Made by a program: the position numbers and the translations under genes
Notes under the pieces: model-generated
Databases searched by the model: none
Seen by the model: the letters and a program-made list of their open reading frames with translations, nothing else
What the model was told of the DNA's origin: nothing
From: Glycomyces albidus
GTDB lineage: Bacteria; Actinomycetota; Actinomycetes; Mycobacteriales; Micromonosporaceae
Assembly: GCF_009451885.1 (NCBI RefSeq)
Contig: NZ_WIAO01000003.1
Span: 186,001-250,000 of the forward strand
Direction of reading: 5' to 3'
DNA length: 64,000 nt
In this document: positions 1 to 64,000 of the stretch, piece by piece
Position numbering within the stretch: the stretch's first letter is position 1
Layout: each line of letters starts with the position of its first letter

Positions 1-145
1 CGAGCACGTCTGGCCCGCCCTCGACACCGGCGACATCAAACCGGTCGTCACCACTCGCCTCCCGCTCACCGACGCCGCCGAAGCCCACCGCCTCATGGCC
101 GCCGGAGGCCACTTCGGCAAGATCGTCCTCACCGCGAAGTCCTGA
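1..145 (+). CDS. C-terminal end of an MDR-family (zinc/quinone) oxidoreductase, 5' part outside the window
   Basis: Reading from base 2, the last 47 codons run to a TGA at 143-145. The tail contains LTDAAEAHRLMAAGGHFGKI, the typical end of medium-chain dehydrogenase/quinone oxidoreductase proteins, in which the A-H-x-x-M segment and the G-K-I-V strand close the NAD(P)-binding half. The substrate cannot be told from this piece. After the stop, bases 146-289 contain no convincing gene; a CTCCCAGG/CCTGGGAG pair (147-154 and about 205-212) could form a loose stem, but I would not call it a terminator. Confidence 0.7.
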   Translation, partial: EHVWPALDTGDIKPVVTTRLPLTDAAEAHRLMAAGGHFGKIVLTAKS

Positions 146-289
146 TCTCCCAGGAAGCCTGCGAGGTCGACGCTCAAGGCTCCTCTCCGTTGCGAGGAAC
201 CCTGGGAGCAGCCCCGAGCGTGTCGGACCCGCCGGGCACTCTTGGATCCGGGGGCGCCTGCGAATGCCCGATTCGCGGAGAAACGCCGA

Positions 290-336
290 GACGCGCCGCC
301 GCCGGGCCCCGAATCGGGGCCCGGCGGCGGCGCGTC
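290..336 (-). terminator. Perfect 23-bp inverted repeat ending the merR operon
   Basis: Bases 290-312 are exactly the reverse complement of 314-336, with one base between them. The stem is almost entirely G and C. Read on the minus strand it lies 20 bases after the stop of the cysteine-rich peptide gene and is followed by a short T run (GGCGTTT). It fits an intrinsic terminator for the merR transcript. Confidence 0.75.
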
Positions 337-356
337 TTCAGGTACTCCGTTCCCGG

Positions 357-443
357 CTACGTCTCGCAGCAGCCGTGGCAGCAGTCCGCGCCCGCACACT
401 GGCACGCGTCGTCGTTGCAGCAGTTGCAGCACTCGTCGCTCAC
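357..443 (-). CDS. 28-residue cysteine-rich, metallothionein-like peptide coupled to merR
   Basis: Too short for most gene callers. It encodes 28 residues starting [16 protein letters not shown], with ten cysteines (5, 6, 8, 9, 14, 16, 21, 22, 25, 26) and one histidine (23): four CC pairs plus a CxC. The GTG start overlaps the merR stop as GTGA (443-440). A GGAGG sits nine bases upstream, inside the merR 3' end. A perfect hairpin follows 20 bases after the stop. The cysteine density and pairing, plus the MerR partner, suggest a metal-chelating peptide similar in role to actinobacterial MymT, though much shorter. That function is inferred; I know of no named family with this exact pattern. A GTG two codons upstream is possible but lies too close to the ribosome site. 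Confidence 0.7.
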
Positions 444-877
444 TCGCACTCACCTCCATCCCGAACCCCGGGCGGACACCAGTTCTCCGGCAGCGGCCCG
501 CCGCCGCAGCCGCCCGACTCGACCGCGCCCAGCATCGCCGTGAGCTGCGACCGCAGTCCCTCCAGCCGCGCGATCTCCGCCGACACCTCCGCGATCCGCC
601 GCTCCAGGTGCGACCCGGCCGGCTCGCACGGGCACGCGCCCGTGTCGCGCACCGACAGCAGGTCGGCGATGTCCGACAGGCGCAGGCCCGCGCGCTGGCA
701 GGCCCGGATGAACCGGGCGCGGTCGAGCTCGGCCGTCCCGTACCGGCGGTACCCGGCGGCGCTGCGCTCGGGCGCGGGGAACAGGCCCTCGCGCTCCCAG
801 TGGCGGATGGCATCGGTGGTCACGCCCGCCGCCTCGGCGAGCCGGCCCACGGTCAACGGTGCTGTCGCGGTCGTCAT
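440..877 (-). CDS. MerR-family heavy-metal-responsive transcriptional regulator
   Basis: 145 residues. The N-terminal winged helix-turn-helix is recognisable ([20 protein letters not shown], then G-L-F-P-A-P-x-R and GYRRY), followed by a dimerisation helix at about 88-115. Cysteines lie at 60, 82, 84, 124, 134 and 144. The C82-P-C84 segment and the C-terminal cysteines fall where ZntR- and CueR-like proteins bind metal. MerR proteins of this kind untwist their own promoter when metal binds. The ATG at 877 was chosen because a -10 box ends six bases before it and an operator dyad lies just behind; the gene would be leaderless. It is translationally coupled to the cysteine-rich peptide by a four-base overlap. 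The metal (zinc, copper or other) cannot be read from the sequence. Confidence 0.9.
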
Positions 878-883
878 GCACCG

Positions 884-915
884 ACCGTAAACCCTGGTGC
901 CGGGACCAAGGTCAA
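884..915 (-). promoter_or_regulatory. MerR-type promoter with long spacer and operator dyad
   Basis: On the minus strand, TTGACC (915-910) is followed after 20 bases by TACGGT (889-884), or after 19 bases by TTACGG. The spacer region holds an imperfect dyad, ACCTTGGT (912-905) and ACCAGGGT (898-891), with one mismatch. Over-long 19-20 bp spacers carrying a dyad are the hallmark of MerR-controlled promoters. The -10 box ends six bases before the merR ATG, so the mRNA should be leaderless. Confidence 0.75.
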
Positions 916-1048
916 GTCCGGGCGGGGAGTTTCCCCGGACACGCCTCACGCCCCGGTAATGGGCTCGAACCGGCGGCCGGGCGGCGACTACCATGGACCC
1001 GAACGTCAAGCGCCGGCCCTTCGACCGGCCCATTCACTGAGGAGAACC

Positions 1049-3061
1049 GTGGCTTCCGCAGCACCGAAACAGAGTCCAGGCGTCGTCGAACCCCTCTGGG
1101 TGACGGCTGGCACTACCGGTGCCGACGCGGTGGCCGAAGCCGGCCTCCCCGTCCACGGGCCGAACGCCGTCGTCGTCCTCCGCGACGCCGAAGGGCGGCT
1201 CCGCGACCTCTCGTGGGCCCCCGAGACCGACACCAAGGTCGAACCCGTCCCGCTCGACAGCCCCGACGGGCTCAACGTGCTGCGCCACTCGGCCGCGCAC
1301 GTCATGGCCCAGGCCGTCCAGGAGCTCCACGAGGCCAAGCTCGGCATCGGCCCGCCCATCACCGACGGGTTCTACTACGACTTCGACGTCGCCGAGCCGT
1401 TCAACCCGGACGACCTCAAGGCCATCGAGAAGCGCATGCTCCAGATCATCAAGCAGGGGCAGACCTTCCACCGCCGCAAGTACGCCTCCCTCGACGAGGC
1501 CCGCGCCGAGCTCGCGAACGAGCCGTACAAGCTCGAACTCATCGAGACCAAGGGCGAGGGCACCGACGCCGACGAGATCATGGAGGTCGGCGGCGGCGAA
1601 CTCACCGCCTACGACAACCGCGACCGCACCGGCGCGACCGTCTGGTCCGATCTCTGCCGGGGCCCGCACCTGCCCTCGACCAAGCTCATCGGCGCCGTCA
1701 AGCTCATGCGCTCGGCGGCCGCGTACTGGATGGGCTCGGAGAAGAACCCGCAGCTCCAGCGCATCTACGGCACCGCCTGGCCCACCGTCCAGGACCAGAA
1801 GGACTACCTCGCGCGCCTCGCCGAGGCCGAGAAGCGCGACCACCGCAAGCTCGGGCAGCAGCTCGACCTGTTCTCCTTCCCCGACGAGCTCGGCTCCGGG
1901 CTCCCGGTGTTCCACCCCAAGGGCGGCATCATCCGGTACGAGATGGAGTCCTACCTGCGCCAGAAGCAGCAGGAAGCGGGGTACGAGCTGGTCAACACCC
2001 CGCACATCACCAAGGAGCACCTGTTCCACACCTCGGGGCACCTGCCGTACTACGCGGACACCATGTTCCCGCCGATGGAGCTCGAGGGCGCGAACTACTA
2101 CCTCAAGGCCATGAACTGCCCGATGCACAACCTGATCTTCCGCTCGCGCGGGCGCTCCTACCGGGAGCTGCCGCTGCGCCTGTCGGAGTTCGGGTCGGTG
2201 TACCGGTACGAGAAGTCCGGCGTGGTCCACGGCCTCACCCGCGTCCGCGGCCTCACCATGGACGACGCGCACATCTACTGCACCGAGGAGCAGGCCCCCG
2301 GCGAGATCAAAAGCCTGCTCCAGTTCGTGCTCTCGCTGCTGCGCGACTACGGCCTCAACGACTTCTACCTCGAACTGTCCACCAAGGACGACTCGCCGAA
2401 GTTCATCGGCGACGACGCCCTCTGGGAGTCGGCGATCGCGACCCTGCGCCAGGTCGCCGAGGAGTCCGGGCTCGACCTCGTCCCCGACCCGGGCGGGGCG
2501 GCCTTCTACGGGCCGAAGATCTCCGTCCAGGCCAAGGACGCGATCGGCCGCACCTGGCAGATGTCGACCATCCAGCTCGACTTCAACCAGCCGGCCCGCT
2601 TCAACCTGGAGTACTCCGCGGCCGACGGCACCCGCAAGCAGCCGGTCATGATCCACCGCGCCCTCTTCGGCTCGATCGAGCGCTTCTTCGGCGTCCTCAC
2701 CGAGCACTACGCGGGCGCGTTCCCGGCCTGGCTCGCGCCGGTCCAGGCCGTCGGCATCCCCGTCCGCGACGAGAACGCCGACTACCTGGAAGGCTTCTTC
2801 GCGCGCCTCCGCGCCGAGGGCGTCCGCGCCGAGGTCGACCACTCGGACGACCGCATGCAGAAGAAGGTCCGCAACGCCCAGCTCCAGAAGATCCCGTTCA
2901 TGATCATCGCCGGCGACGACGACCAGAACGCTGCCACCGTCTCCTTCCGCTACCGCGACGGCTCCCAGCGCAACGGCGTCCCCGCCGACGAGGCGGTCGC
3001 CCACGTCACCGAGGTGATCCGCTCCCGCGTGAACGAAGGCCCGTCCGCAGCCGAGCAGTAG
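1049..3061 (+). CDS. thrS: Threonyl-tRNA synthetase
   Basis: 670 residues; charges tRNA-Thr with threonine in the cytoplasm. Visible in order are the editing domain with [11 protein letters not shown] and GFYYDFD, a later CRGPH that completes its metal-like pocket, class II motif 1 around the FHPKGG segment, the catalytic-site MNCPMHN cysteine, motif 2 ([13 protein letters not shown]), motif 3 near [15 protein letters not shown], and the C-terminal anticodon-binding domain. The GTG at 1049 follows GAGGAGAA by a few bases. A plausible -10 (TACCAT, 989-994) gives a leader of about 48 bases, with no T-box seen. It heads the same block as in mycobacteria (thrS, HIT, pgsA, patA, pimA), but here several genes are inserted between it and the HIT gene. 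Confidence 0.97.
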
Positions 3062-3108
3062 GAGAACGCCGGGTGTCGCCAATGCGACACCAAGGCCGCA
3101 CGGCCCAC

Positions 3109-3153
3109 GGCAAGGAGCGCGACCGACCGGTTCGGTTGCGCTCCTTGCCTTTT
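3109..3153 (+). terminator. Terminator after thrS
   Basis: An 18-bp stem (3109-3126 with 3132-3149) has one G-U pair, a five-base loop, and then TTTT. It is a classic intrinsic terminator 48 bases after the thrS stop. Confidence 0.85.
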
Positions 3154-3291
3154 CGTCGCAGATGTCGCCTCTGCGCGCCTCCCCGCCGCCGACTACGCGG
3201 ACCGCCGAACTCTGGCACTCTGAGTCATGACGGCCCGCGCCAGGCGGCCGCAGTGTCCGATCCCCAAGGGCGCGAAGGGAGTGCGGCTTCC

Positions 3292-4077
3292 GTGAACATC
3301 GATTTCGGACAGCTCATGGCGAGATGGGCCAAGCGCGCCCTGTACGTCGGGCTGATCATCGGCACCCCGATCGTCGCGATCGCGGCCCTGCTCAACCAGC
3401 TCTTCTTCAGCCTCGCGCTGGCCGTCCCGCTGCTGCTCGTCGCCAACGCCTACACGCTGGCGGCCCTGGAGCAGGTGCGCCGCCGCTTCGACGACGTCGA
3501 CCGCCTCCGCGAGGAGGTCCGCCACTTCGGCTCCAACAACTCGCGGATCTACCGCAACGACACCGACTTCTACGCCGACGTGCGCATGTCCGTCGCGAAG
3601 GCCCGCGAATCGGTGTGGGTCAGCTACATCCGCCAGTTCCGCGAGAACGCGCCCCGCATCGAGCTCGAGCGCCACCTCGAAGCCTGCTTCGAGTGGGCCA
3701 GGCGCGACTCGCGGCACGTCTTCCGGCGCATCATGTCGAGCGGCACCGCCGCCGAGGTGATGACCACCGGCCGCCGCTTCGACGAGCAGCAGCTCGAGTA
3801 CGTCAAGGCCGCCGAGGACCAGGGCTTCAACTACCTCGCGAAGGTGCTGACCTGGGCGCCGATGCACCACACCGACTCCTACAGCATGATCCTCATCGAC
3901 GACGAGGAGTTCTACTTCGTCCTCTCCGGGGCCGAGGACGAGTTCTGGGCGCTCCACGTCAACTCCCGCAACCTCGCGGCCGGCCCCCTCCGCGACCGCT
4001 TCAACGACCTCTGGCGCGAGGCGCACAGCCTCCGCGACCACTGCGAGGGCCGCTGCGACTGCGTCCCGGAGCGCTGA
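3292..4077 (+). CDS. Membrane-anchored protein of unknown function, possibly with a PLD-like fold
   Basis: 261 residues from a GTG at 3292; another in-frame GTG lies at 3253. Two close hydrophobic helices (about residues 15-33 and 36-55) form an N-terminal hairpin. The rest is a soluble, presumably cytoplasmic domain beginning near VRRRFDDVDRLREEV. Its end (HVNSRNLAAGPLRDRFNDLW) resembles the closing segment of phospholipase-D-like sensor domains, but no HKD catalytic motif is present, so enzymatic activity is doubtful. That fold assignment is a weak inference. The C-terminus carries three cysteines (HCEGRCDC). It stands alone after the thrS terminator. Confidence 0.75.
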   Translation: MNIDFGQLMARWAKRALYVGLIIGTPIVAIAALLNQLFFSLALAVPLLLVANAYTLAALEQVRRRFDDVDRLREEVRHFGSNNSRIYRNDTDFYADVRMSVAKARESVWVSYIRQFRENAPRIELERHLEACFEWARRDSRHVFRRIMSSGTAAEVMTTGRRFDEQQLEYVKAAEDQGFNYLAKVLTWAPMHHTDSYSMILIDDEEFYFVLSGAEDEFWALHVNSRNLAAGPLRDRFNDLWREAHSLRDHCEGRCDCVPER

Positions 4078-4082
4078 CGGTG

Positions 4083-4301
4083 CTAACCCGGGAAGTCGTA
4101 GACGCTCCGCTGGTCGAGGTCGATCGCGACCTCGGCGATGGTGGCGAAATCGTTGTCGTCATGAAGCATGACGAGTCCGTGGTGCGCTGCGGTGGCAGCG
4201 ATGATGAGATCGATCGCAGACGGGGCGGTATGACAGCCTTTGGACATCAGGCGATGCTGTGTCGCCTCGACCCATCGCGATGCGGACTTCGGCACCGGCA
4301 C
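4083..4301 (-). pseudogene. Remnant of a VapC-type PIN-domain toxin (C-terminal half only)
   Basis: The 72 codons match the second half of VapC RNases: helix WVEATQHRL, then SAIDLIIAATAAHHGLVMLH, then DDNDFATIA, which carry the conserved aspartates of the PIN fold. The N-terminal part with the first catalytic aspartate (usually ...LLDTS...) is missing. Upstream in the same frame a TGA appears about 30 bases before the apparent start, so no full-length version exists here. No antitoxin gene lies beside it. It ends five bases from the convergent membrane-protein gene. I read it as a decayed toxin-antitoxin locus. Confidence 0.6.
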
Positions 4302-4334
4302 GTTCGGAGTGATTCTTATATAAGATCACATGGT

Positions 4335-5828
4335 TCAGTCCTTGCCCGTCTCGCCGAGCCACCGGGCGAGCCGTCCCGCCCGTGCGAGGGCCGTCAGCCG
4401 CTGCTCGGTCGCCTCGCGGAGCTTCGGGGTCGTCACGACGATGAGCTGGTCGCCCGAGCGGAGCCGGTCGGCCTTCGCGGGGACGAAGAGGCGGTCGACG
4501 CGGACGATGCCGGCGATCGCCGAGCCTTCCGGCAGACGCAGCTCGAAGATCCGGATGCCCGCGAGACCGGACTTCTTGGGCACGGTGATCGTGAGGACCT
4601 CGCCGTCGACCGCGTCGAGCGGCGCCGTCTCGATGTCGACCTCCTGGACCATGCTCGCCTGCGTCAGGCCCAGGCGCTTCGCCACCCACGGCAGCGTCGG
4701 GCCCTGGAACAGCGTGAACACCACCACGAGGATGAACACCAGGTCCCACAGCGACTGCGCGCCCGGCATCTGCTCCGAGCGCGGGATCGTCGCGAAGACG
4801 ATCGGAACCGCGCCGCGCAGTCCCGCCCACGACAGGAGCGTCTTCTCCTTGGCGGAGAACCGGAACGGGACGAGCGACAGCCACACCGACACCGGCCGGG
4901 CCACCAGTGTCAGGACCGCGCCGAGGATCAGGGCCGGGACGAGCATGTGGATCAGGTTGTCCGGGGACGCCAGCAGCCCCAGCATCACGAACATGCCGAG
5001 CTGCGCCACCCAGCCGAGCCCGCTCGCGAACGACTGCGTCGCGGCCCGGTGCGGCAGGCGCGAGTTCCCCAGCACCAGCGCCGCCAGGTACGCGGCGATG
5101 AACCCCGAGGCGTGCAGCGTCCCGGCCGCCGCGAACGCGGCCATGCCGAGGCTGAACACCGCCATCGGGTACAGCCCCGACACCGGCAGCGCGAGCCGCC
5201 GCAGCAGCCACGCCCCGCCCGCGCCCACCGCCAGCCCGATCACCGAGCCCGCGGCCAGCTCCCACACCAGCAGCCCCAGCAGCTCCCACGTGCTCGGCAG
5301 CCCTTCGGCCGCCGAGAACGCCAGCACCAGGATCACCGCCGGCGCGTCGTTGAAGCCCGACTCCGCCTCCAGGGTTCCGCTGAGCCGCTTGGAGAGGCCG
5401 ACGCCGCGCAGCTCCGAGAACACCGCGGCCGCGTCCGTCGACGCCAGGACCGCGCCCATGACCAGCGAGGTCTGCCAGTCGAAGCCGAGCAGGTAGTGCG
5501 CGCCCATGGCGGTGACCGTGACCGAGAAGCCGACGCCGGCCGTCGCGAGCATCGACGCCGGCGCGAGCTGCCCCGAGATCGCGCGCCAGCGCGTCGACAG
5601 GCCGCCCTCGATGAGGATCAGGGCGAGCGCGAACGTGCCGATGACCTGCGCCAGCTCGAAGTCCTCGAACGGGATGCCGACGCCGTCCTCGCCGAGGATC
5701 ATGCCGGCCGCCAGGAACACCAGGAGCGCGGGGAGCCCGAGCCGGTGGGTCGCGCGGATCGCGGCGATGGAGACGAGCACGGTGACGCAGCCGATGAGCA
5801 CTGCGAGGTACAGCCCGGTCAACGTCAC
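4335..5828 (-). CDS. CPA1-family cation/proton antiporter with C-terminal TrkA-C domain
   Basis: 497 residues with about 12 membrane helices. The Na+/H+ exchanger core is clear: LPALLVFLAAGMILGEDGVG, GLSTRWR, and ASTDAAAVFSELRGVG with ESGFNDAPAV, which carry the paired acidic ion-binding residues. After about residue 390 a hydrophilic RCK_C/TrkA-C domain follows (ITVPKKSGLAGIRIFELRLP), as in NhaP2/CvrA potassium/proton antiporters. It should export K+ or Na+ in exchange for protons at the cytoplasmic membrane. The start ATG at 5828 is about 70 bases from the divergent HIT-gene promoter. Confidence 0.9.
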   Translation of the reverse strand: MTLTGLYLAVLIGCVTVLVSIAAIRATHRLGLPALLVFLAAGMILGEDGVGIPFEDFELAQVIGTFALALILIEGGLSTRWRAISGQLAPASMLATAGVGFSVTVTAMGAHYLLGFDWQTSLVMGAVLASTDAAAVFSELRGVGLSKRLSGTLEAESGFNDAPAVILVLAFSAAEGLPSTWELLGLLVWELAAGSVIGLAVGAGGAWLLRRLALPVSGLYPMAVFSLGMAAFAAAGTLHASGFIAAYLAALVLGNSRLPHRAATQSFASGLGWVAQLGMFVMLGLLASPDNLIHMLVPALILGAVLTLVARPVSVWLSLVPFRFSAKEKTLLSWAGLRGAVPIVFATIPRSEQMPGAQSLWDLVFILVVVFTLFQGPTLPWVAKRLGLTQASMVQEVDIETAPLDAVDGEVLTITVPKKSGLAGIRIFELRLPEGSAIAGIVRVDRLFVPAKADRLRSGDQLIVVTTPKLREATEQRLTALARAGRLARWLGETGKD

Positions 5829-5897
5829 GTCCGGAGCTTATCCGAGGTGGAGTGTCCTGGGGATTTCGTCGCGTTACCGGTTCCGTGCCCGGTGGCC

Positions 5898-5903
5898 TAG
5901 GAT
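5898..5903 (+). promoter_or_regulatory. Leaderless promoter -10 box of the HIT gene
   Basis: TAGGAT ends six bases before the GTG at 5910, so transcription would start at or next to the start codon. No Shine-Dalgarno sequence is present. Confidence 0.6.
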
Positions 5904-5909
5904 CGTTGC

Positions 5910-6449
5910 GTGGAAGAGCGCGAAGGCGTCGGCGTCTCCGACGGGTACGAGCGGCTGTGGACGCCGCACCGCATGGCCTACATCCAAGGTGAGGGCAAGC
6001 CGACCGGCGACGACGCCGACATCGAGGGCTGCCCGTTCTGCGAGATCCCCAAGCTCGGCGACCGCGACGGGAACATCGTCGCCCGCGGCCAGACCATGTT
6101 CGTCGTGCTCAACAAGTACCCCTACAACTCCGGCCACCTCATGGTCGTCCCCTTCCGCCACGTCCCCGACTACACCGACCTGGACGCCGACGAGGTCGCG
6201 GAGATGGGCTCGCTGACGCAGCGGGTCATGACCGTCCTGCGGTCGGCGATGGGCGCGCACGGGTTCAACATCGGCATGAACCAGGGCCAGGTCGCCGGCG
6301 CCGGGATCGCCGGCCACCTGCACCAGCACATCGTCCCGCGCTGGGGCGGGGACGCGAACTTCATGCCGATCATCGGCCGCACCAAGACCCTCCCGCAGTA
6401 CCTGACGGACACCCGTGACCAACTTGCGGCCGCATGGGAGCGGGTGTGA
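5910..6449 (+). CDS. HIT-family Ap4A phosphorylase/hydrolase-like protein
   Basis: 179 residues. The histidine triad H136-L-H138-Q-H140 sits in GIAGHLHQHIVPRW, and C41-P-F-C44 begins a probable zinc site. NKYPYNSGHLMVVPFRH is the typical HIT core. It is the orthologue by sequence and position of mycobacterial Rv2613c, reported to be a diadenosine tetraphosphate phosphorylase. It leads the cluster with pgsA, patA and pimA, separated from pgsA by about 110 bases. The GTG start is set by the adjacent -10 box. Confidence 0.92.
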   Translation: MEEREGVGVSDGYERLWTPHRMAYIQGEGKPTGDDADIEGCPFCEIPKLGDRDGNIVARGQTMFVVLNKYPYNSGHLMVVPFRHVPDYTDLDADEVAEMGSLTQRVMTVLRSAMGAHGFNIGMNQGQVAGAGIAGHLHQHIVPRWGGDANFMPIIGRTKTLPQYLTDTRDQLAAAWERV

Positions 6450-6561
6450 CCGGGCGGGCACTATTAGAGTCAAGGCATAGCCCCGCTCCGGTCGGCCGGC
6501 GCGGGCGCCGCACCCACTTGCCCGAACACCCACTTGGGCGCTGCCGAGAAACCAGGAGACC

Positions 6562-7191
6562 ATGGCGAAGTTCCTTCGTACCTCCGGCCGAGCCGGCGTT
6601 CGCCGCTACGTCGACGCCGCCGCGAGGCTCCTCATCCGCGTAGGCGTGTCCGCCAACGCCGTCACCCTCACCGGGACGGCGATCATCGTCGCCGCCTCCG
6701 TCGTCCTGCTCGCGCAGGGCCACCTGCTCGCGGGGCTCATCGTGGTGACGCTGTCCGCGTTCACCGACATGTTCGACGGTGCCATCGCCCGCGTCAACGG
6801 CACCACCAGCCGGTTCGGGGCGCTCCTCGACTCGACCTGCGACCGGCTCGCCGACGGCGCGATCTTCGCGAGCCTGGCCTACTTCCTCCTCGCCGACGAC
6901 CGGCCGCTCGGCTCCGCGCTCGCGCTGACGGCGCTGGTCGCCGGCCAGCTCGTCTCCTACGTGAAGGCCCGCTCCGAGAGCCTCGGCGCGGAGTGCAACG
7001 TCGGGATCGCCGAGCGCCCCGAGCGCCTGATCCTCGCGGCGGTCACGGTCCTCCTGGAGGTCCTCACCGTCCCGTTCGCGCTGGAGGCCGGCATGGGTCT
7101 GCTGGCGGTGATCTCGACGATCACGGTGGTCCAGCGCCTGCTCCACTCCCGCGCGGTGATGGCGGCGAGCGAGGAGCACGCCGATGCCTGA
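6562..7191 (+). CDS. pgsA: Phosphatidylinositol-phosphate synthase (CDP-alcohol phosphatidyltransferase)
   Basis: 209 residues and about six membrane helices. The full CDP-OH-P motif is present: D69xxD72G73xxA76R77, then G86xxxD90xxxD94. These aspartates hold the metals that activate CDP-diacylglycerol. In actinobacteria this enzyme joins inositol-1-phosphate to CDP-diacylglycerol to make phosphatidylinositol phosphate. A strong AGGAGA site precedes the ATG. It overlaps patA by eight bases (ATGCCTGA), so the two are co-translated. The following mannosyltransferase gene supports an inositol substrate over glycerol. Confidence 0.92.
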   Translation: MAKFLRTSGRAGVRRYVDAAARLLIRVGVSANAVTLTGTAIIVAASVVLLAQGHLLAGLIVVTLSAFTDMFDGAIARVNGTTSRFGALLDSTCDRLADGAIFASLAYFLLADDRPLGSALALTALVAGQLVSYVKARSESLGAECNVGIAERPERLILAAVTVLLEVLTVPFALEAGMGLLAVISTITVVQRLLHSRAVMAASEEHADA

Positions 7192-8074
7192 GCGCCTGAC
7201 CGAGCTGGCGTATCTGGCCGCCTGGCGCGGGGTGCGGCTCCTGCCCGAGTCCGCGGCGTACGGCCTGAGTCGGCGCTTCGCGGACCGGGCCGCGCGCAAG
7301 AACGGTCGGGGCGTGCGGCAGCTTCGCCGCAACCTGGCCCGGGTCGTCGGCGTCGAGCCGGACGAGGAGCTGGTGCGGCGGGCGATGCGCTCGTACGCCC
7401 GGTACTGGATCGAGGCGTTCCGGCTGCCGTCGATGGACGACGACCTGCTGCTGCGCCGGTTCGAGATGAACGGGTACGAGCCGGTCCACGAGCGCGCGCG
7501 GCAGGGCCTGGGCTCGATCGTGGCGCTGCCGCACTGCGGGAACTGGGACCTGGCCGGGGCCTGGGTGCCGCGGATCGCGAAGGACCCGTTGACGACCGTG
7601 GCCGAGCGCCTCAAGCCCGAAGGGGTGTACCGGCGGTTCCTGGAGTACCGGGAGTCGCTGGGGATGAACATCATCCCGACCTCCGGGGGCGACCGCAATC
7701 CCCAGGCGGCCCTTGGCGAAGCACTGGACGCCGGGCACGTGGTGGCGCTGGTGGCCGACCGCGACCTGGGCCGCTCGGGCACCGAGGTGAAGTTCTTCGG
7801 CGAGCCGACGACGTTCCCGTCGGGTCCGGCGCTGCTGGCGATCCGCAACCGGGTCGAGCTGTTCACGGCGATGATCCACTACGAGGAGGACCGGGCGGTC
7901 TGCCACATCACCGGGCCGGTCGACACCGGCACCGGGTCGCTGCGGGAGCGTGTGGCGTCGACGACCCAGCGCATGGCGGACGCGTTCGAGGAGGGCATCC
8001 GCGCTCACCCGGCGGACTGGCACATGCTCCAGCGGTTCTGGACCGCCGACTTCGCGCCGGCGCCGGCGCCGTGA
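7184..8074 (+). CDS. patA: Phosphatidylinositol mannoside acyltransferase
   Basis: 296 residues, of the lipid A acyltransferase (HtrB/LpxL) family. The catalytic HxxxxD is H117-C-G-N-W-D122, followed by LAGAWVPRIAKDPLT. It attaches a fatty acid to the mannose of PIM1/PIM2 on the inner face of the membrane. It overlaps pgsA by eight bases and precedes pimA by 77 bases, the same order as Rv2612c-Rv2611c-Rv2610c. No signal peptide is apparent, and the N-terminal hydrophobic stretch suggests peripheral membrane binding. Confidence 0.93.
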   Translation: MPERLTELAYLAAWRGVRLLPESAAYGLSRRFADRAARKNGRGVRQLRRNLARVVGVEPDEELVRRAMRSYARYWIEAFRLPSMDDDLLLRRFEMNGYEPVHERARQGLGSIVALPHCGNWDLAGAWVPRIAKDPLTTVAERLKPEGVYRRFLEYRESLGMNIIPTSGGDRNPQAALGEALDAGHVVALVADRDLGRSGTEVKFFGEPTTFPSGPALLAIRNRVELFTAMIHYEEDRAVCHITGPVDTGTGSLRERVASTTQRMADAFEEGIRAHPADWHMLQRFWTADFAPAPAP

Positions 8075-8151
8075 CGGGGGCACCGCCATGATGAGCGTCG
8101 CGTGCAGGGCTCCGTCGTGGACCGGGCCGTCGTGATGGAGGTGCACTCCTG

Positions 8152-9276
8152 ATGGGCGACCTGCGGATCGGCATCGTGAGCCCCTATTCCTTCGACGTCC
8201 CCGGCGGCGTCCAGTTCCACATCCGCGACCTGGCCGAGACCCTCATCGACGCCGGTCACGACGTCTCGGTCCTGGCCCCGGCCGCCGACACCGCGAACCT
8301 GCCCGACTTCGTCGTGCCCGGCGGCAAGGCCGTCGCCGTGCCGTACAACGGGTCGATCGCGCGGCTCGCGTTCGGGCCGCGTTCGGCCGCGCGGGTCCGC
8401 AAGTGGTGCAACGAGGGCGGCTTCGACGTGATCCACGTCCACGAGCCGCTCACGCCGAGCCTGGCGTGCCTGGCGGTGCTCAACGCCCGCTGCCCGGTGG
8501 TGGCGACGTTCCACACCGCGATGACCCGCTCGCGGATCCTGGCGGCCGGGAAGCACATGGCGCAGCTCGTCCTCGAGAACCTCTCGGCGCGGATCGCGGT
8601 GAGCCCCTACGCCCGGAAGGTCCAGGTCGAGCACCTCGGCGGCGGCGCGGTCGAGATCCCCAACGGGGTGCCGGTCGCGTTCTACCGCAAGGCCGCCCCG
8701 CTCGCTGACAAGCCCGACGGCCCCACGATCGGGTTCATGGGCCGGTTCACCGAGTCCCGGAAGGGCTTCCCGATCCTGCGGGACGCCTTCGCGCGCTTGG
8801 CCGCCGACCGCCCCGACCTGCACCTCCTCGTCGTGGGCCGCGGCGACCCGGAAGCGGCCGTGGCCGGGCTCGACCCCGCGATCGCCTCCCGGATCCGCTT
8901 TCTCGGCGCCGTCTCGGACGAGGAGAAGGCGTCGATGCTCGCCGGCGTCGACCTGTACGTCGCCCCCAACACCGGCGGTGAGTCCTTCGGGATGATCCTC
9001 ACCGAGGCCATGGCCGCGGGCACCTGCGTGCTGGCCAGCGACATCGAGGCGTTCCGGTCGGTCCTCGACGACGGCCGCGCGGGGGAGCTGTTCGCGATGG
9101 GCGACGCGGCCGACCTCGCCGAGAAGGCCGGGCGGCTCCTCGACCACCCCGAACTCCGTACAGCGTACGTGGACCGGGCGAACGAGTGGGTCAAGCGCTT
9201 CGACTGGCCCGAGGTCGCCGCGCGCCTCCTCGAGGTCTACCGCGCCGCCATCGAAGCGGGCGCCGAGCGCCGCTGA
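8152..9276 (+). CDS. pimA: Phosphatidylinositol alpha-mannosyltransferase (GT4)
   Basis: 374 residues; transfers mannose from GDP-mannose to phosphatidylinositol at the cytoplasmic face of the membrane, the first step of PIM synthesis. Seen are the N-terminal IVSPYSFDVPGGVQFHIRDL with its GGV loop, HVHEPLTPSLA, and the GT4 donor-site E-x7-E signature (ESFGMILTEAMAAGTCVLAS). The ATG at 8152 follows GGAGG. It ends the phosphoinositide cluster. No clear terminator lies before the next gene. Confidence 0.95.
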   Translation: MGDLRIGIVSPYSFDVPGGVQFHIRDLAETLIDAGHDVSVLAPAADTANLPDFVVPGGKAVAVPYNGSIARLAFGPRSAARVRKWCNEGGFDVIHVHEPLTPSLACLAVLNARCPVVATFHTAMTRSRILAAGKHMAQLVLENLSARIAVSPYARKVQVEHLGGGAVEIPNGVPVAFYRKAAPLADKPDGPTIGFMGRFTESRKGFPILRDAFARLAADRPDLHLLVVGRGDPEAAVAGLDPAIASRIRFLGAVSDEEKASMLAGVDLYVAPNTGGESFGMILTEAMAAGTCVLASDIEAFRSVLDDGRAGELFAMGDAADLAEKAGRLLDHPELRTAYVDRANEWVKRFDWPEVAARLLEVYRAAIEAGAERR

Positions 9277-9391
9277 ACTCGGTCCGTGACAGGATCTTTA
9301 CTGAGCGTGCCCATCGGGTTCATAATGAGGGCGAACGGCCCGCGTAGTCCCGTGCAGCCGCACGCGCGCGGGCCGGACGGAGGGCAGTCGG

Positions 9392-9850
9392 ATGGCCGAT
9401 GTCTCGCACAGGGGTGACCTCACCACGCACCCTGACGTACACGAAATGCGGGCACGCTACGACAAGATGCTCGGCCGCAGGGATGTGGCGCTCATCGACG
9501 CGCCCGTCTTCCTCGTCGGCCTCTACTGCGTGATCTCGCCCTGGGTCGTCGGGTTCGCCGCCGCCCAAGCGGATCTCGCGACGCACAACCTCATCATCGG
9601 AATCGCGATCGGGCTCGTCGCCCTCGGATTCACGATCGCGCCGGAGCGCATGTACGGCATGAGCTGGGCGATGTGCGCGATCGGCCTCTGGATGTGCTTC
9701 TCGCCCTGGGTGCTCGCCACCGACCCGGGCCCGGGCATCATCTGGAACAACATCATCGTCGGCGTGCTGACCTTCCTGCTCGGCCTCATGGCCGCCTGGC
9801 AGGTCCGCAGCTCTCGCGGCGAGCCGGGAACCGCGGGAAGGGAGGTGTAG
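9392..9850 (+). CDS. SPW-repeat membrane protein
   Basis: 152 residues with four predicted membrane helices arranged as two copies of the SPW repeat: [12 protein letters not shown] followed by a helix, and [12 protein letters not shown] followed by a helix. Such proteins are common in actinobacteria and their role is unknown. GGAGGG lies about ten bases before the ATG. About 40 hydrophilic residues precede the first helix. Confidence 0.85.
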
Positions 9851-9877
9851 CGACCGCCCCGAGCACCGCATGGGCAC

Positions 9878-9901
9878 CCGCGGCCGGAACTCCGGCCGCG
9901 G
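9878..9901 (+). terminator. Palindromic hairpin after the SPW gene
   Basis: Two perfect 11-base arms (9878-9888 and 9891-9901) flank two bases. The stem is GC-rich and there is no T tract. It sits between two same-strand genes and probably terminates or attenuates transcription. Confidence 0.5.
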
Positions 9902-9916
9902 CCGTATGCCCGTACG

Positions 9917-10405
9917 ATGATCCCGATGTGGTGGTTGGCCGTGCTCGTGACGATCGTGGCCGTCGTCGGCGCGTACGCGACGTGGACGGTCGCGCGTGTG
10001 GAGCGCCTGCACCGCCGGGCCCGCGCCGCCGAGGCTGCCCTCCTCGCCAAACTCGACGACCGCGCCGAGACGGTCCTCAAATTCGTGGGCAACCCCGGGT
10101 TCGAGGAGGTCGTCGCCCTCGCCCTGTCCGTGGTCGCCGTCCCCGCCGACACCCAGCGCCAGCGCGAGCTGCGCGAGTACGCCGAGAACGACCTCACCCA
10201 CGCGCTGCGCGAACTCGCCCAGAACCCGGTCTGGACCGAGGACCTCGAGTCGGCGAACCGCCGGGTGGCCCTGGCCCGCCAGATCCACACCGACTTCGTG
10301 CGCGACGCCGTCGCCTCCCGGTCCCTCCCGATGGCCGTCCTCCTGCGCCTCCACCACCGGCTCCAGCGCCCCCAGTACTGGGACATCGACGACCCGGTCC
10401 AGTGA
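9917..10405 (+). CDS. LemA-like single-pass membrane protein
   Basis: 162 residues. One N-terminal membrane helix (residues 4-22) is followed by an amphipathic helical domain starting [20 protein letters not shown], which resembles the LemA fold with its long antiparallel helices. The ATG at 9917 has little ribosome-site sequence. It lies upstream of pdxS. Function unknown; the LemA assignment is an inference from pattern, not from a diagnostic motif. Confidence 0.65.
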
Positions 10406-10459
10406 CCCGGCCGCCCGCGACCGGTTTGTATCACCGGGGCTGTGAGGCGGGTCGCGGCG

Positions 10460-10465
10460 TAGAAT
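10460..10465 (+). promoter_or_regulatory. Probable -10 box for pdxS
   Basis: TAGAAT lies about 80 bases upstream of the chosen pdxS start, after the end of the preceding gene. No matching -35 was identified. Confidence 0.4.
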
Positions 10466-10548
10466 CGGCCAGGTCAGCACCCCCACCTCGGCGGAGCCTC
10501 CAGGCCCGTGCCGAGCAGCCCGTGGACGTACAGATGGAGCCGGTGACC

Positions 10549-11454
10549 GTGTCAGAGACCCAGAAGACCGAGGCCGAGGTCGGGACCGCCCGCGTCAAGC
10601 GCGGCATGGCCGACATGCTGAAGGGCGGCGTCATCATGGACGTCGTCACCCCTGAGCAGGCCAGGATCGCCGAGGACGCCGGGGCCGTCGCGGTCATGGC
10701 GCTCGAGCGCGTCCCCGCGGACATCCGCGCGGAGGGCGGTGTCTCCCGCATGTCCGACCCCGACATGATCGACGGCATCATCGAGGCCGTCTCGATCCCG
10801 GTCATGGCGAAGGCCCGCATCGGCCACTTCGTCGAGGCCCAGGTCCTGGAGTCCCTCGGCGTGGACTACGTCGACGAGTCCGAGGTCCTCACCCCGGCCG
10901 ACGAGGCCAACCACATCGACAAGTGGAAGTTCAACGTGCCGTTCGTGTGTGGTGCGACCAACCTCGGCGAGGCCCTGCGCCGCATCGGCGAGGGCGCGGC
11001 CATGATCCGCTCCAAGGGCGAGGCCGGTACCGGCAACGTCGTCGAGGCCACCCGCCACATGCGGCAGATCCGCCAGGACATCGGCCGGCTCGCCACCCTC
11101 GACTCGACCGAGCTGTACGCCGCCGCCAAGGAGCTGCGCGCCCCGTACGAGCTGGTCGCCGAAGTGGCCCGGCTCGGGAAGCTCCCGGTCGTGCTCTTCA
11201 CCGCCGGCGGCATCGCCACGCCCGCCGACGCGGCCATGATGATGCAGCTCGGCGCCGAGGGCGTCTTCGTCGGCTCGGGCATCTTCAAGTCCGGCGACCC
11301 GGCCAAGCGCGCCGCCGCCATCGTCAAGGCCACGGCCTTCCACGACGACCCGAAGATCATCGCCGAGGTCTCCCGCGGCCTGGGCGAGGCGATGGTCGGC
11401 ATCAACGTCGACACCCTCTCCGAGGAGCAGAAGCTCGCCAAGCGCGGCTGGTAG
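10549..11454 (+). CDS. pdxS: Pyridoxal 5'-phosphate synthase, lyase subunit
   Basis: 301 residues. It condenses ribose 5-phosphate, glyceraldehyde 3-phosphate and ammonia to PLP in a 12-mer with PdxT. The (beta/alpha)8 barrel is nearly invariant: [63 protein letters not shown], and [20 protein letters not shown]. The catalytic lysines in VMAKAR and RSKGEAG are intact. I chose the GTG at 10549 because GGAG lies nine bases upstream and this gives the usual family length; the in-frame ATG at 10534 is the alternative. Unusually, its partner pdxT is 2 kb away with four genes between. Confidence 0.97.
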
Positions 11455-11463
11455 CGCGCACGC

Positions 11464-11496
11464 GAACGGGCCCGGACGCAGCGTCCGGGCCCGTTC
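11464..11496. terminator. Bidirectional terminator between pdxS and the inhibitor gene
   Basis: Perfect 16-base arms (11464-11479 and 11481-11496) around one base form a very stable GC-rich stem between two convergent genes. Confidence 0.75.
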
Positions 11497-11507
11497 GGTG
11501 TCTCGTC

Positions 11508-11921
11508 TCAGGACCCGGCGATGTCGAAGAGCGCTCCGCCGGTCGCGAGCATCCCTTCGCAGTGGTTGCCGAAGTCGCCCTCGTAGTAGACCACCTCGCC
11601 CTCCCAGATGCCGAAGCCCTTGAGGGTCACCGGCGCGTGCTCCTTGGTGCACATGCCGTCCGCGGCTTCGAGGAGCCCGATCTCGCCGCCCACGCCGGTG
11701 AGCTGGATGCACGACTCCTCGCCGCGGTCGTGCCCGTGCCCGTGCGGGCAGGACAGGGCCGAGCGTTCGGTCGGGCCGGTCTCGCGGTCGACCTCCAGGT
11801 ACAGGAACCCGGCGCCGACGCCGTTCCCCGCTCCGGGGTCGACCGGGACGGGTTCGGCATGGGCCGGTGCGGGACTGAGAGCGACGAGCGCTGCGGCGCT
11901 CAGAGCGGCGAGTGTGCGCAT
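11508..11921 (-). CDS. Secreted subtilisin-inhibitor-like (SSI) protease inhibitor with lysine at P1
   Basis: 137 residues with a signal peptide (cleavage likely after AHA-22). Four cysteines (58, 71, 91, 121) have nearly the spacing of Streptomyces subtilisin inhibitor, giving two disulfides. The first pair frames CPHGHGHDRGEESC, the family signature in variant form. The reactive loop reads C91-T-K93-E94-H-A-P-V, so alignment puts lysine at P1, where SSI has methionine; that predicts trypsin-like rather than subtilisin-like targets. The end GIWEGEVVYYEGDF is also typical. The ATG is preceded six bases away by TAGGAT, so the gene is probably leaderless. Confidence 0.8.
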   Translation of the reverse strand: MRTLAALSAAALVALSPAPAHAEPVPVDPGAGNGVGAGFLYLEVDRETGPTERSALSCPHGHGHDRGEESCIQLTGVGGEIGLLEAADGMCTKEHAPVTLKGFGIWEGEVVYYEGDFGNHCEGMLATGGALFDIAGS

Positions 11922-11927
11922 GGGCCG

Positions 11928-11933
11928 ATCCTA
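11928..11933 (-). promoter_or_regulatory. Leaderless -10 box of the inhibitor gene
   Basis: On the minus strand TAGGAT ends six bases before the ATG at 11921. Confidence 0.55.
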
Positions 11934-11981
11934 AGGACCCGCGGGCCCCTGAACCGGCTTCGACACACCGCGCCCCCGGCA

Positions 11982-11987
11982 TAGGCT
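11982..11987 (+). promoter_or_regulatory. Leaderless -10 box of the 101-residue protein gene
   Basis: TAGGCT ends seven bases before the ATG at 11995, with no Shine-Dalgarno sequence in between. It lies about 50 bases from the divergent inhibitor promoter. Confidence 0.55.
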
Positions 11988-11994
11988 TGGGGCC

Positions 11995-12300
11995 ATGGAC
12001 GCAACCGATCTCGACCGCTATCCGACGCCCGAACTCCAGCGGCGCGCCTTCGCGCTCGCGCGCGAGCGCCGCGACTGGCGGTTCTTCATCGAACTGTTCC
12101 GCCACACCCCGACCGCGCTCGAAGCCGAGGACCTCGACCCGGACGTGTCGGAGATCGGCGTGGCCATCGACGACCTCGTCAGCATCTGGCGCGAGGCCAC
12201 CAAGGGCGACTGGGGCGGCGCGGAGCCGCTGGCCCGCGCCGCGTTCATCGACTACATCAGCAGGCACGGCGCAGGCGGCGGCGACCGGGATCGGCCTTAG
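11995..12300 (+). CDS. Small acidic helical protein of unknown function
   Basis: 101 residues, with no membrane segment or signal. It begins MDATDLDRYPTPELQRRAFA and contains RERRDWRFFIELFRHTPTALEAEDL, a predicted all-helical fold. I do not recognise a family. The gene is divergent from the inhibitor gene and probably leaderless. Its TAG stop overlaps the convergent gene's stop (TTAG, 12297-12300). Confidence 0.75.
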   Translation: MDATDLDRYPTPELQRRAFALARERRDWRFFIELFRHTPTALEAEDLDPDVSEIGVAIDDLVSIWREATKGDWGGAEPLARAAFIDYISRHGAGGGDRDRP

Positions 12301-12890
12301 CCCTCGTCCTTCGCGTCGCCGTCAGCCTCCGGCTCGGGGACCGGGCCGCCGTCCATCCAGTAGCGGATGTCGGAGGAGAACAGCCACCACAGCGCCAGCA
12401 CCGCCCCGAACACCCAGGGCGCGACGAGCAGGCTGAACTGGGTCGACATGAACATGGCGACGAGGAACGAGACCGCGGTCGCGCCGACGGCCCACCAGCG
12501 GACGGCCTTGGCGCGGGTCTTGAAGCGCAGCGTGCACATCGCCATGATGATCGCGGCGAGGATCGTGATCCCGGCGATGGTGAAGCCCGCGACCAGGAAC
12601 GCCGTGCTCTGGAAGGTGTCGTGGGCGGCCCGCGCGAGTGCTTCGGGCGTGCCCTCGGCCGGCGGGTTCTCGGTGTAGAACTCGAGGATCTCCTCGTACG
12701 AGGTCGAGCGGCTCGACATGACGTTCAGGGCGTAGAAGTTGCCGGCGAACACCGCGGAGACCACCTGGACCCACAGGGCGATCTGGAGGCGCAGGACCTT
12801 CTTGGGCCTGGCGTTCGGGTCGTCCCCCTCGGGCTCGGGCGCGCCCTTGCCTGGATCGCGGTCGCGGCCGAAGTTCGGTTGGGGGAGCAT
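12297..12890 (-). CDS. Four-helix membrane protein of unknown function
   Basis: 197 residues. A charged, proline-rich cytoplasmic N-terminus (about 32 residues) precedes helix 1 (IALWVQVVSAVFAGNFYAL), an external loop of about 45 residues, and three more helices (near 95-115, 130-148 and 153-170), ending in an acidic tail. No catalytic motif was seen. It follows a second small membrane protein gene by 36 bases on the same strand, so the two are probably one operon. Its stop codon overlaps that of the convergent 101-residue gene. Confidence 0.75.
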   Translation of the reverse strand: MLPQPNFGRDRDPGKGAPEPEGDDPNARPKKVLRLQIALWVQVVSAVFAGNFYALNVMSSRSTSYEEILEFYTENPPAEGTPEALARAAHDTFQSTAFLVAGFTIAGITILAAIIMAMCTLRFKTRAKAVRWWAVGATAVSFLVAMFMSTQFSLLVAPWVFGAVLALWWLFSSDIRYWMDGGPVPEPEADGDAKDEG

Positions 12891-12926
12891 CTGCGTGCCT
12901 CTCAGACGGGGATCGGTCGCCGCCCG

Positions 12927-13337
12927 CTAGTGGTTGAACCAGCGGCGGGCGAAGCGCTCGGTAAGCGTTCCCAGAATCGTAATCGGCACGATGGCGAGGC
13001 CGATGCACAGCGCCCAGTAGAGTCCGCCGGTGAACAGCAGCCAGCCGAGGCCGACCAGCGCGGCCACCTGGACGAGCAGGATCAGGATCCACAGGATCCG
13101 CCACTGGAAGTGCATGAGCAGGGTCGAGAGCAGCAAGAACACCGCGAGGGCGCCGAGGCCCGCCGCGCCGCGGTAGACGTCGTGCTCGGCCGCGGGCGGC
13201 ACGAACTCGCGCGCGGTGTGGTGGAGCAGGACGATCAGGCCGCCGATGACGAGGGCGAGGAGCGCCTCCAGCCACATGGTGTTCCGGGCGGCCCGCACCG
13301 CGCGGGGCATCGGGTTGCGCTTCGAGTTCTTGGGCAT
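12927..13337 (-). CDS. Small four-helix membrane protein of unknown function
   Basis: 136 residues: a basic N-terminus (MPKNSKRNPMPRAVRAARNT) and four hydrophobic helices joined by short loops. GGAGAGAG precedes the ATG. It is first in a probable two-gene operon with the 197-residue membrane protein. Families of this shape are widespread in actinobacteria, but no function is indicated. Confidence 0.75.
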   Translation of the reverse strand: MPKNSKRNPMPRAVRAARNTMWLEALLALVIGGLIVLLHHTAREFVPPAAEHDVYRGAAGLGALAVFLLLSTLLMHFQWRILWILILLVQVAALVGLGWLLFTGGLYWALCIGLAIVPITILGTLTERFARRWFNH

Positions 13338-13514
13338 CGCTCTCTCCAGGGCGTCAAGGGGTGCGGCAGGTTCGATCCGAGACTTTAACGGATCGTCACC
13401 TCCCGGCCGAGTTCAGGCCGGATTCGGTCACAGCGGCGATCGACCAGGTAGGCGCCCGCGCGGTCCGCGATTACCCTTGAGTGGCCCGCAGCCGCCTAGT
13501 TTTGGAGTTCTCTG

Positions 13515-14186
13515 ATGACCGTGCCCCGGATCGGCGTGCTCGCCCTGCAGGGCGACGTGGTGGACCACATGCGCGCCCTCGAGGCCGCCGGGGCCGAGGC
13601 CGCGCCGGTGCGGCGCGCCGCCGAACTCGACGCGGTCGAGGGTCTGGTGATCCCCGGCGGGGAGTCCACCACCATGAGCAAGCTCCTGGAGATCTTCGAC
13701 CTGTTCGACCCGGTCAAGAAGCGGCTCGACGAGGGGATGCCCGCGTTCGGGTCCTGCGCGGGCATGATCATGCTCGCCGAGGAGGTCCTCGACGGCCGGC
13801 CCGACCAGCGCTCGTTCGGCGTCATACCGATGACGGTGCGCCGCAACGCCTTCGGCCGCCAGGTCGATTCGTTCGAGACGGAGATCGAGGTCGCGGGCCT
13901 CGACGGCGGCCCGTTCAAGGCGGTGTTCATCCGCGCGCCGTGGGTCGAGCGGGTCGGCGGCGGCGTCGAGGTGCTGGCGACGGTCGCGAGCGCGGCCGAC
14001 AGCGGTCACGGAGGCCCTGATGGCGCGGGCGGTAGGATCGTCGCGGTACGTGCGGGCGCCTGCCTGGCCACCTCCTTCCACCCGGAGGTGACCGCCGACG
14101 CGCGGGTGCACGAGTACTTCGTGGACATGGTCCGAAGCGCGAACGCCGGACCGGACGAGCAAGAGGAACGAGGAACGCCGGGATGA
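13515..14186 (+). CDS. pdxT: Pyridoxal 5'-phosphate synthase, glutaminase subunit
   Basis: 223 residues. A class I glutamine amidotransferase that delivers ammonia to PdxS. The triad is Cys81 in GSCAGMIM, with His189 and Glu191 in [18 protein letters not shown] is the glutamine-binding loop. A glycine/aspartate-rich insertion (about 160-172) before the last strand lengthens it relative to B. subtilis PdxT. A TTTGGAG ribosome site precedes the ATG. It overlaps yebC by ATGA. Confidence 0.96.
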
Positions 14187-14944
14187 GTGGTCACTCCAAG
14201 TGGGCGACGACCAAGCACAAGAAGGCCGCGATCGACGCCAAGCGGGGCAAGATCTTCGCGAAGCTGATCAAGAACATCGAGGTCGCGGCGCGTACCGGCG
14301 GTGCCGACCCCGCGGGCAACCCGACGCTCTTCGACGCGATCCAGAAGGCCAAGAAGAGCTCGGTCCCCAATGACAACATCGACCGCGCCGTCAAGCGCGG
14401 CGGCGGGCTCGACGGCGGGGGCGTCGACTACGAGACGCTCATGTACGAGGGCTACGCCCCGGGCGGCGTCGCGGTCCTGATCGAGTGCCTGACCGACAAC
14501 CGCAACCGCGCCGCGGCCGAGGTCCGGGTGGCGCTGACGCGCAACGGCGGCTCCCTCGGGGAGGCCGGCTCGGTCGCGTACATGTTCTCCCGCAAGGGCG
14601 TCATCATGGTCCCGGCCGCCGACGGCCTGACCGAGGACGACCTGCTCATGGCGGTCCTCGACGCGGGCGCCGAAGAGGTCAACGCCCTGGGCGAGGACGG
14701 CTTCGAGGTCCTGTGCGAGCCGACCGACCTGGTCGCGGTCCGCACCGCCCTCCAGGACGCCGGGATCGACTACGACTCCGCCGAGGCCGGCTTCCAGCCG
14801 TCCGTGCAGATCGAGGTCGACGTCGAAGGCGCCCGCAAGGTGCTCAGGGTCGTCGACGCCCTCGAGGACTCCGACGAGGTCCAGAACGTGTGGACGAACG
14901 CCGACATCAGCGACGACGTCCTCGCCAAGCTCGACGAGGAGTAG
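14183..14944 (+). CDS. yebC: YebC/PmpR-family protein
   Basis: 253 residues, starting [20 protein letters not shown], the family hallmark. Three-domain cytoplasmic protein; family members act as DNA-binding regulators or, as shown for some, help translation through proline stretches. It is coupled to pdxT by a four-base overlap. In most actinobacteria yebC leads directly into ruvCAB; here an MFS gene on the other strand intervenes. Confidence 0.95.
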
Positions 14945-14950
14945 CGGCGC

Positions 14951-14997
14951 CGAACGCGAAGGGCCCGGAGCGAATCGCTCCGGGCCCTCCGCGTTCG
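14951..14997. terminator. Bidirectional terminator between yebC and the MFS gene
   Basis: Eight-base outer arms (CGAACGCG/CGCGTTCG) and inner arms GGGCCCGGAGCGA/TCGCTCCGGGCCC form a long hairpin between convergent genes. Confidence 0.8.
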
Positions 14998-15008
14998 TTC
15001 GATCGCCC

Positions 15009-16259
15009 CTATTCGATGCCTTCGACCGGCTCGCGGCGGTAGACCGCGATCGTCCACGCGACCGCGACCGCCGTCGCCACCGCGTACACGCCGATGCCGA
15101 GCGTCATGCTCGCGAGGGTCACGCCGCCGACGGTCGCCAGCGCCGGCAGGGCGCCGCCGGCCGCCATCTGGAGCGAGCCCATGAACGCGGACGCGGTGCC
15201 GGCGATCTGCGGCGGCTGGGACGACATCGCGGCCGCACCGGCGTTCGGGAAGACCACGCCGCAGCCGAACATCATGAGCACGATCCCGGCCGGGACCGTC
15301 CACAGGTTCTCGACCCCGGCGACCTGGACGCCCACGAGCCATGCGACGCCGGCCAGCGAGATGGCCATGCCGGTGATCATGCGGCTGCTCGACCGGGTGC
15401 GGTCGATGGCCATCATGTTCGCCTGGTTGCCCGCCAGCAGCGCGAGGGTGCCGACGGCGAAGAGCAGCGAGAAGAACCCCGGGGAGGCCCCGAGCTCCTC
15501 CTGCGAGATGAAGCTGAACGTCGACACGTACGTGAACAGCATCGAGAAGTTCATGAGGACCGCGATGGTCGGGGCGATGAAGTGGGCGTCGCGCACCAGC
15601 GTCACCAGGGCCGAACCGAACTCGCGGGCGGTCATCGACCGGCGCTCCTCCGCGGGGAGGCTCTCGGGCAGGAACTTCCACACCAGGAACGTCGACAGCG
15701 CCGACAGGACCGCCATGAACACGAAGACGGTCTGCCACGGTCCGAAGCGGATGAGCTGGGCGCCGACGATCGGGCCGAGCATCGGCGCGAGCATCGTGAC
15801 GAACATCATCTTGGCCGTGAACCGGGTCATGTCGTCCCCGGCGAAGTGGTCCCGGATGACCGCGCGGGCCACGACCACGCCGGCCGCGCCGCTGAGGCCC
15901 TGCAGGAACCGGAGCACGATGAGCAGGTCGGCGCTGGTGGCGACCGCGCACAGCAGCGACGCGAGCGTGAACACCGACATGCCGATGAGCAGCGGCTTGC
16001 GGCGGCCGAAGCGGTCGGAGAGCGGCCCGACGACGGCCTGCCCCAGGCCCATGCCGATCATCATCGACGTCAGCGTGAGCTGGATGCGGCTCTCGGGCGT
16101 GCCGAACGCCTCGGCCATGGCGGGGAAGGCGGGCAGGTACAGGTCGATCGCGATCGGCGCGGTCGCGGAGAGGGCGCCGAGGACGAACACCATGGTGGCT
16201 ATGAAGCGTCGTGAGTGGCCGTCGGCGACGGCGGGCGGCATGAAGGCAGCAGCAGACAC
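15009..16259 (-). CDS. MFS drug exporter, Bcr/CflA family
   Basis: 416 residues and 12 membrane helices. Motif A between helices 2 and 3 is GPLSDRFGRRKPLLIG. The N-terminal SATAPIAIDLYLPAFPAMA is characteristic of the Bcr/CflA subfamily, which exports drugs such as bicyclomycin and chloramphenicol as well as sulfonamides and cysteine. It is transcribed away from ruvC. A TetR-like operator lies about 120 bases upstream of the start. Confidence 0.9.
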   Translation of the reverse strand: MSAAAFMPPAVADGHSRRFIATMVFVLGALSATAPIAIDLYLPAFPAMAEAFGTPESRIQLTLTSMMIGMGLGQAVVGPLSDRFGRRKPLLIGMSVFTLASLLCAVATSADLLIVLRFLQGLSGAAGVVVARAVIRDHFAGDDMTRFTAKMMFVTMLAPMLGPIVGAQLIRFGPWQTVFVFMAVLSALSTFLVWKFLPESLPAEERRSMTAREFGSALVTLVRDAHFIAPTIAVLMNFSMLFTYVSTFSFISQEELGASPGFFSLLFAVGTLALLAGNQANMMAIDRTRSSSRMITGMAISLAGVAWLVGVQVAGVENLWTVPAGIVLMMFGCGVVFPNAGAAAMSSQPPQIAGTASAFMGSLQMAAGGALPALATVGGVTLASMTLGIGVYAVATAVAVAWTIAVYRREPVEGIE

Positions 16260-16378
16260 AGTTGTTCCAAACCAGTGGTTCGCGGAGCGGAGCAGGGGCG
16301 GCCGAGCCCCGCGGGTCGCCTCGTTGCGCCGATGGGGGGCGAGTGCGGTGCAGTCGGCCGACTACAACGAAATCACGT

Positions 16379-16398
16379 CACTTGCCGGTCGGCAAGTG
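16379..16398. promoter_or_regulatory. TetR-type operator palindrome
   Basis: CACTTGCCGGTCGGCAAGTG: nine-base arms are perfectly symmetric around two central bases. This form is typical of TetR-family operators and it lies in the divergent region between the MFS exporter and ruvC. No TetR gene is present in this window, so the regulator would be encoded elsewhere. Confidence 0.55.
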
Positions 16399-16531
16399 GT
16401 TTATGGGCAAGGCCACCAGTCCGATTTCCGACCCGCACCCGTCGGCTTCGAACACCCGCCGCGCGGCGCTTGCGGACCGAACGTCGGACCGGCCGGATAA
16501 GCTGACGCGAACCGAGCGACAGGAGGAGTGC

Positions 16532-17098
16532 GTGCGCGTGATGGGGATCGACCCGGGCCTGACCCGCTGCGGCATCGGGGTCGTCGAAGGACGCCCCGGC
16601 GCGCCCGGCACCATGGTCGCCGTCACCGTCGTCCGCACCGATCCCGAAGCGCCCCTTGCCGAACGGCTCCTCGCGCTCGACGACGGCCTGCGCGCTCTGC
16701 TCGAGCTCCACCAGCCCGAGGCCGTCGCCGTCGAACGGGTCTTCAGCCAGCACAACGTCTCCAGCGTCATCGGCACCGCCCAGGCCTCCGGGATCGCGCT
16801 CCTCGCCGCCGCCCGCCGCGGCCTGCCCACGGCCACCTACACGCCCTCCGAAGTCAAGAACGCCGTGTGCGGCAACGGCACCGCCGACAAGCGCCAGATC
16901 ACCAGCATGGTCACCCGCATCCTCCGCCTCAAGGAGGCGCCCAAGCCCGCCGACGCCGCCGACGCGCTCGCGATCGCCGTCTGCCACTTGTGGAGGGGCG
17001 GCGTCAAGGCCCGCATCGAATCCGCCCGCATCGAATCCGCGCACCGGGCCGCCTCGCAGTCCGCGGCGGCCGCCGCCGCAGCGAGGGGACGCCGATGA
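16532..17098 (+). CDS. ruvC: Holliday junction resolvase RuvC
   Basis: 188 residues. The RNase H-like active site has all four acidic residues: D7 (MGIDPGL), E68 (VAVERVF), D141 and D144 (ADAADALAIA). It cuts Holliday junctions after RuvAB branch migration. The GTG at 16532 follows AGGAGG. A -10 candidate TAAGCT lies at 16498-16503. The last 25 residues are an alanine-rich tail with a short repeat (RIESA twice). It overlaps ruvA by ATGA. Confidence 0.95.
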   Translation: MRVMGIDPGLTRCGIGVVEGRPGAPGTMVAVTVVRTDPEAPLAERLLALDDGLRALLELHQPEAVAVERVFSQHNVSSVIGTAQASGIALLAAARRGLPTATYTPSEVKNAVCGNGTADKRQITSMVTRILRLKEAPKPADAADALAIAVCHLWRGGVKARIESARIESAHRAASQSAAAAAAARGRR

Positions 17099-17694
17099 TC
17101 GCCCAGCTCACCGGAACCGTCGCCGCCGTCGGCGAGGCCTATGCCGTCGTCGACGTCAACGGCGTCGGCTACGCCGTCCACGCCGGCGCCCACACCCTCG
17201 CCAACCTCAAGGTCGGCTCCCAAGCGGTCCTCGCCATCTCCACGATCGTCCGCGAAGACTCGATCACCTTGCACGGCTTCAACACCGCCGAAGAACGCGA
17301 CCTGTTCGAACTGCTCCAGAGCGCGCAGCGGATCGGCCCGCGCATCGCCCGCGACGCCATCGAGGTGCTCCGGCCCGACGCCCTCCGGTACGCCATCGCC
17401 ACCGGCGACACCGCCACGCTCTCGCGCATCCCCGGCGTCGGCAAGAAGGGCGCCGAGCGCATCGTCCTCGACCTCGCCGACAAGATCGGCCCCGTCGACC
17501 CCCACGGCGTCCCCAAGCAGGGCGGCGGCCGCCCCGGCGGCTGGCGCACCCAGGTGAGCCAAGGACTCCAGGCCCTCGGCTGGACCGCGAAGGAGGCGGA
17601 GACCGCCATCGAGAAGCTCGACGCCGAAGGCGCCGACGGCCAGGACGTGCCCACCCTCCTCAAGCAGGCCATCCGACTCCTCGGGAAGCGGTAG
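17095..17694 (+). CDS. ruvA: Holliday junction DNA helicase subunit RuvA
   Basis: 199 residues. Tetrameric junction-binding protein: N-terminal OB fold (MIAQLTGTVAAVGEAYAVVD), helix-hairpin-helix pair with IPGVGKKGAERIVLDL, a glycine-rich linker, and the C-terminal RuvB-binding domain (ALGWTAKEAETAIEKL). It is coupled to ruvC (four-base overlap) and ends three bases before ruvB. Confidence 0.96.
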   Translation: MIAQLTGTVAAVGEAYAVVDVNGVGYAVHAGAHTLANLKVGSQAVLAISTIVREDSITLHGFNTAEERDLFELLQSAQRIGPRIARDAIEVLRPDALRYAIATGDTATLSRIPGVGKKGAERIVLDLADKIGPVDPHGVPKQGGGRPGGWRTQVSQGLQALGWTAKEAETAIEKLDAEGADGQDVPTLLKQAIRLLGKR

Positions 17695-17697
17695 CGC

Positions 17698-18777
17698 ATG
17701 GACGACGACCTCGACCGCTCCGGCGACTTCGAAGTCAGCCGGGAGGAATGGGACCGGGCCCTCACCGCCGCCGAGGCCACCGAACTCGAACGCAAGGCCG
17801 AGGCCGGCATCCGCCCCGGCAAGCTCGACGAGATCATCGGCCAGGGCCGCGTCCGCGAGCAGATCGGCCTCATCCTCGAAGGCGCCCGCCACCGCGGCAC
17901 CCCGCCCGACCACATCCTCCTGTCCGGCCCGCCCGGCCTCGGCAAGACCACCCTCTCCATGATCATCGCCGCCGAACTCGGCGTCAGCCTCCGCCAGACC
18001 TCCGGCCCCGCCCTCGAGCGCTCCGGCGACCTCGCCGCCATCCTCACCAGCCTCGAACCCCGCGAAGTCCTCTTCATCGACGAGATCCACCGCATGGCCC
18101 GGCCCGCCGAGGAACTCCTCTACACCGCGATGGAGGACTACCGCGTCGACGTCGTCGTCGGCAAGGGCCCCGGCGCCACCGCCATCCCCCTCGAACTCGA
18201 ACCGTTCACGCTCGTCGGCGCCACCACCCGCGCCGGCCTCCTCACCGGGCCCCTGCGCGACCGCTTCGGCTTCCTCGGCCAGCTCGAGTTCTACTCCGAG
18301 GCCGAACTCGAGGCCATCGTCCACCGCTCCGCCGCCATCCTCGACGTCGGCATCACCCCCGAAGGCGCCGCCCAGATCGCCGGCCGCTCCCGCGGCACCC
18401 CCCGCATCGCCAACCGCCTCCTGCGCCGCGTCCGCGACTTCGCGCAGGTCCGCGCCGAAGGCACCATCACCGAGGCCGTCGCCGTCGAGGCCCTCGCCCT
18501 CTACGACGTCGACCCGCTCGGCCTCGACCGCCTCGACCGCGCCGTCCTGACCGCCCTCGTCAAGACCTTCAACGGCGGGCCCGTCGGCCCCAAGACCCTC
18601 GCCGTCGCCGTAGGGGAGCAGCCCGACACCGTCGAAGAGGTCTGCGAGCCCTTCCTCGTCCGCGCCGGCCTCCTCGCCCGCACCCCGCGCGGCCGCGTCG
18701 CCACCGACGCCGCCTGGCACCACCTGGGGCTGCGGCCGCCGAGCGCCGAAGGACTGTTCCGGAGCGGCGACGCGTAG
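17698..18777 (+). CDS. ruvB: Holliday junction branch-migration ATPase RuvB
   Basis: 359 residues. AAA+ motor with Walker [11 protein letters not shown], Walker B LFIDEIHR, sensor 1 GATTRAG, an arginine finger near GPLRDRFG, and the C-terminal winged helix ([17 protein letters not shown]). It is the third gene of ruvCAB and drives branch migration as a hexamer on RuvA. The spacing of three bases implies coupling. Confidence 0.97.
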
Positions 18778-18814
18778 GGTGGGCCGTGGGGGAGGGGTCC
18801 CACCACGCACCCGA

Positions 18815-18820
18815 TAAACT
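18815..18820 (+). promoter_or_regulatory. Possible -10 box before yajC
   Basis: TAAACT lies about 50 bases upstream of the yajC start, in the 94-base gap after ruvB. It may give the Sec genes their own transcript. Confidence 0.35.
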
Positions 18821-18871
18821 TCGCGCACGTCACCCTCCCAGACCGTGACCACCACGACGAAAGGCACTACC

Positions 18872-19318
18872 GTGCTCGCATCCGCAGACGTCCTCGCGCA
18901 GTCAGCCGGCGGCTCCAACCTGACGTTCATCATCATGATCGTCGGCTTCATCGCGCTCATGTACTTCGTGATGATCCGCCCCCAGCGCAAGCGCCAGCGC
19001 GAGCAGCAGGACATGCAGAACAACGTCCAGCCCGGTGCCCGCGTCATGACCATCGGCGGCCTCTACGGCACCGTCGTCGACTCCGACGACGAGACCATCA
19101 CCATCGAGGCCAGCGACGACACCTTCCTCGTCTTCGCCCGCCAGGCCATCGCCAAGGTCGTCACCCCCGCCGAGGCCGCCGAGACCGAGACCGCCGACGA
19201 GGCCGCCGAGGAGACCGACGCGACCCTCTCCGACGCCGACCTCGAAGCGCTCGCGAACGGCGACGAGAAGACCGAGGGCGACAAGCACTCCGGGAACCCC
19301 GACCGCAAGGAGTACTAG
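18872..19318 (+). CDS. yajC: Sec translocon accessory protein YajC
   Basis: 148 residues. One N-terminal membrane helix (NLTFIIMIVGFIALMYFVMI) is followed by RPQRKRQREQQDMQNN and the small beta-domain VQPGARVMTIGGLYGTVV, then an acidic tail. It works with SecDF in protein export. The GTG at 18872 was preferred because GAAAGG lies seven bases upstream and it gives a typical N-terminus; the GTG at 18845 is the longer alternative. Confidence 0.93.
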   Translation: MLASADVLAQSAGGSNLTFIIMIVGFIALMYFVMIRPQRKRQREQQDMQNNVQPGARVMTIGGLYGTVVDSDDETITIEASDDTFLVFARQAIAKVVTPAEAAETETADEAAEETDATLSDADLEALANGDEKTEGDKHSGNPDRKEY

Positions 19319-19347
19319 GCCCTGCACGGCCTTTGCGGCACCCGTCC

Positions 19348-19353
19348 TAGAAT
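19348..19353 (+). promoter_or_regulatory. Probable -10 box upstream of secD
   Basis: TAGAAT falls in the 195-base gap between yajC and secD, about 160 bases before the secD start. A transcript from here would carry a GC-rich leader of about 150 bases in which I recognise no riboswitch. Confidence 0.4.
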
Positions 19354-19513
19354 GAGCCCCGCCGAAGGTACGTGTGGCAGCCGACACGGCTCGCAAGCAG
19401 CGCCGAGGGCCCACTCCCTCCGGTCCGCCCCCCGCGGCGGACCGGCGCCCGCTACCGTCTGCGCGGTCGCACTGCGCCCGCCCCTGTCCGAGTTCTGAGG
19501 AAGAGACCGACCA

Positions 19514-21349
19514 TTGGCTTCAGTAACGGGCGCCGACCGCCCACGGAAGAAGATCCAGCGCAAGCGCCTGCCCGTCGCCCCGTACTTCGTGGCGCTGCTC
19601 GCCGTGCTCACCGTGCTTTGGGTGTCCGCGCTGGCGGGTTCCGGGTGGAGGTTCCCCACACCGAAGCTCGGGCTCGACCTGCAGGGCGGCCTGTCCATGA
19701 TGCTCACCGCCTACCAGCAGGGCAGCGATGAGCCGCCCTCGCCGGAGACGATGGAGCAGGCCCGCCAGATCATCGAGAACCGCGTCAACTCGACCGGCGT
19801 CTCCGAGCCCGAGGTCTACGTCGAGGGCAGCGAGAACATCGTCGTGAACGTGGCCGGCGACGACCTCGACGAGGAGGCCCTCCGCGACGTCGGCGCCCCC
19901 GCCGAGCTCCGGTTCCGCATCGTCACCAACTCCACCATGGACACCTCCGCGATCGAGGACGCCCTCGCGGAGGAGACTCCGACCGAGGAACCCACCGACG
20001 CGGCGTCCGAGACGCCCGCCGCCGACACGAGCGAGACCCCCGCCGACGGCGGCTCGGCCACCCCGACCGAGGAGACCACCAGCGAAGCGGCGTCCGGCTC
20101 CGGCCAGGCCCCGACCAGCGACGAGGACGTCACCCTCGACGACGTGTGGGCGAAGGTCGGCGCCGACGCCGCCGCCACCGCCCAGGCCCTCACCGCGGCC
20201 CCCGCCGACGAGGCCACCATGGCGCTCCTGGAGCCGTTCGGCGAGCTCACCCCCGAAGAGGTCTCGCTCCTCCCCGCGAACGTCCAGTTCTTCGTCCCGC
20301 AGATCACCTGCGAGCAGCTCGACAACCGCCCGCCCGGCGCCGTCCAGCAGGCCGACATCGAGGTCGTGGCGTGCTCGGCCCCCGAGCCGTACTCGCCCGA
20401 CGACCCGTCCCTGACGGTCTCGTACAAGTACCTGCTCCAGCCGGCGACCGTGCTCGGCTCGGACGTCACCTCCGCCGACGTCGGCAACGACCAGGCGAAC
20501 CCGAACCTGTTCGTCGTCAACGTCCAGTTCTCCGCCTCCGGCGCCGAGAAGTGGGGCACGCTCACCACCGAGAACGTCGGCTCGCAGGTCGCGATCGTCC
20601 TCGACAACGAGGTCGTCAGCGCCCCCACCATCCAGGAGGCGTCGAGCAACTCCACCCAGATCTCCGGCGACTTCACCGCCGACGACGCGAACCAGCTCGC
20701 CGACCAGCTCAACTTCGGCTCGCTGCCGACCACGTTCGTGGTCGAGACCGTCAACGAGGTCACCGCCACCCTGGGTGTGGACCAGCTCGAGGCCGGCGTC
20801 TTCGCGATGGCGATCGGGCTGCTCCTGGTGGTCCTCTACTGCTTCATCTACTACCGCGTCATCGGCTTCGTCGTGCTCGGCAGCCTGGTGGTCGCCGCCG
20901 CGGTCCTGTACCCGACCGTGTCCCTCCTGGGCTCCCAGATCGGGTTCACCATGACCCTCGCGGGCATCGCGGGCTTCGTGGTCGCGGTCGGCATCACCGC
21001 GGACTCGTTCGTCGTCTACTTCGAACGAATAAAGGAGGAGATGGCCGGGGGCCGGTCGGTCCGCTCGGCCGTGCCGCGGGCCTGGGTCCGCGCGAGGCGC
21101 ACCGTCCTGTCCGCCAGCGCCGTCTCGATGATCTCCGCGGTGGTCCTGTACATCCTGGCCATCGGCCCGGTTCGGGGCTTCGCCTTCACGCTCGGCCTGT
21201 CCACGCTCGTCGACCTCCTGGTGGTGTTCGTGTTCACCCACCCGGTGGCCGAGTGGATGGCCCGAGGCAGGGTCCTCAACAACCACCACCTGTCGGGGCT
21301 CCACTCCAAAGCGACCCCGGCCACCGCCGACGCAGCCGCGAAGGGCTAA
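19514..21349 (+). CDS. secD: Protein translocase subunit SecD
   Basis: 611 residues from a TTG start, with GAGGAAG upstream. Helix 1 is near residues 20-38, followed by LGLDLQGGLSMML (the D1 region) and a large extracytoplasmic domain; five C-terminal helices carry AGIAGFVVAVGITADSFVVYFERIKEE, the proton-path region. Residues about 150-210 form an acidic low-complexity insertion rich in Thr, Pro, Glu and Ser that is absent from E. coli SecD. It pulls exported proteins using the proton gradient and is followed by secF after nine bases. Confidence 0.95.
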   Translation: MASVTGADRPRKKIQRKRLPVAPYFVALLAVLTVLWVSALAGSGWRFPTPKLGLDLQGGLSMMLTAYQQGSDEPPSPETMEQARQIIENRVNSTGVSEPEVYVEGSENIVVNVAGDDLDEEALRDVGAPAELRFRIVTNSTMDTSAIEDALAEETPTEEPTDAASETPAADTSETPADGGSATPTEETTSEAASGSGQAPTSDEDVTLDDVWAKVGADAAATAQALTAAPADEATMALLEPFGELTPEEVSLLPANVQFFVPQITCEQLDNRPPGAVQQADIEVVACSAPEPYSPDDPSLTVSYKYLLQPATVLGSDVTSADVGNDQANPNLFVVNVQFSASGAEKWGTLTTENVGSQVAIVLDNEVVSAPTIQEASSNSTQISGDFTADDANQLADQLNFGSLPTTFVVETVNEVTATLGVDQLEAGVFAMAIGLLLVVLYCFIYYRVIGFVVLGSLVVAAAVLYPTVSLLGSQIGFTMTLAGIAGFVVAVGITADSFVVYFERIKEEMAGGRSVRSAVPRAWVRARRTVLSASAVSMISAVVLYILAIGPVRGFAFTLGLSTLVDLLVVFVFTHPVAEWMARGRVLNNHHLSGLHSKATPATADAAAKG

Positions 21350-21358
21350 GGAGATCCG

Positions 21359-22570
21359 ATGAGCACCAAGCAGACCGGACGCGGCGAGAAGCGCCCCAAC
21401 GTCCTGAGCCAGTTGTACCGGGGCGAGACGGACTTCCAGTTCGTCGCGCACCGCAGGAAGTTCTACATCGCCTCCGCCGTCATCATCGCCGGCCTCGCGG
21501 TCGTCATGTTCACGAAGGGCTTCGTCCTCGGCATCGACTTCGCCGGCGGCGTCCAGTACAACGTGCCCGCCGGCGAGACCTCCGCGACGCTCGAGGACGT
21601 CGAGAGCGCGGCCGCCGCGGAAGGCGCCGACGTCGCCTCCGGCCAGATCGTGGGTTCGGGCGAGGACCGGTCCTACATCATCCGCATCGGCGAGCTCGAC
21701 ACCGACGAGGCCGCCGCCATCCGCGAGGCGATCGCGGCGGAGGCGAACGTCGGGTTCGACTCGATCTCGGTCTCCGAGGTCTCGGCGACCTGGGGCGAGT
21801 CGGTCTCCCGGCAGGCCCTGATCGCCCTCGCGGTCTTCATGGTCCTGGTGGCCGCCTTTATCTGGATCCGGTTCGAGCGGCGCATGGCGATCGCGGCCAT
21901 CGCGGCGCTCCTCCACGACCTCGTGCTCACGGCCGGCATCTACGCCCTGGTCGGCTTCGAGATCACGCCGTCGACCATCGTCGGCATGCTGACGATCCTC
22001 GGGTACTCCCTGTACGACACCGTGGTGGTCTTCGACAAGGTCCAGGAGAACACGGCCCAACTGCTCCAGACCCGGAGCAAGACCTTCGCCGAAGGCGTCA
22101 ACGACGCGATCAACCAGACGCTCATGCGCTCGATCAACACCTCGCTGATCGGTGTGCTGCCGGTCGGCGCGCTGCTGTTCGTCGGCGTGGGCCTCCTCGG
22201 CGTCGGCACGCTGAAGGACCTCGCGCTGGTGCTGTTCGTCGGCATGATCGTCGGCGCGTACTCCTCGATCTTCCTGGCCGCCCCGTGGGTGGTCGACATG
22301 GCCGAGCGCAGTGCCGCCTACCAGCGCCACAACAAGAAGGTCGCCGCCGCCCGCAGCGGCGAGCCGAAGGCCGAGAAGAAGACCGAGAAGCCGGCCCGCA
22401 AGCCCGCGGACGACGACGAGGACGACGACGACCGCGTGGCGCGAGCCAAGTCCGACGAGATCCCGCTCGAGCTGCTGGAGGAGCCCGTCAAGTCCGGGTC
22501 CCGCAGTGGCCCGGCCCCGAGGTCGGGCCAGTCGCGCCCGAGCGGCGCGAAGAAGCGCAGGAGGCGCTAG
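21359..22570 (+). CDS. secF: Protein translocase subunit SecF
   Basis: 403 residues with six membrane helices: FVLGIDFAGGVQYNV after helix 1, then STIVGMLTILGYSLYDTVVVFDKVQEN in the conserved D4 region. A highly charged cytoplasmic tail of about 90 residues (Lys, Arg and Asp-rich) extends the C-terminus. An AAGGAGA site precedes the ATG. Its 3' end is overlapped on the other strand by an antitoxin-like reading frame. Confidence 0.95.
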   Translation: MSTKQTGRGEKRPNVLSQLYRGETDFQFVAHRRKFYIASAVIIAGLAVVMFTKGFVLGIDFAGGVQYNVPAGETSATLEDVESAAAAEGADVASGQIVGSGEDRSYIIRIGELDTDEAAAIREAIAAEANVGFDSISVSEVSATWGESVSRQALIALAVFMVLVAAFIWIRFERRMAIAAIAALLHDLVLTAGIYALVGFEITPSTIVGMLTILGYSLYDTVVVFDKVQENTAQLLQTRSKTFAEGVNDAINQTLMRSINTSLIGVLPVGALLFVGVGLLGVGTLKDLALVLFVGMIVGAYSSIFLAAPWVVDMAERSAAYQRHNKKVAAARSGEPKAEKKTEKPARKPADDDEDDDDRVARAKSDEIPLELLEEPVKSGSRSGPAPRSGQSRPSGAKKRRRR

Positions 22571-22832
22571 CGAACGACGGAAGCGGCGGGCGGACCGATT
22601 GGTCCGCCCGCCGCGTCGTTGCTGGCAGGCTCCACGGGAGCCCGGCCGACTCGGCGCCGCCCTTGAGCTTGGAGATCAGGCCCTGCGCCTTCTCCTTGAC
22701 CTGGTCGGAGACCTCGTCCAGCTTGTCGCCCGCGGGCGACTCCTTGGCCTTGTTGTACAGGTCCTCGGCCTTGGCCTTGGCGTCCTCGGCCATCCCCCCG
22801 GCCTTGTCCTTCATCTCGTTGAACTTCTCCAC
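22488..22832 (-). CDS. Small antitoxin-like/CsbD-like helical protein whose frame overlaps the end of secF
   Basis: 114 residues from a GTG with GGGAGGGG upstream and a -10 TATAGT at 22867-22862. Residues 1-57 (MEKFNEMKDKAGGMAEDAKA...) are a charged amphipathic helix of the MT0933-antitoxin/CsbD-like kind. The remainder is Pro/Ser/Arg-rich, is encoded by the secF terminator stem and then antisense to the last 83 bases of secF, and looks unlike the family. The true protein may be shorter, with a frameshift or readthrough at about 22,660. The 5' half is well supported; the 3' end is doubtful. Confidence 0.6.
   Translation of the reverse strand: MEKFNEMKDKAGGMAEDAKAKAEDLYNKAKESPAGDKLDEVSDQVKEKAQGLISKLKGGAESAGLPWSLPATTRRADQSVRPPLPSFASASCASSRRSGATGPTSGPGHCGTRT
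22573..22620. terminator. Terminator after secF
   Basis: A perfect 14-base stem (22583-22596 with 22601-22614) around GATT is flanked by further AACGAC/GTCGTT pairing. It lies right after the secF stop and inside the opposing reading frame. Confidence 0.8.
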
Positions 22833-22962
22833 GTGAACCCCTCCCTACGTGAGTCGGTATCACTATATGGGCGGATTCGGAATCCGGGAGCGGTTTCCCG
22901 TACAACCCCGGTCGAATCCCGAACGCTACCGCAGGCCGATGCGCCGCGCGCCGCTTGCGCCA

Positions 22963-22968
22963 TACCGT
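22963..22968 (+). promoter_or_regulatory. Leaderless -10 box of the FAD monooxygenase gene
   Basis: TACCGT ends seven bases before the ATG at 22976. No ribosome-binding sequence lies between. Confidence 0.5.
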
Positions 22969-22975
22969 CGCCCGC

Positions 22976-24175
22976 ATGACGAACCCACAGCTCCACCAGG
23001 CCAGGACCGCGCTGGTCATCGGCGGCGGCGTCGCCGGCCCGGTCGCCGCCCTGGCGCTCCGCAAGGCTGGCATCGAAGCGCAGGTGTACGAGGCCCACCA
23101 TCCGGGCACCGGATCCAAGGGCGGGCCGCTCACGCTCGCCGCCAACGGCCTGAACGCCCTTCGCGTCGTGGGCGCCGACGCCGGGGTCGCCGCGGCCGGG
23201 ACGCCCACCCCGCGCATGGTCATCCACTCCGGCACCGGCAAGGTCCTCGGGGAGGTCGGCTCCGACCCCGCGCTGCCCGCGGTCACCACCGTCCCGCGCG
23301 GACGCCTGGCCGAGCTCCTCCAGGCCCGCGCCGAAGCCGAAGGGATCACGGTCGTCCACGGCAAGCGCTTCGAAGGGGCCGTCGACACCGGCCGCAGCGT
23401 CATCGCCCAGTTCGACGACCACACCACCGCCGAAGCCGACGTCCTGATCGGCTGCGACGGCATCCGCTCGGCCGTCCGGGGCCTCATCGACCCCGCGATC
23501 GGACCCCGCTACACCGGCCTGATCGGCTTCGGCGGCTATGTAGGCGGGCCCGGTACCGGCGGGCCCGCCGTCCCCGACACCGGCGGCGCGTTCCACATGA
23601 TCTTCGGCCGCCGCGCCTTCTTCGGGTACCTCTCCGACGGCGAGCGCACCGGCTGGTTCGCGAACCTGCCCGAGAAGCGGCTCGACCGCGACGCCCTCCG
23701 GGCCACCTCCTTCGACGAGTGGACGGCCCGCCTGCGGGCCGCCTTCGCCGACGACGCCGGACCCGCACTCCGCATCCTCGACCAGGTCACGCCCGAGAAC
23801 TTCATCCCGGCCTCGCCGCTCGAGGACCTCCCGCACGTCCCCGTCTGGTCCCGCGGCCGCATCGCCATCGCCGGCGACGCCGCCCACGCCACCTCGCCCT
23901 CGTCCGGCCAGGGCGCCAGCCTCGCCGCCGAGTCCGCGGTCGAACTCGCCCGCTGCCTGCGCGACCTCCCGATCGCGCGGGCCTTCACCGCCTACGAGCA
24001 CCGCCGCCGCGGCCGGGTCGAACGCGTCATCGCCGCGGCCGCCCGCACCAACCAGTCCAAGGCCGCCGGCCCGATCGCCGCCCGCTTCCGCGACGCCCTC
24101 ATGCCGTTCTTCATGGCCCGCTTCGCGACCCCTGAACGCACCGCCTGGCAGCACGGCTACACGATCGACTGGTGA
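22976..24175 (+). CDS. FAD-dependent monooxygenase (PHBH family)
   Basis: 399 residues. The N-terminal Rossmann motif is ALVIGGGVAGPVAALALRKAG; the DG-type motif is VLIGCDGIRSAVR; the FAD ribityl-binding GD motif is GRIAIAGDAAHATSPSSGQG. These define a class A flavin hydroxylase using NAD(P)H and oxygen on an aromatic or similar ring. The substrate is unknown. It occupies the position where apt is found in related genomes, between secF and relA. Likely leaderless. Confidence 0.9.
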   Translation: MTNPQLHQARTALVIGGGVAGPVAALALRKAGIEAQVYEAHHPGTGSKGGPLTLAANGLNALRVVGADAGVAAAGTPTPRMVIHSGTGKVLGEVGSDPALPAVTTVPRGRLAELLQARAEAEGITVVHGKRFEGAVDTGRSVIAQFDDHTTAEADVLIGCDGIRSAVRGLIDPAIGPRYTGLIGFGGYVGGPGTGGPAVPDTGGAFHMIFGRRAFFGYLSDGERTGWFANLPEKRLDRDALRATSFDEWTARLRAAFADDAGPALRILDQVTPENFIPASPLEDLPHVPVWSRGRIAIAGDAAHATSPSSGQGASLAAESAVELARCLRDLPIARAFTAYEHRRRGRVERVIAAAARTNQSKAAGPIAARFRDALMPFFMARFATPERTAWQHGYTIDW

Positions 24176-24179
24176 CACG

Positions 24180-24211
24180 CCGAAGGCCCGCACCGCGGTG
24201 CGGGCCTTCGG
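24180..24211. terminator. Bidirectional terminator between the monooxygenase and the next gene
   Basis: Perfect 15-base arms around GC (CCGAAGGCCCGCACC and its complement) lie between two convergent genes. Confidence 0.85.
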
Positions 24212-24217
24212 ATCCGG

Positions 24218-24691
24218 TCAGGCCTGGAGCGCGTGCTCGAGGTCCTCGATGAACCGGCGCTCCCCGTCGTTGATCGCGACCTTCTTGCTGAAGAGGCCGC
24301 CGCTGCGGGACTTGACCGCGGCGGCCACCTCGGTGGCGAGGTGCACGAGCCACGCCGTGTAGGCGGCGGCGTCCTCAGGGTCGGCCTGCTCGCGCAGCAG
24401 CACGGCGACCTCGCGGGCGAGCTTCAGGGCCTCCGGCATGGCCTCCTCGGTCACCGGCAGCTCCGAGTCCTCGTCGGCCGGGCGCTCCTTCAAGGCCAGT
24501 GCCACCGACTTCACGAACGCGTTCTCGTGCCGGTGGGCCTGCTTGAAGGCCCTCGCGCCCGCCGTGACCTCCTTGAGGAACACGAGCGGACTGGTCGAAC
24601 CGTCGGAGACGATGGCCCCCTTCAGCACCACTCCCGGCGTGTTCAGGATGAGGGCGCGCTCGTCGTCGTCGAATTGGGACAGCTCCGTCAT
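24218..24691 (-). CDS. Conserved helical protein of unknown function
   Basis: 157 residues starting MTELSQFDDDERALILNTPG; cytoplasmic and mostly helical (FKQAHRHENAFVKSVALALKE; AAYTAWLVHLATEVAAAVK). The GGLFSKKVAINDGERRFIEDLEHAL ending looks like actinobacterial proteins of no known role. It is the last gene of the minus-strand block, 65 bases after the relA stop, so it may be co-transcribed with relA. The start at 24691 is the better of two ATGs, though its ribosome site is weak. Confidence 0.75.
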   Translation of the reverse strand: MTELSQFDDDERALILNTPGVVLKGAIVSDGSTSPLVFLKEVTAGARAFKQAHRHENAFVKSVALALKERPADEDSELPVTEEAMPEALKLAREVAVLLREQADPEDAAAYTAWLVHLATEVAAAVKSRSGGLFSKKVAINDGERRFIEDLEHALQA

Positions 24692-24756
24692 GGGCTTGCT
24701 TTCTGGTGCGCTGGTTACCGACCGGCACACTGTATCCCGATGACGCGAGGAGGCCT

Positions 24757-27102
<2,346 letters not shown>

Positions 27103-27172
27103 CACGCACGCCTCCTCGGTCTCCCACGGCACTTGAGTCGTCCAGGGCCGCGGTGCGGCCCCGACACGCTTA

Positions 27173-27178
27173 ATCCTA
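27173..27178 (-). promoter_or_regulatory. Probable -10 box of relA
   Basis: On the minus strand TAGGAT lies about 70 bases before the chosen GTG start. Confidence 0.4.
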
Positions 27179-27273
27179 GCCGCGGGCGGCCGCCCGGGCC
27201 GCTTCAGCTGCCCGGACTGCGCCCGCGACTGGGTCACATGCGCCTCCGGCGGTGCCGGAACGCGCTCGCGTCG

Positions 27274-27301
27274 CCGGCAGCGGCGTCCCCGCCGCTGCCG
27301 G
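27274..27301 (-). terminator. Terminator after the cyclophilin gene
   Basis: Perfect 12-base arms (27274-27285 and 27290-27301) around four bases start ten bases after the cyclophilin stop codon. It separates that gene from the relA promoter. Confidence 0.75.
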
Positions 27302-27310
27302 ACGGCACCG

Positions 27311-28204
27311 CTACATGACGCCGGCGGCCGCCACCTGCTCGACGATGTCCAGGCCGGAGGTGATCCGGCCGAGGATCGTGTAGTCCGCGGGGAGCGTGGT
27401 GTCCTCGTAGACGATGAAGAACTGGCTGCCGGTGGTGCCGGCGCCCGCGTTGGCCATCGCGATGGTCCCGGCCGGGTAGTTCGCCTCGGCCTCGACCGGG
27501 GTGTTCTCCTCGCCGTACTGGTAGCCCGGGGAGCCCGCGCCGGCCATCTCCGGGGTGCCGGCCTCGATCGCGGCGCGCGCGTCGGGGTCGCCGCACTGGA
27601 GGACCCAGATGCCGTCGGTGGTCAGGCGGTGGCACTGCTGGCCGTCGAAGTAGCCGTCCTGCGCGAGGAACGTGTAGGAGCCGGCGGTGCACGGGGCCTC
27701 GGCGGTCTCGATGTCGGCGGTGATCACGCCGAGGTTGGTCACGATCGTCATGACCTGCGTGCCGGCCGCGGGCTGGGTCGAGAGCGGCACCGGGCTGGCG
27801 CCGTCCATCGACGTGTACATGCACGCCTCGGTCTCGGACGCGTCCGGGGTGCTCATCTGGAGGCACTCGAGGTAGACGTCCTGGGCCGGCCGGCCGTCGG
27901 TGAGCCCTTCGGTCGGCGTGCCGGTCGCGCCCTCGCCGGAGGGCTCGACGCCCTCGCAGCGGGTCGAGGCCGCTTCGGCGTCGTTCACGAGCTGCGAGAC
28001 GTCCGGGTCGGCAGAGGAGCCGCCCTCGTCGGGGCCGAGCCAGGTGAACGCCCCCCACGCCAGGAGGCCGAGCGCGACGAGGGCGGCCACGCCCCCGATG
28101 CTCCACGCGACGGTGCGCTTCTTGCGCTCTTCCTCGGCCTTGACGGCCATGCGCTGCTGCAACTGCTGGCGGGCCGCCAGTCGCTGTGCCTGTTTCGAGG
28201 CCAC
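27311..28204 (-). CDS. Membrane-anchored cyclophilin-type peptidyl-prolyl isomerase
   Basis: 297 residues. A basic cytoplasmic N-terminus is followed by one membrane helix (about 32-52), a linker with paired cysteines, and a cyclophilin domain from [20 protein letters not shown]. The catalytic-face segments [17 protein letters not shown] and [21 protein letters not shown] are present. The protein stops at VAAAGVM, about 20 residues before cyclophilins usually end, so the last strand is missing. The GTG start has a GAAGGAG site. It corresponds to Rv2582c in the relA-hisS interval and should fold secreted proteins outside the membrane. Confidence 0.88.
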
Positions 28205-28229
28205 CGTCGGATCTCCTTCGCGGGGGTGC

Positions 28230-28568
28230 TTACTCGGTCTCGGTTTCGGTGGGAGTCGCGCTCGACTCCGCAGTTGTGGTCTCGGCAGTGGGGGTCGCCG
28301 CGCCGTCGGTCGGCGCGGCCGTCTCGGTCGCCAGCGGGTCCACGGACTCGGAGACCTCAGACGTGGGGGTCTCCTCGGCCGGGGGCTCGTCCTCGAAGAA
28401 CCCGTCCTGCCACAGGTAGGCCAGCGTCATCACGGCCGCGACGGCGAGGAGCCCGCCCAGCGCCTGGAGCCGGCGGCGACGGCGCAGCTTGCCCGCGAGG
28501 CGCGCGTTCTTCTTCGCGTTCGCGATGCGCTGCTTGCGCTGCTCCATGTGCTTGGACTTCGCGGGCAC
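28230..28568 (-). CDS. Small single-pass membrane protein with Thr/Glu/Pro-rich outer tail
   Basis: 112 residues from a GTG with GAGGAG upstream. A very basic N-terminus (KQRIANAKKNARLAGKLRRR) leads to one helix (ALGGLLAVAAVMTLAYLW), then a low-complexity acidic tail rich in Thr, Ala, Glu and Pro outside the membrane. It is 25 bases before the cyclophilin gene and likely in its operon. The two share the same N-terminal architecture (basic stretch, helix), so it may be a companion anchor protein. Function unknown. Confidence 0.75.
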   Translation of the reverse strand: MPAKSKHMEQRKQRIANAKKNARLAGKLRRRRRLQALGGLLAVAAVMTLAYLWQDGFFEDEPPAEETPTSEVSESVDPLATETAAPTDGAATPTAETTTAESSATPTETETE

Positions 28569-28661
28569 CTGGACTCCTCATGACGTTCGCTTGTGTTGGG
28601 GGTTACGAGTTCCGCAGTCTAACCGGGTCAAGTCAGGCGCGTCACCGCAGGATGCCGTATG

Positions 28662-28667
28662 TAAAAT
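28662..28667 (+). promoter_or_regulatory. Candidate -10 box ahead of the CRISPR relic and metallo-hydrolase gene
   Basis: TAAAAT lies in a locally AT-richer stretch (TATGTAAAATCGG) 30 bases before the first CRISPR repeat. Transcription from here would cross the repeats and enter the hydrolase gene. Confidence 0.4.
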
Positions 28668-28696
28668 CGGCGCTGCCGGGGTCGGCTCAGAGGGCC

Positions 28697-28786
28697 GTGC
28701 TCCCCGCTCCCGCGGGGATGAGCCCGTGTGGTCAAGTTGACCATGGGTCAGAACGACGTGGTCCCCGCCTCCGCGGGGTTATAAGG
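28697..28786 (+). CRISPR. Minimal type I-E CRISPR relic: two repeats, one spacer
   Basis: Repeat 1 (28697-28725, 29 bases) begins GTGCTCCCCG and ends CGGGGATGAGCCC, which is the actinobacterial type I-E repeat with its CCCCG/CGGGG stem. A spacer of exactly 32 bases (28726-28757) follows. Repeat 2 (28758-28786) keeps GTGGTCCCCGCCTCCGCGGGG but has a degenerate 3' end (TTATAAGG), as terminal repeats often do. Twenty-nine-base repeats with a 32-base spacer are the I-E standard. No cas gene is in the window. The last repeat runs into the ribosome-binding region of the following gene. Confidence 0.75.
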
Positions 28787-28796
28787 GAGAAGCCAA

Positions 28797-29468
28797 GTGC
28801 TCATCGAAACAGTCGTAGCCGATGCGTTCGGTACGAACTGTTACGTGCTCTCCTCGGCTCGCGGCTCGGAATGCGTTGTGGTCGACCCCGGTATCGGTGT
28901 CGCGGCCAGGCTCGACGACGTGTTCGAACAGCACAAACTGAAACCGGTTGCGGTGCTGATCTCTCACGGGCACCTCGACCACACCTTCTCGGTGACCCCC
29001 GTATGCGGCGCGAACGACGTCCCCGCCTACATCCACGCCGACGACGCCCACCTGCTCGCCGACCCCGCCCAGGGCTTCAGCGCGAACATGATGTCGCTCG
29101 TCGGCACCGGCCTCGACTGGACCGAACCCGACGACGTGCAGGTCCTCGCCGACGGCGGCGTGGTCGAACTCGCCGGGATGCGCTTCACCGTCGACCACGC
29201 GCCCGGGCACACCGCCGGGTCGGCCATGTTCCACACCGCCGGCGACGAGGCCGCGTACACGCTCACCGGCGACGTGCTCTTCCGCGGCGCCATCGGCCGC
29301 ACCGACCTGCCCGGCGGCTCCGACGCGGCCATGCAGGAGACCCTCCGCACGAAGGTCCTCCCGCTCGACGACGCCGTCGTCGTCCTCCCCGGGCACGGCC
29401 CGGCCACCACGATCGCGGCCGAGCGCGCCCGGAACCCGTACCTGAAGCGGGCCGCGAACGCGCATTAG
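28797..29468 (+). CDS. Metallo-beta-lactamase-fold hydrolase, glyoxalase II-like
   Basis: 223 residues. The metal-binding motif is HGHLDH in VLISHGHLDHTFSV, with a later His in APGHTAGS, the Asp in LTGDVLF and the last His in PGHGPAT. This set of ligands holds two metal ions, usually zinc. Orthologue by position of Rv2581c, which lies between the cyclophilin and hisS; thioester hydrolysis of S-lactoylglutathione-type or other substrates is likely but not proven. The GTG at 28797 uses GGGAG within the degenerate CRISPR repeat. Confidence 0.92.
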   Translation: MLIETVVADAFGTNCYVLSSARGSECVVVDPGIGVAARLDDVFEQHKLKPVAVLISHGHLDHTFSVTPVCGANDVPAYIHADDAHLLADPAQGFSANMMSLVGTGLDWTEPDDVQVLADGGVVELAGMRFTVDHAPGHTAGSAMFHTAGDEAAYTLTGDVLFRGAIGRTDLPGGSDAAMQETLRTKVLPLDDAVVVLPGHGPATTIAAERARNPYLKRAANAH

Positions 29469-29514
29469 GCGCGTCCGCTCCGCTCAGTCCATCGAATTCC
29501 TTTAGGAGACACCC

Positions 29515-30849
29515 ATGTCACGACCTCAGCCGCTCTCGGGCTTCCCCGAACTGCTGCCCCGGCAGCGGATCGTCGAGCAGCAGGTCGTCGACCATCTCCG
29601 CCGCGCCTTCGAGCTCCACGGCTTCGCGAACCTCCAGACCCGCGCGGTCGAGCCGATGGACCAGCTCCTCCGCAAGGGCGAGACGTCCAAGGAGGTCTAC
29701 GTCCTGCGCCGCCTCCAGGCCGACGCGGACGGCGGCGACGCCGGACTGGGCCTGCACTTCGACCTGACCGTGCCGTTCGCGCGGTACGTCCTCGAGCACG
29801 CCGGGAAGCTCAACTTCCCGTTCCGCCGCTACCAGATCCAGCCGTGCTGGCGCGGTGAGCGCCCCCAGGACGGCCGCTACCGTGAGTTCATGCAGGCCGA
29901 CATCGACATCGTGGACCTCGGGGAGCTCCCGGCCCACTACGAGGTCGAGGTGGCGCTGGTGATCGCCGACGCGCTCCGCGGGCTCCCGCTGCCGCGGGTG
30001 ACCATGCACGTGAACAACCGCAAGCTCTCCCAGGGCTTCTACCAGGGCCTGGGCATCCGCGACACCGACGAGGCGCTGCGGATCATCGACAAGCTCGACA
30101 AGATCGGCCCGGACGCGGTCGCGAAGCTCCTCATCGACGAGGTCGACGCGACCCCCGAGCAGGCCGACGCCTGCCTGAAGCTCGCCTCGATCAGCGCCGC
30201 CGACACCTCCTTCGTCGACGAGGTCCGCGCGCTCGGCGTGTCCGACCCGCTCCTGGAGGAGGGCCTGACCGAGTTGGCCGCCGTGGTCGACGCCGCCGCG
30301 AAGGAGGCCCCGGGCTTCGTCGTGGCCGACATGCGGATCGCCCGCGGCCTCGACTACTACACCGGGACGGTCTACGAGACGTTCATGGAGGGCTACGAGC
30401 GCCTCGGCTCGGTCTGCTCGGGCGGCCGCTACGACAAGCTCGCCTCGGACGGCAAGCACACGTACCCGGGGGTGGGCCTGTCGATCGGCGTCTCGCGGAT
30501 CCTGGTCCCGCTCCTGCAGTCCGGGCGGCTCGACGCGACCCGCGAGGTCCCGACCTGCGTGCTGGTGGCGCTGGCGAACGAGGACGAGCGGCCCGAGGCG
30601 AACACGCTGGCGCAGCGCCTGCGCCGCCGCGGGATCCCGACCCAGGTCTCGCCCTCGGCCGCGAAGTTCGGCAAGCAGATCAAGTTCGCCGACAAGCGCG
30701 GCATCCCGTTCGTGCTCTTCGCGAACGAGGAGGGCACGCAGATCAAGGACATCCGCTCGGGCGACCAGGTCACGGTCGACGTGGACGCGTGGGAGCCGCC
30801 GGCCGAGGACCTCCACCCGCGGATCACCGCCGACGGCACTGACGAGTAG
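29515..30849 (+). CDS. hisS: Histidyl-tRNA synthetase
   Basis: 444 residues, class II. Motif 2 is FRRYQIQPCWRGERPQDGRYREFMQADIDI (shown by position, about residues 102-131), with histidine-specific segments ARGLDYYTGTVYE and CSGGRYDKL, and a C-terminal anticodon-binding domain. It charges tRNA-His. A TTTAGGAGA site precedes the ATG. It follows the metallo-hydrolase by 46 bases, as in other actinobacteria. Confidence 0.95.
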   Translation: MSRPQPLSGFPELLPRQRIVEQQVVDHLRRAFELHGFANLQTRAVEPMDQLLRKGETSKEVYVLRRLQADADGGDAGLGLHFDLTVPFARYVLEHAGKLNFPFRRYQIQPCWRGERPQDGRYREFMQADIDIVDLGELPAHYEVEVALVIADALRGLPLPRVTMHVNNRKLSQGFYQGLGIRDTDEALRIIDKLDKIGPDAVAKLLIDEVDATPEQADACLKLASISAADTSFVDEVRALGVSDPLLEEGLTELAAVVDAAAKEAPGFVVADMRIARGLDYYTGTVYETFMEGYERLGSVCSGGRYDKLASDGKHTYPGVGLSIGVSRILVPLLQSGRLDATREVPTCVLVALANEDERPEANTLAQRLRRRGIPTQVSPSAAKFGKQIKFADKRGIPFVLFANEEGTQIKDIRSGDQVTVDVDAWEPPAEDLHPRITADGTDE

Positions 30850-30872
30850 CACTGGCGCGGAGTACCGCTGAG

Positions 30873-30924
30873 GAGCACTACCGAGCGGCACCACCGAGAG
30901 GCACCTCCGAATGGCACCGCCGAT
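30873..30924 (+). repeat. Four tandem imperfect 13-bp repeats downstream of hisS
   Basis: Units GAGCACTACCGAG, CGGCACCACCGAG, AGGCACCTCCGAA and TGGCACCGCCGAT follow one another without gaps. The shared core is GCAC-C-n-CCGA. They lie in the gap between hisS and its terminator. No function is evident. Confidence 0.7.
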
Positions 30925-30952
30925 AAGCGGGTGCCGGAAACAGACGAAGAAA

Positions 30953-30979
30953 GGGCGGGCGCCCCGAGGGCGCCCGCCC
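30953..30979. terminator. Terminator shared by hisS and the convergent oxidoreductase
   Basis: A perfect 11-base stem (GGGCGGGCGCC and its complement) around CCGAG is followed on the plus strand by GGTTTCCT. Confidence 0.8.
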
Positions 30980-31000
30980 GGTTTCCTGGGGTGTCGGTCG

Positions 31001-32197
31001 CTAGGCCAGGGCCTTGGTCGCCGTCGAGCCCTGGCGCCGGGCGGCGGCGAGGCGCCGGCGGCGGGCCGGGAGGCCGAAGGTCGGGTGGGCGGGGAACCAG
31101 GCCGCGCCCTTGCAGATGAACTCCTTGTACCGCGCCGCGAAGCGGCCGCGGAGCAGCGTCGGCTTGGCCTGGTCGTCGGGGGTGACGAACTGGATCAGGC
31201 CCTCGTTGCGGCCCAGGCTGACGCACTGCTGCGAGTAGGACAGCGGCGGCCGCTTGGCGGTCGCCCCGGTGAGCCGGGCGACGATCGAGTCGGCGGCGAT
31301 CCACGCCATGGGCGTGCCCGAGGCGCAGGACATGCGCAGCGCCTTCCCGGTGTCGCCGATCGCGTAGCCGGCGTCGCCGACGGCGAACACGTCCGGGTGC
31401 GAGACGGAGGCCATGTCCCGGTCGACGACGATCTGGCCGTTCGCGGTGGTCTCCATGGTGGTGGCGGCCGCGATCGGGTGGACCGCGAATCCGGCGGTCC
31501 ACACGGTGACCGCGGACGGGATCGCCTCGCCGTCGCCGGTGACGACCGCGTCGGCGCGGACCTCGGCGACCTCGGTGTGCTCGTGGACCGTGATCCCCAG
31601 CCTGCGGAAGACCTCCTGCAGATGCGCCCGGCCCTTCGGGGAGACCCAGTCGCCGAGGCCGCCGCGGGCGACCAGCGCGACATCAAGGTCGGGCCGGGAC
31701 TCGGCGAGTTCGGTGACCGCCTCGATCCCGGTGAGGCCGCCGCCGATGACGGTCACCGTCTGCCCGGCGTCCAGGCGGGCCAGGCGCTCGCGGAGGCGCA
31801 GGGCGCCGGGGCGGCTCGCGATCTCGTAGGCGTGCTCGGCGGTCCCGGGGACGCCCTGGTCGTTCCAGCCGCTGCCGAGGGCGTACACGAGCGTGTCGTA
31901 CTCGAGCTGTTCGACGCCGTTCGCGTCGACGACGGTGACGGTCTTGGCGTCCGCGTCGACGGCGGTGACCTTCGCGAGTTTCACCTCGACGTCGGTGCCG
32001 GCGAAGATCTCGCTGAACGGCCGGCGCTTGAGGTCCTGTCCGGCGGCCACCTGGTGCATCCGGACGCGCTCGACGAAGTCGGGTTCGGCGTTGACGACGG
32101 TGACGGCGACGTCCTCGGGGTGCAGCCGCTTCGCGAGGCGGCCGGCGGCGAGGGTGCCGGTGTAGCCGGCGCCGAGGACGATGATGCGGTGCTGCAT
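31001..32197 (-). CDS. NDH-2-like FAD/NAD(P)-dependent oxidoreductase
   Basis: 398 residues. Two Rossmann motifs are visible: FAD (RIIVLGAGYTGTLAAGRLAKR) near the N-terminus and NAD(P) (TVTVIGGGLTGIEAVTELAE) at about 150. DVFAVGDAGYA is the usual FAD-contact GD motif. No C-terminal membrane helix is seen, so it may be soluble or peripheral. It lies downstream of an ECF41 sigma factor, whose usual targets are just such oxidoreductases. The ATG at 32197 follows AGGAG; a longer frame reaches 32227. Confidence 0.88.
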   Translation of the reverse strand: MQHRIIVLGAGYTGTLAAGRLAKRLHPEDVAVTVVNAEPDFVERVRMHQVAAGQDLKRRPFSEIFAGTDVEVKLAKVTAVDADAKTVTVVDANGVEQLEYDTLVYALGSGWNDQGVPGTAEHAYEIASRPGALRLRERLARLDAGQTVTVIGGGLTGIEAVTELAESRPDLDVALVARGGLGDWVSPKGRAHLQEVFRRLGITVHEHTEVAEVRADAVVTGDGEAIPSAVTVWTAGFAVHPIAAATTMETTANGQIVVDRDMASVSHPDVFAVGDAGYAIGDTGKALRMSCASGTPMAWIAADSIVARLTGATAKRPPLSYSQQCVSLGRNEGLIQFVTPDDQAKPTLLRGRFAARYKEFICKGAAWFPAHPTFGLPARRRRLAAARRQGSTATKALA

Positions 32198-32230
32198 GGT
32201 CGTGCTCCTGTCTGCGTGGGTTCGCACCTT

Positions 32231-32258
32231 GAACCGGGCAGGCCCGCGATCCCTGACA
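32231..32258 (-). promoter_or_regulatory. Candidate ECF41 (SigJ-type) promoter of the oxidoreductase gene
   Basis: On the minus strand TGTCAGG (32258-32252) is followed after 15 bases by CGGTTC (32236-32231), about 34 bases before the ATG. It resembles the reported ECF41 motif (TGTCACA ... CGTC) at five of seven -35 positions. The -10 match is weak. Confidence 0.4.
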
Positions 32259-32311
32259 GGATCCGGCTATGAAGCACGCCACACGGCGTCACGGGGCGTG
32301 GAATCGGAGCG

Positions 32312-33259
32312 TCAGAAGGCGTCGAGCAGGATGGGCTCGCCGTGCTCGGCGGTCGCCCACACGGCGGTCGCCCGCTCGAGCTTGTCGGGGTTGACCTGGC
32401 TGCGGAACGCGGCGATGCCGTCCTCGCCGACCTCCAGGCACATGACGCCGATGACGCGTCCGTCGAGGACCGCGACGGCCGCGGGGCCGCCGTTGGCGGT
32501 CCACGCGTACACCTCCGGCGAACCGCCGATGATCTTGCGCTTGGCCTCGGCCGGCCGGAACAGGCCCCACAGGAACTTCGCGACCGCGGTCGCGCCCACG
32601 TAGGGCTTCGTGCGGGCCGGGATCTTGCCGCCGCCGTCGCCGATCGCGGTCGCGTCGCCGGTGAGCAGCTCCACCAGCGGTGCGACAGACCCGCTCGTGG
32701 CGGCCGCGAGGAACTCCTCGACGATCTTCCGGGCTGCGGCGCCGTCGATCTCGGTGCGGGCCTTGCCTTCCGCGATGTGGCGCTTGGCGCGGTGGAAGAT
32801 CTGCTGGCTCGCGGCCTCGCTGATGTCGAGGATCTCGGCGATCTCGCGGTGCGGGTAGTCGAACGCCTCGCGCAGCACGTACACGGCGCGTTCGTTGGGG
32901 GACAGGCGCTCCATGAGCGTCAGCACCGCGTAGGAGACCGACTCGCGCTGCTCGGCGGTGTCGGCCGGGCCGAGCATCGGGTCGCCGCCGAGGAGCGGCT
33001 CGGGCAGCCACTCGCCGACGTAGGTCTCGCGGCGCGCCCGCGCCGAGGTGAGCTGGTTCAGGCACAGGTTCGTGAGGACCTTCGTCAGCCACGCCTCGGG
33101 GACCTCGATCGCGGCGGTGTCGGCGGCCTGCCAGCGCAGGAACGCCTCCTGCACGGCGTCCTCCGCTTCCGCGGCGGAGCCGAGGAGGCGGTAGGCGATG
33201 GCCTCCAGGCGCGGCCGGGCGGCCTCGAACCGGTCGACGTCGTTCGCGGTCAGGGTCAT
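32312..33259 (-). CDS. sigJ: ECF41-family RNA polymerase sigma factor with C-terminal SnoaL-like domain
   Basis: 315 residues. Sigma region 2 (AYRLLGSAAEAEDAVQEAFLRW) and region 4 (LSPNERAVYVLREAFDYPHREIAEIL) are followed by an NTF2/SnoaL-like domain of about 115 residues. The linker WLPEPL, the DGGGK motif and NPDKL near the C-terminus define ECF41 (SigJ/SigI type), in which this extra domain both activates and restrains the sigma factor and replaces an anti-sigma protein. Its neighbour is an oxidoreductase gene, one of the standard ECF41 partners. Start codon fixed by TAGGAT six bases upstream (leaderless). Confidence 0.93.
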   Translation of the reverse strand: MTLTANDVDRFEAARPRLEAIAYRLLGSAAEAEDAVQEAFLRWQAADTAAIEVPEAWLTKVLTNLCLNQLTSARARRETYVGEWLPEPLLGGDPMLGPADTAEQRESVSYAVLTLMERLSPNERAVYVLREAFDYPHREIAEILDISEAASQQIFHRAKRHIAEGKARTEIDGAAARKIVEEFLAAATSGSVAPLVELLTGDATAIGDGGGKIPARTKPYVGATAVAKFLWGLFRPAEAKRKIIGGSPEVYAWTANGGPAAVAVLDGRVIGVMCLEVGEDGIAAFRSQVNPDKLERATAVWATAEHGEPILLDAF

Positions 33260-33265
33260 GGGGCG

Positions 33266-33271
33266 ATCCTA
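33266..33271 (-). promoter_or_regulatory. Leaderless -10 box of the ECF41 sigma gene
   Basis: On the minus strand TAGGAT ends six bases before the ATG at 33259. It looks like a housekeeping promoter and not a sigma autoregulatory one. Confidence 0.55.
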
Positions 33272-33280
33272 ACGCGCACG

Positions 33281-33350
33281 GCGGGCGAGAGCGGCCTCGT
33301 TGGGGCCGTAGGCCATTCGGCTCCCATTCGCGGCTGCGGCTCTCGCCCGC
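33281..33350. terminator. Wide-looped inverted repeat between two minus-strand genes
   Basis: Twelve-base perfect arms GCGGGCGAGAGC (33281-33292) and its complement (33339-33350) enclose 46 bases. It may terminate the upstream minus-strand membrane protein gene. The right edge of the sigma promoter is only ten bases away. Confidence 0.4.
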
Positions 33351-33412
33351 AATGATGATCGCGCTATTCGAATGCGTTTCCGGGCGCCTCTCGGCGGTGT
33401 GCTCCGAGCCGT

Positions 33413-34225
33413 CTATTCGACCGGTCGGACGCAGTAGATCGCGGTGATCGAATCGATCTCGGGGTCCCAGTCGCGGCCGGCCGCGATCGCGGTGTCGGTG
33501 TAGTAGTACTGGGTCCACTCGAATCCGTCGCACGCGTCAGCGGCGGCCACCGCGTGGTACGGATCGGTCGGGTCGGGGTCCGCGGGGCTCTGCTCGATGT
33601 GGACGACGTACCAGTACGCGTCCGCGGATTCGCAGTCCACCACGTAGAACCCGGTCTCGACGTTCTCGATGCACTCGCCCTCTTCGGGGACGCGGTATGT
33701 CGACTCGCCCTCGGCGGTGGTGGCCTCCTCTGAAGGCTCGGCCGCCGAGGTCTCCTCCTCGGCCTCCGTCGTCTCCTCGGCCGCCTCGGTCGTCTCCTGT
33801 GCGACCGGGTCGTCCTCGTTCCCGCCGAGGCTCAGCGCGAGGACCGTGCCGCCGATCGCGACCACGAGGATCACGGCGACGAGGCCGACGATCAGCGTCG
33901 TGTTGCCGCCGCTGCGCGGCGGCGGAGGCGCGGCCTGGCCGGGCTGGAAGGCGCCTCCCGGCGGGCCGGGCGGCGGTGGCGGCTGGAAGCCGCCGGTGGG
34001 CTGGCCGGGCACGTAGCCGGGCGCGCCGGGGGAGTACGGCTGCCCGGGCGGGGCGCTGCCGGGGTGCACGTTCAGCGGCGGGTTGCCGTAGCCGGTGCCG
34101 GGCCCGTACGTGTCCGGGCGCGAGTACGGGTCGGCGTCCGTCGTGTAGTGCTGGGGCGCCGAGGGCTGGCCGTAGCCCGGCTGCTGCTGCGAGGGGTCGA
34201 AGGGGTTCGGGGGCGGGTAGGTCAT
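33413..34225 (-). CDS. Proline-rich single-pass membrane protein with LppU-like outer domain
   Basis: 270 residues. A cytoplasmic Pro/Gly/Gln/Tyr-rich N-terminus (about 105 residues, PPPPxG-type repeats) leads to one helix (TTLIVGLVAVILVVAIGGTVLAL), an acidic Glu/Thr stalk, and an external domain with four cysteines (GECIENV, VVDCES, ADACDG, IYCVR). The cysteine pattern and the V-V-D-C-E-S-A-D-A-Y-W-Y-V segment resemble actinobacterial LppU/septum-associated proteins of unknown role. It is a paralogue of the next upstream gene. Confidence 0.78.
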   Translation of the reverse strand: MTYPPPNPFDPSQQQPGYGQPSAPQHYTTDADPYSRPDTYGPGTGYGNPPLNVHPGSAPPGQPYSPGAPGYVPGQPTGGFQPPPPPGPPGGAFQPGQAAPPPPRSGGNTTLIVGLVAVILVVAIGGTVLALSLGGNEDDPVAQETTEAAEETTEAEEETSAAEPSEEATTAEGESTYRVPEEGECIENVETGFYVVDCESADAYWYVVHIEQSPADPDPTDPYHAVAAADACDGFEWTQYYYTDTAIAAGRDWDPEIDSITAIYCVRPVE

Positions 34226-34414
34226 GGCGGCTCTCCGTCGGGTGGCCGTGCTCGGGGCGGTTCGGGTCCATCATATTGCGCCTGCGCGACAGGGCCCTCC
34301 GATGACGGCCTCCGGCCGCGGGGCTCTCCGGTGGCGATCTCCGCCCGCGGGACCCTCATGCGGCGACGGCCGACTGCGGGCGACCGGCTCTTCGATCCCG
34401 GGCCCGGAAACGGC

Positions 34415-34447
34415 GAGGGCCGCCCCCGCGGTGCGGGAGCGGCCCTC
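34415..34447 (-). terminator. Terminator after the 306-residue membrane protein gene
   Basis: A 15-base stem (34415-34429 with 34433-34447) has one mismatch and a three-base loop, 14 bases beyond the stop on the minus strand. Confidence 0.65.
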
Positions 34448-34460
34448 ATGTACCGCGTCG

Positions 34461-35381
34461 TTAGACGTTGTCGCTGGAGCAGTAGGCGCCCCAGACGAGC
34501 CCGTCGCCGCCGATGAGCGGCGTCGCGTAGTACCCGGAGTTCGGGCACCCGCCGACGGCGGTGGTGTAGTCCCAGCTCGCCTCCTCGACCGGCGGGTCGT
34601 AGGCCTCGGTCTCCTCGACGATGTAGACGGCGCCGGCCGCGGAGCAGTCGATCTTGTAGCCCTCGCCGTCGGTGCAGTCGCCGGTGGTCGGGGTGACCGG
34701 GAGCGCGCCGTTGGCGTTCTCCTTCTCGATGGCGGTCAGGCACAGCAGGTAGTCGACCTTGCCGCCGTCCCAGTCGTACACGTAGAAGTACGACTCCCAC
34801 ACCTGGCCGAACGCGCCGCGCAGGGCGACGGCGCCGCACTCGGTCTCGATGCCCGCGTAGTCCTCGAGCTCGCCGAGCGAGTCGGCGCGCAGGTCGGGGT
34901 CGTCGACGACCTTGTTGACCGTCCAGAACGCCTCGGTGGCCTCGCACTCGGCGGTGAGGCCGGCCGTCGGGTCGGTGTCGGTGGTGTCCGTGGTGGTGGT
35001 GAGGTCCTCGATCAGACAGTCGCCTTCGGCCACCGAAGCCGAGGTGTCGGAGTCGGTGAGGTCGTCGAGAGCGTTCCCGGCGTCGCCGTCGTTCTGGACG
35101 AGGCGGAAGACGAACACCGCGCCGATGATGAGGACCGCGAGGACGGGCACGGCGATCTTCCACACCAGGCCGCCGCCGCCACCGCCGCCGGCGGGCGGGA
35201 TCGGGGGCGGGGCGCCGTACGGACCGCCGGGCGTTCCGGGGGGCGGCGGGTAGCCGGGCTGCTGGCCGTAACCGGGCTGCGAGGGCTGCTGCGGCTGGGG
35301 GGCGTACCCGCCCGGCTGCTGCGGCGGGTAGCCCGGCTGCTGCGGCTGCTGTCCGTAGCCAGGGGGCGGGGGATAGGTCAT
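34461..35381 (-). CDS. Proline-rich single-pass membrane protein with two LppU-like domains
   Basis: 306 residues from an ATG with AAGGAG upstream. The N-terminus starts MTYPPPPGYGQQPQQPG, nearly the same as its neighbour's MTYPPP start. A glycine run and one helix (VWKIAVPVLAVLIIGAVFVF) follow. The outer part has two cysteine-bearing segments: GDCLIEDL...ECEATEAFWTV...LLCL and GDCTDGEG...DCSAAGAVYIV...GGCP...YCSSDN, so it looks like a tandem of the domain present once in the neighbour. A -10 TAGAGT lies upstream on the minus strand. Role unknown; probably at the cell surface. Confidence 0.78.
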   Translation of the reverse strand: MTYPPPPGYGQQPQQPGYPPQQPGGYAPQPQQPSQPGYGQQPGYPPPPGTPGGPYGAPPPIPPAGGGGGGGLVWKIAVPVLAVLIIGAVFVFRLVQNDGDAGNALDDLTDSDTSASVAEGDCLIEDLTTTTDTTDTDPTAGLTAECEATEAFWTVNKVVDDPDLRADSLGELEDYAGIETECGAVALRGAFGQVWESYFYVYDWDGGKVDYLLCLTAIEKENANGALPVTPTTGDCTDGEGYKIDCSAAGAVYIVEETEAYDPPVEEASWDYTTAVGGCPNSGYYATPLIGGDGLVWGAYCSSDNV

Positions 35382-35734
35382 TGGTGAATGGCTCCTTGCG
35401 AACGTACTCTGAGAGAGGGGTGCTTGCACGGGATGGGCACCGTGCGATATGGGATCACTCTAACCACCCGTATCCACCGGCCCGCACGGCCCGCCCCCGA
35501 CCGATCCGCTGTTACAACACCATTACGCGTCCGTTGCGCTCGACCTGAGCGCGCGTTCAGAAAAACGGCGCGACCTGCTCGGATCGTAGGACGATGGTGT
35601 CCGCCAGATGAGCGATGCATTACACTCGGCTGACACTTTGCATTCTCTCGGGCCGACGTCGTCCCGTATGAAACACCGCTGTGCTCCGGCGACCCCACAC
35701 TGCTGCGAGCGCTCGACGACGAAGGAGGCCACGG
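35382..35734. other. 353-base intergenic region upstream of gltB
   Basis: No gene is seen. It is less GC-rich than its surroundings and holds divergent promoter signals: TAGAGT for the minus-strand membrane gene (about 35455), and TACACT (about 35621) and GTATGA toward gltB. GTTAC-n6-ATTAC at 35511-35526 resembles half of a GlnR box, which would suit nitrogen control of glutamate synthase. The match is short and unproven. Confidence 0.45.
35511..35526 (+). promoter_or_regulatory. GlnR-like half site upstream of gltB
   Basis: GTTAC, six bases, ATTAC. Actinobacterial GlnR boxes use repeated GTnAC/GnAAC elements six bases apart. Only two elements are seen here. Confidence 0.3.
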
Positions 35735-40205
<4,471 letters not shown>

Positions 40206-40213
<8 letters not shown>

Positions 40214-41675
40214 CCCCAGCGGATTCCTCGAGCACCAGCGCGAGGTGCCGAAGAAGCGCCCGATCCCGGTGCGCATCCTCGACAACCGCGAGGTGTACAC
40301 CCGCACGACGAACGAGCTGGTGAAGGCTCAGGCGTCGCGCTGCATGGACTGCGGCATCCCGTTCTGCCACAACGGGTGCCCCCTCGGGAACCGGATTCCC
40401 GAGTGGAACGACCTGGCCCGCACCGACCGGTGGGGCGCGGCGATCGAGCAGCTGCACGCGACGAACAACTTCCCGGAGTTCACCGGGCGGCTGTGCCCGG
40501 CGCCGTGCGAGGCCGCGTGCGTGCTCGGCATCGGGGACGACCCGGTGACGATCAAGAACATCGAGGTCGAGATCATCGACCGGGCCTTCGACGACGGCAA
40601 CGTCGAGCCGCGCCCGGCCGCGTTCGCGACCGGCAAGTCGGTGGCGGTCGTCGGCTCCGGCCCGGCCGGCCTGGCCGCGGCCCAGCAGCTCGCCCGCGCG
40701 GGCCATTCGGTGACGGTGTACGAGCGCGACGACGCCCCCGGCGGGCTCCTGCGCTACGGCATCCCGGACTTCAAGCTGGAGAAGCACCACATCGACCGCC
40801 GCGTGGCCCAGATGGAGGCCGAGGGCGTCGAGTTCCTGTGCGACGTGAACGTCGGCGTCGACTTGAGCGCCGCCGATCTGCGCGAGCGCCACGACGCGGT
40901 GGTGCTGGCCGTGGGCGCGCTCGAGGGCCGCGAGACCGACCAGCCCGGCCGCGAGCTCGCGGGGATCCACCAGGCGATGGAGCACCTGGTGGGCGCCAAC
41001 CAGGTGGTGGCGGGCAAGGCCCCGTTCGCGCCGATCGACGCCAAGGGCAAGCACGTGGTCATCATCGGCGGCGGCGACACCGGCGCGGACTGCCTGGGCG
41101 TGGCCCACCGGCAGGGCGCGGCCTCGGTCCGCCAGCTCGACCTGTACCCGATGCCGCCGGCCGACCGGGATGCCGAGAAGGACCCGTGGCCGACCTGGCC
41201 GGTCATCGTCCGCAACTACCCGGCCCACGAAGAGGGCGGGGAGCGCGACTACGGTTCGGCCGCGGCCGAGTTCATCGGCGACCAGCACGGGCACGTCCGC
41301 CAGATGCGCCTGTCCGAGGTCCGGGTCGACAAGTCCCAGGGCCGCCGCGACGTGATCCCGGTGCCGGGCACCGAGCGGGTCGTCCCCGCGGACCTGGTCC
41401 TGCTGGCGATCGGCTTCGCCGGGACCGAGGACCAGCCGCTGCTGCGGCAGCTCGGCATCGAACGGACGCGGCGCAACGTGATCGACTGCGGCGAGGACTG
41501 GCAGACGGACGCGCCCGGCGTGTTCGTCGCGGGGGACGCCCACCGGGGCGCCTCGCTCATCGTGTGGGCGATCGCCGAGGGCCGCGCCGCGGCCGCCGCG
41601 GCGCACCGCTACCTCGGCGGCCAGACGGCGCTTCCGGCGCCCGTCACCGCGTCCGCACAGCCGCTCGCGGCATAA
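40206..41675 (+). CDS. gltD: Glutamate synthase, small subunit
   Basis: 489 residues. Two N-terminal 4Fe-4S cysteine clusters ([17 protein letters not shown] and [12 protein letters not shown]), the FAD motif ([21 protein letters not shown]) and the NADPH motif ([15 protein letters not shown]) are present. It feeds electrons from NADPH to GltB. It is coupled to gltB by an eight-base overlap. The stop codon begins the long inverted repeat at 41674. Confidence 0.97.
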
Positions 41676-41768
41676 ATGCAATAGGCGGAATTGAGCGCAG
41701 TAAATGCGTTGGGGCGCGCGTGCCCCGGACGCACTGCGCTCAATTCCGCCTACGCTCTTTTTGCATTT
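41674..41768. repeat. 95-base imperfect inverted repeat after gltD
   Basis: Outer arms AAATGCAA (41674-41681) and TTGCATTT (41761-41768) enclose perfect 19-base arms (41683-41701 and 41733-41751: AGGCGGAATTGAGCGCAGT and its complement). These enclose further TGCGT/ACGCA and GGGGC/GCCCC pairing. The right side has eight extra bases (ACGCTCTT). It can fold into a single long hairpin and could end gltBD transcription, but it is far larger and more AT-rich than the other terminators here, so a MITE-like remnant is also possible. Confidence 0.7.
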
Positions 41769-41843
41769 CCGGTGCGGTGAATTCCAGCTCTCAACTGCGG
41801 TGACCCCGTGAGTGCGAGTGAGCGTCCGATATAACATCGCAGG

Positions 41844-43253
41844 GTGACTCGTAGAGCTAAAATCGTCTGCACCATCGGGCCTGCGACCGCCACGCCCGAG
41901 CGCATGGCCGGCCTGATCGACGCTGGTATGAACGTCGCCCGCATGAACTTCTCCCACGGCGCCCAAGCCGACCACGAGGCCGTGTACCAGATGGTGCGCG
42001 AGGCCGCCGCGGCCGCCGGGAAGCCCGTCGCGATCCTCGCCGACATGCAGGGCCCCAAGATCCGCCTCGGCACCTTCGCCAACGGCTCGGAGCAGTGGAA
42101 CGCCGGCGACCGGATCAAGATCACCTCCGACGACGTCGAGGGCACCCACGACCGCGTCTCCTGCACGTACAAGAAGCTGCCGGGCGAGGTCTCCAAGGGC
42201 GACCGCCTCCTGGTCGACGACGGCAAGCTGGCGCTCGAAGTGCTCGGCGCCGACGACACCGACGTGGAGTGCCTGGTCGTCGAGGGCGGCCCGGTCTCGA
42301 ACAACAAGGGCCTGTCCCTGCCGAACGTGGCGATCTCCGTCCCGGCGCTGTCCGAGAAGGACATCTCGGACATGAAGTTCGCCCTGAACCTCGGCGTGGA
42401 CCTCATCGCGATGTCGTTCGTGCGCACCCCCGACGACGTGCGCCTGGGCCACAAGGTCATGGACGAGGTCGGCGTGCGCCGCCCGATCATCGCGAAGGTC
42501 GAGAAGCCCGAGGCCGTCGCGCGCCTCGAGGAGATCGTCCTGGCCTTCGACGGCGTCATGGTCGCCCGCGGCGACCTGGGCGTCGAGATGCCCCTCGACG
42601 AGGTCCCGATCGTGCAGAAGGAGATCGTGCGCCTCTGCCGCGAGAACGCGAAGCCGGTCATCGTCGCCACCCAGATGCTCGACTCGATGATCGAGAACGC
42701 GCGCCCGACCCGCGCCGAGGTCTCCGACGTCGCCAACGCGGTCCTCGACGGCACCGACGCCGTGATGCTCTCCGGCGAGACCTCGGTCGGCAAGTACCCG
42801 ATCGGCACCGTCCGGACCATGGCGAAGATCGTGGAGACCACCGAGTGCGGCCCCATCGGCCTGCGCGAGCTGCTCCACGACCCGAAGACGAAGTCCGGCG
42901 CGGTCACCCACGCGGCGGCGGAGATCGCCGACGCGATCGGCGCGAAGGCCCTCGTCGCGTTCACCCAGACCGGTGACACCGTCAAGCGCCTGGCCCGCCT
43001 CAAGCCGGACCGCCCGATCTACGGCCTGACCCCGATCGAGTCGGTCCGCAACCAGATGGCCCTCTCGTGGGGCACCGACTCGTACCTGGTCGAGCACGTC
43101 GACCACACCGACCAGATGTTCCAGCTCGTCGACAAGACCCTGCAGGAGCACCACCTGGCCGCTCCCGGCGACCTCGTCGTCATCGTGGCGGGCACCCCGG
43201 CGGGCACGCCGGGTTCGACCAACACGGTCCGGGTCCACCAGATCGGCTCGTAG
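41844..43253 (+). CDS. pyk: Pyruvate kinase
   Basis: 469 residues; converts phosphoenolpyruvate and ADP to pyruvate and ATP. Seen are RRAKIVCTIGPATATPERM, MNVARMNFSHG, the K+/Mg2+ site IIAKVEKPEAVARLEEI, and the signature GVMVARGDLGVEMPLDEV. The GTG at 41844 has TATAAC eight bases upstream, so it may be leaderless or nearly so. The next gene starts immediately after the stop. Confidence 0.96.
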   Translation: MTRRAKIVCTIGPATATPERMAGLIDAGMNVARMNFSHGAQADHEAVYQMVREAAAAAGKPVAILADMQGPKIRLGTFANGSEQWNAGDRIKITSDDVEGTHDRVSCTYKKLPGEVSKGDRLLVDDGKLALEVLGADDTDVECLVVEGGPVSNNKGLSLPNVAISVPALSEKDISDMKFALNLGVDLIAMSFVRTPDDVRLGHKVMDEVGVRRPIIAKVEKPEAVARLEEIVLAFDGVMVARGDLGVEMPLDEVPIVQKEIVRLCRENAKPVIVATQMLDSMIENARPTRAEVSDVANAVLDGTDAVMLSGETSVGKYPIGTVRTMAKIVETTECGPIGLRELLHDPKTKSGAVTHAAAEIADAIGAKALVAFTQTGDTVKRLARLKPDRPIYGLTPIESVRNQMALSWGTDSYLVEHVDHTDQMFQLVDKTLQEHHLAAPGDLVVIVAGTPAGTPGSTNTVRVHQIGS

Positions 43254-44147
43254 ATGGTCGAGGTCCTCGTGGGACAGGACGCCGTGGACTCGCTCCTCGG
43301 CGTCCTGGACCTGGAGCGCATCGACACCGGCCTGTTCCGCGGGCCGCGCGCCGAGGTCGGCCTCCAGCGGGTCTTCGGCGGCCAGGTCGCCGGCCAGGCC
43401 CTGGTCGCGGCCGGGCGCACCGTCCCGGCCGACCGCCGGGTCCACTCGCTGCACGGCTACTTCGTGCGCCCGGGCGACTCCACCAAGCCGATCATCTACC
43501 AGGTCGAGAACATCCGCGACGGCCGCTCCTTCTCGGTGCGCCGCACGGTCGCCCTCCAGGGCGGGCAGATGATCTTCTTCATGTCGGCGTCGTTCCACAC
43601 CGGCGAGCCGGGCCTGGAGCACACCGACCCGGCCCCGGACGACCTGCCGGACCCCGAGTCGATCCCGCCCCTGAGCGAGCAGCTCAAGTCGCACCCGGAC
43701 CGGCTCGGCATGTGGGCGCGCGTGCCCCGGCCGATCGACGTGCGGTACATCGGCGGCTCGGGCTTCTCCGCCTCCGGCGAGCGCCCGGCCCTGGAGCGGC
43801 AGCGGGTGTGGATGAAGGCCGACGGGGTCCTCCCGGACGACCCGCTCATCCACATCTGCGTCCTGACGTACGCCTCCGACCTGACGCTGCTGGACTCGGT
43901 CCTGTCCCGCCACGGCGCGGTGTGGGGCCCCGGCGGCTACCTCGGGACGAGCCTGGACCACGCGCTGTGGTTCCACCGGCCGTTCCGGTTCGACGACTGG
44001 ATCCTCTACGACTCGGTCTCCCCGACCGCGGCCGACGGCCGCGGCCTGGCCCAGGGCCGGTTCTTCGACGCCTCGGGCGTGCACATCGCCTCCGCGACCC
44101 AGGAGGGCCTGCTGCGGCAGACCCCCGAATCCCCCGGCGTTCCGTAG
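43254..44147 (+). CDS. tesB: Acyl-CoA thioesterase II
   Basis: 297 residues, two hot-dog domains. The N-terminal LQRVFGGQVAGQALVAA and HSLHGYFVRPGDSTKPIIY are the TesB signatures; the C-terminal domain has LGTSLDHALWFHRPFRFDDWILY with the catalytic-site aspartate region. It releases fatty acids from acyl-CoA. It begins directly after the pyk stop with no gap, so translation is probably coupled. Its stop codon lies inside a small tandem repeat. Confidence 0.93.
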   Translation: MVEVLVGQDAVDSLLGVLDLERIDTGLFRGPRAEVGLQRVFGGQVAGQALVAAGRTVPADRRVHSLHGYFVRPGDSTKPIIYQVENIRDGRSFSVRRTVALQGGQMIFFMSASFHTGEPGLEHTDPAPDDLPDPESIPPLSEQLKSHPDRLGMWARVPRPIDVRYIGGSGFSASGERPALERQRVWMKADGVLPDDPLIHICVLTYASDLTLLDSVLSRHGAVWGPGGYLGTSLDHALWFHRPFRFDDWILYDSVSPTAADGRGLAQGRFFDASGVHIASATQEGLLRQTPESPGVP

Positions 44148-44203
44148 CGGCGGGGTCCCGTAGCGGCCCGGTCTTGAAGCGACCCCGTCCCGTGGCGGCC
44201 CGG
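44139..44203 (+). repeat. Three copies of a 17-bp repeat spanning the tesB stop
   Basis: GTTCCGTAGCGGCGGGG (44139), GTCCCGTAGCGGCCCGG (44155) and GTCCCGTGGCGGCCCGG (44187) match the consensus GTYCCGTRGCGGCSSGG. The first two abut; the third is 15 bases further on. The first contains the tesB TAG stop. Confidence 0.65.
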
Positions 44204-44243
44204 TCGCGGCGTCCCGCAGATCAGGACGCCCTTCACCGACAGT

Positions 44244-44290
44244 GACCGACCCCCTTGAGACCGATTTCACCGGTTTCAAGGGGGTCGGTC
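44244..44290 (+). terminator. Terminator after tesB
   Basis: A 20-base stem (44244-44263 with 44271-44290) has one G-U pair and a seven-base loop (ATTTCAC). It ends the pyk-tesB transcript. Confidence 0.8.
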
Positions 44291-44407
44291 CTGGTAATAG
44301 GTGAATGTTATGGTCGGCGTTCGTCCCCGGTACCGACCCCCATCGTCCGCGCCGGTCTTGCCCGACCGGCGAGTCCCTGCCCGGAGCACATTGCGGAGAC
44401 CGAATAG

Positions 44408-46588
44408 ATGCGTCTGACCAACGCGGAGCCAACGGCGACGCCCTCGGGCGGAGCCCCCATACAGGAAGCGGCCGACCCACCGGCCGCGCGAGCGAAGACC
44501 CCCAGTGCGCGCCCCAGCCACTGGAGACCGGACATCGAGGGCCTCAGGGCCCTGGCCGTCGGCGCCGTCATCGCGGCGCACATCGGCTTCCCTTACGCAG
44601 CGGGCGGTTTCACCGGCGTCGACGTCTTCTTCGTCATCTCCGGCTTCCTCATCACCTCCCTGCTGCTGCGCGAGATGGACCGGACCGGCCGGATCTCGAT
44701 CGCCGGCTTCTACGCCCGCCGCGCCGTGCGCCTGCTGCCCGCCGCCGCCATCGTCCTCGCCGCGACGCTCGCGGCGGCCTGGATGTGGCTGCCGCGCACC
44801 CGCCTGCCCGACATCGCCACCGACGCCGCGGCCGCCGCGCTCAACGTCGTCAACATCCGCCTCGCCCGCGAAGGCACCGACTACCTCAACGCCGACGCCG
44901 CCCCCTCACCGCTCCAGCACTTCTGGTCCCTCGCGGTCGAGGAGCAGTTCTACATCGTCTGGCCGCTGCTGCTGCTCGCGGTCGCCCTCCTCGCCCGCCG
45001 CATCTGGGGCGGGCGCTTCGCGAACGCCGGCCACCTGCGCCGGCGCCGCACCGCCCTCGTCGCGATCGTCCTGATCGCCGTCGGCGCCGGCTCGCTCTAC
45101 CTCAGCGCCACGCGGTCCGACCCCGACCCCGTCTGGTCCTACTTCGGCATCCACACGCGCGCATGGGAACTCGCCGCCGGCGCGGGCGTCGCCGTGGCCG
45201 CGGACCGCCTGCGCCGGCTCCCGGCCTGGGCCGCCGCGCCGCTCTCGTGGGCCGGCCTCGGCCTCGTCGTCGCCTCCGTGCTCCTCATCGACGAGCGCAC
45301 CACCTTCCCCGGCACCGCCGCGGCCCTCCCCGTCGCCGGCACCGCGCTCGTCATCGCCGCCGGCTGCGCCCCGCACCGCTTCGGCGCCACCGCCCTCCTC
45401 GGCATCGCACCGGCCCAGTACGTCGGGAAGATCTCCTACGGCCTGTACCTGTGGCACTGGCCGCTGATCATGATCGGCCCCGCGATCCTCGGCCTCGGCG
45501 AGCCGCGCCTGCGCCACTACCTGCTGCTCATGGCCGCCGCGTTCATCCTCGCCGTCGTCACGTTCCATTTGGTGGAGAACCCGATCCGCACCCGCCGCTC
45601 GCTCGTCCAGGTGCCCTCGCGGGCGCTCGCCATGGGCGGCGGGCTCATCACCGCCGCGCTGGCCCTGTCGATCCTGGCCTCGCTCCAGCCGATGCCGGTC
45701 GCCTCCAACGAGGAGGCCGCCGAGATCACCGGCAACGACTCGACCGTGTGGGAGCTCCTCGACGACTCCTCCGACGTCGACACCGTCCCGGTGAACCTCA
45801 CCCCGTCCATCGAGGACGCCACCTTGGACACGCCGGCGCTGTACGAGGACGGCTGCCAGGTCGACCGCGACGACCCGAACGTGAACGAGGACTGCTGGTA
45901 CGGCGACCCCGACGGCGAGAAGACCGTCGTCCTGTTCGGCGACTCCCATGCCGCCCAGTGGTTCCCGGCGCTCAACCAGGTCGCCGAGGCGTCGGGCTGG
46001 CGGCTGCTGGTCATGACCAAGTCGAACTGCTCGGTCCCCGAGGTCGACACGTACGACCCGGTCCTCGAGCGCGAGTACACCGAGTGCCCCGAGTGGAAGG
46101 ACGGCGTCTTCGACCTGCTCGAGGAGGTCGAGCCCGACGTGGTCGTCGCGACCGCGCTCGACGAGAAGGAGATCATCGCCGACGACCCCGCCCAGGCGTG
46201 GACGGACGGCTGGGTCGCGTCGGTCGAACGCCTCCAGGACACCGGCGCCGAGGTCTACTACCTCGCCGACTCTCCCGACGTCGGCAACAACGTCCCCGAC
46301 TGCCTCGGCAGCAACCCCCAGAACGCCAGCGTCTGCGTCGGCGACCTCGACGAGTCCGTCATCGATCCCGAACGGCGCGAGGCGACCATCGAGGCGGTCG
46401 CCGACGCCGGCGCCGAAGTGGTCGACCCGATCCCGTGGCTCTGCGACGTCGAGCAGGGCACCTGCCCGGTCGTCGTCGGCAACCTCCTGGTCTACCGCGA
46501 CTCCAACCACTTGACCGCCCGCTTCGTCGCCGAACTCATCCCGCAGCTCGCGACCGCGATCCCGCTCGAACCCGCCCAGTCGCAGTAA
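44408..46588 (+). CDS. Acyltransferase 3 (OafA-type) with C-terminal SGNH domain
   Basis: 726 residues. A polar N-terminus is followed by about ten membrane helices of the acyltransferase-3 family, with the conserved RPDIEGLRALAV start, the AAHIGFPYAAGGFTGVDVFFVISGF loop, and FWSLAVEEQFYIVWP. After about residue 430 comes an external SGNH esterase-like domain: VVLFGDSHAAQWFPALNQVAE (Ser block) and RDSNHLTARFVAEL (Asp-His block). Such proteins O-acetylate cell-wall or surface polysaccharides. A promoter-like TATGGT lies at 44308-44313. Confidence 0.92.
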   Translation: MRLTNAEPTATPSGGAPIQEAADPPAARAKTPSARPSHWRPDIEGLRALAVGAVIAAHIGFPYAAGGFTGVDVFFVISGFLITSLLLREMDRTGRISIAGFYARRAVRLLPAAAIVLAATLAAAWMWLPRTRLPDIATDAAAAALNVVNIRLAREGTDYLNADAAPSPLQHFWSLAVEEQFYIVWPLLLLAVALLARRIWGGRFANAGHLRRRRTALVAIVLIAVGAGSLYLSATRSDPDPVWSYFGIHTRAWELAAGAGVAVAADRLRRLPAWAAAPLSWAGLGLVVASVLLIDERTTFPGTAAALPVAGTALVIAAGCAPHRFGATALLGIAPAQYVGKISYGLYLWHWPLIMIGPAILGLGEPRLRHYLLLMAAAFILAVVTFHLVENPIRTRRSLVQVPSRALAMGGGLITAALALSILASLQPMPVASNEEAAEITGNDSTVWELLDDSSDVDTVPVNLTPSIEDATLDTPALYEDGCQVDRDDPNVNEDCWYGDPDGEKTVVLFGDSHAAQWFPALNQVAEASGWRLLVMTKSNCSVPEVDTYDPVLEREYTECPEWKDGVFDLLEEVEPDVVVATALDEKEIIADDPAQAWTDGWVASVERLQDTGAEVYYLADSPDVGNNVPDCLGSNPQNASVCVGDLDESVIDPERREATIEAVADAGAEVVDPIPWLCDVEQGTCPVVVGNLLVYRDSNHLTARFVAELIPQLATAIPLEPAQSQ

Positions 46589-46610
46589 CAAACTGCACAG
46601 ACAGGTCCCC

Positions 46611-46650
46611 GAGGTGAGCCTGCAGCCGGAACCGGCTGTAGGCTCACCTC
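46611..46650 (+). terminator. Terminator after the acyltransferase gene
   Basis: A 19-base stem with one mismatch (46611-46629 with 46632-46650) is followed by ATTTCCT. Confidence 0.8.
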
Positions 46651-46693
46651 ATTTCCTCAGCGGCACAGTGCAAGTGGCACATAAGGAGTCACC

Positions 46694-47881
46694 ATGGAGC
46701 GCGTCGCGCCCTGGCTCAGGGCCGTCAACACGGTCTTCACCCCCGCCATCGCCGGCCGGCGCAAGAAGGTCGACCGCCTCATCGAGCGGGCCGTCCGCGA
46801 AGCCGAGGGCCGCACCGGATCCACCGCCCACGGCGAAGAACACTTCGTCGAAGACCTGCGCTTCCTCCTGCGCTCCTACGCCGACACCCCCGGGCTCACC
46901 CCGCTCGGCTGGATCGGCGCCGTCCAGGAGATCACCGACCGCCTCGAGAACCGCCTGCGCATCCGCAAACTCCACGCCCTCAACCCCGAGATCGCCGACG
47001 AGCGGATCGACCGGCCGATCATCGTCACCGGCGTCCCCCGCACCGGCACCGCCGTCCTCCAGCGCCTCCTCGCCGCCCCCGCCGGCCACCGCGCGCCCCT
47101 GCTCCACGAGCTGATGCACCCCGGCCTCCCGGGCACCCCCGACGAGGACCGCCGCCGCCGCGCCGAACGCGCCGTCGAGGCCGTGCAGCGGGCCATCCCC
47201 AGCTTCAGCGGCATCTACGACATGCACCCCGACCGGCCCGACTCGTGCGTGTGGGTCCTCCCGCACGGCATCGGGCACCTCGTCCGCGTCCACCCGCCCG
47301 GCTACGTCCAGTGGATGCTCGACCGCGACTACACCCCCGACTACCGCTACCTCAAGGAGACGCTCCAGGTCCTCCAGCACGGCGCCGCCCGCCGCCGCTG
47401 GGTCCTGCGCGCCCCCGCGCACCTGTGGAACCTCGGCGCCCTCATGAAGACCTTCCCGGACGCCCAGGTCGTGTGGACCCACCGCGACCCGGCCGTCGCA
47501 CTCGCCTCCCTGTGCTCGATGACCGAGACCGCCATGGCCCTCAACACCACCGAGGCCGACCCGAAGGACATCGGCCGCATGTGGCTGGGGCTGCTGGCCA
47601 CCGGCGTCGACCGCGCCCGCACCGAACGCTCCCGGCTCCCCGCCTACACCGTCGTCGACGTGCCCTACCGGCACCTCACCGGCGAAGCGCGCCACCAGGT
47701 CCCGGCGCTCTTCGAGCGCCTCGGCCTCCGATGGGGACCGGACGAGCGCGCCGCCCTCGAGTCCGCGCTCGCCTCACGCCCCCGCGACCACCGCTACGAC
47801 CTCGCCCGCTACGGGCTCGGCAGCGCCGAAGTCGACCACGCGCTGGCCGACTACAAGCGCATCTACGGCGCCTTCCTGTAG
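46694..47881 (+). CDS. Sulfotransferase-family protein
   Basis: 395 residues. The 5'-phosphosulfate loop is VTGVPRTGTAVLQRLL, and the 3'-phosphate region is AQVVWTHRDPAVALASLCSM, as in PAPS-dependent sulfotransferases of the large bacterial subfamily. The protein is cytoplasmic with no signal. It would move a sulfate from PAPS to an unknown acceptor, possibly a lipid or glycan. It converges on a GNAT gene, with 11 bases between stops. Confidence 0.85.
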   Translation: MERVAPWLRAVNTVFTPAIAGRRKKVDRLIERAVREAEGRTGSTAHGEEHFVEDLRFLLRSYADTPGLTPLGWIGAVQEITDRLENRLRIRKLHALNPEIADERIDRPIIVTGVPRTGTAVLQRLLAAPAGHRAPLLHELMHPGLPGTPDEDRRRRAERAVEAVQRAIPSFSGIYDMHPDRPDSCVWVLPHGIGHLVRVHPPGYVQWMLDRDYTPDYRYLKETLQVLQHGAARRRWVLRAPAHLWNLGALMKTFPDAQVVWTHRDPAVALASLCSMTETAMALNTTEADPKDIGRMWLGLLATGVDRARTERSRLPAYTVVDVPYRHLTGEARHQVPALFERLGLRWGPDERAALESALASRPRDHRYDLARYGLGSAEVDHALADYKRIYGAFL

Positions 47882-47892
47882 CGGTCGGTCCG

Positions 47893-48402
47893 CTACAGCG
47901 CCAAGGCGAACGCCTGCAGCCGCACGCCGGGCAGCGGCTCCCAGTCCAGCGCCGGCTCGCGCTCGAACCCGAGCCGCCGGTAGATCCGGTGCGCGGTCGT
48001 CATGGTCTCCTGCGAGCACAGCACGATCCGCTTGGTCCCCGGCTCCGCGCGGGCCCGCTCGACGCACGCGGCGGCGAGCGCCGAACCGGCGCCGCGCCCG
48101 TGCGCGGCCGGGTCGACCGCGAGCATCCGGATCTCGGCGTCGCCCTCGCCGCCGAGCTCCATCAGCGGGCTGCCCGGGAACGCGACGGTGACGCCGCCGA
48201 GGAGCCGGTCGCCGTCGACGGCGACGAGCACCGTCGCGTTCGCGGCGCGTTCGGCCACGTCCCGCAGGTGCGGCACGTAGTCGTCCTCGAGGCCGCCGAT
48301 GAGGAACCCGCCGGTGTCGTACGAGCGGACGGTCAGCTCGCCGAGCGCGTCGTATTCGCTCGGAAGCACTTCACGGATCTGGAGCACGCTGTCTGAGGTC
48401 AC
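47893..48402 (-). CDS. GNAT-family N-acetyltransferase
   Basis: 169 residues. The acetyl-CoA-binding motif A is IRMLAVDPAAHGRGAGSALAAACV, preceded by GGVTVAFPG and followed by AHRIYRRLGFERE. The GTG at 48402 was chosen over upstream starts because the family begins at about LQIREVLPSEYDAL; a CACAAT box lies six bases before it. The acceptor substrate is unknown. Confidence 0.88.
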   Translation of the reverse strand: MTSDSVLQIREVLPSEYDALGELTVRSYDTGGFLIGGLEDDYVPHLRDVAERAANATVLVAVDGDRLLGGVTVAFPGSPLMELGGEGDAEIRMLAVDPAAHGRGAGSALAAACVERARAEPGTKRIVLCSQETMTTAHRIYRRLGFEREPALDWEPLPGVRLQAFALAL

Positions 48403-48526
48403 CCCGCGATTGTGCCGCGCGGGACCGCCACCGCACCATCGGTCGACCGACCGGGTGGTGAACCGGAACCCAACCCCCCGAACCGATACCGTGAACAACC
48501 GGTCACCGGTCCCGCCGCGAGTGAAC

Positions 48527-48532
48527 TAGGAT
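48527..48532 (+). promoter_or_regulatory. Probable -10 box of the P-loop/receptor pair
   Basis: TAGGAT lies about 75 bases upstream of the first gene of the pair, in the 205-base gap after the GNAT start. Confidence 0.45.
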
Positions 48533-48607
48533 GCACCTCACAGGACGCAGCGTCGCGTCGCCTGTGCGATCCCCGCGCCGAGTCCGCCACCCCGACAGGA
48601 CACCCCT

Positions 48608-49501
48608 ATGCCCACCGACGACACCACCGCCGCGATCCGGGAGCTGCGCGACCAGCTCACCGCCCGCAAACCCGGCGAACCACCGCCGAAGGTCCTCGCC
48701 TTCCCCGAGCGCACCGACCTCCTGCGCGACTTCCACGACAAGCTCAGGCGCCGCGCACCCGTCGCGCTCATCAACTGCCAGGAGTTCACCGAAGACCCCG
48801 TCCCCGACCTCCTCACCGAGATCAAGCGCCAGCTCATGCAGCGCTGCGAGCCCTACCCCCGGCTCCAGTTCCGCCGCCTCGAGTTCGCGCTCGCCGTCAT
48901 CGAGCAGTCGATCAACTTCAGGAACCACCGGGCCGCCCAGCGCCAGATCAAGCAGGCCGCCAAATCCACGTTCGCCCCGAACCCGGTCTCGAACACCGCC
49001 GTCGCCGAGGGCGGCGCCGTCCTCGGCCAGGTCGCGCCCGGCGCCGGCGGCATCCCCGCACTCCTCGCCGGGCTCTACCAGGCGCGCTTCCCCACCCTCT
49101 ACAGCTTCTACAAATGGTTCGGCCACCGCGACATCGGCGCCCTCGACGAACCCCTCGACTACCTCGCCAACCTCAACCTCTGGGCCCACCCCCGCGTCAC
49201 CGGCCCCGCCCGCGACGTCGAACTGCGCCGACGCGACCGCGCCCTCATCGCCGCGTTCCTCGGCGACCTCCGCTTCGCCTACGGCCGCGGCCGCCTCGCG
49301 AAGCAGCAGTGGTACTCCTGCGTCGCCCTGCTGCGCAACGCCGACGCCCACGCCGGCAGGTCCTTCGTCGCCCGGCTCACCGAGGTCACCGACCGGCTCG
49401 ACCGCGCCGAAGTCGACCCCGCCCCGTTCCTGGCCGTCACCGACGGCGAACCGCTCGAACCCGCACCCGACGACCACCCGCGAGAGGAGCGGCCGCGATG
49501 A
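48608..49501 (+). CDS. Degenerate P-loop-like protein paired with a tethered solute-binding protein
   Basis: 297 residues, no signal or membrane helix. The N-terminal layout (strand KVLAF, then PERTDLLRDFHDKLRRR, then VALINCQEF) resembles the beginning of P-loop NTPases found beside receptor-type proteins in Streptomyces, but the glycine/lysine Walker A loop is replaced by PERT, so ATP binding is doubtful. LQFRRLEFALAVIEQSI, SFYKWFGHRDIG and a C-terminal helical region (WYSCVALLRNADAHAG) follow. It overlaps the next gene by ATGA, so the two proteins probably act together. I recognise the gene-pair layout but no described function. Confidence 0.75.
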   Translation: MPTDDTTAAIRELRDQLTARKPGEPPPKVLAFPERTDLLRDFHDKLRRRAPVALINCQEFTEDPVPDLLTEIKRQLMQRCEPYPRLQFRRLEFALAVIEQSINFRNHRAAQRQIKQAAKSTFAPNPVSNTAVAEGGAVLGQVAPGAGGIPALLAGLYQARFPTLYSFYKWFGHRDIGALDEPLDYLANLNLWAHPRVTGPARDVELRRRDRALIAAFLGDLRFAYGRGRLAKQQWYSCVALLRNADAHAGRSFVARLTEVTDRLDRAEVDPAPFLAVTDGEPLEPAPDDHPREERPR

Positions 49502-51045
49502 TCGACATCGAGGCGTCGGAGGACGACGACCACATCGACGCCAGCCCCGGCGCCAAGTGGTGGCGCCGGCACCTGCGCCGCCGGCGCCGCATCGCCCTCT
49601 GGACCACGATCGCCCTCGCCGCGACCGCCCTCGGCATCGGCGCCCAATGGGCCTACCCGCGGCTCCAATGCGGCCTCGGCGATCTCCAGATCCGCATGAT
49701 CGACCGCGAGTGCATCGGCGTCACCGACGGCAGCTTCGTCTTCCAGCCCCAGTTCACCGAGGTCCAGGAGAACATCAAAGCCGAGAACGACTGGGCCGCA
49801 GCCCAAGCGGAAGCCGAAGACCTCCCACTGGTGCGCATCGCCCTGCTCACCACCCTCACCACCACCGACGACAGCGCCATGAGCGCCGACAAGATCCAGA
49901 GCGCCCTCGAAGGCGCCTACGTCGCCCTCCACCGCGCCAACCACACCCGCGAACTCGGCGACCCCCAGCCGTACATCCAGCTCTACCTCGCCAACGAAGG
50001 CGCCCGCCAGACCCACTGGGAGGTCGCCGTCGACCAGATCGAAGACCTCCTCGACGACGAGGTCCCGCTCGTCGCCGTCATCGGCCAGGGCGTCAGCAGC
50101 GACGCCACCGTCGCCGCCGCCGAACGCCTGTCCGACCTCGGCGTCCCCATGGTCACCGGCGTCACCACCGCCGACGGCATCGACCACGCCCACATCGACG
50201 GCCTCGTCCGCACCGCCCCCAGCAACACCGACTTCGCCGTCGCCCTCCGCCGCCACCTCGACGCCCGCGGCGACCTCGACTCGGCGATCCTGGTCTACGA
50301 CAGCACCACACAGGACCGCTACACCACCACCCTCCGCACCGCCTACGAGACCGAACTCGGCACCTACCTCGACGGCGCCGACCAGCCGTTCCCCGGCCGC
50401 TCTATCGAGACCGGCGGACCCGAGGTCTTCGACCCCATCGTCCGCAACATCTGCGCCGCCGAGGCCGACACGGTCCTCTTCGCCGGACGCGAACCCGACC
50501 TGCGCGTCTTCCTCGAAGCCCTCAGCATCCGCGCCTGCCGCGAGGAGCAGCCCCTCGCGATCCTCTTCGGCGTCACCGGCACCGACCTTCAGCACGACAC
50601 CGAGACCCTCGACCACATCCGGGACGGCAACCTCGAGGTCCGCTACGCGGCCGGCTCCGACCCCGGCTGGGCCTCCGGCGCGGTCCCCGCACCGGAGGGC
50701 TTCGCGGCCTTCCACGAGCACTTCCGCACCCTCGTCAGCCGCGACGCCGCCGCCCTCTCCGACGGCTACGCGGTGACCTACCACGACGCGCTGGCGACGG
50801 CGATCGGCGCGGTCCGGATCACGAACCAGGGCGAGGCCGAGGCGCCGCCGCGCGAGGACGTGCGCGAGCACCTGCTGCTGCTCAACAGCGAGCAGGTGGT
50901 GCGCGGCGCGACGGGCACGCTGAGCTTCTCCAGCGACCGGTCGGGCAACCCGGGCGGCAAATGGGTCCCGGTCGTGCCCTTGCCCTACCCCGACGATCCG
51001 ACTGAACTCGCAGGTCAGAGCACCTATGTCACGCCCACGGCGTGA
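49498..51045 (+). CDS. Membrane-tethered type I periplasmic-binding-like receptor
   Basis: 515 residues. A cytoplasmic basic N-terminus (WWRRHLRRRRR, about 40 residues) and one membrane helix (about 43-60) hold an outer LivJ-like fold: LVRIALLTTLTTTDDSAMS, LEGAYVALHRAN, VPLVAVIGQGVSSDATVAAA, LGVPMVTGVTTADGIDHAH, VRTAPSNTDFAVALRRHL, and ADTVLFAGREPDL. These follow the branched-chain-amino-acid binding-protein pattern, but no ABC permease or ATPase is nearby and there is no lipobox. It looks like a sensor and not a transporter part. Translationally coupled to the preceding degenerate P-loop protein. Ligand unknown. Confidence 0.82.
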   Translation: MIDIEASEDDDHIDASPGAKWWRRHLRRRRRIALWTTIALAATALGIGAQWAYPRLQCGLGDLQIRMIDRECIGVTDGSFVFQPQFTEVQENIKAENDWAAAQAEAEDLPLVRIALLTTLTTTDDSAMSADKIQSALEGAYVALHRANHTRELGDPQPYIQLYLANEGARQTHWEVAVDQIEDLLDDEVPLVAVIGQGVSSDATVAAAERLSDLGVPMVTGVTTADGIDHAHIDGLVRTAPSNTDFAVALRRHLDARGDLDSAILVYDSTTQDRYTTTLRTAYETELGTYLDGADQPFPGRSIETGGPEVFDPIVRNICAAEADTVLFAGREPDLRVFLEALSIRACREEQPLAILFGVTGTDLQHDTETLDHIRDGNLEVRYAAGSDPGWASGAVPAPEGFAAFHEHFRTLVSRDAAALSDGYAVTYHDALATAIGAVRITNQGEAEAPPREDVREHLLLLNSEQVVRGATGTLSFSSDRSGNPGGKWVPVVPLPYPDDPTELAGQSTYVTPTA

Positions 51046-51114
51046 GGGCCGTGCATGAACCGCCGCTGAAGGGGTAACCCCCGGTCGACGCGCACCAAAG
51101 GAGGTTCGGAAACC

Positions 51115-51342
51115 ATGGGTGCTTTCGACAAGGCCAAGGACAAGGGCGAGCAGATGAAGGGTCGCGCCAAGGAGCAGTGGGGCGACGCCACCGACAACGA
51201 GACGCTCGAGAACGAGGGTCGCGGTGATGAGCTCAAGGGCAAGGCGAAGGAGAAGTGGCACGACCTCAAGGAAGAGGGCAGTGACAAGCTCCACGACGCC
51301 AAAGAGCGCATGACCGGCCGCGGCGGGGAAGAACGCCGCTGA
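51115..51342 (+). CDS. CsbD-family stress protein
   Basis: 75 residues, highly charged and helical: DKAKDKGEQMKGRAKEQWGD, then GDELKGKAKEKWHDLKEEG. The G-x-x-K-x-K-G-x-A-K-E repeats define CsbD. A near-ideal AAAGGAGG site precedes the ATG, implying high expression, probably under stress. It is a likely single-gene transcript with its own terminator. Confidence 0.88.
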   Translation: MGAFDKAKDKGEQMKGRAKEQWGDATDNETLENEGRGDELKGKAKEKWHDLKEEGSDKLHDAKERMTGRGGEERR

Positions 51343-51353
51343 CGGAGACGGCA

Positions 51354-51383
51354 AGGGGCCGGGACGTGATCGTCCCGGCCCCT
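51354..51383. terminator. Terminator between csbD-like gene and lacI
   Basis: Perfect 12-base arms (AGGGGCCGGGAC and its complement) around GTGATC lie 12 bases after the CsbD stop; it can also serve the convergent lacI gene. Confidence 0.8.
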
Positions 51384-51441
51384 CGTGTGCCCGTTCCCGC
51401 GGGCCCTGTATCGCGGCCCCTCGTACGTTCCGCCCGTGCCG

Positions 51442-52503
51442 TCAGCGGCGCCGCGGCGGGGCCACCGTCTCGCGGACCACGATGTGCGTCCCGAGGACGA
51501 CCCGGTCGTCCAGCTCCGGGCCCCGGTGCAGGGCCAGCCGGACGGCCTCGCGGCCGAGCTGCTCGTGCGGCACGTGGACCGTGGTCAGTGCGGGCGTCAG
51601 GTCCGAGGCGAGCGGGATGTCGTCGAACCCGACGACCGACATGTCCTCGGGGACGCTCACGCCCGCTTCGCGCAGCGCCTTCAGCACGCCCGCCGCGACC
51701 ATGTCGGTCGCGGCGAAGACCGCGGTGACGTCGTCGCGTTCGGCGAGCAGCCTGCGGGTGAGCTCGTGGCCGCTGGCCTTGCTGAAGCTGCCCGGCAGGA
51801 TGAGCGACTCGTCGACCTCGACGCCGTGGTCGGCGTGCGCCCGCTTGAACCCGCGGATGCGCTCGTCCGTGGTCGTCAAGCCCTCGCCGAACCCCATGTA
51901 GCAGATCCGGCGGTGCCCGGCCGACAGCAGGTGCGAGGTCATCGCGTATGCCCCGCCCTCGTTGTCGTAGTGGACGACCGTGGCCGGCACGTCGTCGCCG
52001 GGGGAGGGCCGCCCGCACAGCACCAGCCGCGAACCGGACCGGTCCAGCGCGGTCGCGAAGTACCGCATCCGCTCCTGGTAGTGCTCGTTGTCCCATCCGC
52101 CGCCGACGACGATGACGGCCTCGGCGTGCTGCTCCCGCATGAGTTCCACGACGGCGAGTTCCCGCTCGGGGTCGCCGTGCGTGGTGCACAGCAGGCACAG
52201 CCGCCCTTCGGAGGCCGCCTGCTGCTCGACGCCGCGCGCGATGTACGCGTAGAAGGGCCCCGTCACGTCGTCCACGACGAACGCGACGGTCTTCGTCGTC
52301 GCGCCCGCCAGCGCCCGGGCGTGAGCGTTCACCACGTAGTCGAGTTCGCGCATGGCGCGCAGCACCTTCGAGCGGGTCGCGGGCGCCACCGGGTAGTTCC
52401 CGGCGAGGACCCGCGAGACCGTCGGCACCGAGACGCCGGCGCGGGCGGCCACGTCCCGGATCGTCGGGCGCTTGCCGACCTCGGCATTCGACTTCTTGGG
52501 CAC
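51442..52503 (-). CDS. LacI-family transcriptional repressor
   Basis: 353 residues. The N-terminal helix-turn-helix and hinge are clear (TIRDVAARAGVSVPTVSRVL, then YVVNAHARALAG), followed by a sugar-binding periplasmic-like domain (VAFVVDDVTGPFYAYIARGV; AVFAATDMVAAGVLKALREAG; VVGFDDIPLASDLTPALTTV). The GTG at 52503 with AGAAGGA was preferred over the ATG at 52545. It lies just downstream of lacZ on the same strand and most likely represses it, releasing on a galactoside. Confidence 0.93.
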   Translation of the reverse strand: MPKKSNAEVGKRPTIRDVAARAGVSVPTVSRVLAGNYPVAPATRSKVLRAMRELDYVVNAHARALAGATTKTVAFVVDDVTGPFYAYIARGVEQQAASEGRLCLLCTTHGDPERELAVVELMREQHAEAVIVVGGGWDNEHYQERMRYFATALDRSGSRLVLCGRPSPGDDVPATVVHYDNEGGAYAMTSHLLSAGHRRICYMGFGEGLTTTDERIRGFKRAHADHGVEVDESLILPGSFSKASGHELTRRLLAERDDVTAVFAATDMVAAGVLKALREAGVSVPEDMSVVGFDDIPLASDLTPALTTVHVPHEQLGREAVRLALHRGPELDDRVVLGTHIVVRETVAPPRRR

Positions 52504-52608
52504 AGGGGTCCTTCTCTCACCGGTTGGGATGCGACGGGTCCGCACTCAGGGTAGTTCACACCGTGGACACCCGATGCGCGCGAACCCGTCGCCCCGGCGG
52601 CCCCGACC

Positions 52609-55890
<3,282 letters not shown>

Positions 55891-56544
55891 CTACCCGATC
55901 GGAACCAGGGCCGAGGTGATCAGCACCGCGCCCTCAGGGAACCGCTCCGCCGCATACGCCTCCAACTCCGGCGTCGCCAGCAGCGCGTGTATCAGCACCA
56001 CGCTGTGCGCCTCGTCGACCCGAGCCCAGTACAAGAGCCCCGGGAACGCCGCCGTGACCTCGTTCGCCAACGCCTCCAGCTCCTCCACCGGCAGCACCTC
56101 CGCCGGCTCGGGGAACTCCGGCTCCTCGGGCAGCAGATGCGGATAGTCCGCCATGTCGACCTCCGCCTTCGACACCGGGTCTTCGGTGAGCACCAGCGAC
56201 TCCCCGTCGAACACACCCGTCACGATGTAATCGCCCCACCGGACCCCGTGCAGCGTCTCGTGCTCCACCGACTCCCAGTCCCAGCCCGACACCGGAATGC
56301 CCCCGCATATAGGCGGGATCGACGCCGTCGCCATCCCGCACAGCTCCGGCACGTCCGCGTCCGCCTTCTGCAGCACCGTCAGCCCACCCTGGTAGACCAC
56401 CGCGTCCTCGGCCACCGCCGTCACCGCGCCGTCCGAGGCCCCGCTCGCGCCGCCGGCTTCGTCCGCGCCGCCGTCACCGCAGGCCGCGAGGGCGAGCACC
56501 GCCGCCACCGCCACCCACCCCCGTCGCATCACATGTCCGCTCAT
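55891..56544 (-). CDS. Predicted lipoprotein of unknown function
   Basis: 217 residues. A short basic start, a hydrophobic stretch (WVAVAAVLALAAC) and lipobox LAAC-GDGG mark lipid attachment and export. The mature part has an Ala/Gly/Asp linker, then a domain with two cysteines (ELCGMA; PPICGGIPVSGWDW) and a C-terminal half that looks like EVTAAFPGLLYWARVDEAHSVVLIH. I do not recognise the family. ATG at 56544 is one of three possible starts (56562, 56544, 56529). Confidence 0.75.
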   Translation of the reverse strand: MSGHVMRRGWVAVAAVLALAACGDGGADEAGGASGASDGAVTAVAEDAVVYQGGLTVLQKADADVPELCGMATASIPPICGGIPVSGWDWESVEHETLHGVRWGDYIVTGVFDGESLVLTEDPVSKAEVDMADYPHLLPEEPEFPEPAEVLPVEELEALANEVTAAFPGLLYWARVDEAHSVVLIHALLATPELEAYAAERFPEGAVLITSALVPIG

Positions 56545-56601
56545 GCCGGTTCGACGCCGCACCGCGGCCCCCGGTTCCCAGTCGATTCACAGATGCCCGG
56601 A

Positions 56602-56636
56602 GTCGCACCCCAGTGCTAGGTTTTCCCGGGTGCGAC
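56602..56636 (+). promoter_or_regulatory. Promoter of the DMT transporter within a 9-bp dyad
   Basis: GTCGCACCC (56602-56610) and GGGTGCGAC (56628-56636) are perfect complements 17 bases apart. TAGGTT, a -10-type box (about 56617-56622), lies between them. A regulator binding the dyad would cover the promoter. Confidence 0.4.
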
Positions 56637-56703
56637 CCGCGCCCGAGCCCGGAGCCCGCCACCCAGCGGCGCCCCACCCGCCCACCCACAGGAGCCATCG
56701 CCC

Positions 56704-57639
56704 ATGAGCGAGCGATTCAACACCCGCGCGGCGATCGCCGTCGGCATCACCGTCCTCTGCTGGGCCTCGGCGTTCGTCTCCATTCGGGACGCCGGCCGCC
56801 ACCTCGACCCCGGCCCGCTCACCCTCGGCCGCGCCGCCGTCGCCGCCGTGGTCCTCCTCGCCGTCTGGGCCGTCCGCCGCGAAGGACTCCCCGGCCGGCG
56901 CGCCTGGCCCGGCATCGCCACCGCCGGCGTCCTCTGGTTCGGCGTCTACATGGTCGCCCTCAACTGGGGCGAGCAGCTCGTCGACGCCGGCACCGCCGCG
57001 CTCATCGTCAACATCGGACCCATCCTCATCGCCCTCCTCGGCGGCTGGATCCTCAAGGAGGGCTTCCCGCCCCGGCTGTTCCTCGGCATCGCCGTCGCCT
57101 TCGCCGGCGTCGCCCTGGTGAGCCTCTCCATGTCCCGCGACAGCGCCGCCTCCGTCCTCGGCGTCCTCCTGTGCCTGGTCTCGGCCATCACCTACGCCGT
57201 CAGCGTCGTCGTCCAGAAACCCACGCTCCAGCACTGCTCCTCGCTCCAGTTCACCGCCTTCGGCAACGCCATCGCCGCGGTCCTGTGCCTGCCGTTCGCG
57301 CCCCAGCTCTTCTCGCAGCTCGGCGACGCCCCCGCCTCCGCGACGCTGCACGTCCTCTACCTCGGCCTGTTCCCGACCGCGCTGGCGTTCCTCACCTGGG
57401 GTTACGCGCTGCGGTACACGACGGCCGGGAAGATGGGCGCCACCACGTACGTCGTCCCCGCGATCGTGGTCGTCATGTCCTGGCTGCTCCTCGGCGAGGT
57501 CCCCACCTGGCTCACCCTCGCCGGCGGCGCCGTCGCCCTGGTGGGCGTCGCGATCTCCCGCTCGAGCGGCCGCGCGGGCAGGAAGGCGGCCCCGCCCGCC
57601 GCGCCGGCGGAGGAAGTCGCGCCGACCGCCACGTCGTAG
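56704..57639 (+). CDS. EamA/DMT-family transporter
   Basis: 311 residues with ten membrane helices in two EamA halves: LCWASAFVSIRDAGRHLDPGP at the start and TYAVSVVVQKPTLQ at the start of the second half. GYALRYTTAGKMGATTYVVPAIVVVMSWLLLGE is the typical end of the fold. Such proteins export metabolites or amino acids; the substrate is unknown. A loop with GGAGCC precedes the ATG. Confidence 0.9.
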   Translation: MSERFNTRAAIAVGITVLCWASAFVSIRDAGRHLDPGPLTLGRAAVAAVVLLAVWAVRREGLPGRRAWPGIATAGVLWFGVYMVALNWGEQLVDAGTAALIVNIGPILIALLGGWILKEGFPPRLFLGIAVAFAGVALVSLSMSRDSAASVLGVLLCLVSAITYAVSVVVQKPTLQHCSSLQFTAFGNAIAAVLCLPFAPQLFSQLGDAPASATLHVLYLGLFPTALAFLTWGYALRYTTAGKMGATTYVVPAIVVVMSWLLLGEVPTWLTLAGGAVALVGVAISRSSGRAGRKAAPPAAPAEEVAPTATS

Positions 57640-57646
57640 CGACAGA

Positions 57647-57668
57647 GCCGGGCCGACCCCGGCCCGGC
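57647..57668. terminator. Terminator between the DMT transporter and the SRPBCC gene
   Basis: Perfect nine-base arms (GCCGGGCCG and its complement) around ACCC, between convergent stops. Confidence 0.65.
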
Positions 57669-57678
57669 CATGCCGACG

Positions 57679-58236
57679 CTAGGCCAAGCGCTCGGCGAGG
57701 CGCTCGAGCCGGTCCTTCCATGCGGCCTTGGCCGCCGCCGCGGCCTCGGCCGAGTCGAGCTTCGCGATCTCGACCTGCACCGCGGTCCGATCCTCGCCCT
57801 TCGGGGAGAGGTTCGCGTACACCTGGCTGCCGTCCGAGGCGTCGAACCGCACCGACTTCGGCGGCGACGCGCTGCGCTGCGACAGCTCGAGGCCGCCCAG
57901 CCACGCCGCCTGGTGCTCGGGATCGGCGAGCTGCTCGAAGGCCGCTCCGACCGCGACGGGCACGGTCTTCGACGCGGTGGCGCTGAAGGTCCCGTCCGGG
58001 CGCTGGCCCGGCTCGCGCATGCCCCGCTCCTGCTCGTACCCGACGGTGATCGACTGCGCCCACCACCCGTCGATCTCGAACTCGTCCACCAGCATCCGCG
58101 CGATCGCCGTGTGGTCGAGCGCCGCCGCGCCCCGCTCGTCGAGCAGGGCCAGCCACGTCTTCCAGTCCGCGCCCGTGCCCTCGATGAGGGCCTGGTCGGA
58201 CATGCTCTCCCGCCGCCGCGCCGTCGATTCGCCCAT
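57679..58236 (-). CDS. DUF4287-like/SRPBCC-domain protein
   Basis: 185 residues. The N-terminal part (GADWKTWLALLDERGAAALDHTAIARML, then WWAQSITVGYEQERGMRE) is the DUF4287-type helical domain; the C-terminal half (DGTFSATASKTVPVAVGAAFEQL) fits an SRPBCC/AHSA1-like lipid-binding fold. No enzyme activity is known. The ATG is preceded six bases away by TAGGCT, so it is probably leaderless; a second ATG lies 11 codons in. Confidence 0.82.
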   Translation of the reverse strand: MGESTARRRESMSDQALIEGTGADWKTWLALLDERGAAALDHTAIARMLVDEFEIDGWWAQSITVGYEQERGMREPGQRPDGTFSATASKTVPVAVGAAFEQLADPEHQAAWLGGLELSQRSASPPKSVRFDASDGSQVYANLSPKGEDRTAVQVEIAKLDSAEAAAAAKAAWKDRLERLAERLA

Positions 58237-58242
58237 GGACCC

Positions 58243-58248
58243 AGCCTA
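58243..58248 (-). promoter_or_regulatory. Leaderless -10 box of the SRPBCC gene
   Basis: On the minus strand TAGGCT ends six bases before the ATG at 58236. Confidence 0.55.
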
Positions 58249-58340
58249 GGCCCGCAGCGCCGTCCGGGCGTCCGCTTCGCGACGCCGTGATGCGCGACTT
58301 CCTCGCGTTTTCAGGTGCTCGGGCGGTGTCATACCCCCAC

Positions 58341-58392
58341 GGTACACTTGTCGCCAGGGGTCCCTTAAGAGCGGAAATATCGCGATATAAGG
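58341..58392 (+). repeat. Dispersed repeat, copy A
   Basis: Fifty-two bases, noticeably AT-richer than the surroundings, that align with copy B at 63249-63299. Both contain the identical 18-mer CGCCAGGGGTCCCTTAAG, followed by CGGAAATATC. Copy A then has the perfect palindrome ATATCGCGATAT. It lies in the 246-base gap before the first SGNH esterase gene. A nearby CCGTAAA/TTTACGG stem (about 58401-58422) is a separate feature. Confidence 0.7.
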
Positions 58393-58482
58393 TGATTCTT
58401 CCGTAAAACCCGGAATTTACGGTGATTCGTACAGACAGGGCAATACAGTTCCATCTCGTACCGACTTGGAACGGAGCCCGAA

Positions 58483-59265
58483 ATGAACCCTGTGCGTCAG
58501 GCGGCGACGGCGTTGGCCGCGTCCGCCGCTCTCGTCCTGATCCCCGCCGCCGCCGAAGCGAAGCCGCCGACCGCGTATGCGGCCCTCGGCGACTCGTACT
58601 CCTCCGGCACCGGCGCCGGCCGGTACTTCGACGACGAGTGCCTCCGCTCCGATCTCGCCTACCCCCGACTGCTCGCCGACCGGCTCGGCGCCGACCTGGC
58701 CTTCGCGGCGTGCTCGGGCGCGACCACCGCCGACCTCCTCGCCGAGCAGCTCGGAGCGCTGGACAGCGCCACCGATCTCGTCACCGTCACCGTCGGCGGC
58801 AACGACATCGGCTGGGCGGAGGCCCTTACGGCCTGCATCACCCCGCTCGCCGACTGCACCGACGAGATCGAGGCCTCCGAGGGGCTCATCCGGAACGAGC
58901 TGCCCGGCCTCCTCGACGACACCTACAGTGCGATCGCCGACCGGGCCCCCAACGCGGAGGTCCTCGTCATCGGCTACCCGCGCCTGTTCAACGAGCAGCG
59001 CACCTGCGGCGCCCTCGACCAGCCCACCGTCGAGGAGCAGATTCGCATGAACCAGGGCGCCGACCTCCTCGCCGGCGTCCTCTCCGACGCCGCCGCCCGG
59101 CACGACTTCACCTATGTGGACGTCCGCGGGTACTTCGCCGGCCACGCCGTGTGCGACTTCGAGCCCTACCTGCACGCTCTGCGCCTCCCGACCGTGGAGT
59201 CCTACCACCCGAACGCCCTCGGACACGCCAACGGCTACCTCCCGGCCGTCGCCGACGCGGTGTGA
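58483..59265 (+). CDS. Secreted SGNH/GDSL esterase (copy 1)
   Basis: 260 residues. A signal peptide (cleavage near AEA-26) is followed by block I GDSYSSG (Ser38), the oxyanion GGNDIG block, and the catalytic His242 in SYHPNALGH. Six cysteines suggest three disulfides. It resembles the Streptomyces secreted GDSL lipase/phospholipase family. A GGAACGGAG site precedes the ATG. It is duplicated 190 bases downstream. Confidence 0.92.
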   Translation: MNPVRQAATALAASAALVLIPAAAEAKPPTAYAALGDSYSSGTGAGRYFDDECLRSDLAYPRLLADRLGADLAFAACSGATTADLLAEQLGALDSATDLVTVTVGGNDIGWAEALTACITPLADCTDEIEASEGLIRNELPGLLDDTYSAIADRAPNAEVLVIGYPRLFNEQRTCGALDQPTVEEQIRMNQGADLLAGVLSDAAARHDFTYVDVRGYFAGHAVCDFEPYLHALRLPTVESYHPNALGHANGYLPAVADAV

Positions 59266-59272
59266 GTTCCCG

Positions 59273-59302
59273 CGTGCCGGGGCGGAGCACCGCCCCGGCA
59301 CG
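59273..59302 (+). terminator. Terminator after SGNH copy 1
   Basis: Perfect 13-base arms around AGCA, eight bases past the stop. It separates the two esterase genes, so the second needs its own promoter. Confidence 0.8.
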
Positions 59303-59454
59303 CCTGCGCCTCAAGCACACCCGCCCCGGCCGCCGCCACCCTCAGAACGAGATGTGTAAATTTCCCGATTTATCAGCATGAAAGGGTTCCGTGCAAGTTA
59401 CCGGCGAGTTCACAATATGGGGCAAGTCTTCCCCCGACTCGCGAAGGAACCCCC

Positions 59455-60234
59455 ATGGACCGACTCCGACGATCAGCGACGACCGCGATCGCCGCCCTCG
59501 CCGCGCTCCTCGTCATTCCCGCTGCGGCCCAAGCCCAGCAGACCGAGTACGTCGCCCTCGGCGACTCCTACTCCTCCGGCTCGGGCGCCGGCCCCTACAC
59601 CGATGCGGCCTGCCAGCGCTCGAACAAGGCCCACCCCGCTCTCCTCGCCGCGGAGCTCGGCGCCGAGTTCACCTTCGTCGCCTGCGGCGGAGCGACCACC
59701 GCAGACGTCCTCGCCGAACAGGTCCAGGCCCTCGACGCGGGCACCGACCTCGTCACGATCGGCGTGGGCGGCAACGACATCGGCTGGTCCGACGCCGTGA
59801 TCGCCTGCATCACCCCGTTCCAGAACTGCACGCCCGCCATCGAGGAGGCCGAGCGGCGGGCGACCGAGGAGCTGCCGGCCCGGCTCGACGCCGTCTACAC
59901 CGAGATCGAGACGCGCGCCCCCGACGCCGAGGTCTACGTGACCGGCTACCCGCGGCTCTTCGCCGCCCGCAACGCCTGCGACGCCCTGGGGTCGATCAGC
60001 ATCGCCGAGCAGATCCGCATGAACCAGGGCGCCGACCTGCTCTCCGGGGTCATCCAGGCCGCCGCGGAGAGCCACGGGTTCACCTATGTGGACGTGCGGG
60101 ACGAGTTCGCGGGCCACGAGATCTGCTCCAGGACCCCCTGGCTGCACGGCTTCACGATCTTCGACGTCCCCTACCACCCGAACGCCGCCGGCCACAGCTC
60201 CGGCTACTACCCCGCCCTGCTCGGCGCGCTCTGA
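59455..60234 (+). CDS. Secreted SGNH/GDSL esterase (copy 2)
   Basis: 259 residues. Same layout as copy 1: signal peptide to about residue 27, GDSYSSG (Ser38), VGGNDIGW, RLFAARNACDAL with the same cysteine spacing, MNQGADLLSGV, and His241 in PYHPNAAGH. The two differ throughout by many substitutions, so the duplication is old. GAAGGAA precedes the ATG. The upstream 150 bases are AT-richer (TAAATTTCCCGATTTATC). Confidence 0.92.
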   Translation: MDRLRRSATTAIAALAALLVIPAAAQAQQTEYVALGDSYSSGSGAGPYTDAACQRSNKAHPALLAAELGAEFTFVACGGATTADVLAEQVQALDAGTDLVTIGVGGNDIGWSDAVIACITPFQNCTPAIEEAERRATEELPARLDAVYTEIETRAPDAEVYVTGYPRLFAARNACDALGSISIAEQIRMNQGADLLSGVIQAAAESHGFTYVDVRDEFAGHEICSRTPWLHGFTIFDVPYHPNAAGHSSGYYPALLGAL

Positions 60235-60245
60235 CCGCGCACGAG

Positions 60246-60279
60246 CGGCGGCCCGGCGGCTCAGCCCGCCGGGCCGCCG
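60246..60279. terminator. Terminator between SGNH copy 2 and recQ
   Basis: Perfect 14-base arms (60246-60259 and 60266-60279) around CTCAGC lie between convergent genes. Confidence 0.85.
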
Positions 60280-60298
60280 ACGGGCTTCGAGACCGCCG

Positions 60299-62413
60299 TC
60301 ACGCCTGGAGCGCGAGCGTCAGCGGATGGACCGCCGTGGCACCCGCCTCGCGCAGCCGCATGGCGGCCACGGTCGCCGTCCAGCCGCTGTCGCGCACGTC
60401 GTCGACGAGCAGCACGCTCACCGCCGGCACCGGGAAGTCCACAGTGAACGCGTCCAGGACCTGGTGCAGCCGCTGGGCGCTGTTGGCCCGGTGCGCGCCG
60501 GAGACCGCGCCCGGGGTCCGCCCGAGCGCGCCGAGGTACTCCATGCGGCCGAGCCGCGCGATCCGCTCGGCGAGGCCGTCCACCAGGCGCGGGCGCGAGA
60601 GCGAACCGGTCGAGACCACCGCCGAGGGCCGCTCGGACCAGTCCCACGCGGCCAGGACCTTGACGACGGCGCCGAAGACGTCGTCGGGCACGTCCCGGTC
60701 GACCCCGTCGCCCAGGAGCGCGCGCAGCGGCCCGCCCCAGCCGATGTCCGACAGCCGCGCGAGCGCCCGCCCCGGCTCTGCGCCCAGCTCGGGCGCGATC
60801 TTGCCCTTCAAGTCCACGCCGAGCGCCTGCATCCCCGTGGGCCACATGCGCTTCGGCTCGACCGTGACGCCCGGTTTCGACAGTGCCGCGGCCGCGTCCT
60901 CGGCCGCCTCCGCGGCGACCTTCACCTCGATGCGGGTGCCGGTGCAGTTGTCGCAGCGCCCGCACGGCGCGGCCTCGGCGTCGTCGAGCTCGGCGCGCAG
61001 GAACTCCAGCCGGCACCGGTCGGTCGCCTCGTACGCGAGCATCCGCTGCTGCTCGTGCCGGCGGGCGGCGGCGACCTTCGCGTACCGCTCGGCGTCGTAG
61101 GTCCACGGCATGCCCGTGGCCTCCCACCCGCCCTTGACCCGGCGCACCGCGCCGTCCACGTCCAGGACCTTCAGCATCATCTCGAGCCTGGTGCGCCGCA
61201 GGTCGACCCGGGTCTCCAGGGCCGCGGTGGACAGGGCCCGGCCCTCGGCGGCCAGCACGTCGAGCGTGCGGCGCACCGCCTCTTCGGACGGGAACGACAG
61301 CGACCCGAAGTAGTCCCAGATCGCGCGGTCCTCGGCCCCCGGCAGCAGCACCACCTCGGCGCGGTCGCGGGCGCGCCCGGCGCGGCCGATCTGCTGGTAG
61401 TACGCCACCGGCGACGACGGCGCTCCCAAGTGGACGACGAAGCCGAGGTCGGGCTTGTCGAAGCCCATACCGAGCGCGCTGGTGGCCACGAGCGCCTTGA
61501 TGCGGTCGTTCAGCAGGTCGTCCTCGCGCGCGAGGCGCTCGGCGTTGTCGGTGCGGCCGGTGTAGGAGGCGACGGCGTGGCCACGGCCCGACAGGTAGTC
61601 GCTGACCTCCTCGGCGGCGGCCACGGTGAGCGTGTAGACGATCCCGGAGCCGTCGAAGCGCGTGAGGGCCTCGTCGAGCCAGGCGAGGCGGTGGGCGTTG
61701 TCCGGGAGATCGGCCACGGACAGGTGCAGCGACTCGCGGTCGAGGGTGCCGCGCAGGACCAGTGTGGGGGTGCCGGGCCGGTCGAGCTGCTCGGCGACGT
61801 CGTCGGAGACGCGGGCGTTCGCGGTGGCGGTGGTGGCCAGGACCGGGACGCGTTCGGGCAGGTCGTCGATGAACGTCGCGATGCGGCGGTAGTCGGGCCG
61901 GAAGTCGTGGCCCCAGTCGGAGATGCAGTGGGCCTCGTCGACGACGAGCATCCCGCATCCGGCGGCGAGCTTGGGGAGCTGGTAGTCGCGAAAGGACGGG
62001 TTGTTGAGCCGCTCGGGGCTGATGAGGAGCACGTCGACCGCGTCCTCGGCGATCGCCTCGGCGATGGCGTCCCAGTCCTCGGGGTTGGCGGAGTTGATGG
62101 TGCGGGCCCGGATGCCGGCGCGCTCGGCGGCCTCGATCTGGTTGCGCATGAGCGCGAGCAGCGGCGAGACGATGACCGTGGGGCCGGCGCCGCGGCGCCG
62201 CAGCAGCGCCGTGGAGGTGAAGTAGACGGCGGACTTGCCGAACCCGGTGCGCTGCACCAGCAGGACGCGGCGCCCCGGCTCCTCCGGCCCGCCCGTGCAG
62301 AGCGCTTCGATCGCCCGCCACTGGTCGTCGCGCAGGCGCGCGTGCTCGCCCGCGAGGGCGCGCAGCAGCGCCTCGGCCTCGTCCCTGAGCGTCTCCGTGG
62401 TGCTTCCCGCCAT
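60299..62413 (-). CDS. RecQ-family DNA helicase with C-terminal phosphoribosyltransferase-like domain
   Basis: 704 residues. Walker A is QRTGFGKSA (Lys60), motif Ia [10 protein letters not shown], motif II DEAH (159-162) with [16 protein letters not shown], motif [13 protein letters not shown] and QQIGRAGR, then a RecQ zinc site (C...CGRCDNC) and winged helix. At the C-terminus, [20 protein letters not shown] (about 668-687) is the PRPP-binding loop of ComF-like phosphoribosyltransferases. The fusion is known in actinobacteria but its purpose is not. It unwinds 3'-tailed DNA. Start set by TAGAAC seven bases upstream (leaderless). Confidence 0.93.
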
Positions 62414-62420
62414 GGGCACT

Positions 62421-62461
62421 GTTCTACAGCACTGGTGTGACAGCGGCGCCGCCGCTAGGCT
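62421..62461. promoter_or_regulatory. Divergent leaderless promoters of recQ and the DUF1349 gene
   Basis: On the minus strand TAGAAC (62426-62421) is seven bases before the recQ ATG. On the plus strand TAGGCT (62456-62461) is seven bases before the ATG at 62469. Both promoters share only 55 bases between start codons. Confidence 0.55.
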
Positions 62462-62468
62462 CGGACCG

Positions 62469-63065
62469 ATGCACACCGACGCACCGATCGAAGTCCCATG
62501 GAAGTCCGGCGCCTGGACGGCGCTGCCGGTCGCGGCCGAAGAGGCCGGCGGGCGGCTGCGCGTCACCGCGGCCGAGGGCAGCGACGCCTGGCGGCACACC
62601 GCCTACGGGTTCGTCCACGACAGCGAGCACGCCCTCTTGGAGGCGTGGAATCCGGAGCAGGCGGTGGAGGTGAGCTTCATCGCGGCCTTCGACGCGCAGT
62701 TCGACCAGGCCGGTCTCTTCATCCGCCTCGACGCCGAGCGCTGGGTGAAGACCGGTCTCGAATTCGCCGACGGCGCGCTCCAGCTCGGCGCCGTCGTCAC
62801 CAACGGCCGCTCGGACTGGTCGACCGCGCCGGTGCCCGAATGGGCCGGCAGGGAGGTGACGATCCGCGCCTCCCGCTTCAACGACGCGGTCGTCATCCGC
62901 GCCCGCGCGGGGGAGGACGACCCGTGGCGCCTCGTGCGCCTCGCCCCGCTCGACCCGGACGCGCCCGCCGAGGCCGGGCCGTTCTGCTGCGCGCCTTCCC
63001 GGGCGGGCCTCACTGTCGAGTTCACGTCGTGGCGCCTGACCGAACCAGACGCGGACCTGCACTGA
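62469..63065 (+). CDS. DUF1349 (concanavalin-A-like) protein
   Basis: 198 residues of predicted beta-jelly-roll: [34 protein letters not shown] is the diagnostic segment of DUF1349/YesU proteins, followed by [20 protein letters not shown] and VEFTSWRL. No signal peptide, so it is probably cytoplasmic. Carbohydrate binding is often suggested for the family, with little proof. It shares a divergent promoter region with recQ. Confidence 0.85.
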
Positions 63066-63248
63066 CGGTCGCCGCAGCGGACGCGGCGCCGATCACGGCA
63101 CCGATCACGGGGCCGCTGTTCGGGATCCGGTGCAGGGCGGCGAGTCAACGGGCGCGCCTTAGCCGACTCGTCTTCGGGCGGACGGTGGCGTTCCCGGCTC
63201 GGGTGAGTCCCGCTCGCGTTCGCTGCGGTGCAGTGATGTCGGACCCCA

Positions 63249-63299
63249 GGTGTACTTTTGCGCCAGGGGTCCCTTAAGCCGGAAATATCATGATTTAGG
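63249..63299 (+). repeat. Dispersed repeat, copy B
   Basis: Aligns with copy A (58341-58392): identical CGCCAGGGGTCCCTTAAG (63261-63278), then CGGAAATATC and ATCATGAT in the place of copy A's palindrome. Unlike copy A it lies between two convergent genes, ending four bases before the MGMT-like stop. Confidence 0.7.
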
Positions 63300-63302
63300 C
63301 CG

Positions 63303-63674
63303 TTAATCCCGGTCATCTGTTTCGGCGGGTGCCGCTCCGTCCAGCTCGGCGGCAAGGAGTTTCAGGTCGTAGACCGACATCCGCTGGGCCTGGTCGGCGC
63401 GGCCTTTCGTGTTCACCCTCACGCCGTCCTCGCGGAGCAGGTCGGGCACGTCCCTGCCGGAGCGGCCGTCGGACCACCGGAACCCCTCCGAGACCGTGCC
63501 GCCCGCGGTCAGCACCCGGTAGGCGCGGGTCACGTCGCCGTCGCGCATGTACGCGCCGACCTGGCGCGGGCCGGTGCCGATGAGCTCGGCGAGATCGCCG
63601 TACGAGGTCCACGTGCCGTCCGGCAGCGCCTCCACGACCCGCTTCACCAGGTCCCAATCCTGCTCAGTCGTCAT
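63303..63674 (-). CDS. MGMT-like (alkyltransferase-like) DNA-binding protein lacking the active cysteine
   Basis: 123 residues of the C-terminal alkyltransferase fold: WTSYGDLAELIGTGPRQVGAYMR is the helix-turn-helix with the DNA-flipping region. Where repair enzymes have PCHRV, this protein has RAYRVL, and there is no cysteine anywhere, so it cannot accept an alkyl group. It may mark damage for excision like ATL proteins, or merely bind DNA. TAGGCT lies seven bases before the ATG at 63674. Confidence 0.82.
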   Translation of the reverse strand: MTTEQDWDLVKRVVEALPDGTWTSYGDLAELIGTGPRQVGAYMRDGDVTRAYRVLTAGGTVSEGFRWSDGRSGRDVPDLLREDGVRVNTKGRADQAQRMSVYDLKLLAAELDGAAPAETDDRD

Positions 63675-63681
63675 GCCCGCG

Positions 63682-63687
63682 AGCCTA
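63682..63687 (-). promoter_or_regulatory. Leaderless -10 box of the MGMT-like gene
   Basis: On the minus strand TAGGCT ends seven bases before the ATG at 63674. Confidence 0.55.
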
Positions 63688-63802
63688 ACCGGCACCCCGG
63701 ACGCCCCCGCCCGGCGGCGGCCCGACCAGTCCCCGCGGCGGGCCGGGCCACTGGCCCGGCCGCGCCCGGCTACGAACGCGGCACCAGGTGTTAACGTCGA
63801 AG

Positions 63803-63890
63803 CCGACAGGGGAGCCGATTGGCTGAGAGTGCGGAACCGACCGCAGACCCTCACACCTGATCCGGGTAATACCGGCGTAGGAAGTCGTCG
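63803..63890 (+). ncRNA. TPP (thiamine pyrophosphate) riboswitch
   Basis: The conserved parts are in order: CAGGGGAGC near 63807, GGCTGAGA (63831), GACCCTCACACCTGATC around 63846-63862, then GGTAATACCGGCGTAGGAA. These are the THI-box core elements that bind thiamine pyrophosphate. It lies about 50 bases upstream of a probable ykoE gene; in actinobacteria it normally lowers expression when TPP is plentiful, often by hiding the ribosome site. Confidence 0.92.
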
Positions 63891-63938
63891 TGTGCCGCTG
63901 TCGCGCCGTGTCCCTCGATGCACTTGAAAGGCAAGCCC

Positions 63939-64000
63939 ATGCCTACCGACAGCACCGCTCCGGCCGCCCCCGGCCGCTGGCGCACCGTCGACATCCTCAC
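63939..64000 (+). CDS. Start of a YkoE-like ECF transporter S component (cut by window end)
   Basis: The first 20 codons read MPTDSTAPAAPGRWRTVDIL. RWRTVDI is the usual N-terminus of actinobacterial YkoE, the substrate-binding membrane subunit of an energy-coupling-factor transporter for hydroxymethylpyrimidine or thiamine precursors. GAAAGG lies seven bases upstream of the ATG. The TPP riboswitch just ahead supports the call. Confidence 0.7.
   Translation, partial: MPTDSTAPAAPGRWRTVDIL

Follow-up and report, generated by a model that had tools for sequence, protein, structure and literature searches.

A clade of metal-type MerR regulators in the Actinomycetota carries cysteine-rich micropeptides, encoded directly behind the regulator gene by reading frames of a size that gene calling tends to pass over. 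The case analysed here lies in a 64,000-nucleotide stretch of Glycomyces albidus DNA (contig NZ_WIAO01000003.1, positions 186,001 to 250,000), the whole of which is referred to as the window. A sequence-only reading of this DNA had proposed that a ten-cysteine peptide encoded there buffers the metal sensed by its own MerR; that proposal appears plausible, and it has been strengthened by the comparison with related genomes. We consider it likely that merR and the micropeptide gene would together constitute a two-gene, self-regulated operon of sensor plus buffer.

The micropeptide gene and its regulator

The micropeptide gene (357 to 443, minus strand) comprises 28 codons and a stop, begins with GTG and ends with TAG, and its translation contains ten cysteines in the layout CC-x-CC ... 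C-x-C ... CC-xx-CC, in agreement with the CC pairs and CxC noted from the sequence alone. The start overlaps the TGA of merR as GTGA, and a GGAGG ribosome-binding site (453 to 457, minus strand) lies nine nucleotides 5' of the GTG; both features had been claimed previously, and both are borne out by the coordinates of the two frames (443 to 357 and 877 to 440) and of the site itself (457 to 453). A longer peptide of 30 residues, begun from a GTG at 449, is possible; in the Glycomyces alignment, the start codon of relatives coincides with or adjoins that of the 28-residue form. Searches of Pfam and NCBIfam returned no family match for the micropeptide or for eight relatives of 22 to 30 residues, queries this short having little power in such searches.

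Twenty nucleotides past the micropeptide stop begins an inverted repeat of two perfect 23-nucleotide arms separated by a 1-nucleotide spacer (290 to 336, minus strand), which forms a hairpin (z of -9.0) equalled in stability by none of 200 shuffled sequences. This had been read as a terminator: the perfect arms and the stable fold stood, but the U-run expected of a terminator is absent, and for that reason the hairpin is presumed to end the merR-peptide transcript, as a U-less intrinsic terminator. An Rfam scan gave sub-threshold matches alone, every one of them on the hairpin region. Beyond the hairpin and outside the operon lies the C-terminus of a convergent oxidoreductase (2 to 145, plus strand), which we take to be of the alcohol dehydrogenase/quinone oxidoreductase type. 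The convergent oxidoreductase end is found within 900 nucleotides of the micropeptide in 14 of the 15 aligned Glycomyces loci, the fifteenth of which stops at a contig end. Past the hairpin, at 220 to 290 on the minus strand, an intergenic element beginning GCGAATCGGGCATTCGCAGGCGCCCCCGG is kept in several Glycomyces loci, and the window's genome holds one more exact copy together with one that has three mismatches in the 23-nucleotide core.

The regulator encoded upstream (440 to 877, minus strand) has 145 residues, with cysteines in a C82-P-C84 motif and at C124 and C134. It scores above the Pfam cut-offs for PF13411, PF00376 and PF09278 (MerR helix-turn-helix and MerR-DNA-bind domains), its nearest solved relatives are MerR and CadR, and its C84, where the dimerisation helix begins, aligns with C82 of MerR and C77 of CadR. 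The NCBIfam equivalog cut-offs are missed for mercuric MerR (79.6 bits against 150.85), ZntR (75 against 143), CadR-PbrR (74.6 against 151.45) and CueR (61.9 against 147.4). Judged by its domains, its cysteines and its promoter, the protein would belong to the metal-sensing branch of the family, of the MerR/ZntR/CadR type.

The promoter/operator of merR (884 to 915, minus strand) has the MerR-type arrangement TTGACC-N20-TAC[C/G]GT as recognised from sequence, with a -35 element TTGACC (915 to 910), a -10 element TACGGT (889 to 884) and a 20-bp spacer that encloses the central dyad ttggtcccggcaccaggg (909 to 892). It fits the consensus at 22 of 32 positions, whereas the best fit in random sequence averaged 15.2 and reached at most 19 in 740 trials. 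The -10 element ends 6 nucleotides ahead of the merR ATG. Across loci the same order recurs, with TTGACC-TTGGAGTGCACTCCAAGG-TCTACCGT or a variant thereof followed after 6 to 8 nucleotides by the merR start, and given so short a distance merR is probably leaderless. Scored peptide-coupled loci reach 22 to 32 of the 32 positions, as compared with a mean of 15.6 for control MerR loci (the best of which reach 22, 21 and 19).

A strict form of the operator pattern found no site in the window's own genome; a looser form found sites in 18 of the 22 Glycomyces genomes, including the merR operator in all 17 that have merR. A second kind of operator site is present in nine Glycomyces genomes (eight with merR, and G099). 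Eight Glycomyces genomes (G000:C2:78025-78053, which is L245, and L246 to L252) have a TTGGAGTGCACTCCA-type operator facing a small conserved gene for a membrane protein, and in the genome of the window a merR paralogue lies next to such an operator, divergent to the membrane-protein gene; at the ninth site of the second kind (L239), the frame inspected held no membrane-protein ORF. Sites of the second kind were not counted as targets.

Conservation and selection within Glycomyces

The 22 Glycomyces genomes compared lie within a draw of 200 genomes from the family. The window merR shares 73 to 91% identity with 15 named Glycomyces loci, an ortholog is present in 17 of the 22 genomes, and all 17 orthologs have a cysteine-rich ORF at the merR stop, one of them truncated. 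The micropeptide is matched at E ≤ 0.007 in 15 genomes, and since one of these matches (G166) ends early, after the CxC, there are 14 full-length copies, in which all ten cysteines, D11, G18, G24 and E27 are invariant. Four genomes that have merR and no match to the 28-mer encode peptides of 15 to 18 residues beginning on the merR stop codon (MNEECCPCCGPGCCG, MNDETCCPCDPGCCG, MSDDCCEDCCPECCE and MSDDCCEDPGCCGSGCCD), and an intact peptide, full or short, is present in 18 of the 22 genomes. G128 and G139 keep the micropeptide with no merR ortholog. Neither gene was found in G099, G135 and G160, where a short form unaccompanied by merR would escape these searches, which suggests that the system is dispensable in those three.

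The micropeptide frame is under purifying selection. Among the 14 full-length copies, TGC and TGT vary silently in three of the ten cysteine columns, and the frame itself gives a pS of 0.33, a pN of 0.093 and a pN/pS of 0.29, with a median dN/dS of 0.23 over 88 of 91 pairs; the other two frames give pN/pS values of 1.20 and 1.57. In the third frame, ten pairs failed and a stop is present in four of the 14 sequences. The earlier claim that the ORF is a real gene is supported by the recurrence of its frame, its ten cysteines and its coupling in other Glycomyces, as well as by the rarity of such ORFs in shuffled sequence (below).

Two Glycomyces species depart from the usual layout. In Glycomyces lechevalierae (L081/L040) the micropeptide gene is cut past the CxC, at the onset of a copy of the GCGAATCGGGCATTCGCAGGCGCCCCCGG element, perhaps by recombination between repeats. 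In Glycomyces xiaoerkulensis (L056/L090), unlike other Glycomyces, a same-strand peptidase-like frame starts about 110 nucleotides past the micropeptide and ahead of the convergent oxidoreductase, and the locus has no significant hairpin. The 28-residue query also returned matches in ten genomes of other genera (E of 0.04 to 7) and in G099 (E of 0.58), which proved on inspection to be unrelated frames, and a 28-residue profile run over 397 genomes of the order gave matches confined to Glycomyces (eight genomes). As a result, the MerR was used as the bait for a wider search.

Distribution across the Actinomycetota

With merR as bait, a search of 250 genomes of the family returned 32 genomes from 10 genera at E ≤ 1e-30. 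A cysteine-rich micro-ORF lies near the end of merR in 13 of the 13 loci so returned from other genera, and three further other-genus loci also have one (MTDLINLSCCEDDCPPDCCD, MRYDECGCGCGCGCGCG and MTCPCCEGPCDCC); at L175 merR contains an in-frame stop, and the cysteine ORF lies further downstream. Five more strong matches (E < 1e-58), belonging to four additional families, came from the class search (394 genomes). The ORF is present at L183, L184 and L185 and also at L186, where it follows a C-A-C variant of the MerR, and at L182 the peptide is fused in frame onto the MerR C-terminus. A further 12 loci emerged when 296 genomes of the phylum were searched (E ≤ 1e-42), and 11 of them encode a C-P-C-G-H-T MerR; the promoter fits at 25 to 30 of the 32 positions in 11 and at 20 in L226, and eight of the 12 carry an ORF under the rule given below, with tandem peptides in three of these. 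A renewed search of one family (22 genomes) found nothing new.

Some of these loci are unusual in what accompanies the regulator. At L218, L222 and L224, two unlike cysteine micropeptides stand in tandem behind each MerR, one type having the recurring motif CPCCGCPCGDCGG. L219 pairs a C-P-C MerR and the same promoter with a thioredoxin-like gene (CxxC, with a CC further on) in place of the micropeptide, L221 has a 19-mer with three cysteines behind its C-P-C MerR, and nothing comparable to the micropeptide was found behind that of L220. At L226 a divergent C-P-C MerR is followed by a 98-residue protein with cysteine-rich ends, for which the family matches fall below cut-off.

The plasmid search covered 4696 records, and the five matches of at least 60% identity were examined. 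Two Rhodococcus plasmids carry the peptide MHDCCEDPMCPPELCGCGC; the micropeptide is covered by no feature in the gene table of pGA1, a table that is incomplete by its own description. One M. abscessus plasmid and two Streptomyces plasmids (two lineages) have a divergent P-type ATPase beside the same type of MerR, and no cysteine ORF was found in the two ATPase plasmid sequences scanned (L211 and L213). On the merR side of these, the dyad is kept and the -35 and -10 elements are not (25 of 32 positions in L211 and 20 in L213), and in L211 the dyad, in the opposite reading (TTGACTCTGGAGTGCACTCCAAGTTCTA), faces the ATPase. The ATPase of the M. abscessus plasmid passes the NCBIfam cut-offs for heavy-metal, cadmium-family and, narrowly, copper-family transporters, the cadmium model scoring higher than the copper model. 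Three of the plasmid MerRs lack C134, the last C-terminal cysteine of the window MerR, and one of the three is accompanied by the peptide.

For the count, a coupled ORF was defined as one of 10 to 60 codons that starts between -45 and +120 nucleotides of the merR stop and has at least four cysteines making up at least 20% of its residues. Such an ORF is present in 40 of 49 C-P-C MerR loci of the Actinomycetota and in none of 88 other MerR loci (0/65 and 0/23), these control MerRs being more distant than the C-P-C set. The 23 are the 24 from the class search minus L202, which was unreadable; weaker class-search matches had no locus. Dinucleotide-shuffled downstream sequence yielded a coupled ORF in 5 of 1960 trials. 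The nine misses comprise the truncated gene of L081, the broken merR of L175, the fusion of L182, the ATPase loci L211 and L213, and L219, L220, L221 and L226, and three loci found after the count, outside the 49, also carry the ORF. In a tree of 137 MerRs, a single branch (support 99/96) splits the 49 C-P-C proteins from the 88 controls, and over the whole tree the label for presence of the coupled ORF needs eight changes. Because 16 related Glycomyces loci are among the 49, they do not represent 49 independent events.

The 40 auto-called peptides are 11 to 29 residues long with 4 to 10 cysteines, and their composition is 36% cysteine, 13% aspartate, 11% glycine, 9% glutamate, 8% proline and 0.2% tyrosine, with no tryptophan or phenylalanine in any of them. 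As the automatic call picks the start giving the highest share of cysteine, some peptides are called slightly short; L212, called with four cysteines, has six from a likelier start. A Shine-Dalgarno sequence (typically GGAGGTGA) lies within 30 nucleotides of 38 of the 40 ORFs, and the other two (L185 and L212), for which the automatic call chose internal starts, have one at their likelier starts. Hairpins with z below -2 follow in 20 of the 40 loci, and as 12 of these are Glycomyces, the strong hairpin is mainly a trait of that genus.

Small cysteine ORFs had been expected behind C-P-C MerR genes of related genomes, and they do occur well outside the genus. The related expectation, that the positions of the cysteines and the frame would be preserved, held in part: the coupling and the high cysteine content are kept, but number and spacing vary outside the 28-residue group, where little besides cysteine richness is retained. 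This pattern is better fitted by a thiol buffer than by a fixed fold, and the ten cysteines in 28 residues, with CC and CxC motifs, are of the size and cysteine content of a metallothionein.

Discussion

In the operon that we favour, MerR would sit on the dyad between the -35 and -10 elements of its own promoter and hold that promoter shut, until a soft metal binds C84 together with the C-terminal cysteines. The metal-bound regulator would then twist the over-long 20-bp spacer, switching on the merR-peptide message. From this message merR would be translated from its leaderless start, while the peptide, with a Shine-Dalgarno sequence close to perfect and a start that overlaps the merR stop or lies near it, should be made in excess over MerR. 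Its thiolates would wrap metal ions, free metal would fall until MerR releases its own, and the outcome would be a closed negative-feedback loop, with a gene-encoded peptide some 11 to 30 residues long serving in effect as a metallothionein. The sequences show the conservation of the gene, its coupling, the architecture of the promoter, the association across the clade and the purifying selection; for the merR-peptide system we infer induction, translation and metal binding, as well as which metal is involved and in what stoichiometry. A detoxifying or buffering effector fits with the plasmid ATPase, with the fusion, with cysteines kept in no fixed sequence and with the lack of any other partner gene in Glycomyces; against it may be set the lack of a family match, the variable cysteine spacing, the three of 22 Glycomyces in which neither gene was found, the nine C-P-C loci that have no such ORF under the rule above and the missing C134 in three plasmid MerRs.

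The alignment of C84 with C82 of MerR and C77 of CadR, and the higher cadmium than copper score of the plasmid ATPase, argue that the sensed metal is quite probably zinc, cadmium, lead or mercury rather than copper. The corresponding residue of CueR and GolS is Ser77, whose change to cysteine adds a response to mercury, zinc, cadmium and lead (PMC7911910). The ATPase, which passes the general, cadmium and copper cut-offs, leans to cadmium and is compatible with copper. The parallel with MymT and copper that had been drawn from the sequence is weak, since the MerR has cysteine, not serine, at the position that tells sensors of divalent metals apart from those of Cu(I)/Au(I), and the peptide is without a family match.

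Could the frame be non-functional, having arisen by chance in the GC-rich sequence that follows merR? The failure to find either gene in three of the 22 Glycomyces genomes would be in keeping with this, yet frame-specific purifying selection, the association with one clade of regulators (40/49 against 0/88) and the recurring Shine-Dalgarno sequence leave it a negligible probability. A very improbable reading as well is that of a cysteine-responsive attenuator, a leader ORF that senses cysteine supply by ribosome stalling. The high cysteine content and downstream hairpin would suit such a leader, polycysteine regulatory short ORFs exist in mycobacteria (as cited in PMC9031893 and PMC9094748), and in G. 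xiaoerkulensis a same-strand peptidase-like frame follows about 110 nucleotides on with no significant hairpin. However, the ORF sits behind merR rather than ahead of a regulated gene, the convergent oxidoreductase end within 900 nucleotides in 14 of 15 Glycomyces loci mostly leaves little room for an attenuated gene, positions other than cysteine are conserved too, and in one genome the peptide is fused to MerR.

The same fusion (L182), the tight coupling and the clade-wide tie to a single MerR type lend themselves to another reading, in which the peptide is a detached sensor tail or co-regulator whose target is MerR itself, which it would supply with metal or strip of metal in the manner of a metallochaperone or MerD-like protein. 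We regard this as unlikely, although less so than the other alternatives, for G128 and G139 have the peptide and no merR ortholog, the peptide drifts in sequence while merR stays alignable, unlike what would be expected of a docking partner, and the strong Shine-Dalgarno sequence suggests an excess of peptide over MerR. Finally, CC pairs readily form disulfides, and copper-chelating modified peptides (bufferins) are described in the available literature, such that an oxidant scavenger, a cysteine store or the precursor of a modified peptide might be imagined. Such a thiol redox or other sulfur role is improbable, only slightly less so than attenuation, in view of the coupling to a metal-type MerR with metal-site cysteines and a MerR-type promoter, on which protein the SoxR model scores lower than the MerR model (46.5 against 79.6 bits).

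Several known systems resemble the proposed sensor-plus-buffer operon in part. The bacterial metallothioneins SmtA, PmtA and NmtA have about 55 residues, and MymT is a copper-binding protein of 53 residues under a CsoR-type regulator. SmtA, PmtA and NmtA are likewise small, cysteine-rich and under a metal sensor. SmtA and NmtA, however, are governed by SmtB/ArsR-type repressors, the type to which the cyanobacterial sensors belong, whereas here the micropeptide follows a merR with its own promoter, and the SmtA cluster has a zinc finger, whereas the present ORFs of about 11 to 30 residues have no detectable homology. MymT is also actinobacterial, small and cysteine-rich, but is a copper protein, while the MerR here resembles a divalent-metal sensor. 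In the CadR-zrd system of Pseudomonas aeruginosa, a MerR-family sensor induces a small, uncharacterised cysteine metal-binding protein with zinc or cadmium; Zrd, though, has two predicted zinc-ribbon domains and lies at a second site between converging genes, uncoupled from cadR, and autoregulation of cadR is discounted in that study (PMC12301328). The polycysteine leaderless short ORFs of mycobacteria are also cysteine-rich and of the Actinomycetota, but they regulate genes downstream of themselves, whereas the micropeptide follows merR. In Gram-positive merR-first mer operons, merR directly follows the operator that it binds and leads the other genes, as here; they contain mer genes, whereas the micropeptide is the sole partner in this operon. 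In titles and abstract openings of the open-licence literature, no description of MerR-coupled cysteine micropeptides was found.

Somewhat less firmly than for the operon itself, we lean towards the view that these peptides make up a phylum-wide class of what are, to our knowledge, the smallest gene-encoded metallothioneins, reaching down to the 11-mer MSCGCGCGCDC with its five cysteines and each tied to a MerR of its own. Some 600 bp would then hold a minimal closed circuit of metal homeostasis, made up of sensor, promoter and thiol sponge and lacking any transporter or enzyme, selection across genera would keep cysteine density rather than sequence or fold, and the circuit would have been overlooked because its effector is smaller than gene-calling size.

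If true, the Actinomycetota would gain a family of metal-handling microproteins that have gone unannotated, the 'heavy metal-responsive' MerR genes of the C-P-C clade would acquire a target, and the size floor for a gene-encoded metallothionein would be lowered. There would also be a compact circuit for direct tests of the threshold of the sensor and the capacity of the buffer, and the drift of sequence with cysteine content kept would amount to a natural experiment on the minimal sequence of a functional protein.
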